A DNA stretch of 64,000 bases, taken from assembly GCA_023052935.1 (NCBI GenBank), contig CM041298.1, positions 17,157,371-17,221,370 on the forward strand, read 5' to 3'. The translations under genes and the position numbers were made by a program. Each line of letters starts with the position of its first letter. Position 1 is the first letter of the stretch. The notes beneath the pieces are model-generated. The model saw nothing but the letters and a program-made list of their open reading frames with translations. It was not told the DNA's origin and ran no database searches. Of the stretch, positions 1 through 64,000 are shown piece by piece. This stretch comes from Piezodorus guildinii (lineage: Eukaryota; Arthropoda; Insecta; Hemiptera; Pentatomidae).

Positions 1-1116
1 GTTTCTGACCATCAGCGAGACTGGGACCAATATCTTCATCTGTTCCTGCTAGCCTATCGTAGTTCAGTCAATGAAACGACAGGGCAGACCCCCGCCAATG
101 TCGTGTTCGGTAGAGAACTACGCTTGCCTTGCGATCTGAAATTCGGTTTCAAGCCTGATGAGGAGGTCGCCGGAGAAGACTACGTCACGAACCTACGGAA
201 GCGAATGAACACTATTCACGAGAAGGTTCGCACAAACATCCAGGGAGCAAGTGACAGAATGAAGGAGCGTTACGACATCAAGGCAGAGAAAGGTGGCTTC
301 CAACCTGGAGACTTGGTCTGGCTACACGATCCTCGAAGAAGGCAAGGCTACTCACCGAAACTTCAAAACTCCTGGGACGGACCGTATGAGGTCATCAAGA
401 GGATCAATGATGTCATCTATAGGATCAGGAAGCAGCCCAAAGGAAAACCCAAGGTAGTCCATTTCAACCGATTGGCTCCATACAAGGGAAACCATGGCCC
501 TACAGAGGAACAGCAAGTGAGGAACCTCACCGACAAGGACCTAACTCCCCATCCTAAGGCGCCAGACTCCCTTAGGGTAACGCAGACAGTTTACAGAGAC
601 ATATTCTCGTTACCGGTAGACTATGCTCTAGCACATTGTGTCGCCGAACATCTGAGGAATTCCCGGGGGATTGCGACGGTCTTCAGGAAGAAGTTCGCTG
701 GAATTGAAGAGCTGGAACGCCAGGGACCAAGAGTTGGGAAGACTCTCCATCAAGAGCATGAAGGCCGGCACCTGTTTTACTTGGTTACCAAGAGTTCATC
801 AGAGCAGAAGCCGACATACGACACACTGCGCCGGAGTCTTGACGACCTGCGGAGAAAGCTTCTGGAACTGCGTGTCACCAAGCTCGCCATCCCGAAGTTG
901 GGTTGTGGATACGATGGCCTGGAGTGGAGGATTGTCAGGAACATTGTAGAAGAGACGTTCGCCAACTCTGGAGTCATCATAATGGTATGCACGTTCAACC
1001 CCTGGAAAGACAAAACACCTACATCGGAGGAAGATCAGCATCGCTCAGCTTCTGCAATCTGTGCTCTGGGGCAGAGCACGTCTAAGGAGGGGGTAGTGCT
1101 ACGGTCAAGACAATGA
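1..1116 (+). CDS. Pol C-terminus: integrase tail fused to TARG1-like macrodomain (5' partial)
   Basis: Open in frame from base 1 to the stop at 1114-1116, which lies 18 nt inside the LTR. The first part is the end of an integrase catalytic core (LLAYRSSVNETTGQTPANVV) followed by a GPY/F-type C-terminal region (SWDGPYEVIKRI at about 370-408). From about 575 to 1010 the protein reads as a macrodomain of the TARG1/OARD1 type: DYALAHCVAEHLR, RGIATVFRKKF, LFYLVTK, KPTYDTLRRSL, IPKLGCGYDGLEW. The two residues catalytic in human TARG1, a lysine (codon 790-792) and an aspartate (codon 913-915), are present. Family members remove ADP-ribose from acidic residues; activity here is inferred. This frame is intact, whereas copy 2 carries a frameshift. 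The true start is upstream of the window. Integrase assignment is very secure and the macrodomain assignment strong. Confidence 0.93.
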   Translation, partial: VSDHQRDWDQYLHLFLLAYRSSVNETTGQTPANVVFGRELRLPCDLKFGFKPDEEVAGEDYVTNLRKRMNTIHEKVRTNIQGASDRMKERYDIKAEKGGFQPGDLVWLHDPRRRQGYSPKLQNSWDGPYEVIKRINDVIYRIRKQPKGKPKVVHFNRLAPYKGNHGPTEEQQVRNLTDKDLTPHPKAPDSLRVTQTVYRDIFSLPVDYALAHCVAEHLRNSRGIATVFRKKFAGIEELERQGPRVGKTLHQEHEGRHLFYLVTKSSSEQKPTYDTLRRSLDDLRRKLLELRVTKLAIPKLGCGYDGLEWRIVRNIVEETFANSGVIIMVCTFNPWKDKTPTSEEDQHRSASAICALGQSTSKEGVVLRSRQ

Positions 1117-1658
1117 CGGGTGGACCACGCCTGGAGGGGCCTAGATGAGGCTAGAGACTTCTGGACCTGGACAGTCCTCGAAGTGCCTGGAAAGGCCCAC
1201 CACCCTACCTGCGCCCGGGTCTAGAAGATTCGGCGGTGGTACAAATAGCTGTCCCCTGAGTCTAGGTGAGTCAGTCTTAATCCGGCTCAACAAGCATCTG
1301 GGATGTATCAGTGAACAGTGACAGTGAACCGTTCGTGACAGTGTGACAGTGTAGTGAAACTGTGTGTCAGTATTGTGATAACCGGTCGGTGGGAAATTAG
1401 AAGACTGTAGTTTATATAAAACTTATAGTTGTAAGTTTTAGAATAAATCTAGCATATTGTATAAATTTACGTAAGTAGTTTAATTGTTAGGAATACCTGA
1501 TTTTATATGTATACTGTTTAGTAGTAAGCTGGTAATTCCATTATTATTGTTAATATAGTGGTTAGTAATCCCTTTGTATTTTGTGTTTTCTGTATTAATA
1601 AACATCTGTAATTTGTAAACTGGAGTAGTTCATTTCTCACACCCCGTAGCCCGTAACA
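1097..1658 (+). repeat. 3' LTR of copy 1
   Basis: 562 bp, begins TGCTACGG and ends CCCGTAACA, giving TG...CA termini. It matches both LTRs of the complete element (51861-52413, 55570-56122) with scattered substitutions and small indels. A TATA-like run lies near 1411 and an AATAAA poly(A) signal near 1599. A purine tract ends a few bases upstream of 1097. Confidence 0.95.
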
Positions 1659-1664
1659 ATACCT

Positions 1665-1930
1665 CTACCAAGTCATTAACTCCCAACATCCTCCATACAT
1701 TCACTGTATCCTACAATTCAAATCCTCAATTCACTTACTTGAAACTAGATCAAGCCATTCTGACCTTTACATTCCTACCCATAGAACTAAATCTTTTGAT
1801 AATTCCTTTTATATCTGCTCTGCATCCCTCTAGAATCCCCTACCTAATCGTATTCGCCATGCTTCTTCCCTTCTCTCATTCAAATCCCATCTTTTCCAAC
1901 ACCTTCTAGCATCCCCATATGTAAATGTAA
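1665..1930 (+). pseudogene. LINE family A, C-terminal coding fragment
   Basis: Conceptual translation across frameshifts gives a degraded version of the same C-terminal peptide seen at 17128-17376: DLYIPTHRT, then SFDNSF, then a LLSFKSHLF-like end. This is the region downstream of the reverse transcriptase in a family of non-LTR retrotransposons with many pieces in this window. It starts right after the LTR of copy 1. No functional protein is possible. Confidence 0.7.
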
Positions 1931-1944
1931 AATGGTAAATCCAC

Positions 1945-2655
1945 TATTTTACTTTCAACGTAAGACGTAAATTAACGTAATTATGGAATAATTCATTCGA
2001 CGGAAATACACATTTTAATATCCACGGAGTCCTAATGACCAAGTTCCAAAAAAAGTTCTGTGTATTTGTTAGTGTTTGTGTATATGTGTTATAAGTCAAG
2101 CACGAAAAACGAAAAGTCGTCAGAAACTGAAATCTCATATTTATTACATTTATAAGCTTGGGACGTTACAGCAACTTTATCATTAAAATCTGCGAACCAG
2201 AAGGGCCACTTTATACCATGCATTTTGCAACTTTTTACGATTTTCTCAAAAACAGCTCTATCGATTTTGATTAAACTCGCTATATTGATGTAAAATGTTA
2301 TGGGATTTGATATGAATTAGTCTGACAGGGCTTAAATGTCGATGTTTTAAATTTTCTTCATCTAAAGTACCTTTATTTTTTACATTCCAAAAGATTAACT
2401 ATATCATTCTAATGACATTGGTGAAGAACGGCTAAACAATTTGATGACCAACTAAAGGATAAAAGATCACAACTATTTATTGATGTAATTTTTGGTTTTT
2501 TGATAATTAAAACAGTAATATAGACGTTTAATATACCGTTGGAAAGAGAAATATTTTAGGAAAATAAAATAAAATATCATCTTATTCACAAAGTTCTAAA
2601 ATGTAATTGGAGAATGATGAAAACGGAACAAAACTAACTGATTGTAATAGATAAT
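1945..2655 (+). repeat. RepA copy, 3' truncated
   Basis: A member of the ~0.9-kb non-coding repeat that recurs across the window. Diagnostic blocks are the AACCAGAAG..CCACTTTATACCATGCATTTTGC region (2195-2228), the AAACTCGCTATAT block (2274-2288), the CTGACAGGGCTTAAATG block (2320-2336) and the ATATACCGTTGGAAAG block (2531-2546). It ends where a SINE begins. It is heavily diverged and has no coding capacity. Confidence 0.8.
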
Positions 2656-2875
2656 AGGGGTTACCTGTAGCAAGGTGGTTAGCATAACAGCCTCCTATGC
2701 CAAAGGTCCCGGGCTCAAACCCGCAGGTAGCCCTAGGATTTTTTAATGGGAGTAAGAAAATCCTTAGTTATGCCGTCCTTCGGAGGGGACGTTAAATTAA
2801 ATTAAATTTAGGACTCCCACTGTAGCATCGTCCGATTAGCCACAGCAGCATAAAGGGACGTTAAATATGGCTAAA
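2656..2875 (+). repeat. tRNA-derived SINE family A (internal deletion)
   Basis: Starts with a tRNA-like head (GGGGTTACCTGTAGC, box-A-like TGGTTAGCATAAC, box-B-like GGGCTCAAACC), followed by the family body (AGTTATGCCGTCCTTCGGAG) and tail (GGACTCCCACTGTAGCATCG). The middle of the body is missing compared with 37322-37614. Confidence 0.85.
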
Positions 2876-5171
2876 TCTAGATTGATTTTCACTTTTCGGT
2901 CCAAGATGAACTGTTAGTATGTTATTCGAGTATAATTGTACTTATAATAGGAAGTTTATAAAATAAAAGTTATGTTAGGATTAGATATGGAGCAAAAAAA
3001 TTAAAGTTTAGTAGTTTAGGTAACTAGTAAAATTTTAGTGGCTACTAAAACAGTCGGCTATTGATTACTATTTGCTAAAAATAAAGACTATTTGTTTTCG
3101 ACCACCCTTTTTTCAAAATGAAAATTGATTTTTGATAATATATACTAAAGTTATTAGTACTTACGTACTATTTAAAAAATAAATATTGTCAGTAGAATAA
3201 TTTAAAGATTTATACTTATAATACAAACTCATTATTGTGATAATTATACCATTCATCAGACATATTCATCAAAATATGAGTGTGTCTATCATTAATATAA
3301 GTGTTGTTTTTAAATAATTTAAAATTATTGTTATCACAATTTCCATCTGAGTTAATTATGCAAGGATAATTATATAGGATTTTATAAACTAACTTAATAA
3401 ATTATTTGAGCTATCTGAGAAAGTGAAGTATATGAAGAGGTGAGCAGTAACGTAGCTCAGTCTTCCTAGATTTCAATAGATTTATAAGCAGTTTATCATA
3501 TAATTCAGTACACTTGAGTGAGTCAGTACTTGAGTGAGCAATTTCTCTAAAACAAAGTTAGAGTTGTTTCAGAAGTTCCTCTACAGACAACTTTTAGGAT
3601 GCTATGGCTCGCGTATATACAAGATAATAATATCTCTTAACGTACATTTAGGTGAAGCAGCGACAAAACAAAAGCACATGTACTGTCTCGTGAAAGGCGG
3701 ACGAATGATACTGGACTGAACTGATTACGATGTAATTTGGCGTCGAACGACACCACCATACATGTACACCAAATTTAACACATTTAAAGTACTTTTTTTT
3801 ATTAAACTGCACTATTTTTGGCCCAAAATTGCTATATTCGGATCCGGTATATTATTGCCGGATTCGATTAACGTATAATGATGCCGTTGGATTACCGGAT
3901 CCCGTTTTCCGGATTGCAATCCCTAATTGCCAGCACCAGATTCTTTTTAGTAAGTAACGTTATTGGACTAAAATAAAACTCCGATCATTTATCTCGGGGA
4001 AGTAGGGAGAGGAAAGTGGTGATATTTCCTACGAGTTGCATTGGAAGATAACTGGTCCATTATAGGGAGGAGATTGTTTGCCACGTTCTTAAGTGAATTA
4101 TATCCTAGTTGGTAACAGTAGCTGGCAATCAGAGAGATGGAATTTTAATAGACATCTACCCGGCCTAAGGAACAGCTAATCTCGGGTTTTTAGGTCGCTC
4201 TGCGGTGGGGGTGATGTAAGGGAGAGTGTGGGAATGGCTGCTTCTTCATCGGCCACTCGGATTGGTCCGCCGGTCCGGCTACGTCATCATCATCACAATA
4301 TATGTATAGGCTGCTACATATACACTGCTGCACAGTGGAAAATATGACCGATTCTGGTGGACATAATTCTGAAACTTGTCCATATATGACCTTTGGGGTA
4401 GTCTTTACAATATAATATGAAAAAAAAAATATAAAAACTAATTAATTTCTAGACACTATTGGCGAGCACACAGTGGTCAAACATCGAATTTATTTGCTAA
4501 AATCCAAAATTTCCCTACAAAAGTCTCAAAACACGGGGAAAAAATCTAATTATGGCTCGGAGTTGCTGAAAACTGCTAATGGATGTATTTGATATCAATT
4601 AAGAAACTCTTGAAATTATAGATTGTAAAACTTTTGATTCAGAGTGTTGTGTCTGAAAAAAATTATGTATCAACCAAAACGCAAAAAATCGCAAAAATTC
4701 TTTGTAATATTTAAAGACTAGAAGGGCTAATTACACAAATCCTACAAACAAATCCTTGGGGGTATGTAGTTTTTCGTTATTGAATAGGGGCATACATATA
4801 CAAATTGCTAAATTAACTCTACAAGTGAGATTGCAATATATATTCAATAACGAGTTTGGAAATATAATGTCTTACCTGTCTCAGCAATGTCCATTGTTAA
4901 ATAAAAGCAACAATACTTTGTGCCTAACACGCTTCGAACTCAATAAATGGCCATCGACTAAAGATAATCCCACTGCTGGTTATTGGGCAGTTGTGTGAAC
5001 AGAAATGATTCACTCATTTATTATTTATTTGTTAACATGGTATGGCGGGAAATATTAGTATTAATGGTCTTGCCAACTAATAATAAAAAGGTTGAACACT
5101 GGAAAATTCCAAACTTTTGACTTGACTTTTGTCCGCAATTCTGTTATTGTTTCATTTATCAATGGATATAT
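2876..5171. other. AT-rich DNA, no gene recognised
   Basis: No open frame here resembles a known protein. A decayed end at about 4450-4490 resembles the terminus of the inverted-repeat element at 12558-12940 (GCGAGC..CAGAGTGGTCAAA). The short, slightly GC-richer stretch at 4120-4290 has no recognisable identity. Confidence 0.6.
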
Positions 5172-5173
5172 TA

Positions 5174-5966
5174 TTGGGTTGTTTCATATGAAATGTCCGT
5201 TTTTATAGTTTCTGAAATACATAAAGGATTTTGCAGGTCTCTGTTGTTTTCTTCCGAATGTTTACATATTTAAAGTAAACAGTTACTAATCCTCTTCCTT
5301 TGTATTATAAACATTAGCTTCCCAATCTATTACCCACTTTTTAGTATACCTCCAAAAAATGAACATGGAAACATGCGATTTTTGAGTAATATTTTTGTAT
5401 GAGTTTAAACTCGGCCATTCAGCAGCTGAGGCCACTAGAAATATTTGCAAGGCGTTTGGGGAAGGGAGTGTTAATGCACGGACCAAGTTGGTATGCTAAG
5501 TTTTCAGCTGGGAATACCGACTTGGAAAACTTGCCCCGAGGAAGACGTCCGTCCGTAATAGATAACGATGTCCTCAAACATACAGTAGAAGCAAACAGTT
5601 AAAGGACTCTCAGCACAACTAAATTACAAAACGAGCGGCATGTTTCAAAACATACCGTGCTAAAATTAAAAGAACTGGGCTACGAAGTTCTTCCGCACCC
5701 ACCATATTCTCACGACTTGTATCCAACAGATTACCACCTGTTTAGGAATTTAGACAACTTCGTCAAAGGAAAACTTTTTGAAAATGATGATCAAGTGAAA
5801 AGTGCGTTTTCAGATTTTGTTTCACTTAAAAAAGTTGGTGTCACGTTGGGAAAAATGTGTAGAAAAAGAATGTAAATACTTCGAATAAAATTATCTTGTT
5901 TTCATATCGTATTTTTAATAAAAATCCTTTACCTTAAAAACAGACATTTCATGTAACACAACCCAA
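5174..5966 (+). mobile_element. mariner element, internally deleted (family M1)
   Basis: Flanked by TA at 5172-5173 and 5967-5968. The inverted termini begin TTGGGTTGT and contain the shared GAAATGTCYGTTTTT block. Between them are remnants of a mariner transposase: the N-terminal EFKLGHSAA DNA-binding start, then a jump to the C-terminal LGYEVLPHPPYSHDL and LFRNLDNFVKGKLFE blocks. The catalytic middle is gone and several stops and frameshifts interrupt the rest. The 793-bp length compares with about 1.3 kb for an intact mariner. The copy at 50413-51307 shares the same deletion junction. Confidence 0.93.
5399..5875 (+). pseudogene. mariner transposase remnant (M1)
   Basis: Two disconnected open pieces (5399-5602 and 5657-5875) encode the N-terminal helix-turn-helix region and the extreme C-terminus of a cecropia-like mariner transposase. 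The region with the first catalytic aspartate and the HDNARPH motif is deleted. Frameshifts and an in-frame stop at 5600-5602 separate the pieces. It cannot make transposase. Confidence 0.9.
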
Positions 5967-5968
5967 TA

Positions 5969-7364
5969 TTATATTAAATTACTTTTAATTGGCCGTCATT
6001 TTAGAACTAATTGGCGCATATCAACGTTTAAGTATTAGGATCATCGTTAGATGGGCTAGTATCAGTATCTTTGTGTCTATTTTTTAAAAAAAATCGGTCG
6101 TAGTTTCGGAGAAAAGCCGCGGACGGGCAAACGGATTTTTTTTATTCGTTATTTGGATTCTACGTATCTTGAAACTCAAGCCCTCAAATTTTGAGGGAAT
6201 GGGAGTAGTTGTTTTTTTTGCCGATTACAAATTTCATTATTGAAAATAAAAAACATATACTGAAGTTACTAGACTATTTTGGAACATTTAAAAATCGACT
6301 ACCCTTCTGGAGGGGATTTTCTCAGGGTTATAAATAATAGATGAAGGTAAGTACTGGGTGAGCGACACCACATGCTGGCCATGCTTCGATGGTTATGCTT
6401 CAATATTGCAAAGGAATCAATTATATATAACCCGGTACATAGCCGCTATTAACTATACGGTCTGTAATTATGCTATTATTTACATGGGTAGAGTGTATCT
6501 ATAAATTGTAGGGTCTGTAACTGTGTCTAATATATAAAAATCGAAGAAAAATTCCCAATAATTCAGAAATTGATTTCCAAAAGGTGATGCGTGCGTTATT
6601 TTTATTTTTTTTTTATTTTTTTTTTTTATTTTTTTTTTTTTTTTTAGGAAATGCAAAAATCTCTCATATATTTATATGTTACTAGGTGTAACCCACAGCT
6701 TTGTTCGTTTATTTAAGTATATAAGACTAAATAAATAACTACGATAAATATAAGTTAGCCATCAGTCAATCAGTTTATCTTCTATTTTAATGATCAACGA
6801 ATTAACTGTTGTTTAATGCCTAATCTTAATTGTAATCTGTTAAATTTGCAATATCATTCCAAATAACCACACCTCTAATTACTGGACACTAATGTTTCAG
6901 CTTTTAAAATAAATCATTGTCTAGGATCAATCTCGTTTCAAATGTAAATATGAGTATGACCGTTCGTGTCTGAACCTTAAACACGGGAAACCCCCCTTTT
7001 TTTTTAGGTTTTAGTACTATTATGTTCTAAAAATGAAACGCTTAAAATCATTTTTTTAAACAATGGTTATTATTACTAAATAGCTCTATTAGGATATAAC
7101 TGTTTACGGGCAATTAAATATTTTTTAAAAAACAATAAATAATTCGAAGAAAAATGGAATATCATCGCTTGCTAATTTCAAAACACTTCCAAAATAAAAA
7201 TAAATTAAATTTTGTATTTAGAACAGAATCAAAATAACTCATCCTTAAATAATAATAAACGAAAATAATTTCAAAAATACATAAACATCAACAATTTTAA
7301 GCTAGAGGTTGATAAAAATATATCTTTCTGTAAACTCCATTTTTATGATGTGTTAATTTACAAA
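5969..7364. other. AT-rich DNA with long poly(T) tract, no gene recognised
   Basis: No coding signal. A T-rich low-complexity tract lies at about 6598-6646. Just upstream (6568-6583) is a GATTTCCAAAAGGTG block and downstream (6647-6660) GGAAATGCAAAAATC, both resembling RepD (see 62560-62800), so a RepD copy is probably disrupted here. Confidence 0.55.
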
Positions 7365-7704
7365 GGAGCGGCGTGTTCTATTGAATAGAGCACTAGTCTA
7401 CTGTTTTTTTTATTTGTTTCTAACTCCTGTTGATGCAGAATAATTTATTCTGTTATTTTTCAGCTTTGTATTTATTATATTTCAGCTGTGAAGCGACCCT
7501 GAGGTGTAGAGACCTTCCTGGGGCACCTCCGACTTGTATAAAGTGGGATCCCTAAAATTGGGGGTTTCTTGTTGCCTAGTGTAATCTAGGCCTAGTTACC
7601 TCCTTGTACGGCCATTTTGAAAAGACACAAATTTCTATAAGTACTGAACACAAGACCTTTCAAAGGTTACCAGAGGTACAGAGTATTTTTTTTTTTTTTT
7701 TTTT
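7365..7704 (+). repeat. tRNA-derived SINE family B (diverged)
   Basis: Begins GGAGCGGCGTG, carries the family body (GCGACCCTGAGG, TATAAAGTGGGATCCC) and the tail (TATAAGTACTGAACACAAGACC), and ends in a poly(T) run at about 7685-7704. The head has a T-run replacing box B. It is more diverged than 24700-25049. Confidence 0.85.
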
Positions 7705-8173
7705 GAGTAGTTCTCCATGTAGTAGAGAAATATTTGTAAGTTTTTGGATATTGCAAAACTATGCCTTTGAATATTATTACAATGACTTGTGCCTCCGAGT
7801 TATGTGAAACAAAAAAGATAAAATTATCTTTGTAATTTTTTTTTATTTTTTTATCAAGGCAAACACGATTTGAAATTTGCCTAATTTTAGGATATAGTGG
7901 TATAATAGTATTTGATTAATTGTGGTTTAAGACAGCCACAGATAAGTTTATCGTTAGAAATCATATTCCACAAAACCGCACCGTACCCCCACACCCAGGC
8001 TACAATATTTATTTTAACAGACCATTCCTGGCAGGATGTGAAAGCGATTATTGCTTACTAGAGGTTTATATAGTGTTATTTATATTTATATATTTATTTA
8101 CTTTATTATTTATTTATCCCATTTCAGTTTTAATAAAAGAAACATAGTAAAACATTTCATTCGATAAAGTAAA
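7705..8173. other. No feature recognised
   Basis: AT-rich. An open stretch at 7920-8147 has no recognisable similarity and a low-complexity hydrophobic end; it is not supported as a gene. Confidence 0.5.
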
Positions 8174-8347
8174 AATCTGGTCCTCAACACACGACTTTCA
8201 CTAACCTCCGATGTCAAAATCAATTCAAGAACTTTTAAACAAATTTAGGCTTGAAAAAACGTTTAAGAATTTAATTGAATTTTGATGGACACATGTGTTT
8301 CTGATTAAATAATCTAACAACAGAAATCATTATCTACAATAACCTCT
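8174..8347 (-). repeat. RepA fragment (ACCAG end)
   Basis: Minus-strand RepA end. It starts TCTGGTCCTCAACACACGAC and ACTTTCACTAACCTCCG, and continues into the diverged subterminal region. It stops at the jockey-like fragment that follows. Confidence 0.75.
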
Positions 8348-8349
8348 TA

Positions 8350-8540
8350 AGTTTATGCCCTTTCCTCTCCCATCCAATCCCTGCAATCCAAGATCCTTCG
8401 AAAAATCCTTAATGCTCCATACTTCGTTACAAATAAAATTATCCATAAAGACCTAAATATCCCATTAGTTGAAGGCTTAGCCCGGTCCAGATATACGTCC
8501 TTCCATTCCAAACTTCCTGCCAACTCCAAGATCTCTTGGA
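8350..8540 (+). pseudogene. jockey-like LINE C-terminal fragment
   Basis: Reads, with frameshifts, as IQ-SKILRKILNAPYFV, IIHKDLNIP and LARSRYTSFHSKL. This is the C-terminal region of a jockey-clade non-LTR retrotransposon and matches the better copies at 22348-22719 and 30192-30473. Confidence 0.8.
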
Positions 8541-8631
8541 TTCTGCTTGTCCTTCCACAAGTGGGAGGGGGGGTACAAGCCCCGTCCGGGATTTCCTAGC
8601 AGATTGTAAATATTTTATATATTGGGTTGAT

Positions 8632-9481
8632 GCAAAATTAATGCAGGTTTCCTCTATTGCAATATCTTAATTCCAATTGTGTAAACAAAGCTAATCCTTA
8701 CCCTCTCTTTCACCATGAATTTGTTTAGTAAAATCGTTTTGTTCAGTGTGTTCAAAGGTCTTGAATCGAAAATGTCAAAGTGCGATTTTCGTCAAATTTA
8801 TTTTTACGAATTTAAATTAGGGCGCAGCGCTGCGCAAACGGCTCGTAATATTAATGAAGTGTGGGGTCAGGGGGCTATTAATGAGTGCACGGTGCAGCGT
8901 TGGTTCCAGAAGTTTCGCAGAGGAGATTTCGACCTCGAAGACAAGGAAGGTCGGGGCCGTCATCTTGCTCTGGACAACGACCAGCTGAGGTCAAAAGTGG
9001 AAGAAGACCCAACCAAAACCACACGAGAAATGGCGGCGGAACTCGGAACTCAAAAATTGCAACGTCTTTGCCCAGCATTGATGAATCGGAAGGGGCCGAT
9101 CCTGCTCCACGATAACGCCAGACCACACGTTGCACAACCAACGCTTCGACGACTGCACGAGTTGGGCTACGAAGTTCTCCAACATCCGCCTTATTCACCT
9201 GACCTCTCTCCTACAGACTTCCACTTTTTCAGGCATCTGGACAACTTTTTGAGGGAGAAAAATTTTCAAAACCAGGACGACATTGAAAATTCTTTTCGTG
9301 ATTTCATTGAGTCGAGGGATTCGGATTTTTTTTCTGGGGGAATAAGAAAGCTTGTTGAACGTTGGCAAAAGTGCATTGATTCAGATGGAAATTATTTTGA
9401 TTAAATATATATGGTTAAAGTAAAGATATGGCGTATTTACAATACCTACTAAAAACCTGCATTAATTTTGCATCAACCCAA
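8632..9481 (+). mobile_element. mariner element with intact ends and truncated in-frame transposase (family M2)
   Basis: TA duplications flank it (8630-8631, 9482-9483). The terminal inverted repeats are perfect over about 29 bp, starting TTGGGTTGATGCAAAATTAA. At 850 bp it is about a third shorter than a full mariner. An open frame runs across the internal deletion. Perfect ends and an open frame suggest a young copy that could still be mobilised in trans by a full-length relative (inference). Confidence 0.97.
8715..9404 (+). CDS. Internally deleted mariner transposase (cecropia-type)
   Basis: 229 residues. The N-terminus is the paired-type DNA-binding region (YEFKLGRSAAQTARNINEVW, then TVQRWFQKFRRGDFDLED). 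At about residue 111 the frame jumps to the C-terminal catalytic region (LQRLCPALMNRKGPILLHDN). D133 (HDNARPH) and D168 (SPDLSPTDFHFF) remain with 34 residues between them, the DD34D spacing of mariners, but the segment with the first catalytic aspartate is missing. Full mariner transposases are about 345 residues. Family starts usually lie nearer the internal Met at 8772, so the first 19 residues may not be used. The protein should bind its ends but not cut DNA; a dominant-negative role is inference. Similarity to Hsmar1-type C-termini is strong. Confidence 0.92.
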   Translation: MNLFSKIVLFSVFKGLESKMSKCDFRQIYFYEFKLGRSAAQTARNINEVWGQGAINECTVQRWFQKFRRGDFDLEDKEGRGRHLALDNDQLRSKVEEDPTKTTREMAAELGTQKLQRLCPALMNRKGPILLHDNARPHVAQPTLRRLHELGYEVLQHPPYSPDLSPTDFHFFRHLDNFLREKNFQNQDDIENSFRDFIESRDSDFFSGGIRKLVERWQKCIDSDGNYFD

Positions 9482-9483
9482 TA

Positions 9484-10383
9484 AGTATGAGAGTGTTCAT
9501 GTTTTGTCCATATATTTGTTAACCTTGTATTTATTTAATTTATAATTTTTGTTATTATAAACTTTCATTTATTTTGTTTATACTGTAAATATTGAATGAA
9601 CGCGATCTTATAGCAATAATTATTATTTCCATTGAGAGAAATTTTAATAAAACGAATAAATAAATTAAAAAAATTCACCGAATTTTTAACTTTCTTGATG
9701 GACAAATATTCTTGATTTTTATTATTATAAATGTTTTATGTTTTATTATACATTGGAAATATGTTTCTAAATTAATGTTACGACACGATAAATCATACAA
9801 ATAAAACATAGAAGCTATACATTTTTAAAAACCGCAAGATCCGTATGACATTATAAAAAACAAACATACTTATATCTTTAGCTTTCTCTAACTGTCGGTT
9901 AAAGCGGCTGAGAAAGTTTGGTATCTATAGGAAATCTGTGACACTATTTTTTTATCTAGAAAATATTATGTCATCTGTTCAGATACTAAAAACTACTTGG
10001 AACATTTTTTTTTTTAAATATCTCCTGATTGTTCGTTTATTTATTCACGTACTTTTATACAACTGTGGCTAACCGTATATTTCCTTAGTGGGTAGTTATA
10101 AATTTTGCTTAATTAGGAAACTAGTCTTCTTCTAGGGACGATTGAACCATAAATGTTTTACTCTCTTGAAAACATCTTAGGGACATCTGCCTAGTTTGAA
10201 CGCATGGAAAACTGTTATTCTAACGTAGTGGTCAACAGTTTTCCCCAAACAGCAACCCCAAAAGTATTTCAAGATCCGAGTTGCTCACTATCACTACACT
10301 CAGAAGACAAATATCGTTTTGATTTGGCTTCATTACATGGTATGGATTCGGACTTTTCTCCTAAACATTGCATATTATTATAT
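9484..10383. other. AT-rich DNA with a decayed SINE A tail
   Basis: No gene recognised. About 10028-10120 (minus strand) resembles a diverged SINE A tail (CAACTGTGGCTAACCGTA, AAATTTTGCTTAATTAGG). A 62-codon open stretch at 10204-10392 has no recognisable family. Confidence 0.5.
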
Positions 10384-11255
10384 TATATTTAGAAACTGCC
10401 ACCTCTCCCCTCTACAGTTATACCTTAAAATTACATCTAAAATATATCCGTAAAGTATTAGAAAGCCACCCTGCAAGTAGATTAACGAATTTCTTAACAC
10501 AAGTTGTAATAGAAAAAAATATTCATGGTATATGCAAATAATGAAAATAGGTGACCAGCTACAAATAGAAATTAATAAAGAAACCATTAAAAAAATGAAT
10601 CCGGACTACCTCATTAATAAAATGGAAACAAAAATCCGAACAGAAATGATATCCGCAGCCAGTAATAGCCAATTTCATATGTTATATGCAAAACTTGATC
10701 CTGAAATAGCTATTTCCTACATCCACCACAACAACCTTAGTCTTTATAATAAATCTCTGATATTTAAAGCAAGAGGAGAACTGATGGGACTTAATTGTCA
10801 GCCATGGAGGAGGGATAGGATACCTACTGTGCTATGTGCAACCTAAATGTGCCAGAGGATACCTACCACTTTTTGGCAATATGTCCTGTCTTAAAGGAGT
10901 TCAGGATGAAATACTTGGGAAAATATAAGTTAACTCCAGAAGAGGTAATAGATAGACTAAATGGGCTAGATTGGGTTAAATTTGCAGCATATTTAAATAA
11001 ATCATTAAAATACAGAAATTTTTGGTACAGCATTTTAATTATTGAATTTTTACAATCAATAAAAATAAATCATAACATTACTAAAAATATAAATTATTAT
11101 CAAAACTGAAAAAAAGGAAAAGAAAAAGTGGCAACTCGACAGACGGCTTAACGCCATTGTTCTTGTGGGACTTTGATCTTCAAAAAATGTATATATATGT
11201 TATTACTATTTTGTATATTATGTAAATAAAGCATTTTATTCATTCATTCATATAG
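10384..11255 (+). pseudogene. LINE family B, C-terminal region with zinc-binding motif
   Basis: Translation from about 10400 gives LKLHLKYIRKVLESHPASRL. After a frameshift, 10532-10846 reads as the region before the C-terminal finger (LIFKARGELMGLNCQPWRRDR), and 10834-11109 reads CNLNVPEDTYHFLAICPVLK. Upstream codons in that frame add C-A-M, giving C-x2-C-x8-H-x4-C, a reverse-transcriptase-associated zinc finger of non-LTR elements. A single indel near 10825 separates the two frames. The 3' region ends with an ATTCATTCATTCA-like tail near 11240. Confidence 0.85.
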
Positions 11256-12557
11256 ACAAACTCTGAAACCTTAAGAAAACAACAGAGATTTACTTTGAAT
11301 AAGCAAGATTCGAAAAGAATCTCAAGAAACCATGAGATGTTTTGACATATCAGAGCCAGAGATATCAGATCAATCTAGATCATCATATTATAATACAATT
11401 TGAGATAATTAGTTTTTAATATTCATAATTTGTTTAATATTTATCTACCTATGCTTAATTATGTTTATTAATTATTTCTGTAATTAATTTAAATTTATTT
11501 AATATAGAAATATAAATATAATTTAGGATGTATAGTCGACTGTAGAAACTATTACAGGCGAAATAATATATAAGAAATAGAAATAGAAAATAATTTTTCT
11601 GGGTCCCCTAAGAATGACAGAATTGTACAGTTGAGGTATACATGTCTGGCCAACAGACAGAAGCAACATAATTAATTACTATTTACACACAAAAAAAAAA
11701 AAAAAAAAATATATATATAATATAAATTAAATAAAATAAACAATTCTTAATATTGTATTATATAAAATAATTTAAATATACATAATACTTATATTGGGTA
11801 TAAAATAATTTATAAGTGATGAAAGTTGAATTTAAAAGAAAGAGACAGATCTTGATAGAAAATAAATTGAAGTTAGGAACAAAAGTATCTTAAAAATATA
11901 AATCAAATAGATGAATTTGGTTGAAAATTTTGAGATGAATAAAACAAATATCTATTTTAAATGTATATATCATGATTTTAAATGATCACAGTAATTTAAA
12001 ACTTCTATTTTTGGGATAGTTTGAAAAAGTAAGAGAAAATTAATAAAAACTTTGAGTCGAGAGAAAGAATAGCAATCATGACGATAGAATTAACAAAGGA
12101 TAAAGATTCAAAATAAGTATTGAAACAACGGAACAAGAATAGGAACATATACAAACGTTTTTAAATCATAACAGGTTTTGTTTTTTTTTTGTTTTTAAAA
12201 TATGCTAATTTATAATAAGAGAAACAAGATAACATAAAATAAATAGGTAATAACGTTTCATCTTTGTATTAATTTTAATTGAATTAGAAAACTATTAGGA
12301 TTTCGCAAATTGAGACGGAGATGATTGAAACGAGATTTGATGTAAAGTTATTGGAGTCTTTTGATATAATATACATTATTAAAAAAATAAATAAAAGTTT
12401 CACATTCTATAATTTGAAGAGTTTCCTAAACGATTTAAAATACATCTATTAGCAGGTTTACGCCAAATCCGAGCCGATAATTAGATTTGTTGTATTATTT
12501 ATCCCGTATTCTAGGACTTTTGTTTATGTAGGAAAGTGTAGATTTCAGCAAATAAAT
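11256..12557. other. AT-rich DNA, no feature recognised
   Basis: Very AT-rich, with a poly(A) and TA run at about 11690-11720. I see no coding potential or repeat shared with other parts of the window. Confidence 0.6.
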
Positions 12558-12940
12558 TTGATTTTTGACCACTCTGCGCTCGCTAATCGTGTCAAAAAAT
12601 TTATTAATTTTTTTTCCTCATAAATCGGTCTGTGTGGCGGTCAAAAATAATTAGAATATAGGGAAAAACTAATTTAATTAAAATGAATTAAATAAATTTA
12701 TTTGTTCTTTATTATTACCTATTTTTCCTGTGTTTCTTCATATGTACATATCTCTATTTCCGTGCTCTTTTTTTAATGAGGAGATCGCCATATTAGAGGC
12801 TAATCAAGGATAAGGTCGTGTGCTATTAGTTTTCCCTATATTCTAATTATTTTTTACCGCCACACAGACCGATTTAGGTGGGAAAAAATCTAATAATTTT
12901 TTTTGACACGATTAGCGAGCGCAGAGTGGTCAAAAATCAA
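12558..12940. mobile_element. Foldback/MITE-like element with ~115-bp inverted termini
   Basis: The left arm (12558-12673) and right arm (12827-12940) are inverted copies: TTGATTTTTGACCACTCTGC against GCAGAGTGGTCAAAAATCAA at the ends, and GGTCTGTGTGGCGG against CCGCCACACAGACC inside. The ~150-bp centre has no coding sequence. It sits at the first unit of a tandem repeat. It has no transposase, so it would be non-autonomous; class is undetermined. Confidence 0.88.
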
Positions 12941-12943
12941 GAT

Positions 12944-13320
12944 TAAGTGCTTTTTAGTGTCAAATAAATTATTTACTTACTGTAATTTTAACTTCCCTCA
13001 GAGGTAATAATGATCGATTACGAAGACCATACTTGAAAACTTGTAACGGACAAGGAAATAATGTCAAAACCCCAAACATACTACAGGAAAATAAACGTAA
13101 AACCTATGAAAATGTCTGAGAAGTGCTTTTTAATGTGAAAAAAAAAACTAATGCATTTCTACTTTTTTAATTTTCCTCAAAGTTAATATTAATGAGTAAA
13201 GAAAATACTTGATAAGTTGTAATGGACCAGGAAATACTGTCCGCATCTGGGAAAACGATAAAAACCTATGCTAATTTCTATTAAGTGCTTTTTAATGTGA
13301 GGAAAACGGTTTTTACTAAT
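12944..13320 (+). repeat. Tandem repeat, ~165-180-bp unit, about 2.2 copies
   Basis: Each unit starts AAGTGCTTTTTARTGTG (near 12946, 13121 and 13284), followed by AATTTTMCTYCCTCARAG-like and ACTTGWTAA..GTAAYGGACMAGGAAAT-like blocks and an AAAACCTATG block. The third unit is truncated. The element 12558-12940 abuts the first unit. Confidence 0.8.
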
Positions 13321-13384
13321 TCTTTTAATTTGTTGACACGAATAATCACTTAATATAGTCACACGTCCCTCACGGTATCCTGGT

Positions 13385-13682
13385 AAAAGGTGACTCTATC
13401 CCGAATCCCGAAGAAAATACCTACTTGGCATCTTCCTATTCCAATCCTTGCGAGCCAGAAAACCTTCCTATATCTTTGCCCTCCTTAATTCGCGCTCTTC
13501 CATGCACACCCTAAATACAAGATCTCAACTTACGGATATATACCTACTCTCTCATAGAACAGCATCCTTTGAAAAGTCCTTTATTACCCGTGCTCATTAC
13601 CCATCTCCCTTCGCATAGTGGCATCCCTAATCACTTTCAAACACCAATTATATATCCACCTCCTTAAAAAGCAATCTTCCGC
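13385..13682 (+). pseudogene. LINE family A, C-terminal fragment
   Basis: Frameshifted remnant of the family A C-terminus (TRSQLTDIYLLSHRTASFEK-like). It is closest to the minus-strand fragment at 28190-28500. It lies head to head with the minus-strand family A copy that starts at 13683. Confidence 0.75.
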
Positions 13683-14807
13683 ATACATAATAATAATAAT
13701 AATAATAATAAATTCTTTATTTATTCTGGGACAAGTCCCTTCAATTACAATAATGTTACAGACAAATTAAATTAGAGCTTCAATGTCTTAGAGTAAAAAA
13801 AAAAAATATACATATAGTAAAATAAACAAGTAAATAAATAAAAAGCAACAGAAATGACAAAGAAAATGAATAATAGTTATAAATTCATAGGTAGCTTCTT
13901 ATAATAATTTAGAGAAACAAACAAAACAAATTAGACAAGAATAAAAAAATAAAAATATGTTCATATATACATTGCAAAATAAATTATGCATAAAATAAAA
14001 TTCATAAATCTTTAATATATAAAATAAAATGTGATTAATAATCGTTTCTCTCTGCCGATTTTTATTGAAATTTGCAAATCACTTGAGGTCATTTGAAAAT
14101 TGGATAGACAGGAAGTGTTTGAATAAACGGGATTTGAAGGTAGGGAGAGTATTGGAATGACGGATATGAGAAGGAATAGAATTCCATATGGACGAGGATC
14201 GGATAAGGAAAGATCTGTCGAAAGCTGCGGTTCAATGAGGCGTTATATACAGGTCTGAAGACCGTGAACGAGTGTTGCAGGAGTGGACAGAGGATTTAAA
14301 CGAAAGTATATCAGAGATATACGATAGACGTTGAGACCGAAGTACTTGGAAGAGAAAGGATGCCAGGAAGTACTTAGAACGGTATGATGGGTAAAGCCAC
14401 TTTAACTCCTCGTAGAATCGGGTTACAGAGGTGTCCCTGGATATCCCAAAGATGAAACGTACCAGACAGTTAAATAATCGTTTTAGTTTAGCTTCAAGAT
14501 CCCCAGAGACACCCCCATACACCGCGCAACAGTAGTCAAAGTGGGGGAATATTAGTGAGCAAACCAAAAGCTTGCGGGTTTCTAATGGAAGAAGGTGACG
14601 ATGGTGATTTAGGAGTTTTAAGATGGAAATTGTGCGTTGAGAAATTTCGGAAACTTGGTTTTTCCAGGAAAGAGATTGGTCAAGGGTTGCTCCAAGGTTT
14701 TTGACGGTTTGATGGAATTTTATAGGTTCATTATTTAAAAACAATGTTGGGATTAAGGAAAGGTTTAACATTGTAAGATTTAACATGTGATAAATATTGA
14801 ATTTGAT
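13683..14807 (-). mobile_element. LINE family A, 5'-truncated copy with (AAT)n 3' tail
   Basis: On the minus strand this runs from coding sequence (14786 down to 14232) through a 3' UTR to the family 3' end, whose last part reads GGGACTTGTCCCAGAATAAA and ends in a trinucleotide repeat (13688-13712). The same 3' end occurs at 17840-17905, 22153-22200 and 31650-31680. Confidence 0.85.
14232..14786 (-). CDS. Non-LTR retrotransposon reverse transcriptase C-terminus (partial)
   Basis: 184 codons open, from the thumb-adjacent region (KFHQTVKNLGATLDQSLSWK) through HFDYCCAVYGGVSGDLEAKL to SSVHSCNTRSRSSDLYITPH. This block follows the palm domain in jockey/CR1-group LINEs. The catalytic YADD region is not included, so this is the end of a 5'-truncated copy. 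The frame is open but ends early relative to 17128-17376, where the peptide continues with SFIIRSSSVWNSIPSHIRNS. The Met used here is internal; no natural start is implied. It is the best-preserved family A protein piece in the window. Confidence 0.8.
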   Translation of the reverse strand: MLNLTMLNLSLIPTLFLNNEPIKFHQTVKNLGATLDQSLSWKNQVSEISQRTISILKLLNHHRHLLPLETRKLLVCSLIFPHFDYCCAVYGGVSGDLEAKLKRLFNCLVRFIFGISRDTSVTRFYEELKWLYPSYRSKYFLASFLFQVLRSQRLSYISDILSFKSSVHSCNTRSRSSDLYITPH

Positions 14808-15108
14808 AATACAGTCTACTGTGCTCCGGGTCCTAGGTTCGAGTCCCGGTTATGACGGAATATTATTTATTCTGTTATTTCAGCCGGGAGGCAATCCTGG
14901 GGCATGGAGACCCTCCTGGGGCAGACCCAGCCTCTATGAAGTGGGTACCATAAATGGGAAAAAACCTGGCGGCTGAGCGTGATCTCGGCCGAATCACCTC
15001 ATTGCACGGCCGTTGGCCTAGAAACAGTACGAATCTCTATATGTACTGAGCCCAAGACCGTTCATGAGTTGTAGTGGCACAGGTTTTTTTTTTTTTTTTT
15101 TAATACAT
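14808..15108 (+). repeat. tRNA-derived SINE family B, 5' truncated
   Basis: Begins inside the tRNA-like head just before box B (GGTTCGAGTCCCGG), then has the full body (AAAACCTGGCGGCTGAGCGT, CTCATTGCACGGCCGTTGGC) and the tail (TATATGTACTGAGCCCAAGA), ending in a poly(T) run at 15086-15101. Confidence 0.9.
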
Positions 15109-15203
15109 AACTAAGCTCATTCGATGTTTTTTATTATTTTTTTATTTTTTATTTATATTTATCTTTTAATTTATATTTACTTAAAATTTACCATTTGACT
15201 TAT

Positions 15204-15795
15204 AATAATAATAATGATAATAATAATAACTTTATTTATTTGTTTTTAGGGCAAACCCCATACAAATAGAGCTGGCTAGCACAGCACAATTAATAAATTT
15301 ATCACCAGCAAATATACATTATTAATCACAATTCCAATAAATATTTAAAACAAAAACAACAAATATACAGCAGTAAGCATAAAGATGCTGCTATCTTCAT
15401 GATTAATTTCCTCCAACATATACAATAACAAATTAAATATAAGAATCTCAATAAATAATGTAAAAAAAATAATATTACTAAAGTAAATACTAAATCCCAT
15501 CAAATTACTAACAAATCCTGAAACACTTATGAGTGATTAACATTCTGAGAAGAAAGATGTTGAAATCTTATTTTAAGATTTTCTGTGACAAAAATAAATA
15601 ATGATTTCATTTTTATTACGTGGGATTTCGCAAGAATTTCATAAAAGTCATCAATACTCACGTTATTCAATTCGAGCATAAATCGTATTCTATTGTCATA
15701 GTATGCAGGACATCGAGCAAAAAATGGAAACAATCTTCCAATGCGTCTCCTTCACAAACTGGGCACGGCTTCTACTATTTGACTAAATAATTATG
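15204..15795 (-). pseudogene. LINE family B 3' region with zinc-finger remnant and (ATT)n tail
   Basis: On the minus strand about 15790-15527 encodes a frameshifted CPVCEGDALED..FHFFARCPAYY, a C-x2-C...H-x4-C finger like that at 10828-10890. It is followed by an AT-rich 3' UTR and a trinucleotide tail at 15204-15231. The open part is 68 codons. Confidence 0.75.
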
Positions 15796-15931
15796 TATCA
15801 AAAAAAGCCAGACAAATTGGACTTCCTCTGTTCATTATTTCTTATTCTAATGATTTCCCGAGAATAAAAATTATTTTAGGTGTAGATTCTTTTAGGTGAA
15901 GGTCAATTCACCACTCTTTTATTGAAAATAA

Positions 15932-15972
15932 TTGCTCTACGTTTCGGCTACAATGCCATCTTCAGGTGCAAT
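15932..15972 (-). ncRNA. Hammerhead-like motif, opposite arm
   Basis: Minus-strand copy of the motif in the left arm, with the same CTGAAGA, stem II and GAAACGTA. Stem I has one A-A mismatch (GAGCAA instead of GTGCAA on the 3' side). Probably weaker than the + strand copy. Confidence 0.65.
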
Positions 15973-16068
15973 GGAATTAATTTGATCTAATGTGAGTCTC
16001 TCTCTCATGTCCAAGACATAAGGCTTTGGCTTGAAAGCATCTACTCACATTAGATCAAATTAGTTCCA

Positions 16069-16108
16069 TTGCACCTGAAGATGGCATTGTAGCCGAAACG
16101 TAGTGCAA
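16069..16108 (+). ncRNA. Hammerhead ribozyme motif, complete core
   Basis: All conserved positions are present. Stem I is TTGCAC (16069-16074) with GTGCAA (16103-16108), 6 perfect pairs. The CUGANGA core is CTGAAGA (16075-16081). Stem II is GGC (16083-16085) with GCC (16092-16094), with one unpaired base at 16082. GAAA lies at 16095-16098. The short stem III is the self-complementary ACGT (16098-16101), and the cleavage triplet GTA ends at 16102. A stem III this short usually works as a dimer, as described for hammerheads of Penelope-like elements. Self-cleavage is predicted, not shown. Confidence 0.8.
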
Positions 16109-16173
16109 TTTTTTTCAATAAAAGAGTGGTGAAGTAGAAATCAGCCTCTAATTTTATTCATAACAATTATTTT

Positions 16174-16892
16174 TCTTTCATTCAGCCATTCATTTAAAAT
16201 ATCACAGCTTTAAAAGAACAACATTATCCTTGTTTGAAGTCCAACATGGTGATCTCCTAATCGAAAAAAGAGTGGAAGGACCGAGGACCCAGGTTTAGTG
16301 AAAAAGTTGCTAGGTATCGCTTGTGTAATTTAAAAGACGTAATTTAAAATGAGGGCAAGTATGGAACACGTAGTTATAAAAAAAGTCGCTGTATATCCAT
16401 TGTGAGAGCGAAAAAAATCACAACTTTTATACACTGGTATTTACAATGGTTCAATATTAAAAGAATGAACCAAAAATATATTTTATCCAAGGTACATTAT
16501 TTATAAAATAAACGAAAATAATGTACGAACGAAAAATGTTTGGCAGAAAAGTCTCCTGAGGAAAATAAAACCACACTCAACTTCTATTAACTTCTTAATT
16601 CCTCAGTTTTCTTCCTCTACAGATCCGTATGCGTTGATTCATTTTTTCCTCAACACGCGGGCGTGCCTCAAGGTAGCGTATTAAGCCTTCTATTTCCTTT
16701 GCACTTCCGATTTTCCTGAACACCTGAATTATTTCTACTCACATAAACCTTATTCTGATCTTAGCATACAGAATAAAATATAATGCATCTTTATTTGAAA
16801 ATAAGACAATGTATTGTACAAATTATATACAAATAAGTCTCATTCAAAGTATAATAATGTTAGTCTAGTACTTTTTACCCAAAACAATTAAA
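16174..16892. other. No gene recognised
   Basis: AT-rich intergenic-like DNA without shared repeats that I can identify. Confidence 0.5.
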
Positions 16893-17049
16893 AAAAATCT
16901 GGTGCGGGCAACATACGACTTTCACTTACCTCCGTTGTTAAAATAGGAAAAAGAATTTTCAAATATCGCTAGAAATAAACATGAGTGGAATTAATAGAAT
17001 CGAATTTCTATAGAAATATGTGTTTTATTAAAAAATCGATTACATTATC
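16893..17049 (-). repeat. RepA, first part (interrupted by a LINE)
   Basis: Minus-strand RepA start (TCTGGTGCGGGCAACATACG, then ACTTTCACTTACCTCCG) running to the AAAAAATCGATTA block. The continuation of the same copy appears at 17906-18010 (TAGTTTTGTCGGCTTTTCAT), so the LINE between them is a later insertion. Confidence 0.85.
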
Positions 17050-17905
17050 CGTCATCTATTACTATCTGTCACTCGATTCTACGAAGAGTTAAAGTGGCTT
17101 TATCCTTCCTATCGTCGCAAGTACTTCTTGGCATCCTTCCTCTACCAAGTAATCCGATCCCGCCGTCCATCATACATCTCCCACCTCTTATTATTCAAAT
17201 CCTCGATTCATTCCCTCAACACTCGTGCACGGCCTTCTGACTTGTATATTCCGCCCCATCGAACCGCAGCTTTCGACAGATCTTTCATTATCCGATCATC
17301 TTCTGTATGGAACTCTATCCCTTCTCATATCCGTAACTCTAATACCCTTCTAACCTTTAAATCTATTTACCTTTAAGTCTATTCAATTACTTCCTAGGAA
17401 TCTCGACAATAACCAATTTTAAATGAGAATGTTAAAAAAAAAAAAATAATAAAATAAATAAATCAATAAATAAAAATCATAGAAGCGTTAACTAGAAGTT
17501 ATTTTTATTTTTTTCTCCTATTTATTTTTTATTTTTTTAATTAGATATGAATTGTATATAATTATCTTTTGATCAAAGCTCTGCACAGGAACTGAAAGAT
17601 AATTTTATATTTTATTTTATTTTTTTTTAACTGTCATATAAATTAGTTTTATGTACGTATATATTATTTTTTTGTTTCTCTCACTCAGATCAGAATGAGA
17701 AGACGATTTATTATATCCATCAGTTTGGTTTTATATGTTATCTTTGTCTTCTGTATTTATTTTTTACTTTATCACTGTATTTTTTTTCTTCCATTATTAC
17801 TCTAAGGCATCTAAGACTTTATTTACTTTCATATGTATTATTCTGAAGGGACTTGTTCCAGAATAAATGAAGAAATTATTATTATTATTATTATTATTAT
17901 TATCT
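17050..17905 (+). mobile_element. LINE family A, 5'-truncated insertion inside RepA
   Basis: 5'-truncated LINE. It begins in coding sequence (SVTRFYEELK-like from about 17060), holds the open C-terminal piece 17128-17376, a 3' UTR, the GGGACTTGTTCCAGAATAAA end and an (ATT)n tail at 17874-17902. It interrupts a minus-strand RepA copy, so it is younger than that copy. Confidence 0.88.
17056..17376 (+). pseudogene. LINE family A reverse-transcriptase C-terminal peptide
   Basis: Open at 17128-17376 with the family end in frame: LFKSSIHSLNTRARPSDLYI, PPHRTAAFDRSFIIRSSSVW, NSIPSHIRNSNTLLTFKSIY. The segment matches 14232-14300 on the other strand and shows the natural C-terminus of this protein family. 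It is a 5'-truncated, non-functional copy. Confidence 0.82.
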
Positions 17906-18010
17906 GAAAAAAATAGATAGTTTTGTCGGCTTTTCATCACTCTTTATCAACTTTTACAAGCTTATGTATAAGATAATATTTTTATTAAAAAAATTGAAGA
18001 TCGACATCTC
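17906..18010 (-). repeat. RepA, second part after LINE insertion
   Basis: Continuation of 16893-17049: the GTCGGCTTTTCATCACTCTT, TCAACTTTTACAAGCTTATG and AAGATAATATTTTT blocks match RepA read on the minus strand. Confidence 0.8.
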
Positions 18011-18880
18011 ATTGTTAATTAGTTATTGTTTCTTATAATTGGGTATATAAAAAAAAAAAAAATGGCCGTTTCAGTAGTTGTGACTCTGCTCTCCTGCCGG
18101 TCCGTCAATATTCAGCTTTCAGCTCCATATAGTAGTATATGCAAATATACTGACTTGAAATGGAGCTTAACATCTCTACCCACCTCTCGCTTACACATTA
18201 CATTAGTACAGATCTTATAGTAGACTGCATTTGTCATACTTTCTTTAAGGGAAAAAAATTGAAAATTTTACGGAGGTTGGCGATCCAAGAGTTCTTTGGC
18301 AGCCATCCCAAAGAATGATACCTGCGTGAGATCGAACAACTGGCTTATAGAGTATACTTTGAATATTAATTGTATTTTATATCAAAAAAATATGAATATA
18401 AATATTTGGTTCAAAAACGGTCATTTTTTTAACATCCTGTTAATTGACTACTTGCCGAGAGTTTGATAAATTTTATGATTTTGAACGAATCATTCTAGTA
18501 AGTGACTGTATATGTAAGGATTGTAAGCGACTACAAGGGTTGATGTTGAAGGTAGGTTCTAGGTTTTTATACCTTCGTCAATGTTATACGTTCGTTAAAG
18601 TCCCTTCTTTTAAGTTTATGGCCGTCGTAAATTACGATCCAACTGTGTCCCTAGCGCTGGAGCAAGCTATGACAACTCAGCTTTTGTTTTATTTAATATT
18701 CATTCCTTTCTTGAAATTGCACTCTAGTCGTTAGAATAGTAAACGACTATTAGTATAAATAGGAGAGTAAACGTCTGTGAAGGATAGGTATTTCCTAAAG
18801 GCTTATGTAACTGACCGATATGTATTTAGTTACGACATGAGGATTGGTTAATATTTTTCTAATTTATTATAATCAAAGGC
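18011..18880. other. No recognised feature; one unassigned open frame
   Basis: An open stretch at 18444-18734 (96 codons) resembles no family I know and lacks supporting context. The rest is AT-rich. Confidence 0.45.
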
Positions 18881-18881
18881 T

Positions 18882-19125
18882 ATTTTCCATTACTCATGTA
18901 TGGTTGTGAAGTGTGGGGCGTAGCTTCCTCAACGAAAAGAAAAAAATTGCAAACTTTTCAAAACAAAATATTAAGAATAGCCGTAGATACCCCATGGTTT
19001 ATTAGAAATAGCCAACTCCATCGTGAGCTACAAATCCAATACATGGAAGACTTCATCAAAATCCGCTTCAAAAAATACACGAGAAGGACTAATTCCACTA
19101 TTCCGAAGGATATGCCCGGTTGACA
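18882..19125 (+). pseudogene. jockey-like LINE C-terminal fragment (second lineage)
   Basis: Open at 18896-19123: MYGCEVWGVASSTKRKKLQT, then FQNKILRIAVDTPWFIRNSQ and LHRELQIQYMEDFI. This is the post-RT region of jockey-group elements, but it differs from the 22348-22719 family (TPWFIRN in place of APYFVTN). It is truncated at both ends and directly followed by a second jockey piece. Confidence 0.8.
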
Positions 19126-19219
19126 TATTTTAAGAATTGTATTAATTTTTTTTAAAGTTAATCCGTTCCTACCTCACTAATGGAACCTTTAAAGTAAATC
19201 ACAACCTTTCCTACTCTTC

Positions 19220-19995
19220 CATATTTTCTCAGTGTAGGTAGTATCTTAGATCCCATACTTTATACGGTATATACATATATATCCCACTCCATCCTAGCAC
19301 TGTCCTCACAACTTACGCGGATGACACTTGTGTGTCATCCAACCGCTGCCACCCTAATACTTCAGTCACACATCACAGCCATTGAGGAATAGTGTCAGAA
19401 CTGGAGGATCAAAATAAATACTACCAAATTACCTTTACCCTCCATCGCAAACTGATGACTTCCTGCCCCACTGTAACCTTTAATAAAACCCACTCATACC
19501 TGTTGAACAAATCCGATACCTAGGACCCTATCTTAAATGGAATCCTCATACGAGAATAAAACGACAAGAAACTGTAAATACTGACGACTACAACACTTAC
19601 TCGACAAACGTTCAAAACTTCTAATTTATTACAAAAAACCCATTTATGTTACCATCATCAGACCCATCTGGACAAATGGAATCGAGCTTTGGGGATCTAC
19701 TAAACCTAATTCCTCTCGCATTCAATCCTTCGCAAAATCCTAAATTCTCCTAATTTCTTTACAAATAAAATCATCCATAATGACCTAAATATCCCATTTG
19801 TCGAAGAACTATCCCGAAACAGATATGCCTCTTTTAATTCCTAACTCCCGACCCACACGAATCCTCTTGTACGCAACTTATCATTCCCATCTGTTCCTGA
19901 CTACCCTCCGAGGCGATTGAAAAGACGATGGCCTCGAGACTTACTAAATTAAATACGAGTAACTTCTTACTTTCACTTTTGTGTGAGAAAAAACT
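19220..19995 (+). pseudogene. jockey-like LINE, reverse-transcriptase to C-terminus, degraded
   Basis: A frameshifted copy covering the palm and C-terminal region. Around 19230-19260 it reads like the GSILxPILY block, at 19309-19340 LTTYADDTCVSS with the RT catalytic YADD motif, then CQNWRIKINTTK, the RPIWTNGIELWG block, and the IHNDLNIPFVEELSRNRYAS and PRRLKRRWPRDLLN ends near 19910-19950. Stops and indels throughout. It is the only copy here that reaches the RT active site. Confidence 0.85.
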
Positions 19996-20721
19996 TTTCT
20001 TTCTTTCCATATCTTTCCTCTCTACCACCACAGCAATGCGAGAGGGTCGCTTGTAGAGGCTAATTCAGGCAATCGGTAGAAATCGGCCAGTGTGGTAAAT
20101 TTTTAATTCTTTTATGTTTTTTCATCTTTAACTTCATTTATCATTTTTTAAATTTATTTTAATGGAGTAATGTATGTGAAATATTGAGTTGCGAGCAACA
20201 GATTTTTTTTTCTATTTTATTTTAAAAATTGAAGTTAAAACCATAAATCTTTCTTTTTTTTTTTTTTTCAAATATACTGCAATGACTGACAGAAATTTAA
20301 ATTATGACATTTCCTAATCCCAGTTTGTACTATACCTTCCGAGAAGGATTGAATAACACCCGTAAAACAATAAGCATGAAGACAGCATGAAATTGATGGA
20401 GTGTGAGGTGCCCAAGGCGTAACTAATGCCGTGCCTCATCTCGTAGGATTAGCGCGGCACGAGCCGAATGCTTCACAAACCTCCCGCTAGGGTTCAAAGC
20501 TCAGTGTTGCCAACTGATCAGCTATCAAGCAGGCACTGCTCAGCTCATTATGTAAATCTGATTACACCGCTTAATACCATCTTCTGTAATAGAATAATTT
20601 ATTAATATGAGGTTTGTAAATGAGGCTAGACAGCGTTTGATTTATAACCTTATTTCATATATAATTTATAATACTCATATCTCAAAACTGGATTAATAAA
20701 TAATTTCGATTCCAACAAGCA
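19996..20721. other. No gene recognised
   Basis: AT-rich, with a more GC-rich stretch at about 20400-20530 that I cannot assign. Confidence 0.5.
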
Positions 20722-21568
20722 AATGCTTTACTTTCACTTATTCATGTATGAAATATATAGTAAGTGGAAGGAAGTATTGACGATCGTGAAAATTTTCGAA
20801 TTTAAGTTTTCGAAAAGCTCACGTTTTATAATCCGAATGAGTCCCGCAAAAAGGTCTTGTGTATTGTAAGTCCACAAAGGAAACTGAAATTTCATATTTA
20901 ATACGACTATAGCCCCGAGATGTTACAGCAACGTTTTCATGAAAGTCTACAAACCAGAGGAGCCACTTTATAGTATGCATTTTGCGATTTTCTCAAAAAC
21001 AGTTATAACGGTTTTGATTAATCTCGATATATCGATGTGCAATTTAATCGGCTTTAATATTATATAGGTTTTATTCTGACTGAAATAGTCTGGCAGGGCT
21101 TAAATGCCGATATTTTAAATTTTCTTCTTCTAAAGTACCTCTAATTTTGTAGATTCGGAAAAATAAACCGTATCATTTGTTAACATTGATATAAAACAAG
21201 TAAATGTGTAAGTTGAACGAATTAGATAACTAACTAAAGAAGAAAACAGCAAAAATATTTAATAATGCAATTTTTTTGTTTTTGAAAATGTAGATGTATA
21301 ATATACCGTTGGAAAGCTAAAGATTTTAGAAAATATATTATCTTATACACAAGCTTGTAAAAGTTAATAAAGAGTGATGAAAAGCCGATAAAACTAACCG
21401 ATTATTTAAGATAATAGTATAATCGATTTTTTAATGAAACACATGCTTATATATAGATTCAATTTAATAAATTCTTTATTAGTTTCACTCATTTTATCTC
21501 TAACTGTGTTTATAAATTTTTTAATCGATTTTAACAATGGCGGCAAGTGGAAGTCGCTGTCCCAATAT
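20722..21568 (+). repeat. RepA copy, near full length
   Basis: Starts with TTTCACTTATTCATGTATGA and the GTATTGACGATCGTGAAAAT block, contains the CTGGCAGGGCTTAAATGCCG and ATATACCGTTGGAAAGCTAA blocks, and ends near GGCGGCAAGTGGAAGTCGC. Both ends are diverged. Confidence 0.85.
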
Positions 21569-21651
21569 TGGGATTAATTTACATTTATGTTACGAACAAG
21601 TTGTGATGATATATAAATATTATGAATTGAAGCTAAAAAGCGTTGAGTAAC

Positions 21652-21775
21652 AATGGTCTCCGGTGGTGTAGTGGCTTGCATAAACGCACACATGCCCAAC
21701 GTTGCGGGTTCAAACCCGGCAGATAGCCCTGGAATTTCTTATGTGAGTAAGAAATTCTTAGTTTTGACATAATTA
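21652..21775 (+). repeat. SINE with tRNA-like head, related to family A (short)
   Basis: GGTGGTGTAGTGGCTTGCAT (box-A-like) and GCGGGTTCAAACCCGGC (box-B-like), then the ATAGCCCTGGAATTTCTTAT and AGTAAGAAATTCTTAGTTTT segments that resemble the family A transition. The rest of the body is missing. A true tRNA is unlikely because the attached body is SINE sequence. Confidence 0.65.
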
Positions 21776-22152
21776 TTCAAATGCGTTGTTCGTTAGTTAT
21801 TAAGGTTTTTTAGAGTATATATCACACTTTTTCTGTATAATTTCGGCTTTATAAATCGGCGAAGGATTTTTTTTTTTTTTCTGCCGACGTAAGTTGTTCG
21901 CACTGAAAACTTTGTGTTCGATAAAAATCGATCCACACATGACATCACTACATCGCCAGACCTCCACACCTTCCTGACATTCATACAATGCATATTTCAT
22001 GTAACTACACTAGCGTCCCTTAACTTTTCCACGGTTAATTCTAGCAGGATCAATAAACAGGGGATATCTGGTAGATCACTTGTCTAAACATCATCAAGTA
22101 TTAAAATCATTCCTATCTGATTTTTTTTTCACCACAATTTTCACGTAGTGTT
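21776..22152. other. No gene recognised
   Basis: Two overlapping short minus-strand open frames (about 21793-22000) have no recognisable family; a T-run lies at 21868-21880. Confidence 0.45.
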
Positions 22153-22332
22153 ATAATAATAATAATAATAAATTATTTATTTATTCTGGGACTATACCCT
22201 TCAGAAAACATTACAAGAAAATAAAAATAAAAACATTAGTGTCTTAGAGTAAAAGAACAAACAAAAACAAAAAAATTCAAACTACAAAAAAATAATAATA
22301 ATAAATTAAGAAGTAACCTCAAATAAAAATAT
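22153..22332 (-). repeat. LINE family A 3' end (interrupted)
   Basis: (ATT)n-type tail at 22155-22171 followed by the family 3' end (TTATTTATTCTGGGACTATA on +) and 3' UTR. The element continues at 22895-23535 beyond a nested jockey insertion. Confidence 0.8.
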
Positions 22333-22894
22333 ATATTTTTTAAAAATTTATTTATTGGAATTTACAACTGTATAATAGAATACAACAAGTAAATTGGAAT
22401 GAAATATAAAAAGAGATGAAACACATGGAGAGAAGCTTCTCAATGGAAGCACTCTAAAAAATATAAGGTCTCGAGGCCATCTTCTTGTCAGACTCCTCGG
22501 AGGATTGTCTGGAATTGAAGAGGAAGAACGGATTGAAAAAAGAGGATTAGGGTGGGAATGGAATTTATCATGAAAAGAATGGTATCTAGATCGGGCCAAA
22601 TCAGCAACATACGGAACATTAAGGTCTTTATGGATGAGTTTATTCGTGACAAAGTAAGGAGCGTTGAGGATTTTACGAAGGATTTTGGATTGTAGGGATT
22701 GGATACGGGAAGAATTCAATGGTTTATTAGAGCCTCAAAGCTCTACTCCGTAAGTCTATATCGGCCTTATGATAGTCATGTAGATGAGTCTTTTGTAGTT
22801 AAGTGGAAGATTAGAACGTTTGTCTAGTAAGCGTTGAAGTAGTCAAAAACGTCGTGCATTTTCTTATCGTTTCAGTCTTGTATGAGGGTTCCAA
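22333..22894 (-). mobile_element. jockey-like LINE, 5' truncated, nested in LINE family A
   Basis: The same 12 bases (AAATAAAAATAT) lie at 22321-22332 and 22895-22906, a target duplication around a 5'-truncated jockey-like copy. The 3' side starts at the low-coordinate end; the coding part lies at 22719-22348. It interrupts a minus-strand LINE family A copy. Confidence 0.8.
22348..22719 (-). CDS. jockey-like LINE, C-terminal fragment (open)
   Basis: 123 codons. From the start: SRIQSLQSKILRKILNAPYF, VTNKLIHKDLNVPYVADLAR, SRYHSFHDKFHSHPNPLFSI, IPDNPPRSLTRRWPRDLIFF. This is the conserved C-terminus of jockey-clade non-LTR polymerases, downstream of the RT palm. Further upstream (22720-22860) the same family continues out of frame. 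The first Met is internal to the family protein and no independent product is likely. The RRWPRDL motif near the end recurs at 19930 and 30200. Confidence 0.82.
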   Translation of the reverse strand: MNSSRIQSLQSKILRKILNAPYFVTNKLIHKDLNVPYVADLARSRYHSFHDKFHSHPNPLFSIRSSSSIPDNPPRSLTRRWPRDLIFFRVLPLRSFSPCVSSLFIFHSNLLVVFYYTVVNSNK

Positions 22895-23535
22895 AAATAA
22901 AAATATTGAAACTTAAACTAGATAATAAACAAAATTAGAGATATGTACATTTATACAATTTTGATTAAAAAAAGAAATTTACATTTATTTTATTTATTTA
23001 TTATTATTATTATTTTTTTTTTGAGAGGAGCTTTAATAATATATTAATAATATAACATCTGTTTCATTACTAATTTTTATTGAAATTAGCAAACTAATTA
23101 TGATTCTTCGAAAATTTGAGGGACGGGAAGTGATTAAATGGGCAAGATTTGAATGTCGGGAGAGTATTAGAGTCACGGAAGATAAGAAGGAATAGAGTTC
23201 CACAAGGATGGGGATCGAATTTGGAAAAATCCGTCGAAAGCTGCGGTTCGATGGGGTCTTATATCGTTCCTACCATTTCCAAGTATCAGATATGAAAATT
23301 GGTACTTTTCAAGAGAGCAAGATAAAGCGAGTAAAACGAACTAATATATTTAAAATTGGTCATATTCAATACTTTATACGAGGCATTTCTGGGTATTCCA
23401 AAAAGGATCCGCATGCAAGAGCAAAGTATCGAGTCTGAAAAATGAGATTTTTCATATTCGATTGTTGGAAATGGTAGGGACGGGCATACAAGTCTGAAGA
23501 AGGCGGCGAACGTGTGTTGCATTTATTTGGCGTAA
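22895..23535 (-). pseudogene. LINE family A, upstream part of interrupted copy
   Basis: 3' UTR (22910-23080) and degraded coding sequence. The minus strand reads LFGIPRNASYKVLN, cognate to FGISRDTSVTRFYEE in 14232-14786, and the SFIIRS..WNSIPS region near 23180-23230. A long duplication-like palindromic stretch at 23255-23290 and 23450-23485 (TCCTACCATTTCCAA against TTGGAAATGGTAGG) points to local rearrangement. Confidence 0.72.
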
Positions 23536-23597
23536 AACTCCCTGTTTATCAGTGATGATTAATTTAGTAAGTTAATCAAAATTAAGATCATAATAAA

Positions 23598-23792
23598 ATA
23601 AAAACTATACCTCTACAACCCATGAAGATTAAGGTGTTCAATACTTATCAAGGAGAAGAGTCTCCATACCCTGGAGTCGTTCCACGGCTGAAATGACAGA
23701 ATAAATAATTCTGCCACAGCCGAGATTCGAACCCGTGATCCGAAACCAGTAGACCAGTCTATATCCACTAGAACACGCCGCTCTCTTAATAA
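23598..23792 (-). repeat. tRNA-derived SINE family B, partial
   Basis: Minus strand: head AGAGCGGCGTGTTCTAGTGG, box-B-like GGTTCGAATCTCGGCTGTGG, then the AATTATTTATTCTGTCATTT transition and a shortened body ending near 23600. Confidence 0.85.
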
Positions 23793-23811
23793 AATGACAC
23801 TATTTTATACT

Positions 23812-24062
23812 AAAAGGGCTGAGTGAGTAGCGCGCTAGTCTCTCATGCTAAAGGTTGAAGGTTGTGAGTTCGAATCCCAGTCCCCTAGGGACTTTTTCTC
23901 GAGCATTTAATTAATGGGGATTCACTCACAGCCTCTCTCCCGGGTATGTGAGACCCGTCAGTCAAAGGGCGCCCGCTCACAAAATTAGGCATAGGGAGTG
24001 ATGACCATACACTACAAAATGCATCGAGAGTGTAATATCCCAACAGATTACACACACATAAT
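23812..24062 (+). repeat. tRNA-derived SINE family C
   Basis: tRNA-like head GGGCTGAGTGAGTAGCGCGC with box-B-like GAGTTCGAATCCCAGTCCC, then a body distinct from families A and B: GGATTCACTCACAGCCTCTC, CCCGGGTATGTGAGACCCGT, GGGAGTGATGACCATACACT. The same body occurs at 60828-60985, joined there to a family B head. Confidence 0.85.
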
Positions 24063-24239
24063 ATTATAAATATTATTCTTTCTTATATTTTCGACTGCGT
24101 TGCCACGCATGCAGCGAATATGATTGATCATGATCTTCCTTAATCTCTTCGACATCCTGGAAATCAATTAAGGAGATCTTCTGGACGTTTTGTTTTTAAT
24201 TTTCTTGGGAGTAGCCTGTTAACATGGTGAAACAAAGCG
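24063..24239. other. No gene recognised
   Basis: AT-rich spacer; an isolated ACGCATGCAGCG stretch near 24100 is unassigned. Confidence 0.4.
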
Positions 24240-24685
24240 ATGGAACGAGTTTATTTGTGTGGTGAAAAATCGACGAATCAAATGTGTTAAATTTGACGTG
24301 AATGAATGAATTAATTTTGGAATGTGTATCGTGAGATTTGAAAGATACCACGACGCGTTGACTGTTTTTCGTAAAAATCTTTATCAGTTTTTTGTATTTT
24401 GTTTGTATGTGTACATATGTTTTTTTAGCTCTAGATCTGTTCAGCATGTATAATTTTGTAGAGTAGTTGTTTGCTTTGTAAGTTTGAGTTTTTGAATGTA
24501 TCAAAAATATTTTTTTTATTCTGGGACATTACGTATCCTAAGAATATTTTACAGTGAACGGAGGAAGTCCAATTTGTCCTGCTTCATATGATACATAATT
24601 ATTTAGTCAAATAGAAAATGTTTAAAGTAAATATGAATACAAAGATACAAAAAAATACAGATAACATCAAATGAGTTTAGTTATG
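24240..24685. repeat. Unclassified repeat, paralogue of 27765-28165
   Basis: GAGTTTATTTGTGTGGT, the TGGAATGTGTATCGTGAGAT block and the ACAGTGAACGGAGGAAGTCC block occur in the same order and orientation in 27765-28165. The part after about 24540 also matches, inverted, near 15785-15835. A 102-codon minus-strand open frame inside it is not conserved in the paralogue. Confidence 0.7.
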
Positions 24686-24699
24686 TATTATCAAAGTTT

Positions 24700-25002
24700 G
24701 TGAGCGGCGTGGTCTAGTGGATAGAGCACTAGTCTGCTGTGCTCCGGGTCCTGGGTTCGAATCCCGCCTGTGGCAGAATATTATTTATTCTGTTAATTTA
24801 GTCGGGGGCGACCCTAGGGTATGGAGACTCTCCTGGGGCAGACCCAGCCTCTATAAAGTGGGTACCCAAATTAATTGGGGAAAAACCTGGCGGCTGAACG
24901 TGATTAAGGCCTAATCACCTCATTGCACTGCCGTTGGCCTAGAAACAGTACGAATCTCTATATGTACTGAGCACAAGACCCTTCATGGGTTGTAGTGGTA
25001 CA

Positions 25003-25045
<43 letters not shown>

Positions 25046-25049
25046 TTTT
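24700..25049 (+). repeat. tRNA-derived SINE family B, full length, with 14-bp target duplication
   Basis: The exact duplication TATTATCAAAGTTT lies at 24686-24699 and 25050-25063. The insert starts GTGAGCGGCGTGGTCTAGTG, has box-A-like and box-B-like (GGGTTCGAATCCC) promoter blocks at 24711-24722 and 24753-24765, the family body, and a long T-rich tail to 25049. Internal RNA polymerase III promoters are expected for such SINEs. Confidence 0.95.
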
Positions 25050-25063
25050 TATTATCAAAGTTT

Positions 25064-25440
25064 AGATTTATCAAATATTCGATTTTGATAAAAGTAGCTT
25101 TGGATGTAAAATCAAATGCTTTAATTTATCTTTATTGAAATAAGTTTCACAGGGCTTTAAAATTTTTAAAAATTCGTTCCTCTAAAGTACTTTTAATTTT
25201 GTAGATTGGAAAAAAATTAAATATTTCATCTTTTAACCATCGATTAAAAAAACGGGTAAGTATTACACTAGTTGAAAGAATTTGATAGTAAAATGTAAGA
25301 GAAAACATTTTTTTAGAGGGAATTTTTTTCTTTTACAAAGATTTTAGATAAAAGATTATCTAATATTCAAAGTTGCAGAAAGGGTTATGAAAGAGAGTAA
25401 TGAAAGCGGTTTAAGTCAAGAGATTGTTGTTCACAATCGT
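25064..25440 (+). repeat. RepA fragment
   Basis: The GTTTCACAGGGCTTTAAAAT and CCTCTAAAGTACTTTTAATT blocks and the TAATGAAAGCGG end match the central RepA region, diverged. Confidence 0.7.
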
Positions 25441-25999
25441 TTGTATTGTTATGTTATTCTCAACATTATAATCTGAAGTAAATTTATTTGCCTAGAAAAT
25501 GATTTTTAATGATTCTCTAAGGCGAGCAAAAATGCCCAGATTGTTGAAAAACTGTGGTATTGACAAACACAATATTTGAGTTGCGGTTGGAAGCATCGGT
25601 TTGCATGCTAATAGAGAATCCAAAATGCTTACTATTTATATGTTTAATTAGTTTCTTTATTCAGTCAATATGTTTACTAATAGTCAGTCGATTGCCTGTT
25701 GTACTTGTTTTGATCCCATGATTATAACATGCCATTCACGATTAAAACAGCCGATGAGATAGTATACAAAAATAACGTGTATATATTACTATGTTTCGGC
25801 CACTACTATTCTAAAGCAGAGGTGACTCCGAAACATATTAATTAATATATAAATTTTCGGTTATTATTCTATAAAACTGTTGGATTTCTTTTCCAAAGTA
25901 TTATGTTTATCAATTCATTATTGGGATCAGGTGGAATAAAGTGATTAACTTATAATAAACATTTATTTATAAAATAAGACATATCATTACACATAAAAA
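25441..25999. other. No gene; decayed hammerhead-like pair
   Basis: AT-rich. At 25784-25850 two opposed GAAACAT-type motifs (minus near 25795, plus near 25828) resemble decayed hammerhead arms but lack the CUGANGA core. Confidence 0.45.
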
Positions 26000-26149
26000 A
26001 AACCTGGTGCGGGCAACACACGACTTACCTCCAATTTTAAATTAATGAAAGAATTTTCAAAGACAGTTCGAGATAAAAATACGTGAAACTAAAAAAGAAT
26101 TAACTAAATCGAATTTCTATAGAAACATGTGTTTTATTAAAAATATATT
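26000..26149 (-). repeat. RepA, first part (interrupted)
   Basis: Minus-strand RepA start (CCTGGTGCGGGCAACACACG) up to the AAACATGTGTTTTATTAAAA block. It continues at 26731 after the foldback insertion. Confidence 0.85.
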
Positions 26150-26730
26150 GGAACATTTAAAAAAGCACATACTACCTTCCATTCATCATCTAATCACTTT
26201 ATTTCATAAGTCTTTTAACATTTTTTCATCCTAGTCGACGTTTCGGGGTTGTTTCCCCATTTTCAAGATTGAAACAATTTATTTATACTTTCATTATTGA
26301 ATAAAATTATATTATTTAAATATTTTTCTTTGATAAATGAAGCTCAGCAATTTGTCATAACTATTTTAAACTAACTAACTTTAATTACCTTATTCCTTGC
26401 TACAACATTTTTCAACATTGTAGTGAAGGATGAAAAATGTTGTAGCTAGGAATAAGGTAATTAAAGTTAGTTTAAAATAGTTATGACAAATTGCTGAGCT
26501 TCATTTATCAAAGAAAAATATTTAAATAATATAATTTTATTCAATAATGAAAGTATAAATAAATTGTTTCAATCTTGAAAATGGGGAAACAACCCCGAAA
26601 CGTCGACTAGGATGAAAAAATGTTAAAAGACTTATGAAATAAAGTGATTAGATGATGAATGGAAGGTAGTATGTGCTTTTTTAAATGTTCCAATTAAGAA
26701 AACTTCCAAAAAAATTAAAAAAGAAAAGAA
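26150..26730. mobile_element. Foldback retroelement, ~260-bp inverted arms, hammerhead-like motifs, 14-bp target duplication
   Basis: Arms at about 26150-26412 and 26429-26692 are nearly identical inverted copies around a tiny centre. Flanks ATTAAAAATATATT (26136-26149) and ACTAAAAATATATT (26731-26744) make a 14-bp duplication with one mismatch. Each arm has a decayed hammerhead-like motif (minus 26233-26270, plus 26571-26610): stem II GGGG/CCCC and GAAACGTC are kept, but CUGANGA reads TTGAAAA. Arm ends carry ATGAAATAAAGTG. It interrupts a RepA copy. Confidence 0.85.
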
Positions 26731-27455
26731 ACTAAAAATATATTATATTATTATCTAAAATAACCAGTTAGTTTTATCTTCTTTTCATTACTCTCTATTA
26801 ACTTTTAAAAGCTTGTGTATGAGATAATATTTTTTCTAAAATCTTTAGCTTTCCAACGTTATATTTTACATGTATAATACTGCTCTTATGTTCAAAAATA
26901 AATTATTTTTTTCATTTTTCTCCAAGTAGTTGCTTTTCAAATTCGCTTAACTTGCATATTTAGCTCTTTTTTTACTAGTGATAACAAGATAATATAGTTA
27001 TTTTTAAATAATCAACAAAATTAAAGGTACTTTAGACAAAGAATATTTAAAATATCGGAATTTAAGCCCTGTCAGACCATTTTAATCAGAATGAAACCTA
27101 AATTATATTAAAGCACATTAAATTTTACATCGATATAGCGAGTTTAATCAAAATCGTCGGAACCATTTTCGAGAAAATCGAAAAAAGGTGCAAAATGCAT
27201 GGTATAAAGTGGCTCTTCTGGTAAGCTCATTTTGACGAAAAAGGTTTTGTAACGTCTCGGGCGTATATTTGTCTTAAATATGAAATTTCAGTTTCATAGG
27301 ACTTACCGTTTCCCCCCGGGAGTTACCACACAGAGAGACCTTTTTGCGGGACTTGGTTATTTGGACTCAGGGGACCCTAAATTTCCGTTAAAAACTGGAA
27401 TACGAAAATTTTCACGATCGCAATACTTCCCTTGCTATATATAGTAAGTGAAAGT
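26731..27455 (-). repeat. RepA, second part of interrupted copy
   Basis: Runs from TATTATCTAAAATAACCAGT through the CAATCTACAAAATTAAAGG-equivalent, CCATTTTCGAGAAAATCG and GCATGGTATAAAGTGGCTCT blocks to the terminus ACTTCCCTTGCTATATATAG and GTAAGTGAAAGT at 27444-27455. Together with 26000-26149 this is one of the most complete RepA copies. Confidence 0.87.
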
Positions 27456-27764
27456 AATACACAGTGAGGCATTATTATTATCGAGAATACTGAGGTTCAG
27501 ATTTACCACATAATGTAACATTAATGTACCTTTGGACATAACTGCTAACTTCTTCCTTGGCTTGACCCCCGAACTGCCTCCGTCCGTGGCTGGATCTCCG
27601 CTCTTCCTAGGTAGAGGGCTATCTCTGCTCTAGGAGTGGAGGGGTGTGTTTTTTGTATACCCCTTCAAAGAAACGTTTTGGCTTGTAGCTCGGAAACTGT
27701 TCTATTTGAAATTATTCTAAATTATTTCTATTCCTCCCAGAATTCTCAATACATAGCAACATTT
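27456..27764. other. No gene recognised
   Basis: Includes a CT-rich stretch at 27550-27640 that I cannot assign. An open frame from 27636 runs into the repeat 27765-28165 and is not conserved in its paralogue. Confidence 0.45.
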
Positions 27765-28165
27765 GAGTTTATTTGTGTGGTTAAAACTCGACGTATTAAA
27801 TGTCTTAAATTTTGTCGTGAATATATGAATTTACTATTGGAATGTGTATCATGTGATTTTAAACATACCACGGCGCGTTGACGTAAATAATTTCATGATC
27901 TTTTTGTATTTTGTTTGAATGTGTACATTAGTTTAGATAGTGTACATTACATTAGTTTTTTTGTAAATTTTCGAATTCGAGTTTTTGAATGATTTAAATA
28001 AATAAGAATAATTTACAGTGAACAGAGGAAGTCCAATTTGTCTGGTTTCATTTGATACATAATCATTTAGTCAAATAGTAAATTTTTAAAGTTAATATAA
28101 ATAAAAGATACAAATAAAAACAGATAACATCGAATGAATTTAGTTAAGTATTATCTAACTCAGGA
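27765..28165. repeat. Unclassified repeat, paralogue of 24240-24685
   Basis: See 24240-24685. Shared blocks keep the same order, with small indels and a missing poly(T)/GGGACATTACG segment. Confidence 0.7.
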
Positions 28166-28189
28166 TTTATCACATAGGTACAAAAGATT

Positions 28190-28500
28190 GATTTTTTGAA
28201 AAGGTGGTTAAATAATCGGTGTTTGAAAGTGGTTAGGGGAGATGGGTAAAGAGTTCCAAAGTATGGTAGGACTTTTCAAAGGACGCTGTTCTATGAGAGG
28301 CTAGGTATTGATGGATGGGTTGGGATCTTGTATTTAAGGTGTGCACGGAAGAGCGCGAAGAATGAAGGTCAAAGATATAGGAAGGTTTTCTGGCTCGCAA
28401 ATTTGAAATAGGAAGATGCCAATTAGGTATAGAGATAGAGGTCGGGATAGAGCCAACTTTGACCAGAATAACAGTGAGAGACATGTGACTGTCTGAAGAG
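28190..28500 (-). pseudogene. LINE family A, C-terminal fragment
   Basis: Open at 28484-28233 on the minus strand: ISIPNWHLPISNLRARKPSY, IFDLHSSRSSVHTLNTRSQP, LASHRTASFEKSYHTLELFT. It is cognate to the C-terminus at 17128-17376 and to 13385-13682. No tail is attached. Confidence 0.78.
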
Positions 28501-28549
28501 GTCGTACATAAACCTTATATACCTATTTAGTAATATTTGTAGTCTCATC

Positions 28550-29265
28550 TCATTTTCGAAGCAGGAAGGACTCAAAAATGCATAAAAGAGAGATTAAGGA
28601 GGACAAGATAAAAATCTTAATTTTGAGGAAGAAAAAGCCACCTAGCCCACAGAGACACTACATAGTTGGGAACTATAGATTTGAATGTGTCAACAGCTTT
28701 AAATACTTAGGATCGATGGTCAATGCTGCCTTGTATGAGGAAGAAATAAAGCAGAGGATAATGACAGCGAATCGTTCCTATTTCAGACTAATCTAAAGTT
28801 TTTAAAAGTAGACTGCTCTGTCGAACAACCAAGATCAGACTGTATAGAACGCTCGTCCGACCCGTGTTAACATATGCATCTGAAACCTGGACTTTGAGCA
28901 AAGGATCAGCTGACCGACTTGACAGATCCGAAAGAAAGATTCTCAGGCGTATTTACGGGCCTGTAAAGGAGAATGGTGTGTTTTGACTTCGAAAAAATAG
29001 AGAGCTGTATACACTTTCTGATGAGCTGAGTGTTTCCCAGTTTGTAAGGGTGCAACGGATTAGGTGGTTGGGCCACATTATCAGAATGGGTAAAGAAAGG
29101 ACAGTAAGAAAACTGCACTATGGAAATCCCGACGGAAGAAGGCCTCGTGGAAGTCCGAAGGAAAGGTGGAAGGACAGCGTCTCCGAGGATCTGAAGAAAC
29201 CGGGAGTAACTGTGCGGCGTGCTACCGACAGGGAGGACTGGGGAAGAGCAGTTGAGCTGGTCGGG
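28550..29265 (+). pseudogene. RTE-like LINE, C-terminal region
   Basis: Three frames in order: FECVNSFKYLGSMVNAALYE (28680-28740), [20 protein letters not shown] and [19 protein letters not shown] (28825-28985), and RIRWLGHIIRMGKERTVRKL with RPRGSPKERWKDSV (29056-29185). This is the region after the RT palm in RTE-group elements of arthropods. Two frameshifts and a stop interrupt it. Confidence 0.87.
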
Positions 29266-29329
29266 GACCGCTTATGCTTCTGTCGCGCCGATAATGAATC
29301 TCATTTCGTCACTAAGTCTGTCCCCCATA

Positions 29330-29480
29330 TACTAGGCATCATAGTACAAGTGGGGGAGTATGAGAGAAGACGGGTTCTTCTAGGAAAAGACAAACCGAAA
29401 CGTAGGAGCTGTTTGAATTTTCATTCATGGACTAGAGAAAATAAAGTGATTTTTCTATTTAATATAAAACAATAAACTGT
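29330..29480 (+). repeat. Hammerhead-arm remnant (GAAACGTA end)
   Basis: GAAACGTAGG at 29397-29406 followed by an AATAAAGTG-type end (29441-29449) resembles the 3' half of the hammerhead arms (compare 26595-26646). The CUGANGA half is not recognisable. Confidence 0.5.
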
Positions 29481-30070
29481 TTCTGTTGTATTGTAGTAGG
29501 TGGTTGACATTTAAAAATTGTATACTTGCCCTCAAACTTCGAGGAAGGTTGTCGTGCCCCAAGAAACAATTCAAAGAGACGTCAGTTAATTTCCATCGAC
29601 GTCTAATTACCGAGGATTGTTGTTAATTTGGAGAGAAAGTCGCTTTGTGGCGAGAGGTGACTTGCGGCGGCAACGCGTCAACGAAGCACAAACTTAACCG
29701 GCAATTATAACTCTGTTGGCAGCATTGGGAGGTTGGACTTTGTTCCCGTAGGCTTACTAAGTTCAAAGTATTTTCCTCATCCTGAACTGCTTTCTCTCTC
29801 ACTAGTTAGTTATTTTGGTGTTGAAGGCGTGAAATCTCATTGGCCATCAACGTCTTATTATTATATTATTTTTCAATATTTATTTATTATCCCCCCAAAA
29901 AAAAATCTGAAAGAAGCGATATTAAAAAAATGTAATTACTATTTTAAAAATGAATTTAAGACCTTTATAATGAAGTTGCAGTTATAAATAACAATAATTA
30001 TATTGTTTCGATCAAAACATTTATTTTACAACAGACTAAATTAAAAAAAAAAAATGTTTTTCATTTTAAA
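29481..30070. other. No gene recognised
   Basis: Contains a moderately GC-rich stretch (29540-29720) of unknown nature, then AT-rich DNA. Confidence 0.45.
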
Positions 30071-30071
30071 T

Positions 30072-30860
30072 CAATAAATATGATATTTACAACTGTATAC
30101 AAAATACATCAAGTAAATGTGATGGACATATGGTAAATTGACATGGAATACATGTAGAGACACCACCCATTGGCAGCACTCTAAATATATCCTAAACTAG
30201 GAGATCTCGGGGCCATCTTCTTTTCAGACGCCTCGGAGGGTTATCAGGAATTGAGAAGGAAGACAGAATGGAAACCAGTGGATTAGAGTGGGAATGGAGT
30301 TTTTCATGGAATGAATGATACTTGGTTCGGGCTAAATCAGTAACATATGGAACATTAAGGTCTTTATGGATAAGTTTATTCGTGACAAAATATGGAGCAT
30401 TGCGGATTTTACGGAGGATTTTGGATTGTAAGGATTGGATACGAGAGGAATTCGATGGTTTAATAGACCCCATAGCTCTACTCCGTACGTCCAGATAGGT
30501 CTTATGATGGTCATGTAGATGAGTCTTTTGTAGTTAAGAGGAAGCTTTGACCGTTTGTCTAGTAAGTGTTGAAGTAACCGAAAGCGGCGAGCAGTTTCTT
30601 GTCGTTTCAGTCTTGTGTGGGGATTCCATGTTAGACGTTTGTCAAGTAGAAGTCCTAGGTAGCTGATCTGTTCAACCGGAACTAGCGGAATATTACTAAA
30701 GGATACTGTAGGGCAGGATGTCATAGGTTTACGACGGAGAGTAAAGGTTATTTGGTGGGATTTGTTGGAATTTATTTTAATTCGCCAATTCTGACACCAT
30801 AACTCAAGGTCTCTGATGTGGGATTGGAGAGTTTGAGAAGCAGCAGTTTGTAAGTTTGAT
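30072..30860 (-). pseudogene. jockey-like LINE, post-RT and C-terminal region with frameshift
   Basis: Upper part 30860-30332 (minus): CQNWRIKIN, TSCPTVSFSNIPLVPVEQIS, LGLLLDKRLTWNPHTRLKRQ, RPIWTYGVELWGL. After a frameshift near 30460, 30473-30192 reads RIQSLQSKILRKIRNAPYFV, LNVPYVTDLARTKYHSFHEK, PRRLKRRWPRDLLV. The best long copy of this family in the window; the RT active site lies upstream and is absent. Confidence 0.87.
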
Positions 30861-30867
30861 CATTTTT

Positions 30868-31268
30868 TTTTCTGGATAACGGATGGCGGTCTGTAAATAA
30901 AACAACTAAATAGATTAAAATATTTATTGTCTGCCAACGTTTCGACCCTCATTGTGGGCCATCAGGGCTAAAAATATACAAAAGAAATACAATTACAATA
31001 ACTATTGTATGAACTTTTAAACTAGAGAATGTTGGTATCAAAATTATAAAATAAAAAATGTATATGTAAAAAAAATAATTAATTAAATTACCATTGCTAT
31101 AGTAAAATGATGAAAGGGCTATACAAAACAAATTATGGCTAAAGAAAATGTACAAAGATCTCAATAGAACATGAAATAGGAAACATTTAAATATGGAGTA
31201 GAGTGGAGATACGTACCGTATTGTGGACGACTGGGAACTAGGTAGAGTTTAGAAGACTGGGGGTATGT
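30868..31268. mobile_element. Truncated hammerhead-arm element, same family as 37691-38474
   Basis: GGATGGCGGTCTGTAAATAA start, a minus-strand hammerhead-like motif at 30932-30970 (stem II and GAAACGTT kept, 3 nt lost in CUGAUGA), then a body collinear with 37835-38180 (AGTAGAGTGGAGATACGTAC block at 31196-31215 and again at 38072-38091). The second arm is absent. Confidence 0.75.
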
Positions 31269-31269
31269 A

Positions 31270-31690
31270 GAATGGAAAGTACTTATCGTATTCAACCTTT
31301 TACAATTCAAATCCTCTGCCCATTCCCGTTGTACACGCTCTATGCCTTCAGATTTATACACAATCTGCACATTTTGACAGATCGTTCCTTATCCGATCCT
31401 CAATCCTATGGAATTCTATTCCTCTCTCTATCCGTCACTCCAACTCTCTTCCTACATTCAAATCCCGCTTATTCATTCATCTCATAACCATCCAGTCAGA
31501 ACAAAATTGTAAATAAGTCTCTATTTTATTTTATACTCTACATATTTGCGTATGTCTGTTTTCGATTAGTTTTTGTTAACTTGTTTTAAATAAATTATTA
31601 CTCTAAGACTCTGAAGCCCAATTTATATATTATGTAAATGTTATTTTAAAGGGACTTGTCCCAGAATAATTAAAGATTTATTTATTTATT
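31270..31690 (+). pseudogene. LINE family A, C-terminal fragment with 3' end
   Basis: Degraded family A C-terminus (QFKSSAHSRCTRSMPSDLYT-like), a 3' UTR, and the GGGACTTGTCCCAGAATAAT end at 31651-31670 without a long trinucleotide tail. Confidence 0.75.
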
Positions 31691-32139
31691 TTTTTTTTTT
31701 ACATAACATTGCAATAACTTCTACTAAAGACTAACATACAACACTAACCCACTTACAGAAACATTAAAATGCCCTATAAATTCCTAAAGCCCACCTCGAC
31801 GAAGACCACAGACGAAGAGATATGCTGATCATCTAACGAACTCTCTTAGACGATCCACTGCTTCAGCCGTCCACAGATTTGCTCATTGCAGAGGAATTGC
31901 AGAGGTCAAATGAAATTGTATGTCAAATTTCTTGTTTGTAATAAATAAATAAAAAAACTTACCACTTACTCCCACAGATACATATACTTGCCTTTGTGGA
32001 GGACTTAAATATTAGATTTAAATTGTTTTCTAATTTTTTTTTGGAAGATTGGCTGAAATAGCCTTTACCACAAACGGTGAAGTGTTTAATAACTTATTTG
32101 CGGGTAGAGTTATTTTATGTTTCTCGTTTCCAAAAAGTT
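31691..32139. other. LINE 3'-end-like fragment and AT-rich DNA
   Basis: 31735-31955 reads like a degraded LINE 3' end with a TAATAAATAAATAAAAAA tail, but I cannot place the family. The remainder is AT-rich. Confidence 0.45.
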
Positions 32140-32760
32140 TCACATCACACGACACGCTGAAATACTTATATTCAGAGAGATTACTAAAACTAAACAAACT
32201 AAATACAGACGTCTACCACAAGGGTTATTTTATTTATGAATAAGTTAAGAGGTTTGTTGTGCCGGCAACACCTGTCGGTATGCAGTAGCAATAGATTCGT
32301 AAATAATTAATCCCTCCGTTGTACGTTTGATGATCAAATACCTATTTATTCATAATAAAAACTGTATCTAAATTTGTATAGAAAATTCTGTTGCGTGTCA
32401 CTCACGACTTTCACTTACCTCTGATGTTTAAATCAATTTAAGGATCAACTATAGGATAAAGTTAGAGTTAAAAACAGTTTTAAGAATCGTATTCAGTATC
32501 GTTGGAAACACATGTTTAAGATTAAATAATTTAACAATGTAAAATTGTTTGTTTATTTACGTGTATTTAATGTCACTTTATGCTACTATGGCTAATCGGA
32601 TGATGCTACAGTGGGAGTCCTAAATTTTGCCTATCCAGATTTTATTAGCACCTGACATCGCACAATCTCGGGGCCATCTTTTAACGTCCCCTCCGAAGAA
32701 CGGCATAACTGACGATTTTTTTCCAACCACTATTTTACAGGTAATCCCATATATAAAGTT
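32140..32760 (-). repeat. Inverted segmental duplication, copy I (partner 37080-38835)
   Basis: Reverse complement matches 38640-38830 (TTACTAAAACTAAACAAACT, GACGTCTACCACAAGGGTTA, GTATGCAGTAGCAATAGATT blocks) and 37620-37690 plus 38475-38580 (AGATTAAATAATTTAACAAT, CAGTTTTAAGAATCG). It contains a RepA fragment (about 32390-32520) and the tail of a SINE A. This copy keeps the empty site (32475-32488) of the hammerhead element found at 37691-38474, and lacks the second SINE A. Confidence 0.9.
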
Positions 32761-33490
32761 TTAAATATAGAAGGTCGTTATGTTATTTTCTTTAACCAAA
32801 TTAATAAAATAACCAAAAACGCCGCAAGTATTGCACAATGGTTTTTATTTCCATAATTTATTTCTATAATTACACCATATCATTTTTTTTCATAATTTAT
32901 CGCGGGTTCCTGATTAGAAAACTTTAAAAAAAATTGTATCTACCTTCATTCATCCAGATTTTATAAGGATAGGGATCTTAACGAGTACCTGATATCGCAC
33001 AATCTCGGGGCCACCTTTTAACGTCCCCTCCGAAGGACGGCATAACTGAGGATTTTTTTCCAACCACTATTTTACAGGTAACCCCATATATAAAGTTTTA
33101 AATATAGAAGGTCTTTTGTTATTTTCTTTAACAAAATTAATAAAATAACCAAAAACGCTGCAAGTATTGAACAATGTTTTTTTTTATTTCTATAATTTAT
33201 TTCAATAATTACACCATATCATTTTTTTCATAATTAATCGCGGTTTCCTTATTAAAAAAATTGTATCTACCTTCATTCATCCAGATTTTATTAGGATAGG
33301 GATCTTTAACGAGTACCTGACATCACACAATCTCGGGGCCACCTTTTTACATCTCCTCTGAAGGATGGCATAACTAAGGATTTTTTTACCCCCATTAAAA
33401 AATCCTAGGGTCACCTGCGGGTTTGAACCCGGGACCTTGGGCATTGGAGGCTGTTATGCTAACCACTATACTACAGGCGAGCCCACTTCC
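32545..33490 (-). repeat. Tandem SINE A composite, three units
   Basis: Three minus-strand SINE A bodies (32560-32750, 32955-33080, 33280-33485) separated by a common non-SINE segment of about 200 bp (TATATAAAGTTTTAAATATA, CATAATTWATCGCGG). Only the third has the tRNA-like head (33410-33485). A related fourth unit is at 35425-35740. This looks like tandem duplication of a SINE plus flank. Confidence 0.85.
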
Positions 33491-33700
33491 AACTTGTATA
33501 TTTAACCGTTTTTTATCAATGTTAATGACAAAATTAAAGGTACTTTAGAGGAAGAAAATTTAAAATTTCGGCATTGAAGTTATGTCAGTCTATTTCAATC
33601 AGAATAAACCTACATGACATTTAAGCTCATTAATTAATATTATATATATATAATTGCTCGTTTAATCAAATTCGTTAAAGGGGGCAAAACGCATGATATT
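33491..33700 (-). repeat. RepA fragment
   Basis: CAAAATTAAAGGTACTTTAG and GACAAA-type blocks, and the CTCGTTTAATCAAATTCG block, match RepA on the minus strand. Confidence 0.7.
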
Positions 33701-34406
33701 CATTTTAAGATGAGAGTAAGTTAAAGTTGTGTGTTTCGCCCTCCAATTTTTTTTTTTCAAAAGAATAAATATTGAGTTTAACATCATGAGGGAAGTAAGT
33801 CTTTGCTACATCCTTCTAGATCGCGGGGCCGTATTCTTTTCAGGAACTTTGTATTTGCCTTAAATACAAACCTTAATACCTCAAGACCCCGAGGCATTGA
33901 ATACCATGACAATCGGCCTATCCAACACGTCGGATGACTATGTCAGAGAGGAGTAAAGTCTGTGAGATAGTGAGAGAATGAAGAGATTGTGGAGCCGACG
34001 TTTCGGCAATCAATCCTGGACGGCATCAAGCGTTCTGTTTAAAATTCCGACACTAATGGCCGCCGATCCGTCTTGTTAACACTTGGGTCATGAAGCGCTC
34101 ACCTCCGTCCATCTTCATTCTCATTCACATTATCATCATTTGTCTTTTTTAGTTCTGCGTTATTCTCCTTTTATTTCTCTCTGTCTTATCCTAGTTCTTG
34201 TGTATAGATTTTTTTTTTTTTTTCATAGAAGAGTTTAAATATTGTATCTCATGTATGAGTGGGGTAATTTCCATCAGAAACCAACTCCAAAGAAATAGAA
34301 ATACTACAGCATATATGAAATACCTATCACAACCAAAACTGGAGATTTTGTTTAATATAGAAGTGGTCAAGTGGTTTAAATGTACATGGCTGGGAAACCG
34401 GATAAC
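33701..34406. other. No gene; one hammerhead-like half motif
   Basis: Minus strand 33991-34035 contains GAAACGTCGGC preceded by GATTGATTGCC and a CTTGATGCC segment, resembling a hammerhead arm with an altered CUGANGA box. A T-run lies at 34208-34222. No coding sequence recognised. Confidence 0.5.
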
Positions 34407-35185
34407 TTAATAATAATAATAATAATAATAAAAGTCTTTATTTATATGAAAATATAAAGTTAATTTATCTCCGTTATGTATACAAAATCAAAACATAATA
34501 TTTACATGTGATATATTTACATATAGACCTTCCCAATGGGAGATTAGACTCTTTTGAGCGGAGACTAGCCGAACCTAAAACTTAAAATTTGAGTTGCTGC
34601 TGGCACTTAGTTTTCCACAACTTCCTATCTTGTGCATATATCATCCATAGAGAACCATTGTTTTTTCTCAATTCGTCGGCCCAAAGTTTGGTTGTCGGCC
34701 TCTGCCTCTTTTCTTATCTATAGGGATCCATTCGGCAGCTCGCTTTGCCCAACTATCTTCTGTTTTCCGCATGAGATGTCCTGCCCATGTCCATTTCATT
34801 TTTCTAGCATGAGCAATAGCGTCTGCGACATTTGTTATTTTTCTTATTCTATTAGAGTTAATTTTGTCCCGCAGGAAGATTCCAAGCATAATCCGCTCCA
34901 TTCTTCGTTGACAGACGTTTATTTTTCGTTCTATATTCTTTGTCAGCGACCATGTCTGGCATCCATATGTAAGTACTGGGACGATACAACTGTTGAAAGC
35001 TAGTGCTTTGTACTTTATGTCCAGTTGGCTTTTGAATATGATCTTGAGGCTCCAAAATTTCTTCCACGCCTTACCTTTCTGGATTCTATTTCCTTTGCAT
35101 CTCTATTTACAAATGATATTGTTTGTCCAAGATAATAGGATTCATTGGAAATCTTCATGCCTGGGAGTTTGTGCTTAATTATTTC
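34407..35185 (-). pseudogene. RTE-like LINE C-terminus with (AAT)n 3' tail
   Basis: Minus strand: YYLGQTISFVNRDAKEIESR, SQLDIKYKALAFNSCIVPVL, TYGCQTWSLTKNIERKINVC, ILGIFLRDKI-like, IAHARKMKWTWAGHLMRKTE, KKRGRGRQP. Frameshifts join these pieces. A 3' UTR leads to a trinucleotide tail at 34411-34432. It is an RTE-group element distinct from 28550-29265. Confidence 0.87.
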
Positions 35186-35424
35186 CGATAACTTAAGTTA
35201 AGGCATAAAATAATTAACTCTGGTATTGATCCCCCACCCCCACTTGCTGGCCTAGATAGTAACCCCTGTCTACCCTAAAAAGGCGTGATAAGGAATATAT
35301 TTATTTTGATTTAGTTGAAGAATTTAATAAAAAAATAAATTAAAAAAATAGTATATTTGACGTAATTCAAGTTGGGTTCAACCCACGAGTATGTGTATAG
35401 AAGGTCCTTGTTTGTATGTTTCTT
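35186..35424. other. No gene recognised
   Basis: Contains a C-rich stretch (35226-35275) and AT-rich DNA; no repeat match seen. Confidence 0.4.
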
Positions 35425-35740
35425 TATTTAACGTCATTATGCTGCTTTGGGTGATCGGACGAGGCTACAGTGGGAGTCCTAAATTTTGCCTATCCAGGTT
35501 TAATTAGGATAGGGATCATTAAAGAGTACCTGACATCGCACAGGCTCGGGACCACCTTTTAACGTCCCCTTCGAAGGACGGCATAACTAACGATTTTTTA
35601 ATAACTACTATTTTACAGGTAACCCCATTCATAAAGTTTTATATATAGAAGGTCGTTATGTTATTTTCTTTAACAAAATTAATAAAATAACTAAAAACGC
35701 TGCTATATTTAAATAATTACACCATATAATTTTTTTTTCA
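35425..35740 (-). repeat. SINE A body plus flank, fourth composite unit
   Basis: Body 35435-35625 and the same flanking segment as in 32545-33490 (TTATATATAGAAGGTCGTTA). It is split by the RepA insertion that begins at 35741; the flank resumes at 36640. Confidence 0.83.
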
Positions 35741-36639
35741 CTTTCACTTATTATATATAGTAAGGGGAAGTATTGCGATCGTGAAAATTTTCGAATTCCA
35801 GTTTTCAACGGAAATGCACGTTTTAGGGTCCTCTGAGTCTAAATAACCAAGTCCCGCAAAAAGGTCTGTGTGTGTGTGTGTGTCGTAACTCCCGGGCGGA
35901 TACAGTAAGTCCTATGAAACTGAAATTTCATATTTAAGACAACTGTACGCCCGAGACGTGACAAAACTTTTTTCATCAAAATGAGCTTACCAGAAGAGGC
36001 ACTTTATACCATGCATTTTGCACCTTTTTTTCGATTTTCTCGAAAACGGTTCCGACGATTTTGATTAAACTCGCTATATCGATGTAAAATTTAATGGGCT
36101 TTAATATCATGTAGGTTTTATTCTGATTAAAATGGTTTGACAGGGCTTAAGTGCCGATATTTTAAATTTTCTTCACCTAATGTACCTTTAATTTTGTAGA
36201 TTCAATAAAAATAACTAGATTATCTTGTTAACGCTGATGAAAAACAGGTAAATATATAAATTGAATAAATTAGATACCCAACTAAAGGAGAAAACAGAAA
36301 AAATAATTTTTTAATGCAATTTTTCGTTTTTGAACTTAAGAGCAGTAATATACATGTATGATATACCGTTGGAAAGCTAAAGATTTTAGAAAAAATATTA
36401 TCTCATACACAAGCTTTTAAAAGTTAATAGAGAGTGATGAAATAAACATAAAAATAACTGATTATTTTAGATAATAATATAATCGATTTTTTAATAAAAC
36501 ACACGTTTCTATAGAATTCCATTTAACTAATTCTTTAATGGTTTCACTCATTTTGATCTCTTACTGTATTTGAAAATAATTTAATATATTTTAAAAACGG
36601 AGGTAAGTGAAAGTCTTGTGTTGCCCGTACCAGATTTTT
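35741..36639 (+). repeat. RepA, complete copy with deducible ends
   Basis: It interrupts a segment whose uninterrupted form exists at 32890-32900 and 33225-33240 (AT-run, then CATAATTAATCGCGG). This fixes the ends: TTTCACTTATTATATATAGT at the left, GTGTTGCCCGTACCAGA at the right. The left end is nearly palindromic. A 12-bp motif ACTTTCACTTAC occurs at the left end and, inverted, 20 bp inside the right end (GTAAGTGAAAGT). Poly-T at both borders prevents a unique target duplication. No coding sequence, so it is a non-autonomous element of unknown class. Confidence 0.88.
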
Positions 36640-36719
36640 CATAATTAATCGCGGTTTCCAGATTAGAAAACGTTTCAAAACATTTTATCTACCTTCAAAA
36701 ATAACTAAAATAATGAATC

Positions 36720-37072
36720 AAATTTTTAAATCTTGAAAGCCATCTTCTATTCAGACACCTTGGAGGATTAATAGGAATTGAATAATTAGAAAGTGTTCAA
36801 ACTAGTTGATTAGAACGAGAATGGAATTAGTCATAAAGGGAACGGTATCTGGTTCATGTAAAATTAGAAACATAAGGAACATTAAGGTCTTTATGGATGA
36901 GTTTATTCGTTATTAAGTAAGGAACAGAGAGGATTTAACGAAGAATCTAGGATTTTAAGAATTGGATACGGGAAGAATTCGAAGGTTTAGTAGAGCCACA
37001 TATCTCTACTCCGTAAGTCCAAATTGGTCTTAAAATAGTCATGCAGATGAGTCTTTTGCAGTTAAGAGGAAG
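36720..37072 (-). pseudogene. jockey-like LINE C-terminal fragment, degraded
   Basis: DNA similarity to 22348-22740 (AACATTAAGGTCTTTATGGA, GAGTTTATTCGT, CTCTACTCCGTAAGTCCA). Many indels; no open frame. Confidence 0.8.
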
Positions 37073-37311
37073 GCCTCCTCCTAGGACCCGGGTTCAAACC
37101 CGCAGGTGACCCTGGGATATTTTAATGAGAGTGAAAAATCCTTAGTTATGTCGTCCTTCGGAGGGAACGTTAAAAGGTGGTCCCGAGCCTGTGTCAGGTA
37201 CTCGTTAAAGATCCCTATCCTAATAAAATCTGGATAGGCAAAATTTAGGACTCCCACTGTAGCATCGTCCGACTAGCCATAGTAGCAAAAAGTGACATTA
37301 AATAAATAAAC
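37073..37311 (+). repeat. SINE A, 5' truncated (part of inverted duplication copy II)
   Basis: Starts in box B (ACCCGGGTTCAAACCCGC) and runs through the body to the tail TTAAATAAATAAACAAAC. The tail has the counterpart in 32545-32640. Confidence 0.88.
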
Positions 37312-37321
37312 AAACAATTTT

Positions 37322-37614
37322 GGGATCACTTGTAGCTGGGTGGCTAGCGTAACAGCCTCCCATGCCAAAGGTCACGGGTTCAAATCCGCAGGTGGTCCTA
37401 GGATTTTTTAATGGGAGTAAAAAATCCTTAGTTACGCCGTCCTTCGGAGGGGACGTTAAAAGGTGGTCCCGAGCCTGTGCGATGTCAGGTCCTCGTTAAA
37501 GATCCCTATCCTAATAAAACCTGGATAGGCAAAATTTAGGACTCCCACTGTAGTAGCATCGTCCGATTAGCCATAGTAGCATAAAAGTGACGTTAAATAA
37601 ATAAACAAACAAAC
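37322..37614 (+). repeat. SINE A, full length, inserted after the segmental duplication
   Basis: Head GGGATCACTTGTAGCTGGGT with box-B-like CGGGTTCAAATCC, full body, and an (AAAC)n tail. AAACAATTTT at 37312-37321 and 37615-37624 is the target duplication. The partner region at 32520-32545 runs from the first SINE tail directly into ACATTG, so this copy inserted after the duplication. Confidence 0.9.
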
Positions 37615-37690
37615 AAACAATTTTACATTGTTAAATTATTTAATCTTAAACATGTGTTTCCAACGATACTGAATACGATTCTTAAAACTG

Positions 37691-38474
37691 TGGATGTAAT
37701 TAGTTGACCGTTGAGAATTACTGGAAGGAATTAGTCCGGGTGGCGGTCATTAAATGAAACAACTAAATAGTTTCAACTATTTTATTGTTTGCCAACGTTT
37801 CGACCCCCTTTGTGGGTCATCATCAGGGCTAAAAAGACACAAAAGAATATAATTTCAATGACATTACATACAATATTATATAACCTATTTAGCTAGAGAA
37901 CGTCGGTATTAAAAAATAACAGAAGAACTGTATATGTAAAAAAACTTAATTAAAATACAATGACCATAGTACAATAATGAAAGTGTTATACAGAAAAAAT
38001 AAAAATGTTCACTAAACAAAATTTACACAGGTATCAATAATTTACATGAAATATGAAATATAAAAATATGAAGTAGAGTGGAGATACGTACCGCATGGTG
38101 GGAGAATGGAAACTAGGTACTGTTTGGTAGATGGGGGGTAGGTAGGATGGAAAATACGTAGGAAAAAAGGTAGAATGGAAAATGCGTACTGATTTATGGA
38201 CAGGGTCTGACAACAATGACTAAAATTCTTAATACTACCATACAAAGAATCAATGAAATTTAACTTATGATTATAATAATGATACAGGATAAAAAAATTC
38301 TAATTTAATTCTTGAAATATCACCTATATAATAATAAGAACAGTGATGGAAGATGTATATGGAGAAAAAATCGACTCTATCGAGAAAATCGAGAAACGTT
38401 GGCAAACAATAAAATAGTTGAAACTATTTAGTTGTTTCATTTAATGACCCCCACCCGGACTAATTCCTTCCAGT
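37691..38474. mobile_element. Hammerhead-arm retroelement with exact 14-bp target duplication
   Basis: GATTCTTAAAACTG is present at 37677-37690 and 38475-38488, and once at the empty site 32475-32488 (inverted). The inverted arms are 37720-37803 and 38391-38474 (ACTGGAAGGAATTAGTCCGG at the tips). A minus-strand hammerhead-like motif is in the left arm; the right arm keeps only GAGAAACGTTGGC. The ~590-bp centre is collinear with 30970-31260 and encodes nothing recognisable. Confidence 0.9.
37789..37832 (-). ncRNA. Hammerhead ribozyme-like motif
   Basis: Minus strand: CTGATGA core, stem II GACCC/GGGTC with one unpaired base before it, GAAA, self-complementary ACGT, triplet GTT. Stem I is GCC with GGC, extendable past one mismatch. 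The core is complete, but GTT is a weaker cleavage triplet. Activity is inferred only. Confidence 0.65.
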
Positions 38475-38839
38475 GATTCTTAAAACTGTTTTCAACTCTA
38501 AATTTATCCTATAGTTGATCCTTAAATTGATTTAAACATCAGAGGCATGTGAAAGTCGTGAGAGGCCCACATCAGATGATTTATATATGTGTTTCGATAA
38601 ATTTTTATAATTATCAATAAATATTAATTTTTTCAACAAACGTACAACGGAGGTATTAATTATTAAGGAATCTATTGCTACTGCATACCGACAGCTGTTG
38701 CCGGCACAACAAACCTCTTAACTTATTCATAAATAAAATAACCCTTGTGGTAGACGTCTGTATTTAGTTTGTTTAGTTTTAGTAATCTCTCTGAATATAA
38801 GTATTTCAGCGTGCCGTGTGATGTTTTACTCCTTAAGTC

Positions 38840-39106
38840 CAAATCGGTCTTATGTTATTCATGTAGATAAGGCTTTTGTGGTTAAGTGGAAAGTATTTCT
38901 CCAGTAATTGTTGAAGTAGCCCAAAATATTGGGTAGTTTCTTATCGTTTTAGTCTTGTATGAGGATTCCATGTTAGACATTTGTCAAGATGGAGTCATAG
39001 GTAGCTGATCTGTTCAACAGGAACAAACGGGGTGTTTTTAAAGGATACTGTGGGGCAGGATGTCATAGGTATACGACGGAAGTTTAAGGTTATTTGGGTG
39101 GTTATT
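38840..39106 (-). pseudogene. jockey-like LINE fragment, interrupted
   Basis: DNA similarity to 30480-30760 (TAGCTGATCTGTTCAACMGG, GGATACTGTRGGGCAGGATG, TCATAGGTWTACGACGG). The next part of this element (TTCTTACACCAT) resumes after 39915. Confidence 0.83.
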
Positions 39107-39120
39107 AGAATCGATTTCTA

Positions 39121-39901
39121 AGGCACTTCCACTTATGAGGCACTGAGAATGAAGCTCCTGAGGGGTACAGGACTCTACGTCCTGACAGAGGGCGATATCC
39201 CTAATCTCATATCGAAACAAAAATAACTGTACTACAAAGCATTTGTATACGGGTGGAAGGAACAGATTGGTCCAAGTCACTTCAACTTGAGGTAGGAGAG
39301 AAGTATGAAGAAGGCCACTGAACATCCGAAGACCCACTAACATGCTGTTTGATAGTTTCATAGCAGTTGTGGGTTGTATCTATGGTACTTCCTACAGCAG
39401 CAATACCCGTATTGCCTCAAGGCAGAGGAGGGTAGTAAATAAATAAATAATTTTTTTTTTTTTTTAATAGATTTATTGCTATTTACAACTGTATAATGAT
39501 ATACATCTAGTAAATGAGATACAAGATAAAAATGTCATGGATTCACATGTGGGGATACTACCCATTGGCAGCTCCCCAAAGACTATGTTAAACTAGAAGG
39601 TCTCGTGGCCACCTTCTTTTCAGACGCCTCGGAGGATTATCAGGGATTGTAGAGGAAGCAAGGATTGAAACAAGTGGATTAGAGTGGGAATGGAATTTGT
39701 CATGAAAGGAGTGGTACCTGGTTCGCGCCAAGTCAGCAACATAGGGAACGTAAAGGTCTTTATGAATGAGTTTATTTGTGACAAAATAAGGAGCGTTGAG
39801 GATTTTTCGAAGGGTTTTTTATTGCAAGGATTGGAGACGGGAAGAGTTTGATGGTTTAGTAGAGCCCCAAATCTCTACTCCGTTAAATAAATAAATAAAT
39901 A
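39121..39901 (+). mobile_element. Retroposon insertion with 14-bp target duplication, itself carrying a nested LINE
   Basis: AGAATCGATTTCTA is present at 39107-39120 and 39902-39915. The insert begins with an unclassified segment (39121-39430) ending in a TAAATAAATAAATAA tail. A minus-strand jockey-like fragment then sits inside that tail and the tail sequence recurs at its far side. The first segment resembles a LINE 3' end but I cannot assign a family. Confidence 0.8.
39446..39888 (-). pseudogene. jockey-like LINE 3' fragment nested in a poly(TAAA) tail
   Basis: Poly(T) at 39451-39466, then TTTACAACTGTATAATGATA (3' UTR) and the C-terminal coding region (PRRLKR-equivalent near 39625; NAPYFVTNK-equivalent near 39780). 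TAAATAAATAAATAA borders it at 39432-39446 and about 39884-39899. Confidence 0.82.
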
Positions 39902-39915
39902 AGAATCGATTTCTA

Positions 39916-40558
39916 CTCTTTAATTCTTACACCATATGAGTTTCAGGGGTTTTGGAGGCAATAATTGGATCAGCATACCTAGAAAGGAACAGTGATATCT
40001 TCCAATAAGGAAATAAAAATTCGAAAACAAATATGCGAGCTGAGATATTTAACATCAAATAGCCACTTATGTAAAAAACATGATGTAAATCACAGTAAAT
40101 CAACTAAATATAAATAAATACGATGCCTATGTACATCTGACGGCGCGATAAAACATTTCAGTCTCGTCAGAACAGATAGTGGACCGAATTAAAGGATGTC
40201 CAATTTTGATAAGTTCATTTATTTTCTCACGCTATCATTCGCAAATTTTAATCTGTTCATATCTCAACTTTAAAGAGAAATATAATCAGTATATGCGGTA
40301 TTTAATCGCTTTTTCGCTGACAAAATATTGTCGAATCTATTATGATATATTAGAACTTAACATAGAATATTTTATATTTTTAGAGTGTTACTCCTTTTAT
40401 CTGTGGTTTATAGTTAAAATATCTTTCTTAGTAAAAATATAATTAAATCGAAAAATAATCGACTACGCAAAACGTACCACTTTCTATCGATTCTCAATCA
40501 ATATGAGAAATTTTATTTACAGTTAGAGTTGCAAAAAAAATACATATTTTATTTCTGT
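39916..40558. other. No gene recognised
   Basis: After a few bases of jockey sequence the region is AT-rich. An 87-codon open stretch at 40179-40442 is rich in Ile, Tyr and Phe as expected from AT-rich DNA and has no family resemblance. Confidence 0.5.
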
Positions 40559-40838
40559 TTGTTTGTTCCTTTAACGTCTCTTTTATGCTGCTATGGCTAA
40601 TCAGATGAGATTCCTAAATTTTGCCTATCTGCACCATTGCCAAGTTTTATTAGGGTAGGGATCTTTAACGAGTACCTGACATCGTATAACCTTTTAACGT
40701 CCCCTCCGAAGGACGGCATAACTAAGGGTTTTTTACTCCCATTAAATAATCCTAGGACCACCTGCGGGTTTGAACCCGTGACCTTTAGCCTAGGAGGCTG
40801 TTATGCCAGCCACCCAGCTACAAGTGATTCCTGGCCCA
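40559..40838 (-). repeat. SINE A, near full length
   Basis: Minus-strand head TCACTTGTAGCTGGGTGGCT with box B GGGTTCAAACCCGC (40763-40776), full body, and tail near 40575. A 90-codon open frame across it is spurious. Confidence 0.92.
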
Positions 40839-41195
40839 ATATCATCATAGTATCAACCCATTTTACCACACGATTAAGCTTTAATTTGAGAGCTCATAGA
40901 CGTCTGTAGGTCTTATTTCCGCGTGACCCTTAATCCACCTAAAGACTATATTTTTATTGTTTTTAACTGTAGTATTAGTGGTTTTTCATGATCTCCATTT
41001 GTGATCTACTGATGTTTTTGAACTATGAGTCAGTGACAATAATGCACTCTTACAATCCGTCAAAATAAAAAAATTGCAATCCGAGGATTTATTTATGTAT
41101 CTTATGGCTTCCATTATACGATAGTATACAATTCAGCAGTATGAGATACTCGTAAATCGCTCAACCTGATTATTATTACACCTTAATTATATTAA
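40839..41195. other. No gene recognised
   Basis: AT-rich DNA without a recognised repeat. Confidence 0.4.
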
Positions 41196-41327
41196 CCTTT
41201 TAACGTTGCATCCGAAGGACGGCATAACTAAGTTTCACTCCCATTAAAAATCCTAGGGCCACGAGTTTGGACCGGCGACCTTGTAGCATAGAAAGCTGTT
41301 ATTCTAGCCACTACGCTATGGATGACC
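41196..41327 (-). repeat. SINE A, diverged head and partial body
   Basis: Minus-strand: box-A-like GTAGTGGCTAGAATAACAGC, a degenerate box B (TCCAAACTCG), GTTATGCCGTCCTTCGGATG body; truncated after that. Confidence 0.75.
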
Positions 41328-41655
41328 CATATTTTATTTTAGAATAATTATCTACAACGTTTACATACGCTGAGTTTAGTCTTTCTGTTCTACTTTCTAC
41401 AATTTTGTATGAAAGAACATGTTTACTAAAATTTTAAGTTTTTCAGAGGAGTATTATATATACATTTATAATATCGTATATAAAAAAAATAATAGAATAA
41501 CAAAAAAAAAAAAAATTCTTGACTTTCCCCTACAGTTGGTAATCGAATTCTTTCATATTGTTATTAAATTAATTTTTATCAATGAATTTTTTAACGTAAA
41601 ATGGTTTAATTTTTCGTATCAGTATAACTAAATTGACTTCATGTAAATAAAAAAA
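41328..41655. other. No gene recognised
   Basis: AT-rich with an A-run at 41502-41515. Confidence 0.4.
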
Positions 41656-41835
41656 GGGAGAAGTTAGTTCAGGTTGAGTCAAAATAACACACAATTAATA
41701 TAAACTTAATTTACTGGTGCCGGTGTTTCGGCCTAAATTATAGACCTTCTTCAGGGCGTTTGAAGGAGAGCGTCACAACAATGAAGCAATAATGTGATTA
41801 CACAGTCAACCATTCTCACTTCACGATAAATAAAG
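41656..41835. mobile_element. Hammerhead-arm element, single arm
   Basis: Same family as 60138-60412: GAAGTTAGTTCAGGTTGAGT start and CCATTCTCACTTCAC end. Minus strand 41714-41760 has CTGAAGA, stem II GGTC..GGCC, and GAAAC, with GCC/GGC stem I, but the cleavage triplet is lost (CACC instead of CGTC). TAAATAAA occurs on both sides. Confidence 0.72.
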
Positions 41836-41879
41836 GAAACTTTAAAATTCCATCTTCAAGCCCTCACCAATGAATGGAA

Positions 41880-42205
41880 AACCTTAAATGATATTAAATC
41901 CCATTAAATTTTAAATCGACATCGAGTTTAATCAAAATCGTTAGAGCCGTTTTTAAGAAAATCGTAAAAAAGTGCAAAATGCTATAGTATAAAGTGGCTC
42001 TTCTGGTTTGCTGATTTTGATAAAAAAGTTGCTGTAACATCTCAAGCGTATAGTTTTCTTAAATATGAAATTTCAGTTTCGTACGACTTATGGTTTATGC
42101 GCTAGACTTACCACACCGCAGGACCTTTTTCGGAACTTGTTCATTTGGACTCAGGAGACCCTAAAAAGTGTATTTCCCTTAATATGTATTTCATATTTAG
42201 TTAGT
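41880..42205 (-). repeat. RepA fragment
   Basis: ATTAAATTTTAAATCGACAT, AAGTGGCTCTTCTGGTTTGC and TTTGGACTCAGGAGACCCTA blocks match RepA read on the minus strand. Confidence 0.8.
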
Positions 42206-43454
42206 GAACGCTAAAAAGCTAGTTTTTAAATTTAATTATTCCTCACGTTATTTATTCATGTATATGTAAAATATGGCATGTTACAACTCAGTAGTTGAAT
42301 ATTTCAATATAGAAGACAGAAGCCCCATTATTGAAAGAGATACCGATCCCTGGAGAATTGTTTGACTTTTTGCCGGAGCCGAAGGCACAGCCTCCCCAGT
42401 GAACCGAGACCCGATTATAGCCCTTAACGACCGAGAGCCAGAACAAAAGAAATCACCCAGCCTATCAGATTGCTCAGTGTCTTATGGTCCCTTCCCTCTC
42501 TCTCTATGATTCACGCTTTCATATTCTAATATTTCTCTTGTCTAAATCATCAAAATCTGACTTTCACTTACGTCAATATTTATTATCAAGTTTTCAATAA
42601 ACTTATATTTACTTATTAGTATTTAAAATGAATTTCGGGGTTCATCTATGGTATAGTGGCTAGCATAACAGACTTGTATGTCCAAGTATATTGCTTTTCA
42701 TATTACTTAATTGCTTATCTATAGCTGTATAAACAGTTATATACCTGATATAGCTATTTGGAAATAATAAACCACTGTATAGTAATTTTCAGCGTTTTTT
42801 AAGTTAAACCCGAGAAACTCTTCATTTTTTCTATATATTCAATAATAACTGAATTACAGGCTTATTCCTTCTGGTATATCTGACATATAAATATTATCCG
42901 TGTGTAAAAATGTATCTTGACTCGCAAGTACTCAAATTTTGAGGAGAATAATTATTTTTTTTATTTGTCGATTAAAACAGCTTTATTTTGACAATAATAA
43001 ACCAAAAACAATTCTTGTACTATTTCCGTCCTAGCATTTTTTTTAAAACACGACAAATTCACAAGATGAAGGCATTTCGATTCCTTCCTGATCTTGCTGA
43101 CTATAACCAGAAGTCATCCAACCCAGGACCGAAGTGAACTCATGATGGTGTATTATCGGATCCTGCGACGTGCCCGCTCTCCTGAAGGTCTGTTGTCTAC
43201 CGATTCTTGTACACCCAATCCACCATTGAGGTCCTGTACGCCGTTCGGTGAAAGCTGGTAGGAAATCCAAGTTACGACCTTCGGGTTCTCAATGAGGAAA
43301 CTGATGATGGCAGATCTTCGCCAATCGATTGAAAAATAAACTTCATTGGCAGTTAATAAACCGTTGACTCTGTGTGTTCGGACTTGTTGGATGCTTAGAT
43401 GATTTTCAGAATGAAAAGTCTTTAAACAAGTTTGAATGTTTTTTATTTTGAAGA
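42206..43454. other. No gene; short RepA and SINE head scraps
   Basis: 42556-42576 carries a RepA end (ATCTGACTTTCACTTACG). 42637-42675 carries a tRNA-like SINE head piece (CTATGGTATAGTGGCTAGCA). Overlapping minus-strand open frames at 43043-43482 are the longest in this stretch, but they match no family that I know and overlap each other. Confidence 0.5.
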
Positions 43455-43790
43455 TTTGATCTACTTCCGTTGTTAAAATCAATTTCAGAACTTCTAAATA
43501 AGTTCGAATTGAAAAATGTTTAAAGAATGAATTCCATGGGATAACATTTATTTAAAATTGAAAACTAATCTCAATATATAAATTATTATCTACAATAATC
43601 ATTAGTTTAGTTTTTTTTACCACTCTCTATTACTTTATACAACATTTTATATGAAATATTTTTCTAAGATATTTGGCTTTTCAACGGTATATTTCTATTC
43701 TTATATCTAGGAATACAGTGAGACTTATTTGAAAGGCAATAAAATATAAATAAAAATTAAAACCCATTTGATTTTACATCTTACTCTCGG
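43455..43790 (-). repeat. RepA fragment, diverged
   Basis: CTACTTCCGTTGTTAAAATC, ACCACTCTCTATTACTTTAT and CAACGGTATATTTCTATTCT blocks; the outer end is lost. Confidence 0.7.
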
Positions 43791-43974
43791 AATTATCACA
43801 AAGTTTCAAATAAAAATAATAGATTAAAAACAAAATCAAGTCTTTAACATTCTAAAGAAAAAGATAGATGCATAATTTATTTTTGTTCGTTTTTTTCTAC
43901 GCATATTATTTTATTTAAAAATTCAGAGACATTGTAAATTACTTTTTTTTATCCAAGTTGTATATTTTTATTAC

Positions 43975-44790
43975 TTTCACTTACCTATATATGAAATATA
44001 TAGTAAGGGAAAGTATTGCGATCGTGAAAATTTTCGAATTCCAGTTTTCAACGGAATACACGTTTTAGGGTCCCCTGAGTCGAAATAACCAAGTCCCGCA
44101 AAATGGTCTGTGTTGTGTGTGTGTGCGTAACACGCGACGTAAACGAAAAGTCCTACGAAACTAAATTTCATATTTAAGACAACTATACGCCTGAGATGTT
44201 GTAGCAACTTTTCGGATGACCGGGGCTGCTACTTTATACCATGCAATTTGCACCTTTTTACGATTTTCTCAAAAATGGCTCTAACGATTTTGATTAAACT
44301 CGCTATATTGAGTAATATTTAATGGGATTGAATGTCATGTAGGTTTTATTCTGTTTAAAATAGTAAGACAGGGCTTAAATGCCGATATTATAATTTTTAT
44401 TCCCCTAAAGTACCTTTAATTTTGTAGATTGAAAAAGATTAACCATATCATCTTAATGACGTTGATTAAGGACGGCTAAATATACGGACGAATTTGATGA
44501 CCAACGAAAGGATAAATGAGCAAATCAATCTTTTTATGTAATTTTTTTTTTTTTTTTATATATAAAAACAGTAATATAGACGTATAATATTCTGTTGGAA
44601 AGAGAGAATAAACATTACTGATTAACAATTTGACATAGTTATATTATTTAATCTAAATCATAAGTTTCCAACGAAAATGAATACAGGTTTTATTAAAATA
44701 AACCTAAAATATTTTTACAAATTGAAGTTTTTAAATTTTGTTTAACTGCCGAGGTAAGTGAAAGTCTTGAAATGCCCGTACCAGATTTTT
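43975..44790 (+). repeat. RepA copy, near full length
   Basis: Left end ACTTTCACTTACCTATATAT with GTATTGCGATCGTGAAAATT; right end GAGGTAAGTGAAAGTCTTGA and GCCCGTACCAGA (44774-44785). Some central deletions. Confidence 0.88.
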
Positions 44791-45452
44791 TTTTTCAACA
44801 CCGAAAATAACTAAGTGTTTGGTATTCTTAAATTCCTAAGGTGGACTGATTTTTTTTTTGTTTATATGTTATAATTTTTTTTTATTAATACAAAGGTTCA
44901 TTATTGAAAATAATAAACCAAAATTATTATTATTAATGAATTTATGAGAGGTTTTTTCGCTTACTGAAATTTTCTAGAATGGACATAAACGTATCAAAAT
45001 CCCGAAATAAAGCACGATTCGTGCAAATAGAGAAGATAAAATTAGATATTGAAGTGATTGAATGTATTTGTAGGTTTGAGAAAATCCTCCGCCTCCCGTG
45101 CGATAGGTGACTACAGGTGACTTTTCCATCGTGTGAACGAAGAGTCTGTAGAGAGCCCCTAACCACGAGAGTCCCCTGGGATCTGGTACACGGCTTATAG
45201 CGATCCTTTCTCGTGAGAATAGTCTTTAACGGAACGTCCTATCCGCTGTTTACACGGCAAATGTGGTCTACGGTTGTTACAACAACCGTTCCGTCGAGTA
45301 TGCGGTGACTTCGCCCAATATTCCTACCGATAACTGTCGGGCCTCGTATTAGTAAGAAATAGTCTTCAATTTACGATGTTATTGAGAAAAGGTGTTTATG
45401 AGAAAACCATCAGTTTGAAATATTTATGAACCCATAGAATTCCCATTCCCAG
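44791..45452. other. No gene; GC-richer patch with a short perfect hairpin
   Basis: 45050-45340 is less AT-rich than its surroundings. ACGGTTGTT and AACAACCGT (45271-45290) form a 9-bp hairpin with a 2-base loop. Function unknown. Confidence 0.45.
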
Positions 45453-45454
45453 CA

Positions 45455-46060
45455 CTTTATTTATTTATTTAACGTCACTTTATGCTACTATGGCTAATCG
45501 GACGATGCTACAGTGGGAATCCTAAATTTTGCCTATCCAGGTTTTCTTAGGATAGGGATCTTTAACGAGTATTTGACATCGCAGAGGCTCGGGACCACCT
45601 TTTAACGTCCCCTCCGAAGGACGGCATAACTAAGGATTGTTTACTCCCAATAAAAATCCTAGGACCACCTGCGGGTTTGAACCCGTGACCTTTGGCATAG
45701 GAGGATGTTATTCTAGCCACCACTCAGCTACAAGTGTTCCCTTTATTTAACGTCACTTTTCCAAGTTTGATTAGGATAGGGGTCTTTAACGAGTATCTGA
45801 CATCGCAGAGGCTCGGGACCACCTTTTAACGTCTACTCCGAAGGACGACATAACTTAGGATTTTTTACTCCCAATAAAAAATCCTAGGACCACCTGCGGG
45901 TTTGAACCCGTGACCTTTGGCATAGGAGGATGTTATTCTAGCCACCACTCAGCTACAAGTGTTCCCTTTATTTAACGTCACTTTTCCAAGTTTGATTAGG
46001 ATAGGGGTCTTTAACGTGTACCTGCATCGCACAAACTCGCGACCACCATGTTACTTCCTT
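45455..46060 (-). repeat. SINE A cluster with 225-bp tandem duplication
   Basis: One full SINE A (45455-45735) followed by a partial second (45736-45960) and a third fragment (45961-46055). CAAGTGTTCCCTTTATTTAA occurs at 45731 and 45956, giving a 225-bp period. The junction lies in the SINE head and in a shortened tail, so this is tandem duplication, not independent insertion. Confidence 0.88.
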
Positions 46061-46474
46061 AAGTCTGGTCTACTCAATGACTTTTAGGTTAAATGACCAG
46101 CGTATATTGACTGTGGAAGTCATTTTCTTTTAATTGGAAGCTTGTATGAATGGTTTGATGAGGGAATGGTTTTCTTTATTTAATTTTTAGTTAAATGGCT
46201 ATAATCTATAAAGAAAAATACGTAGGTTTTTTTAATATTTTTCTTACAATCGCAATATAACCTCAATTTAATTTTACCATATGTTTGTCATTTTGGCTAA
46301 TGGACTATTATTCAAAAATATTTTCTGATTGTAAGGATAACTCATCCAAAATCATTGTTAATATTTTTTCTTTACGTAAGTATGTGAATAAAGTTTATAT
46401 TTATTTTTTATTTTATTATATAAATGAGACGAGAAGACCCTATAGAATTTTATTTTGTATTTTAATTTTACAGT
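46061..46474. other. No gene recognised
   Basis: AT-rich; short overlapping frames on both strands without resemblance to a family. Confidence 0.4.
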
Positions 46475-47069
46475 ATAGTTTTCACCCGAAATACATGTTT
46501 TAGGATCCCCCAAGTCCAAACGACCAAGTCCCGCGAAAAGGTCTGCGTGTTTCTGGTAAGTCTTGCGCAAACACTAAAAGCCATATGGCATTGAAATTTC
46601 ATCTTTATGCCAACTATACGCCCTAGATGTTACAGCAACGTTTTCATCAAAATCAGCTAACCAGAAGAGCCATTTTATTTATACCATGCATTTTGCACTT
46701 TTCTACGATTTCGATTAAACTCGTTATATGTATGTAATATTTAATGGGCTTTAATACGATGTAGATTTTTTTCTGATTAAGATAGTTTGACAGGGCTTAA
46801 ATGCTGATATATAAATTTTCTTTACCTGAAGTATCTTTAATTTTGTAGATTTCAAAACATTAAGCATATTATCTTATTAGCATTGACGAATAACGGTTAA
46901 ATATGCAAGTTTAGCGAAGTTTATGATACAGCCAAAGAAGAAAGGGGAGGAAATATTTTTTTCATGTAATTTTTGTGTTTTTGAACTTAAGAATAGTAAT
47001 ATAGATGTATAATATACCATTGGCAAGCTAATTATTATAGAAAAAATATTATTTAACATACACGGAATT
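46475..47069 (+). repeat. RepA, first part (split by a SINE)
   Basis: From the TTTTCACCCGAAATACATGT block through CAAGTCCCGCGAAAAGGTCT, TTGACAGGGCTTAAATGCTG and ATATACCATTGGCAAGCTAA to ATACACGGAATT. The copy resumes at 47306. Confidence 0.85.
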
Positions 47070-47305
47070 TATTTTATTTTATTTATTTATTTAACGTCAC
47101 TTTATGCTACTATGGCTAATCGGACGATGCTACAGTGGGAGTCCTAAATTTTGCCTATCCAGGTTTTATTAGGATAGGGATCTTTAACGAGTACCTGACA
47201 TCGCACAGGCTCGGGACCACCTTTTAACGTCCCCTCCGAAGGACCGCATAACTAAGGATTTTTTACTCCCAATAAAAAATCCTAGGACCACCTGCGGGTA
47301 CCACG
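47070..47305 (-). repeat. SINE A inserted in RepA, 11-bp target duplication
   Basis: TACACGGAATT at 47059-47069 and 47306-47316. The SINE lacks its tRNA-like head (it stops after ACCACCTGCGGGT), so it is 5' truncated. Confidence 0.9.
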
Positions 47306-47495
47306 TACACGGAATTGTAAAAGTCAATAGAGAGTGATAAAAAAAAATAAAACTAACTGATTGTTGAAATAAAAATATAATATGTTATTTAATAAAACTC
47401 ATGTTTGATCTTCTTTCATCTCAAATTGTATATAAAAAAAAACTTAAATTAATTTTAACGTAAGTGAAAGTCGTGTGTTGCGTGTACCAGATTTT
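47306..47495 (+). repeat. RepA, second part
   Basis: GTCAATAGAGAGTGATAAAA block and the right end GTAAGTGAAAGTCGTGTGTT, GTACCAGATT. Confidence 0.87.
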
Positions 47496-47496
47496 T

Positions 47497-47742
47497 TTAT
47501 TCATTAAACGTCACTTCATACTACTGTGGCTAATCGGACGTAGGATTCCTAAATTTTGTCTATTCAGGTTTAATTAGGATATGGATCTTTATAGAATACC
47601 TGACATCGCACAGGATCGATACCGCCAATTTACGTTCCCTCCAAATGACGGCATAACCAAGGGTTATTTGCTCACTTTAAATGATTCTAATTCCATCTGC
47701 TATCTCCGCGACCTTAGGCATAGAAAAAACCATTAAAAAAAC
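47497..47742 (-). repeat. SINE A, diverged
   Basis: Tail ACTACTGTGGCTAATCGGAC, body TGACATCGCACAGGATCG and AATGACGGCATAACCAAGGG; the head is decayed (no box B). Confidence 0.78.
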
Positions 47743-47754
47743 AACTGTAAACTT

Positions 47755-48036
47755 ACAATCGATGAAGGGTCCTGGGCTCAGTACATACGAGTATATCGCG
47801 AGATTCGTACTGCAATGAGGTGATTAGGCCTTGATTACACTCAGCCGCCAGCTTTTTACCCATTTTTGAATACTCACTTTATAGAGGATGGGTATACCCC
47901 AGGAGGGTCTCCATATACCAGGGTCGCTCTACGGCTGAATTAATAGAATGAATAATACTCAGCCACAGCCGGGATTCAAACCCAGGACCCAGAGAACAGT
48001 GGACTAGTGCTCCATCTACTAGACCTGGTCGCTCCC
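47755..48036 (-). repeat. tRNA-derived SINE family B, near full length
   Basis: Minus-strand head GGAGCGACCAGGTCTAGTAG, box-B-like GGTTTGAATCCCGG, body GGGTATACC and TATAGAGGATGGG, tail GTACTGAGCCCAGGACCCTT. A 73-codon open frame over it is spurious. Confidence 0.87.
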
Positions 48037-48145
48037 TGGTCATAGAAGGCTCTGTACTTATATTAATACTAGCTGTTGCGTGCGACTTCGTCTGCGTCAA
48101 TTTCAGTTATTATGATCGCTATTAAGACGTTTTTAAAAGAATATA

Positions 48146-48593
48146 TTGCGTTGTCCGGAAAGTTCGTAGAAAAATTTGGACAACAATTAAAATTAGACAG
48201 CTTAAAATTTGTTTATTTAATCTACAATAAATGGGGTTGATCTTCCAAATTGAAGACCCTCTAAACCGCGAAAACCACTTTTGAACCGTGCTGTCAGCAA
48301 TTGAATCGCTGCCATACTCGGAACGAATGTTTCTTGCAGTTTAGGCTACGTTTTTACCTCTTTTAAAAAAGAACAGCATATTATTTCGAAAATGAATTGA
48401 ATGTCACTCATGTTGGATTGCAATAAACTACTCTACTGATCCTTCATAAAGACGAATTCAGTGTGTAAATATAGTTAATTCCATTAGAATTAAAGGCATA
48501 TAAATAAACATTTGCCTCGTGATTCATTTTAGTAGAAAAAACAGAAGGTAAATTTTATTTTAAAAACCTCTACCAACTTTACGGACGACCCAA
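48146..48593 (-). mobile_element. mariner remnant (family M3) nested in Helitron
   Basis: TA at 48144-48145 and 48594-48595. Ends TTGCGTTGTCCGGAAAGTTC and (minus strand) TTGGGTCGTCCGTAAAGTTG. Inside, the minus strand reads DSIADSTVQKWFSRFR and FGRSTP (48250-48335), the mariner DNA-binding region. 448 bp, with most of the transposase deleted. It lies inside the Helitron, so it is younger. Confidence 0.87.
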
Positions 48594-48631
48594 TATTTTA
48601 AAGTATTTATGCTTAAATAATATTTTGGGTT

Positions 48632-48928
48632 TTATTTCCTTGTGACAGAAGAACATACTGATTTTCTCCGCACCCCATCTTGACGTAAATCGATTCCTAC
48701 GTGTTTAAATGCTCGCCCATGTGATTTATTAATTGTTATGGCAAAAGATAAATTAACGGGAAAGTGAATTATTTTAAGATTAAAAGGTAAATCATTTTGA
48801 ATCGTTGGGATTCGAGGACAATTTTCCCTGTTTTTTTTCCATATTTTCCACTGATTCGTCGGTCCTATTGGTCGCAGCGTGATATTATATAGCCTATAGC
48901 CTTCCTCGATAAATGGACTATCCAACAC
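48632..48928 (-). pseudogene. Helitron PIF1-like helicase C-terminal fragment
   Basis: Minus-strand reading: IPTIQNDLPFNLKIIHFPVN, LSFAITINKSHGRAFKHVGI, DLRQDG. This matches the last helicase motifs of Helitron RepHel proteins (FPVxLAFAxTINKSQGQTF, GIDLRxDCFSHGQ). The residues before IPTIQ (from the Met at 48926) translate the Helitron 5' region and are probably not coding. Motif residues have changed (SHGRA for SQGQT). Earlier helicase motifs are absent. Confidence 0.83.
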
Positions 48929-49020
48929 AAAAATAATTTTTCAATTTGAACCAGTAGTTTCTGAGATTAGCGCGTTCAAACAAACAAACAAACTCGCCAG
49001 CTTTATAATATTAGTATATA

Positions 49021-49604
49021 TATGTTTTAATTATTCTGACCTATTTTTGACAGCTGGCAGCAATTGTGCTTTCTACTGCGCATCCTCTTTGAAGACGCAA
49101 AAATGTAGTTCATGCTATGGTTTTTCGTTGTTTTTTCTTGACCGTCACCAGGACTATCTTCTGAATTTCCCACCGATATCAATATCAATCACCTCTATCA
49201 ATATTAACCAATCATAACCGATGAAAAACTTTAAATTTGTCCAAAACAGGTCCATTGAGCCTCTGGTTCGCATTCTGGGATGGAAACCGGCTCACTAGGA
49301 GGCAGACGAAGGAAGTAATGTGGTAATGCTGTTATAAGACAAACAAGATCGGGAGCTAACAAGAGATAGAGAGGCGAAGCAATTTGCCGGAGGGGGCCGC
49401 CTCACAGCCCCCGGCCCTCCTATTAGGCAAATTGCCCCCGGGATGTGACTCCGGGTCACGAGTCCGCCTCACGTCCGGCGTCACGAACTGCGACCATCAT
49501 CCGTCTTCCGTCGGTAGCTCACTGTCTCTCCGCTCTTCGGCTAAATATTCTTCTCTTCATCCTTATTCTCCTATATTCGTCTTCTTCCTTTATATTTTAT
49601 TACA
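49021..49604. other. GC-richer unassigned stretch
   Basis: 49250-49540 is distinctly GC-rich for this window. CAATTTGCCGGAGGGGGC (49380-49397) and GCCCTCCTATTAGGCAAATTG-like sequence (49412-49433) are imperfect inverted copies. Open frames here (49384-49788) look like translation of GC-rich non-coding DNA followed by RepA. Confidence 0.5.
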
Positions 49605-50370
49605 GTATTTTTACTTCCACTTACGTATGTATGATATAGGAGTATATAGTAAAGTAAGGCATTGCGATCGTGAACATTTTCAATGGAAACACACGTTGTT
49701 AAGTCTCCAGGATCCATTTGACCAAGTCCCGCTAAATTTTCTCTGTATGCGAATTCTAGTACTAAAACGAAAAGTCATACCTGACTGAAATTTCATATTA
49801 CAGAAGATTTTAGGCCTGAGACGTCACACCAACTTTTTCGACAAAAATAGACCTATCAGAAGAACCATATGAAATATATGGTCTGAAGAAATATTGCGAT
49901 CGTCAACATTTTCGGATTTAAGTTTTCAAAATGAATGCATGTTCCTTGATTCCAACTGACCTAATTCCGCAAAATTGCGTCTGTATGTGTGTGTGTGTAC
50001 GCGTGGGTGTAAATTCTAGCTCAAAACTAGAAGTTACAATACGAAAACTTATTTGACAAAATCTGCTAACCGAAGTGCAACTTTATACCTTGCATTTTCA
50101 CGATTTTGATTAAACTGAACTTAAATTAAACTGGATTGAAATAGTTTGACAGGGCTTCAATGCCTATATTTTAAATTATTTTGTTGCTTTTAAAAAAATA
50201 AAATGAACTATTTACTTTTATATGAAATATGAAAGAACTTGATAACTAACTGAAAAAGAAAAGAGCAATTTTTCCCCCCTCCCTCTCCCTCGAACATAAG
50301 AATATTAATATAACGTTGTAAAGCTACAGATTTTAGAAGAAATGTTAACTCGATTAATTCTTTAAAAAAA
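49605..50370 (+). repeat. RepA copies, one complete start and a second partial in tandem
   Basis: Start ACTTCCACTTACGTATGTAT at 49610; a second start-like block with GTATTGCGATCGTC follows at 49870-49905 (ATGAAATATATGGTCTGAAG), so two truncated copies are joined head to tail. Central blocks continue to about 50345. Confidence 0.78.
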
Positions 50371-50412
50371 TTCTATCCATAACTTCATCTAAAAGTTCTT
50401 AAATTCAAGTTT

Positions 50413-51307
50413 ATGTCCGTTTTTATAGTTTCTGAAATACATAAAGGATTTTGCAGGTCTCTGTTGTTTTCTTCCGAATGTTTACGTATTTAAAGTAAAC
50501 AGTTACTAATCCTCTACCTTTGTATTATAAACATTAGCTTCCCAATCAATTACCCACTTTTTAGTATATGTACCTCCAAATATGAACATGGAAACACGCG
50601 ATTTTCTAGTAATATTTTTGCACGAGTTTAAACTCGGCCATTCAGCACTGAGGCCGCTAGAAATATTTGCTGGGCGTTCGGGGAAGGGATTGTTAATGAA
50701 CGGACCATTCGCAGTTGGTTTGCTAAGTTTTCAGCTGGGGATACCGACTTGGAAAACTTGCCCCGAGGAAGACCTCCGTCCGTAATAGACAACGATGTCC
50801 TCAAACATACAGTAGAAGGAAACCCCTACCAAACAGTTAAAGGACTCTCAGCACAACTAAATGCAAGTGCATCTACCGTTTCCAGACATTTAAAGTGAAA
50901 AAGCTCGATACATGGGTACCTCATGATCTCACTGAGCGACAGCAAGACTCCATGTTTCAAAACATACCGTGCAAAAATTGAAAAAACTGGGCTACGAAGT
51001 TCTTCCGCACCCACCACATTCTCCCGACTTGTCTCCAACAGATTACCACCTGTTCAGGAATTTAGACAACTTCGTCAAAGGAAAACTTTTTAAAAATGAT
51101 GATCAAGTGAAAAGTGCGTTTTCAGATTTTGTTTCACTTCAAAGCTCAGAGTTTTTCAGTTCGGGGATAAAAAAGTTGGTGTCACGTTGGGAAAAATGTG
51201 TAGAAAAAGATAGTAAATACTTCGAATAAAATTATGTTGTTTTCATATCGTATTTTTAATAAAAATCCTTTACCTCGAAAACGGACACTTCATGTGACAC
51301 AGCCCAA
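50413..51307 (+). mobile_element. mariner element (family M1), 5' end truncated
   Basis: Same family as 5174-5966. The 3' inverted terminus is intact (ACAGCCCAA then TA at 51308-51309). The outer ~30 bases of the 5' terminus are missing and similarity begins at ATGTCCGTTTTTATAG. Internal deletion shares its junction (CCATGTTTCAAAACATACCG) with the other copy. Confidence 0.92.
50582..51229 (+). pseudogene. mariner transposase remnant (M1)
   Basis: Pieces: EFKLGHSA start, PLEIFAGRSGKGL region out of frame, IRSWFAKFSAGDTDLENLPR in a second frame, LSAQLNASASTVSRHLK, then after the deletion LKKLGYEVLPHPPHSPDLSP and TDYHLFRNLDNFVKGKLF with the third catalytic aspartate, ending SRWEKCVEKDSKYFE. The first and second catalytic aspartates are deleted. 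Confidence 0.9.
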
Positions 51308-51309
51308 TA

Positions 51310-51829
51310 GTTACTGTTAACTAAATTATCAAAAAATATTTGCTGTGAACATGAAACTATGAACATTATTCATCAGTTCTAAATAGAAAATGTTCTATGA
51401 GGGATCATGATGTTAGCGATAAAATCCTATAATTGAAAACTTCCCAACCAATTATAGATGATTTATTTAATGTTAATTATATGTAAAAGTTTTCTGACGT
51501 CGGATATCGGTTTCTGTGTATAACAGAAGGTTTAATGTATGTACAAAATTAAGGAAAAAAAATAATTTCCACTCGATGAATGGAAATACCCATATGGTAA
51601 TTCAATGCTGAGAGCCATAAATAAGAAATGTTGTTGTTGCCTATCTAATATCTAATGTTTTTCCCAGTCAGGTAGAAATTAAGTTTAGAAACGGAAAGAC
51701 GGATTGTGTAGAAGGTAAAAAAAGAATCTACTAAAAAAGGTTTATTTTTAATCTGCTTACATTTAGACATGGCAAATTGGTATATTTTTTCATTTAAAGC
51801 AATATAGCTCATGAACAGTAGGTCCTAGA
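51310..51829. other. No gene recognised
   Basis: AT-rich DNA leading into a RepD copy whose start is at about 51830. Confidence 0.45.
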
Positions 51830-51860
51830 GACAATTGAGACGTTGATTTCCAAAAGGTAT
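51830..51860 (+). repeat. RepD, left piece split by LTR element
   Basis: ATTGAGACGTTGATTTCCAA and AAGGTAT match 62572-62590 and 63257-63286; the copy resumes at 56123. Confidence 0.85.
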
Positions 51861-52413
51861 TGCTACGGTCAAGACAATGACGGGTGGACCACGCCTGGAG
51901 GGGCCTAGATGAGGCTAGAGACTTCTGGACCTGGACAGTCCTCGAAGTGCCTGGAAAGGCCCACCACCCTACCTGCGCCCGGGTCTAGAAGATTCGGCGG
52001 TGGTACAAATAGGGGTCCCCTGAGTCTAGGTGAGTCAGTCTTGATCTTGCTCAAGTGAATGTATCAGTGAACAGTGACAGTGATCCGTTCGTGACAGTGT
52101 GACAGTGTAGTGAAACTGTGTGTCAGTATTGTGATAACCGGTCGGTGGGAAATTAGAAGACTGTAGTTTATATATAACTTATAGTTGTAAGTTTTAGAAT
52201 AAATCTAGCATATTGTATAAATTTACGTAAGTAGTTTAATTGTTAGAAATACCTGATTTTATATGTATACTGTTTAGTAGTAAGCTGGTAATTCCATTAT
52301 TATTGTTAATATAGTGGTTAGTAATCCCTTTGTATTTGTGTTTTCTGTATTAATAAACATCTGTAATTTGTAAACTCGAGTAGTTCATTTCTCACACCCA
52401 GTAGCCCGTAACA
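51861..52413 (+). repeat. 5' LTR of copy 2
   Basis: Begins TGCTACGG, ends CCCGTAACA. AATAAA at 52352-52357 serves as likely poly(A) signal, TATATAACTT near 52170 as a TATA-like element. Five CAGTG motifs lie within 52065-52109. Confidence 0.96.
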
Positions 52414-52416
52414 ATT

Positions 52417-52433
52417 TGGTGTCAGAAGTGGGA
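52417..52433 (+). promoter_or_regulatory. Primer-binding site, tRNA-Leu type
   Basis: TGGTGTCAGAAGTGGGA starts 3 nt after the 5' LTR. It complements the 3' end of a typical animal tRNA-Leu (including CCA), the primer for minus-strand DNA synthesis. Confidence 0.88.
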
Positions 52434-52497
52434 TCATTGTAAATGGTTATAATTTTGGTTTTCTTGTTTTTGTAATTATTGGGCTACTGTGTGGAAA

Positions 52498-55422
52498 ATG
52501 ACTTCTCAGAGTGTTAGACTGAATGATTTAAAAGTTGCAGACTTAAGACGGGAGTTAGAAGAACGAGATCTGGATACTTTCGGAACGAAATCAGTACTGC
52601 AACAACGCTTGCGCCAATTTTTTGTTGATTCAGGGGAAAATCCAGACGAGATTACGTTTGAAAATGATTTCAGTAAGTTGTCTGCAACTTTTAAAAATGA
52701 GTTAAGTACTGTTAAAAATACATTGGAGGCTAAGTTAGGCAATTTAGAAACTAAGTTAATGGAAAGTGTAGATAATAAGTTAGCTGATGTAGAATCTAGA
52801 TTAGGAGAAAAAGTCGATTCAGTAGAAAATGAACTTAGGGTAAGAATAGAAGCTCTAGAAGAACGTATGAACAACCCAACGACAATCGACACCGACCAAC
52901 CCTCTGAGAGAAGCCCTCACAACACCATTCCCTCCGCCAATGCTGGGATGCCACCAACGCACAACACCATCCCATTGTTCGACGGGAAGACACCGTGGGA
53001 GGACTACATGACTCTCTTCGAGACAGCGGCTTCGATCCACGGGTGGTCAAAGGAGACGCAAGCATCAGCGTTGTGCCTAGCCTTGCGTGGAGACGCCTTA
53101 GGAGTGCTACAGGGGATGCCCATGTCGGAGCGGTGCAACTACGGGGAGCTGATAAGAAGACTGGAGATGCGTTTCGGCCATCGCCACATGGACCAACTAT
53201 ACCGTTCTCAGTTAAAGAACAGGGTCCAGAAGACCAACGAGACGCTGCAGGAATTTGAAGCAGATATCGCCCGGCTAGTGAGGAATGCCTACCCAACGGT
53301 CACCGACGACGTCTACGAGAGCTTGGCTATCGACAAATTCCTGGATGGACTTCGAGACCCGGAAACCCAACAGGCAGTGAAACTCGCATGCCCTAAAACT
53401 TTGGGCGATGCATTGTCGCAGGCCATGGAATTCGAGGCTGTCAGGCAGTCAGTCAGTGGACATGCACGGGTTCGAGCGGCAGAAGCGGAGCCTAACGCGG
53501 CCCCCACCATCGAGGACATAGTAGCAAAGGTCTTGGAAGCCCTCAGGCCCCGCAAAAAGGAGATACGCTGTTGGAGCTGCGGTCAACTTGGACACCCCAG
53601 AAGCAAGTGTCCTACCAGGAAGCCGGAAAAGCCAGCAACAGTGTTGCGGACTACGGTCGTTACCGACGGTTGGCAGGACACACAACTGGCAAAGGAACAG
53701 GACGAGGACCCGGACTTGAAACAAATAAGGGAATGGAAGCTATCAGGCCAAAGGAGACCAAGCTGGCAGGATGTTGCTCCAATGTCGAAAAATATAAAAA
53801 CCTATTGGGCTCAATGGAAGTCCATTCTACTGGACAAAGGTCTGCTGAAACGAGCATTGGAGAACACAGAGGGAGATCAGCGGAGACTACAGCTCATCGT
53901 ACCAAAGATTAAAGTGCCCGAAGTACTGAGGGAATTACATGATGGAGCATCTGGTGGCCACCTTGGAGTTCACCGGACATTAGAAAAGGTTCGTGAACGC
54001 TTTTACTGGGCAAACCTCAAGGACGATGTGTTAGATTGGTGCCGGCGGTGTGCAACTTGTGCCGCCTCTAATGGACCGATAAGGAAAAAGAAGGCACCTA
54101 TGAAGAAATACAACGTAGGAGCACCATTCGAGAGAATAGCGGTAGACATCGCTGGCCCTTTTCCTGTGACAGATAATGGCAACCGATACATTCTCGTGGC
54201 CATGGATTATTTTTCAAAGTGGGTGGAAGCTTACGCCCTTCCGAATCAGGAGGCCGCCACGGTTGCAGATGTTCTCGTGAAGCAGCTCGTCAGTCGGTTT
54301 GGGGTGCCCATGGAACTTCATGCTGACCAAGGAAGAAACTTTGAGTCGGCAGTCTTCACCAGGATGTGCGAGGCTCTAGGAATACGGAAGACCAGAACGA
54401 CGCCTCTTCACCCTCAGTCCGACGGCATGGTAGAGCGCATGAACAGGACGATGGGTCGATATTTGGCCAAGGTAGTTTCCGACCATCAGCGAGACTGGGA
54501 CCAATATCTTCATCTGTTCCTGCTAGCCTATCGTAGTTCAGTTAATGAAACGACAGGGCAGACCCCCGCCAATGTCGTGTTCGGCAGGGAACTACGCTTG
54601 CCTTGCGATCTGAAATTCGGTTTCAAGCCTGATGAGGAGGTCGCCGGAGAAGACTACGTCGCGAACCTACGGAAGCGAATGAACACTATTCACGAGAAGG
54701 TTCGCACAAACATCCAGGGAGCAAGTGACAGAATGAAGGAGCGTTACGACATCAAGGCAGAGAAAGGTGGCTTCCAACCTGGAGACTTGGTCTGGCTACA
54801 CGATCCTCGAAGAAGGCAAGGCTACTCACCGAAACTTCAAAACTCCTGGGACGGACCGTATGAGGTCATCAAGAGGATCAATGATGTCATCTATAGGATC
54901 AGGAAGCAGCCCAAAGGAAAACCCAAGGTAGTCCATTTCAACCGATTGGCTCCATACAAGGGAAACCATGGCCCTACAGAGGAACAGCAAGTGAGGAACC
55001 TCACCGACAAGGACCTAACTCCCCATCCTAAGGCGCCAGACTCCCTTAGGGTAACGCAGACAGTTTACAGAGACATATTCTCGTTACCGGTAGACTATGC
55101 TCTAGCACATTGTGTCGCCGAACATCTGAGGAATTCCCGGGGATTGCGACGGTCTTCAGGAAGAAGTTCGCTGGAATTGAAGAGCTGGAACGCCAGGGAC
55201 CAAGAGTTGGGAAGACTCTCCATCAAGAGCATGAAGGCCGGCACCTGTTTTACTTGGTTACCAAGAGTTCATCAGAGCAGAAGCCGACATACGACACACT
55301 GCGCCGGAGCCTTGACGACCTGCGGAGAAAGCTTCTGGAACTGCGTGTCACCAAGCTCGCCATCCCGAAGTTGGGTTGTGGATACGATGGCCTGGAGTGG
55401 AGGATTGTCAGGAACATTGTAG
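52498..55422 (+). CDS. Gag-integrase polyprotein with macrodomain frame lost by a 1-nt deletion
   Basis: Start chosen at ATG 52498 (AAAATGAC); an in-frame GTG at 52489 is unlikely. Order: SAP motif (about residues 8-43; DLKVADLRRELEERDLDTFG), coiled-coil-like region (55-125), retrotransposon Gag domain (160-315), zinc knuckle CWSCGQLGHPRSKC (C358, C361, H366, C371). The frame then enters the integrase zinc domain (H481, H488, C518, C521), the core with D550, D610 and E646 (35 residues between D610 and E646), and the GPY region. Protease, RT and RNase H, normally 700 or more residues here, are missing without breaking the frame. The macrodomain begins at about 858 but is cut at about 881, where copy 1 has GGGGG and this copy GGGG (55138-55141). 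The last ~94 residues are out-of-frame sequence. Confidence 0.93.
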   Translation: MTSQSVRLNDLKVADLRRELEERDLDTFGTKSVLQQRLRQFFVDSGENPDEITFENDFSKLSATFKNELSTVKNTLEAKLGNLETKLMESVDNKLADVESRLGEKVDSVENELRVRIEALEERMNNPTTIDTDQPSERSPHNTIPSANAGMPPTHNTIPLFDGKTPWEDYMTLFETAASIHGWSKETQASALCLALRGDALGVLQGMPMSERCNYGELIRRLEMRFGHRHMDQLYRSQLKNRVQKTNETLQEFEADIARLVRNAYPTVTDDVYESLAIDKFLDGLRDPETQQAVKLACPKTLGDALSQAMEFEAVRQSVSGHARVRAAEAEPNAAPTIEDIVAKVLEALRPRKKEIRCWSCGQLGHPRSKCPTRKPEKPATVLRTTVVTDGWQDTQLAKEQDEDPDLKQIREWKLSGQRRPSWQDVAPMSKNIKTYWAQWKSILLDKGLLKRALENTEGDQRRLQLIVPKIKVPEVLRELHDGASGGHLGVHRTLEKVRERFYWANLKDDVLDWCRRCATCAASNGPIRKKKAPMKKYNVGAPFERIAVDIAGPFPVTDNGNRYILVAMDYFSKWVEAYALPNQEAATVADVLVKQLVSRFGVPMELHADQGRNFESAVFTRMCEALGIRKTRTTPLHPQSDGMVERMNRTMGRYLAKVVSDHQRDWDQYLHLFLLAYRSSVNETTGQTPANVVFGRELRLPCDLKFGFKPDEEVAGEDYVANLRKRMNTIHEKVRTNIQGASDRMKERYDIKAEKGGFQPGDLVWLHDPRRRQGYSPKLQNSWDGPYEVIKRINDVIYRIRKQPKGKPKVVHFNRLAPYKGNHGPTEEQQVRNLTDKDLTPHPKAPDSLRVTQTVYRDIFSLPVDYALAHCVAEHLRNSRGLRRSSGRSSLELKSWNARDQELGRLSIKSMKAGTCFTWLPRVHQSRSRHTTHCAGALTTCGESFWNCVSPSSPSRSWVVDTMAWSGGLSGTL

Positions 55423-55589
55423 AAGAGACGTTCGCCAACTCTGGAGTCATCATAACGGTATGCACGTTCAACCCCTGGAAAGACAAAACACCTACATCGG
55501 AGGAAGATCAGCATCGCTCAGCTTCTGCAATCTGTGCTCTGGGGCAGAGCACGTCTAAGGAGGGGGTAGTGCTACGGTCAAGACAATGA
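55110..55589 (+). pseudogene. Macrodomain part of Pol in the shifted frame
   Basis: Continuation of the macrodomain in the +1 frame after the G-run: PGIATVFRKKFAGIEELERQ, LFYLVTK (Lys codon 55263-55265), KPTYDTLRRSLDDLRRKLLE, IPKLGCGYDGLEW (Asp codon 55386-55388), ITVCTFNPW. Almost identical to copy 1. It could only be joined to Gag-integrase by a ribosomal frameshift at the G-run; copy 1 needs none, so a deletion is the simpler reading. Confidence 0.85.
55557..55566 (+). promoter_or_regulatory. Polypurine tract
   Basis: AAGGAGGGGG ends 3 nt before the 3' LTR, the plus-strand priming site. The pol frame runs through it into the LTR. Confidence 0.85.
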
Positions 55590-56122
55590 CGGGTGGACCA
55601 CGCCTGGAGGGGCCTAGATGAGGCTAGAGACTTCTGGACCTGGACAGTCCTCGAAGTGCCTGGAAAGGCCCACCACCCTACCTGCGCCCGGGTCTAGAAG
55701 ATTCGGCGGTGGTACAAATAGGGGTCCCCTGAGTCTAGGTGAGTCAGTCTTGATCTTGCTCAAGTGAATGTATCAGTGAACAGTGACAGTGATCCGTTCG
55801 TGACAGTGTGACAGTGTAGTGAAACTGTGTGTCAGTATTGTGATAACCGGTCGGTGGGAAATTAGAAGACTGTAGTTTATATATAACTTATAGTTGTAAG
55901 TTTTAGAATAAATCTAGCATATTGTATAAATTTACGTAAGTAGTTTAATTGTTAGGAATACCTGATTTTATATGTATACTGTTTAGTAGTAAGCTGGTAA
56001 TTCCATTATTATTGTTAATATAGTGGTTAGTAATCCCTTTGTATTTGTGTTTTCTGTATTAATAAACATCTGTAATTTGTAAACTCGAGTAGTTCATTTC
56101 TCACACCCAGTAGCCCGTAACA
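55570..56122 (+). repeat. 3' LTR of copy 2
   Basis: 553 bp, identical in length to the 5' LTR and almost identical in sequence (G in place of A at about 55956). Ends CCCGTAACA directly before the GTAT duplication. Confidence 0.96.
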
Positions 56123-56226
56123 GTATTATATCTACTTTAGACAATTTTACAGGAAACGCAAAAATCGGTCATTTATTCATTTCTGGACCAATTTACTTTA
56201 ATTATTATTAATTTACTTTAAGGATT
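56123..56226 (+). repeat. RepD, right piece split by LTR element
   Basis: TATTATATCTACTTTAGACA, ATTTTACAGGAAACGCAAAA and GGACCAATTTACTTTAATT match 62591-62660 and 63284-63360. Confidence 0.87.
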
Positions 56227-56950
56227 ATTTTTTATTATTAAAATCTAGCGCAAAAACGAAAAGCCGTACGAAACTGTAATTTCATATTTAAGACAACGAT
56301 ACGTCCGAGATGTTACAGCAACTTTTTCTTTAATATCAGTCGACCAGATCTACTTTACACCATGCATTTTGCACCTTTTTTTATCCATATAAAATTGATT
56401 GGGCTTTATAAATAGCTTTATAAACGTTTCATTCTGATTGAAATAGGCTGACAGGGCGTAGGTGCCAATTTGTTAAATTTTCTTCCTGTAATATATCTTT
56501 AATTCTATAAAAATAACTATATTATCTTGTTAGCATTCATAATCAACAGCTAAATAAGCAAGTTGAGCGAATTTGATAAACAACTAAAGGAGAAAACTGA
56601 AAAAAAATAATTTTTTTTAATGCAATTTTTGTTTTTAAACATAAGAACAGTAATATAGATGTATAATGTACCGTTGGAAAGCTAAAGATTTTAGAAAAAA
56701 TATTATCTTATACTCAAGCTTTTAAAAGTTAATAGAGAGTAATGAAAAGAAGATAAAACTAACTGATTATTTTAGATAATAATATAATAGATTTTTTAAT
56801 AAAACACACGTTTCCATAGAAATTCCATTTATATAATTCATTAATGGTTTCACTCATTTTTTTCTCTTACTGTGTTTGAAGATTCTTTAATCGATTTTAA
56901 AAACTAAGGTAAGTGAAAGTCGTGTGTTGCCCGCACCAGATTTTTTATAA
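56227..56950 (+). repeat. RepA, left-truncated
   Basis: Begins at the AACGAAAAGCCGTACGAAAC block and runs to the complete right end (GTAAGTGAAAGTCGTGTGTT, GCCCGCACCAGA). The palindromic left end is missing. Confidence 0.88.
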
Positions 56951-57134
56951 TAGCGTTTAAGATATAATTTATAAATATTATAGATTAATATGATACTAAT
57001 AACTTAGTTATTTATATAATAGAAATAAAGTGTGCCATGAATTTAATTTTACTCCTCGTTCGGCCTGTTGGCCCAGGGCTCAGTGACTTAAACGGTGGGG
57101 TAAGTCGATATGCCAGTTTAAAGAATTTTATTCT
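56951..57134. other. Short AT-rich spacer
   Basis: No feature recognised. Confidence 0.4.
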
Positions 57135-57945
57135 TATTACTTTCACTTACTATATATAGTAAGGGGAAGTATTGCGATCGTGAAAATTTTCGAATTCCAG
57201 TTTTCAACGGAAATACTCGTTTTAGGGTCCCCTGAGTCCAAATAATCAAGTCCCGCAAAAAGGTCTGTGTGTGTGGTAACTCCCGGGCGGAAACGGTAGG
57301 CCCTATGAAACTGAAATTTCATATTTAAGACAACTATACGCCCGAGACGTGACCAAACTTTTTTCATCAAAATGAGCTTACCAGAAGAGGCACTTTATAC
57401 CATGCATTTTGCACCTTTTTTCGATTTTCTCGAAAACGGTTCCGACGATTTTGATTAAACTCGCTATATCGATGTAAAATTTAATGGGCTTTAATATCAT
57501 GTAGGTTTTATTTGGATAAAAATGGTCTGACAGGGCTTAAATGCCGATATTTTTCTTCCCCTAAAGTACCTTTAATTTTGTAGATTAAAGAGAAAACACA
57601 AAAAATATTTTTTTAATGCAATTTTTCGTTTTTGAACATAAGAGCAGTAATATATATGTATGATATACCGTTGGAAAGCTAAAGATTTTTAGAAAAATAT
57701 CATCTCATACACAAGCTTTTAAAAGTTAATAGAGAGTGATGAAAAGAAGATGAAACTAACTGATTATTTAAGATAATAATATAATAGATTTTTTAATAAA
57801 ACACATGTTTCTATATAAGCTCAATTTGATTAATTCCTTAATAATTTCAAGTATTTTTATCTCTAACTGTATTTGAAAATTCTTTCATTGATTTTAAAAA
57901 CAGAGGTAAGTGAAAGTCGTGTGTTGCTCGCACCAGATTATTTTT
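57135..57945 (+). repeat. RepA, full ends
   Basis: Left end ACTTTCACTTACTATATATA with GTAAGGGGAAGTATTGCG forming a near-perfect palindrome; right end GAGGTAAGTGAAAGTCGTGT, GCTCGCACCAGA. Some internal deletion around 57555-57590. A 75-codon minus-strand frame over the left end recurs in other copies only where they are similar and is not a gene. Confidence 0.9.
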
Positions 57946-58204
57946 TATATATATATATAATTAATAAGTTTCCTATCCTATCATTTTATACAATCAAAAG
58001 AAATATTTATGAAAATTTATTTATAAAAAATATCAAATAGTAACATCCAAAGTTTCCTGATGTTTTGGATTTCAATTATATATTTTATTAGAGCAACTAA
58101 TTAATCTTTTAAACTTTTAAGATATATTTATTACGTTATCTTTTTAAAGATATATTTATTGAAATTCACAAATTTATTAATAAATTCATCAAGTTTTTTA
58201 TTCA
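57946..58204. other. No gene recognised
   Basis: Extremely AT-rich. Confidence 0.4.
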
Positions 58205-58590
58205 TTTCACTTCAATTTATTCAACTGTTGCTAGCCGTACGATGCTACAGAGGGCGTCCTAAGTCTGTTTACTTACTCAGAATAAATTAAGGTAGGGATC
58301 TTTAACGAGTACCTGACTTTTTTTTTCTTTACTGCCAATCGGTCTATATTCCTTCTTAACTCTCAGAAAAATATCACATCTTTTTTATTTTTAATTTCCA
58401 GTGTTTGATAAGTGATGCACCTTGTCATTATTAAGTCTTAGAAATATTATTTAACATCCCGCCGAAGGACTGCATATCCAAGGACTTCTACCCCCTTTAA
58501 AACACCCTAGAGCCATCTGCCGGGTTCAATTTCGCGACTCTGTACATAGAAGAGTGTTATGCTAGCCATTGCGCTACAGGTGACCCATAA
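58205..58590 (-). repeat. SINE A, diverged, with internal unrelated insertion
   Basis: Tail part 58208-58318 and body/head part 58448-58587 (CCGCCGAAGGACTGCATATC, box B GGGTTCAATTTCGCG) are separated by about 130 bp of T-rich DNA of unknown origin. Confidence 0.75.
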
Positions 58591-58604
58591 ATACTTAACG
58601 TAAA

Positions 58605-58769
58605 TTCATTTACCTATATATGAAATATATCGTAAGAGGAAGTATTGCGATCGTGAAATTTTTTTAAATTGCAGTTTTCAACGGAAAAACACGGGAAGTA
58701 GTCTGACAGGGTTTAAATGCCGATATGTTAAATTTTCTACTTCTAAAGTATCCTTGATTTGTAGATTCT
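58605..58769 (+). repeat. RepA, first part (split by a SINE, with internal deletion)
   Basis: Left end TTTACCTATATATGAAATAT and GTATTGCGATCGTGAAATTT, then a jump at about 58695 to the TCTGACAGGGTTTAAATGCC block. Confidence 0.83.
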
Positions 58770-58782
58770 ATAAAAATAACCA

Positions 58783-59109
58783 GGGAGCGGCGTGGTCTAG
58801 TGGATAGAGCGCTAGTCTACAGTTCTCCGGTCCTGGGTTCGATTCCCGGCTCTGGCAGAATATTATTTATTCTGTTAATTCAGTCGGGGGGCGACCCTAG
58901 GATATGGAGACCCTCCTGGGGCAGACCCAGCCTCTATAAAGTGGGTTCCCAAATCAATTGGGGAAAAACCTGGCGGCTGAGCGTGATTAAGGCCTAATCA
59001 CCTCATTGCACTGCCGTTGGCCTGGAAACAGTACGAATCTCTATATGTACTGAGCCCAAGACCCTTCATGGGTTGTAGTGGTACAGGTTTTTTTTTTTTT
59101 TTTTTTTTA
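58783..59109 (+). repeat. tRNA-derived SINE family B, full length, 13-bp target duplication
   Basis: ATAAAAATAACCA at 58770-58782 and 59110-59122. Head GGGAGCGGCGTGGTCTAGTG, box-B-like GGGTTCGATTCCC, body and tail as in 24700-25049, poly(T) end. It is inserted in RepA. A 65-codon open frame across it also exists in 24700-25049, but it spans the tRNA-like head and is not evidence of a protein. Confidence 0.94.
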
Positions 59110-59122
59110 ATAAAAATAACCA

Positions 59123-59500
59123 TATAATCTGATTATCATTGCTGAAAAAACAGCTAAATATACAAGTTGGACGAATTCGATAACCAACAAAAGGATGAAA
59201 AAACCAAACCTTATTTAATGCAATTTTTTGTTTTGAAAATAAGAACAGTAATATATATGTATAATATACCGTTGGAAACCTAAATATTATCTAAAGTCAA
59301 TAGAGAGTGATAAAAAGCCGATAAAACTAACCGATTCTTTTAGATAATAATATTAATAAAACACATATTTTTATATAAATTCAATTTAATTAATTCTTTA
59401 TTAGTTTTACACATTTTTATCTCTAACTGTATTTGAAAATTCTTTAATTAATTTTAATAACGGAGGTAAGTGAAAATCGTGTGTTGCCCGCGCCAGATAT
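59123..59500 (+). repeat. RepA, second part
   Basis: TATATACCGTTGGAAACC-like block (59264-59280), AATAGAGAGTGATAAAAAGC, and right end GAGGTAAGTGAAAATCGTGT with CCGCGCCAGA. Confidence 0.87.
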
Positions 59501-59553
59501 TTTAGAATATGTAAACATTCTTAACCCAGTCAACATTATTTTATAAACATAGA

Positions 59554-59840
59554 TTGTTTGTTTATTTATTTAACGTCCCTTTATACTGCTGTGGCTAATC
59601 GGACGATGCTACAGTGGGAGTCCTAAATTTTGCCTATCCAGGTTTTCTTATGATAGGGATCTTTAAGGAGTACCTGACATCGCACAGGCTCGGGACCACC
59701 TTTTAACGTCCCCTCCGAAGGACGGCATAACTAAGGATTTTTTACTCCTATTAAAAAATCCTAGGGCTACCTGCGGGTTTGAACCCGGGACCATTGGCAT
59801 AGGAGGCTGTTGTGCTAACCAACCTGCTACAGGTAACCCC
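59554..59840 (-). repeat. SINE A, full length, 12-bp target duplication
   Basis: TATAAACATAGA at 59542-59553 and 59841-59852. Minus-strand head GGGGTTACCTGTAGCAGGTT, box B GGGTTCAAACCCGC, full 287-bp body and TAAATAAATAAACAAACAA-type tail. Best reference copy for the family. Confidence 0.95.
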
Positions 59841-59852
59841 TATAAACATAGA

Positions 59853-60062
59853 GATGATTAAATTGAAATATTGAAAAACTCTACGAAATTATTTTACAGC
59901 CCAATATATATCCTGGCCATAGCAGAATCTTCGCTTCACTTACTGATACTTTCTCCTGAATGCCATTTGGGCTGTTGAAAAATACTTGTTTGTTTTTAAT
60001 TTAGTGGGTCCTTGGCATTGTTCTGATAAGAAAGGGGCCCTCGAATAACTTTTTTTGAGAAG
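59853..60062. other. No gene recognised
   Basis: AT-rich spacer. Confidence 0.4.
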
Positions 60063-60475
60063 CATTGTGCTTAATCTAACCACTTCCATGCTCTGCCGTT
60101 AGTCCTAAAACAGAAAGAATCTCCTATAAGTATTGAATGTGAGAGAAGTTAGTTTAGGGTACAGTCAAAAGAACACACAATTAAGATATAAACTTAATAA
60201 AGTGGCGCTGACGTTTCGGCCTAAATTATATGCCTTCTTCAAGACGACAGAAGGAGAGCTTCAGAGGAATGAAGCAATAATGATAATCTTCCTTAGCCTG
60301 AAGAAGGCCTATAGTTCAGGCTGAAACGTCGGCACCAGTTTATTATAAGCTTCTGTGTTCTTTTGACTGCAACCTTAACTAACTTCTTCCACAGTGAACC
60401 ATTCTCACTTCACTATAAGTATTGAACTTAAGACCGCTTCGTAGGTTGTTGTAAGTACAGGATTTACTCTACGTA
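60063..60475 (+). repeat. SINE B tail, split by hammerhead-arm element
   Basis: 60063-60137 (TTAATCTAACCACTTCCATG, TCTGCCGTTAGTCC) and 60427-60470 (CTTAAGACCGCTTCGTAGGT) are consecutive parts of a diverged SINE B tail. Confidence 0.78.
60138..60412. mobile_element. Hammerhead-arm foldback element with exact 14-bp target duplication
   Basis: CTATAAGTATTGAA at 60124-60137 and 60413-60426. Inverted arms (about 60146-60242 and 60297-60395) share GAAGTTAGTTWAGGKTRCAG and TCAAAAGAACACA blocks. Both arms carry hammerhead-like motifs: plus 60298-60333 (CTGAAGA, stem II, GAAACGTC, stem I shortened by a 1-nt loss) and minus 60207-60243 (TTGAAGA in place of CTGAAGA). It inserted into a SINE B tail. Confidence 0.87.
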
Positions 60476-60764
60476 GAGCACTTTACACTCTGTAGCTCTA
60501 GACAAACCACTTCCTAGAGATGCAGTCCCCAGACTGCCCGGTAATCCCCATCTCATTGCCAAGGTCTCCCGACAGCTCTGCACTTTACGTAATATTTCTT
60601 ATTATAGAACTGCCACTTCTAGTCTTATTCAAGTCGGAAACAACATTTCTAAATTCATTATTGTCTATTGTAATTTAACAGTAGACTTATAAGAATTATT
60701 ATGTATAACGTTGGTATAATCTAAAGAAGAGAATAACAATGAAAAATATTTAATAAATGCAAAG
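60476..60764. other. No gene recognised
   Basis: No recognised repeat or coding signal. Confidence 0.4.
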
Positions 60765-60985
60765 CAGCAGGATGGTTCATTGGACAGGGCACTAGGGTTC
60801 TAGGATGTAAAAAAAATGTAGATTCACTCACAACGTCTCCCCCGGGTATGTGAGACCCGTCAGCCAAAGGGTGGCCACTCACAAAATTAGTCGTAGGGAG
60901 TGATGACCCTACACTAAAAACTGCATCATGAAACGTGAGTGTAAGCTCGCAGGAGTTTACACCGCGAGGCCCAGGGCCTACACGG
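60765..60985 (+). repeat. Chimeric SINE: family B-like head joined to family C body
   Basis: Head AGCAGGATGGTTCATTGGAC and AGGGCACTAGGGTTCTAGGA resembles 62803-62860; from 60828 the body is that of family C (CCCGGGTATGTGAGACCCGT, TCACAAAATTAGTCGTAGGG). Followed by a short GAT repeat. Confidence 0.78.
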
Positions 60986-61014
60986 CCTGTCGCGCCACTG
61001 GATGATGATGATGA

Positions 61015-61815
61015 TATGACTTTTCAACGGAAATACACGTTTTAAGTACCGCAAAAAGGAGTTGACCGTGTGTGGTAACTCCAGCGCGAAAATGAAAAAT
61101 CCTATGAAACTGAAATTTCATGTTAGAAACAACTATACGTCCGATAGGGTAAACAACTTTTTCATTAAAATCAGCTAACCAGAAGAGCCACTTTATACCA
61201 TCCATTTTGCACCTTTTCACAATTCGCTCAAAAACGGCTGTAACGATTTTGATTGACTAGCTATATCGATGTAATATTTATTGGGCTTTGATATGATGTA
61301 GGTTTCATTCTGATTGAAATAGTCTGACAGGGCTTATTATGCCAAAATTTTGAATTTTCTTCCTCTAAAGTACCATTAATTTTGTATATTAAAAAAAAAA
61401 TTGGCACATCATCTTATTAGCACAGATAAATAACGACTAAATATGCAAGTTGAGCGAATTTGAGAAATAACTAAAGGAGAAAAGTGTAAGATTTACTTCT
61501 TTATGCAATTTTTGTGTTTTTGGACACAAGAATAGTATGGATGTGTAATATACCGTTGGATAGGTAAAGATTTTAGAAAAAATATTATCTAATACACGAA
61601 ATTGCAAAGGTTAATAGAGAGTGATAAAAAGCCGATAAAACTAACTGATCGTTGTAAATAAAAATATAATAGATTATTTAATAAAACGCATGTTTCTATT
61701 TAATTTCAATTTAATTAATTCTTTAACCATTTCGTTTTTATCACTATATTATTTAAAAATCTTTAAATTTTTATAATGGTGGTAAGTGAAAATCGTGTGT
61801 TATGCGCACCAGATT
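61015..61815 (+). repeat. RepA, left-truncated
   Basis: Starts at TTTTCAACGGAAATACACGT and ends GTAAGTGAAAATCGTGTGTT, TGCGCACCAGATT; all central blocks present. Confidence 0.88.
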
Positions 61816-62221
61816 ATCTAATCTAATGTAAGTTCTAGAAAATTAACATATTTTATTTAAACAATCCGGCGTATAAATCGTAATTTTTCTCAAAACAAAA
61901 GAGCATTTTCTTCTCCTTTATTTAAAATTATAATTATAATTTGAGATACCTATTTTTTGCTTAAAATTTTTATTAAATATGACTAATAAAATTCCATTTT
62001 ACAGAAGGTCTGACCACAAAACTATTACAATATCAATTAGTAATTCTGTATATCGTTTTAAAATATCCCTTTCAAAAAATACGAGTTCGAATACGGCAAG
62101 GTCTTTTTTAAACAGTGCTCTTTCCACGACCATATGGTAGCTCCTAGCATATGGCTCTACATTTCAAGCCCCGCAGTCTTGTTTCTAGAAAAACATTAAT
62201 ATTTACAGAAAATAATAATTT
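61816..62221. other. No gene recognised
   Basis: AT-rich. Confidence 0.4.
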
Positions 62222-62345
62222 TACTTTCACTTACCTATATATGAGATATATAGTAAGGAAAAGTATTGAGTTAGTGAACATTTTTGAATTCCAGTTTTTA
62301 ACGGAAACACGCGTTTTAATGTCCCTTGAGTCCAAACTACGAAAA
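62222..62345 (+). repeat. RepA, left end only
   Basis: ACTTTCACTTACCTATATAT, GTAAGGAAAAGTATTGAGTT and the AACGGAAACACGCGTTTTAA block, then truncated at 62345. Confidence 0.83.
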
Positions 62346-62559
62346 CGCGTTATCTAGTGCCCTAATATTTTGTTGTCACGTAAGTAGTGGTCCATGTGTA
62401 TAAGAAACTGATACACAGATCGCCTGATCGGGAGTAGGGCGGATGTGGCAGAGTTTCATGTACAAGCTCTAACATTTTTGTGACGTCACACGTAAGACAT
62501 GTGGCCGGCGTTTAGCAATAAATGGCCTTCGGATTGACCTAGTATGGATTTATTATTCT

Positions 62560-62800
62560 AAATTAAGACGTTGAGTTGCAAAAGGTACTATATCCACTTT
62601 AGACAATTTTACAGGAAACACTAACATCTGTCATTTATTTATTACTGGACCAATTTACTTGATTTTTTTTTTTTTTTTTTTGTTTTTGTTAAAATCGAAA
62701 GTTGATTTTTTACTCTATTGACAACTTATTTTTTCCAAAGGATTATAATTTTCCATGACTTTTTAACCATATAATATGGATCAAAAGTATTTAAAACATG
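62560..62800 (+). repeat. RepD copy (intact around the LTR-element target site)
   Basis: GACGTTGAGTTGCAAAAGGT, ACTATATCCACTTTAGACAA and CATTTATTTATTACTGGACC; then TTGATTTTTTACT and CATGACTTTTTAACCATATA. Parallels 63248-63475. Confidence 0.85.
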
Positions 62801-62802
62801 CA

Positions 62803-63062
62803 AAGGAGCTGGATGGTTTATTGAACAGGGCACTAGGGTCCCGGGTTCGAATCTGACTATGGCAAGATAATTATTTATTGAATTATTTCAGCAGATGTGT
62901 GAGCTTCTTTGGACTCACCCAAACTCTACAAAATAGGTACCAAAAATAAATTCTGATCTTCTAATCATCTGCTTCCACGACCTTTGATCGGAATCAGTTC
63001 AGTCCTTCCTATGTACTTACCAAGCTCTTTCATAGTTTGTAGTGAACATTTTTTTTTTCTTA
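62803..63062 (+). repeat. SINE B-like, diverged
   Basis: Head AAGGAGCTGGATGGTTTATT, box-B-like CCCGGGTTCGAATCTGACTA, AATTATTTATTGAATTATTT transition, eroded body and a poly(T) end at 63051-63061. Confidence 0.75.
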
Positions 63063-63247
63063 CTTTATTTCATTACGAGGAACAAGATGGGCCCCTCGGA
63101 TTGACCGTAAATGGGTTTATTATTGCAAATGACTTTATCATTATTTTCTGTATATATTGCATGAATGTGGTCTCATATCACTATTACTATTGTTCATTCT
63201 GAAACAGATAGTAATATTTCTCAATAAATAAATATTAAAAAAAAAAA

Positions 63248-63560
63248 ATTGTTGCAAATTGAGACGTTGAGTTCCAAAAGGTACTATATCCACTTTAGAC
63301 TATTTTGCAGGAAACGCAAACATCTGTCATTTATTTATTACTGAACCAATTTATTTAATTCTTTTTTTTTATTAAAATCTAAAGTTGATTTTTTACTGTA
63401 TTGACAACTTATTTTTCCCAAATGATTGTACTTTTCCATGACTTTTTAACCATATACTATGGATATAGTACTTTTGGGGATAAAAGATGGATATAGGACT
63501 TTTTCTAAAGAACTAAAAGTGATATAGTACTTTTTGGAAGAATATAACGCGAGATAACAA
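63248..63560 (+). repeat. RepD copy
   Basis: GAGACGTTGAGTTCCAAAAG to CCATATACTATGGATATAGT, followed by short internal repeats of GATATAGTACTTTT. Preceded by a poly(A) stretch. Confidence 0.83.
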
Positions 63561-64000
63561 TCATCATAACCTTCCTCATACAATATTAATTATAACTAAC
63601 GTGTTTATAATGTTAATTACTAAGTTATGTGTATTTCTCTATTCTCACTCATCTTTCCTTGTTGGTTGACTAGATCTTAATGTCTATTCTTCATAAATAA
63701 AGTGTATATTCAAAGGACTTTTTATTTATTTTTAGCATTCTGATTAGAAAGTTATGAAATTTGTTTTGATCTTTTACTTATTGTTTCTGTGAATTTAACA
63801 AATGTATTTGTATTATTAATTACATGTAAACAATATTTTACTATTAGCACTGATAAATAAATAACTTTTAAGCTTTTATTTAACATTTTTCAAAACAATA
63901 CAAATTTATTAGGTTAGAACAGGCATGGTTTTTCTTTTTATATTCAGCAAGATCAGGGAATTCTAAATCCAACTATTTGCTGGATAAAATACCATTGTTC
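63561..64000. other. No feature recognised
   Basis: AT-rich DNA to the window end. Confidence 0.4.

Follow-up and report, generated by a model that had tools for sequence, protein, structure and literature searches.

A TARG1/OARD1-type macrodomain lies in frame after a Ty3-type integrase in the genome of Piezodorus guildinii. The evidence for this arrangement comes from sequence, from predicted structure, from a second copy of the element, from the related protein P0017 and from a clade of insect relatives. The finding is real, conserved and unusual: a retroelement that carries a captured host domain. Throughout, the window denotes the entire analyzed stretch of 64,000 nucleotides (contig CM041298.1, positions 17,157,371 to 17,221,370 of the forward strand).

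Macrodomain and integrase in a single reading frame

The first copy of the element (copy 1) extends past the window edge; only its 3' LTR is seen in the window, the upstream part lying outside. The 3' part of its pol open reading frame (ORF) occupies positions 1..1116 of the plus strand (371 codons and a stop, open at the window edge), and the frame is uninterrupted from base 1 to the stop codon at 1114-1116. According to profile matches, the first half of this ORF encodes the C-terminal portion of a Ty3-type integrase. Its SH3-type region (307..483, plus strand) corresponds to the integrase C-terminal families Integrase_p58_C (residues 103-161, 1e-14) and SH3_Tf2-1 (residues 127-160, 6e-8). 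A linker of low conservation (484..591, plus strand) leads to the macrodomain (592..1008, plus strand; residues 198-336), which was delimited by sequence homology, predicted structure and alignment. The initial annotation of this DNA, made from the sequence alone, had proposed an in-frame macrodomain after a Ty3 integrase at 575..1010; both the arrangement and, within about 20 bases, the span agree with our results. It had also read the catalytic Lys and Asp of TARG1 as kept, and the alignment indeed places the equivalents of TARG1 Lys84 and residue 125 at codons 790..792 and 913..915 (plus strand), respectively. Further downstream, a polypurine-tract-like stretch (1084..1096, plus strand; assigned by eye, in-frame reading KEGV) adjoins the 3' LTR (1097..1658, plus strand; TGCTACGG...CGTAACA). 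The ORF passes through this stretch and ends inside the LTR, with the stop codon 18-20 bases from its start.

To assign the domain to a macrodomain class, we compared it with sequences of known structures using phmmer. Five distinct OARD1/TARG1 (C6orf130) sequences were the top PDB matches (E 9e-32 to 2e-31), human OARD1/TARG1 (4j5q) matching query residues 1-144 with E 9.3e-32. The next family was the DarG macrodomain (E 4.5e-6), and no entry named MacroD was present among the 13 PDB sequences at E <=1. Over the whole domain, homology is better to TARG1/OARD1 than to other macrodomain classes. The predicted structure of the window domain displays the TARG1-type fold, showing 35-38% identity to TARG1/OARD1 in structural alignments, and retains both catalytic hallmarks of the TARG1 type, Lys84 and the acidic residue 125.

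General-purpose profiles were less sensitive. Pfam Macro (PF01661) scored the window domain at 16.3-18.2 bits, under the 22-bit gathering cut-off, so a check by Pfam only would miss it. The sole NCBIfam match of the window piece was a partial one to DarG (NF048014; 43.6 bits against a curated cut-off of 250). Since the phmmer match to OARD1 is strong, we read the Pfam failure as a limit of the profile. P0003, a member of the same clade, passes Pfam Macro with 32.7 bits. As judged by sequence comparison, general profiles detect the window macrodomain poorly, while a family member detects it clearly. The profile match foreseen in the initial annotation was thus obtained in part: strongly for OARD1 by phmmer, and below the cut-off for Pfam Macro.

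Element architecture and relatives

The LTR of copy 1 recurs twice, with TG...CA ends, at 51861-52413 and 55570-56122, flanking a second copy (copy 2). These 5' (51861..52413, plus strand) and 3' (55570..56122, plus strand) LTRs differ from each other at 1 of 553 positions and are bordered by a GTAT target-site duplication (left 51857..51860, right 56123-56126, plus strand). Copy 2 therefore has the LTR pair and the short target-site duplication of a Ty3/gypsy element. A primer-binding-site-like stretch was recognized by eye after the 5' LTR (52417..52433, plus strand); no tRNA was found within the 64-kb window. The two copies are 98.4% identical over 1658 bases and differ at only seven codons (five synonymous, two nonsynonymous changes). 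The initial annotation of this finding had mentioned none of the following: copy 2, the LTRs, the relatives elsewhere, or the extension of the ORF across the polypurine tract into the 3' LTR.

The ORF of copy 2 (52498..55422, plus strand) encodes gag joined directly to integrase and then goes out of frame inside the macrodomain, at a place where copy 1 is open. The remainder of the macrodomain is found in a second open frame (55050..55589, plus strand), which extends into the LTR. The gag part (52498-53640) starts with a SAP domain (Pfam 4.5e-9), followed by a weak CCHC knuckle below the cut-off; in Pfam matches, the integrase zinc domain and core come after the knuckle. A search with this 977-aa ORF (49 residues, comprising the linker and the macrodomain start) produced one hit among nine candidates, P0017. 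This protein of 1371 aa contains protease, RT, RNase H, integrase and the macrodomain (1195-1333) in a single frame, that is, in the PR-RT-RH-IN pol order. Residues 376-886 of copy 2 align to residues 711-1221 of P0017 with 88% identity, whereas no alignment to P0017 residues 1-710 (protease, RT and RNase H) was obtained at E 1e-3. These three domains are therefore absent from copy 2, lost in frame. With its nearly identical LTRs, copy 2 (51857-56126) looks like a recent insertion; the loss has joined gag to integrase. The Ty3-type assignment rests on the LTRs, the pol order and the integrase, and names no Ty3 clade, there being no RT of the element inside the window. A chromodomain gave no profile match in the ORFs of copies 1 and 2, P0017 or the scanned relatives.

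The window contains several other repeats and mobile sequences. These include a Mos1-type mariner transposase-like frame (8685-9401, plus strand; HTH_48 8.7e-18), a 230-nt inverted repeat whose arms match perfectly and are 88 nt apart (26147-26694) and dispersed repeat families (33200-59778), for example, eight copies of a 222-nt unit.

Relatives turned out to be numerous. An initial protein search revealed 16 proteins related to the window macrodomain ORF, and an alignment search extended this number to 188. Relatives were drawn from the best 120 of the 188, so more element members may lie among the rest. By linker, integrase tail and overall likeness, we picked by eye an element-like set of 33 sequences, including the window. 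At least 11 species are named in this set, other records being without a species name: Macrosteles quadrilineatus, Nilaparvata lugens, Molorchus minor, Aromia moschata, Brassicogethes aeneus, Gonioctena quinquepunctata, Leptinotarsa decemlineata, Diabrotica virgifera, Callosobruchus maculatus, Pyrocoelia pectoralis and Aquatica leii. A taxonomy look-up places Macrosteles (a leafhopper) in Hemiptera and Molorchus (a longhorn beetle) in Coleoptera; Nilaparvata also belongs to Hemiptera, and the other named species are beetles. In 14 of the 33 sequences, one protein contains both the integrase tail and, after it, the macrodomain; this count is probably a lower bound because several gene models begin within the linker or the domain. 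In viral contigs scanned with the window protein no relative was found. A profile of the 16-row alignment matched two loci in viral contigs and three in genome contigs with bacterial titles (27-39% identity over all five).

Eight members of the element-like set are public insect models annotated as 'ADP-ribose glycohydrolase OARD1-like' (P0001, P0002, P0015, P0021, P0048, P0088, P0100 and P0101), from the genera Macrosteles, Nilaparvata, Leptinotarsa and Diabrotica. Such names might be taken as a sign that a broken element simply reads through into an adjacent host OARD1 gene. However, both window copies have integrase on one side of the domain and the 3' LTR on the other, and in P0017 the domain shares one ORF with RT; the LTR pair and the GTAT duplication around copy 2 also speak against a single duplicated segment. 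We consider this explanation practically negligible. The second copy, P0017 and the position before the LTR led us to reject read-through into a host gene; together with the clade of relatives, these also dispose of the chance single-copy read-through that the initial annotation had named as one thing that would refute its claim. The eight models are probably not host genes themselves, because they either fall into the retrotransposon clade or (P0088 and P0100) resemble it in the linker. Their sequences suggest that they are retrotransposon pieces.

Probable single capture and conservation of the domain

Phylogenetic analysis was performed on 75 of 128 rows (P0001-P0072, P0101, P0108 and the window), using an alignment of 139 columns, few for this number of rows. 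A single branch (support 100/99, recovered in 100% of 200 bootstrap trees) separates all 28 element-like rows included from the other rows. The other five of the 33 are absent from the tree: P0113 was too short, while P0077, P0083, P0088 and P0100 were outside the chosen rows. Outside the element branch are TARG1 proteins of fly, flea, fish and snail together with bacterial proteins, the closest row being P0025 (80/76), a protein whose record carries no species name. The element clade is not a blind test because the label, though set before the tree, derives partly from sequence likeness. Most simply, these data would be explained by a single capture of TARG1 by an insect Ty3-type lineage.

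We also asked whether integrase and macrodomain were inherited jointly. For the initial eight rows, their distances gave r of 0.18, and 5660 of 40320 permutations were as high. Afterwards P0013 and P0045 were left out, as their integrase stretches are missing or scrambled, and the columns were narrowed; the remaining six rows gave r of 0.77 (4 of 720 permutations). An alternative seven rows (P0003 and P0014 in, P0008 out; a short stretch of at least 27 columns) gave r of 0.85 (2 of 5040). Support for joint inheritance is weak, because rows and columns were picked after the first result and the distances are not independent.

Conservation within the set is uneven. Among 11 relatives, identity to the window is 58-94% in the integrase part, 49-86% in the macrodomain and 11-56% in the linker; in the nine relatives that have a tail, its identity is 14-63%. 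The macrodomain is thus more conserved than the linker and the tail. The Lys84 equivalent is kept in all 33 element-like rows. In the profile alignment the Asp125 equivalent is present in 28 of 33, replaced by Asn in the decayed P0100 and gapped in four rows, one of which (P0014) does have an aligned Asp in a separate alignment. Four sequences appear decayed by eye (P0048, P0088, P0100 and P0101). It might be argued that the domain is a piece of a host gene that was captured and brings no benefit, as decayed copies exist, including copy 2 and P0100 with its Asn at the Asp position. However, decayed copies are usual among retrotransposons, and the deep clade, the preserved active site and frame, and conservation above that of the linker and tail make such a passenger improbable.

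In 9 of the 33 element-like rows (P0007, P0008, P0009, P0011, P0014, P0019, P0023, P0024 and P0083), a C-x7-C-x5-C-x3-H finger occurs between the macrodomain and the ORF end. It was not seen in the window, P0017 or P0003-P0006. Among the proteins scanned, Pfam zf-CCCH reaches the cut-off in P0011 and P0014 and stays under it in P0008 and in P0010, which is without the first Cys. AlphaFold2 did not confirm the finger of P0007, the blocks holding it having a mean pLDDT of 35-53. We refer to this finger as 'beetle-type' on the basis of named members, P0007, P0009, P0023, P0024 and P0083 being records without a species name.

Proposed role and comparison with known systems

What might a retrotransposon gain from this domain? 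We suggest, with a probability of roughly 0.6, that the captured TARG1 domain in Ty3 pol works as an ADP-ribose eraser for the element. An insect Ty3-type lineage would have taken up an animal TARG1 coding sequence, which became fused in frame to the integrase end, directly before the polypurine tract, and from then on was passed on as part of the element. Being the last pol domain, it would be synthesized at the level of Gag-Pol, enter the particle and accompany integrase to the cDNA and chromatin; such packaging of a pol-end domain follows from general LTR element biology. By Lys84/Asp125 chemistry it may act as an ADP-ribosyl hydrolase on modified acidic residues, be they in integrase, in capsid or in chromatin proteins, or on ADP-ribosylated ends or bases of nucleic acid. 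Host ADP-ribosylation, whether repair signalling or defence, would thereby be unable to stop integration. Its substrate might be the integration complex, when this is subject to PARP-type repair signalling, or alternatively Gag or element nucleic acid that a defence has marked. TARG1 removes ADP-ribose attached to Asp/Glu or to nucleic-acid ends and also undoes the ADP-ribosylation of thymidine (PMC7050489, PMC8501950); the roles of Lys84 and residue 125 in catalysis are taken from the same publications.

The retained active site in relatives suggests that the element uses the domain against or alongside host ADP-ribose signalling. The conserved pocket residues may serve binding and are therefore no proof of hydrolysis. 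In that case the macrodomain would be a reader steering integration to ADP-ribosylated chromatin or DNA breaks, with hydrolysis secondary or absent. Its placement behind the integrase C-terminus, as that of the chromodomain in chromoviruses, fits a reader, and the macrodomain class of TARG1 includes both readers and erasers (PMC7050489). Yet both catalytic residues are kept despite the divergence of the domains among the 11 relatives, which a pure reader would not need. Because the catalytic pair is retained, we regard a hydrolase as the likelier function and a mere reader as rather unlikely.

A narrower form of the eraser reading is more tentative. Insects might ADP-ribosylate retroelement nucleic acid, Gag or particles as a defence; the integrase-tethered eraser would then be kept as an immune-evasion factor, as in RNA viruses, and beetle-type relatives would add an RNA-binding-type CCCH finger to it. 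In line with this, TARG1-like macrodomains match predicted proteins of insect-associated viruses: those of Kadipiro virus VP8 (BFVD A0A8E0KJF2, 39% identity) and the Frankliniella flavi-like virus polyprotein (A0A7G9IR66, 33%) are near the window model, suggesting repeated TARG1-like capture. However, repair signalling at the integration site fits the data equally well and the host writer is only putative, so we hold counter-defence to be possible, though not the favoured option. If true, transposon control would have an arm not recognised so far, and the element's answer to it would be built into pol. Bacterial toxin-antitoxin pairs and RNA viruses are known to include ADP-ribose erasers, and ADP-ribosylation may bear on animal retrotransposons as well. 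The catalytic TARG1 pair, kept in elements of hosts as distant as a leafhopper and a longhorn beetle, makes this testable with one small enzyme.

The initial annotation had known of no description of this fusion. This holds for Ty3 pol in the open literature, where titles and abstract openings yielded no paper on such a macrodomain (most subscription papers and repeat databases being outside this coverage). Retroelements with macro domains as such do have a precedent: a passage of PMC4977317, citing Basta et al. 2009, mentions that fish epsilon-like endogenous retroviral sequences occasionally include macro-domain ORFs. As described there, these are additional ORFs, whereas the insect Ty3 macrodomain is a pol fusion. 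Virus-borne macrodomains of alphaviruses, rubella virus and coronavirus share the general fold, with identity to the window domain in structural comparison of 12-17% in the alphavirus and rubella rows listed and 15% for a coronavirus. The DarG macrodomain of bacterial DarTG is likewise distant, the window domain scoring far below its cut-off. The closest known system is TARG1/OARD1 (C6orf130), an ALC1-like hydrolase macrodomain with which the window domain has homology, fold and the Lys84/Asp125 pair in common. It differs from TARG1 in being fused to a retrotransposon integrase and in the loop GxGIA, which is SRGIA in the window; in place of the first Gly, Ser occurs in 31 of 33 element rows versus 9 of 97 rows representing 95 other proteins. 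In chromoviruses, which also belong to Ty3/gypsy, a chromodomain follows integrase. They and the window element both bear an extra domain at the integrase C-terminus, and here a TARG1-type macrodomain takes the place of the chromodomain.
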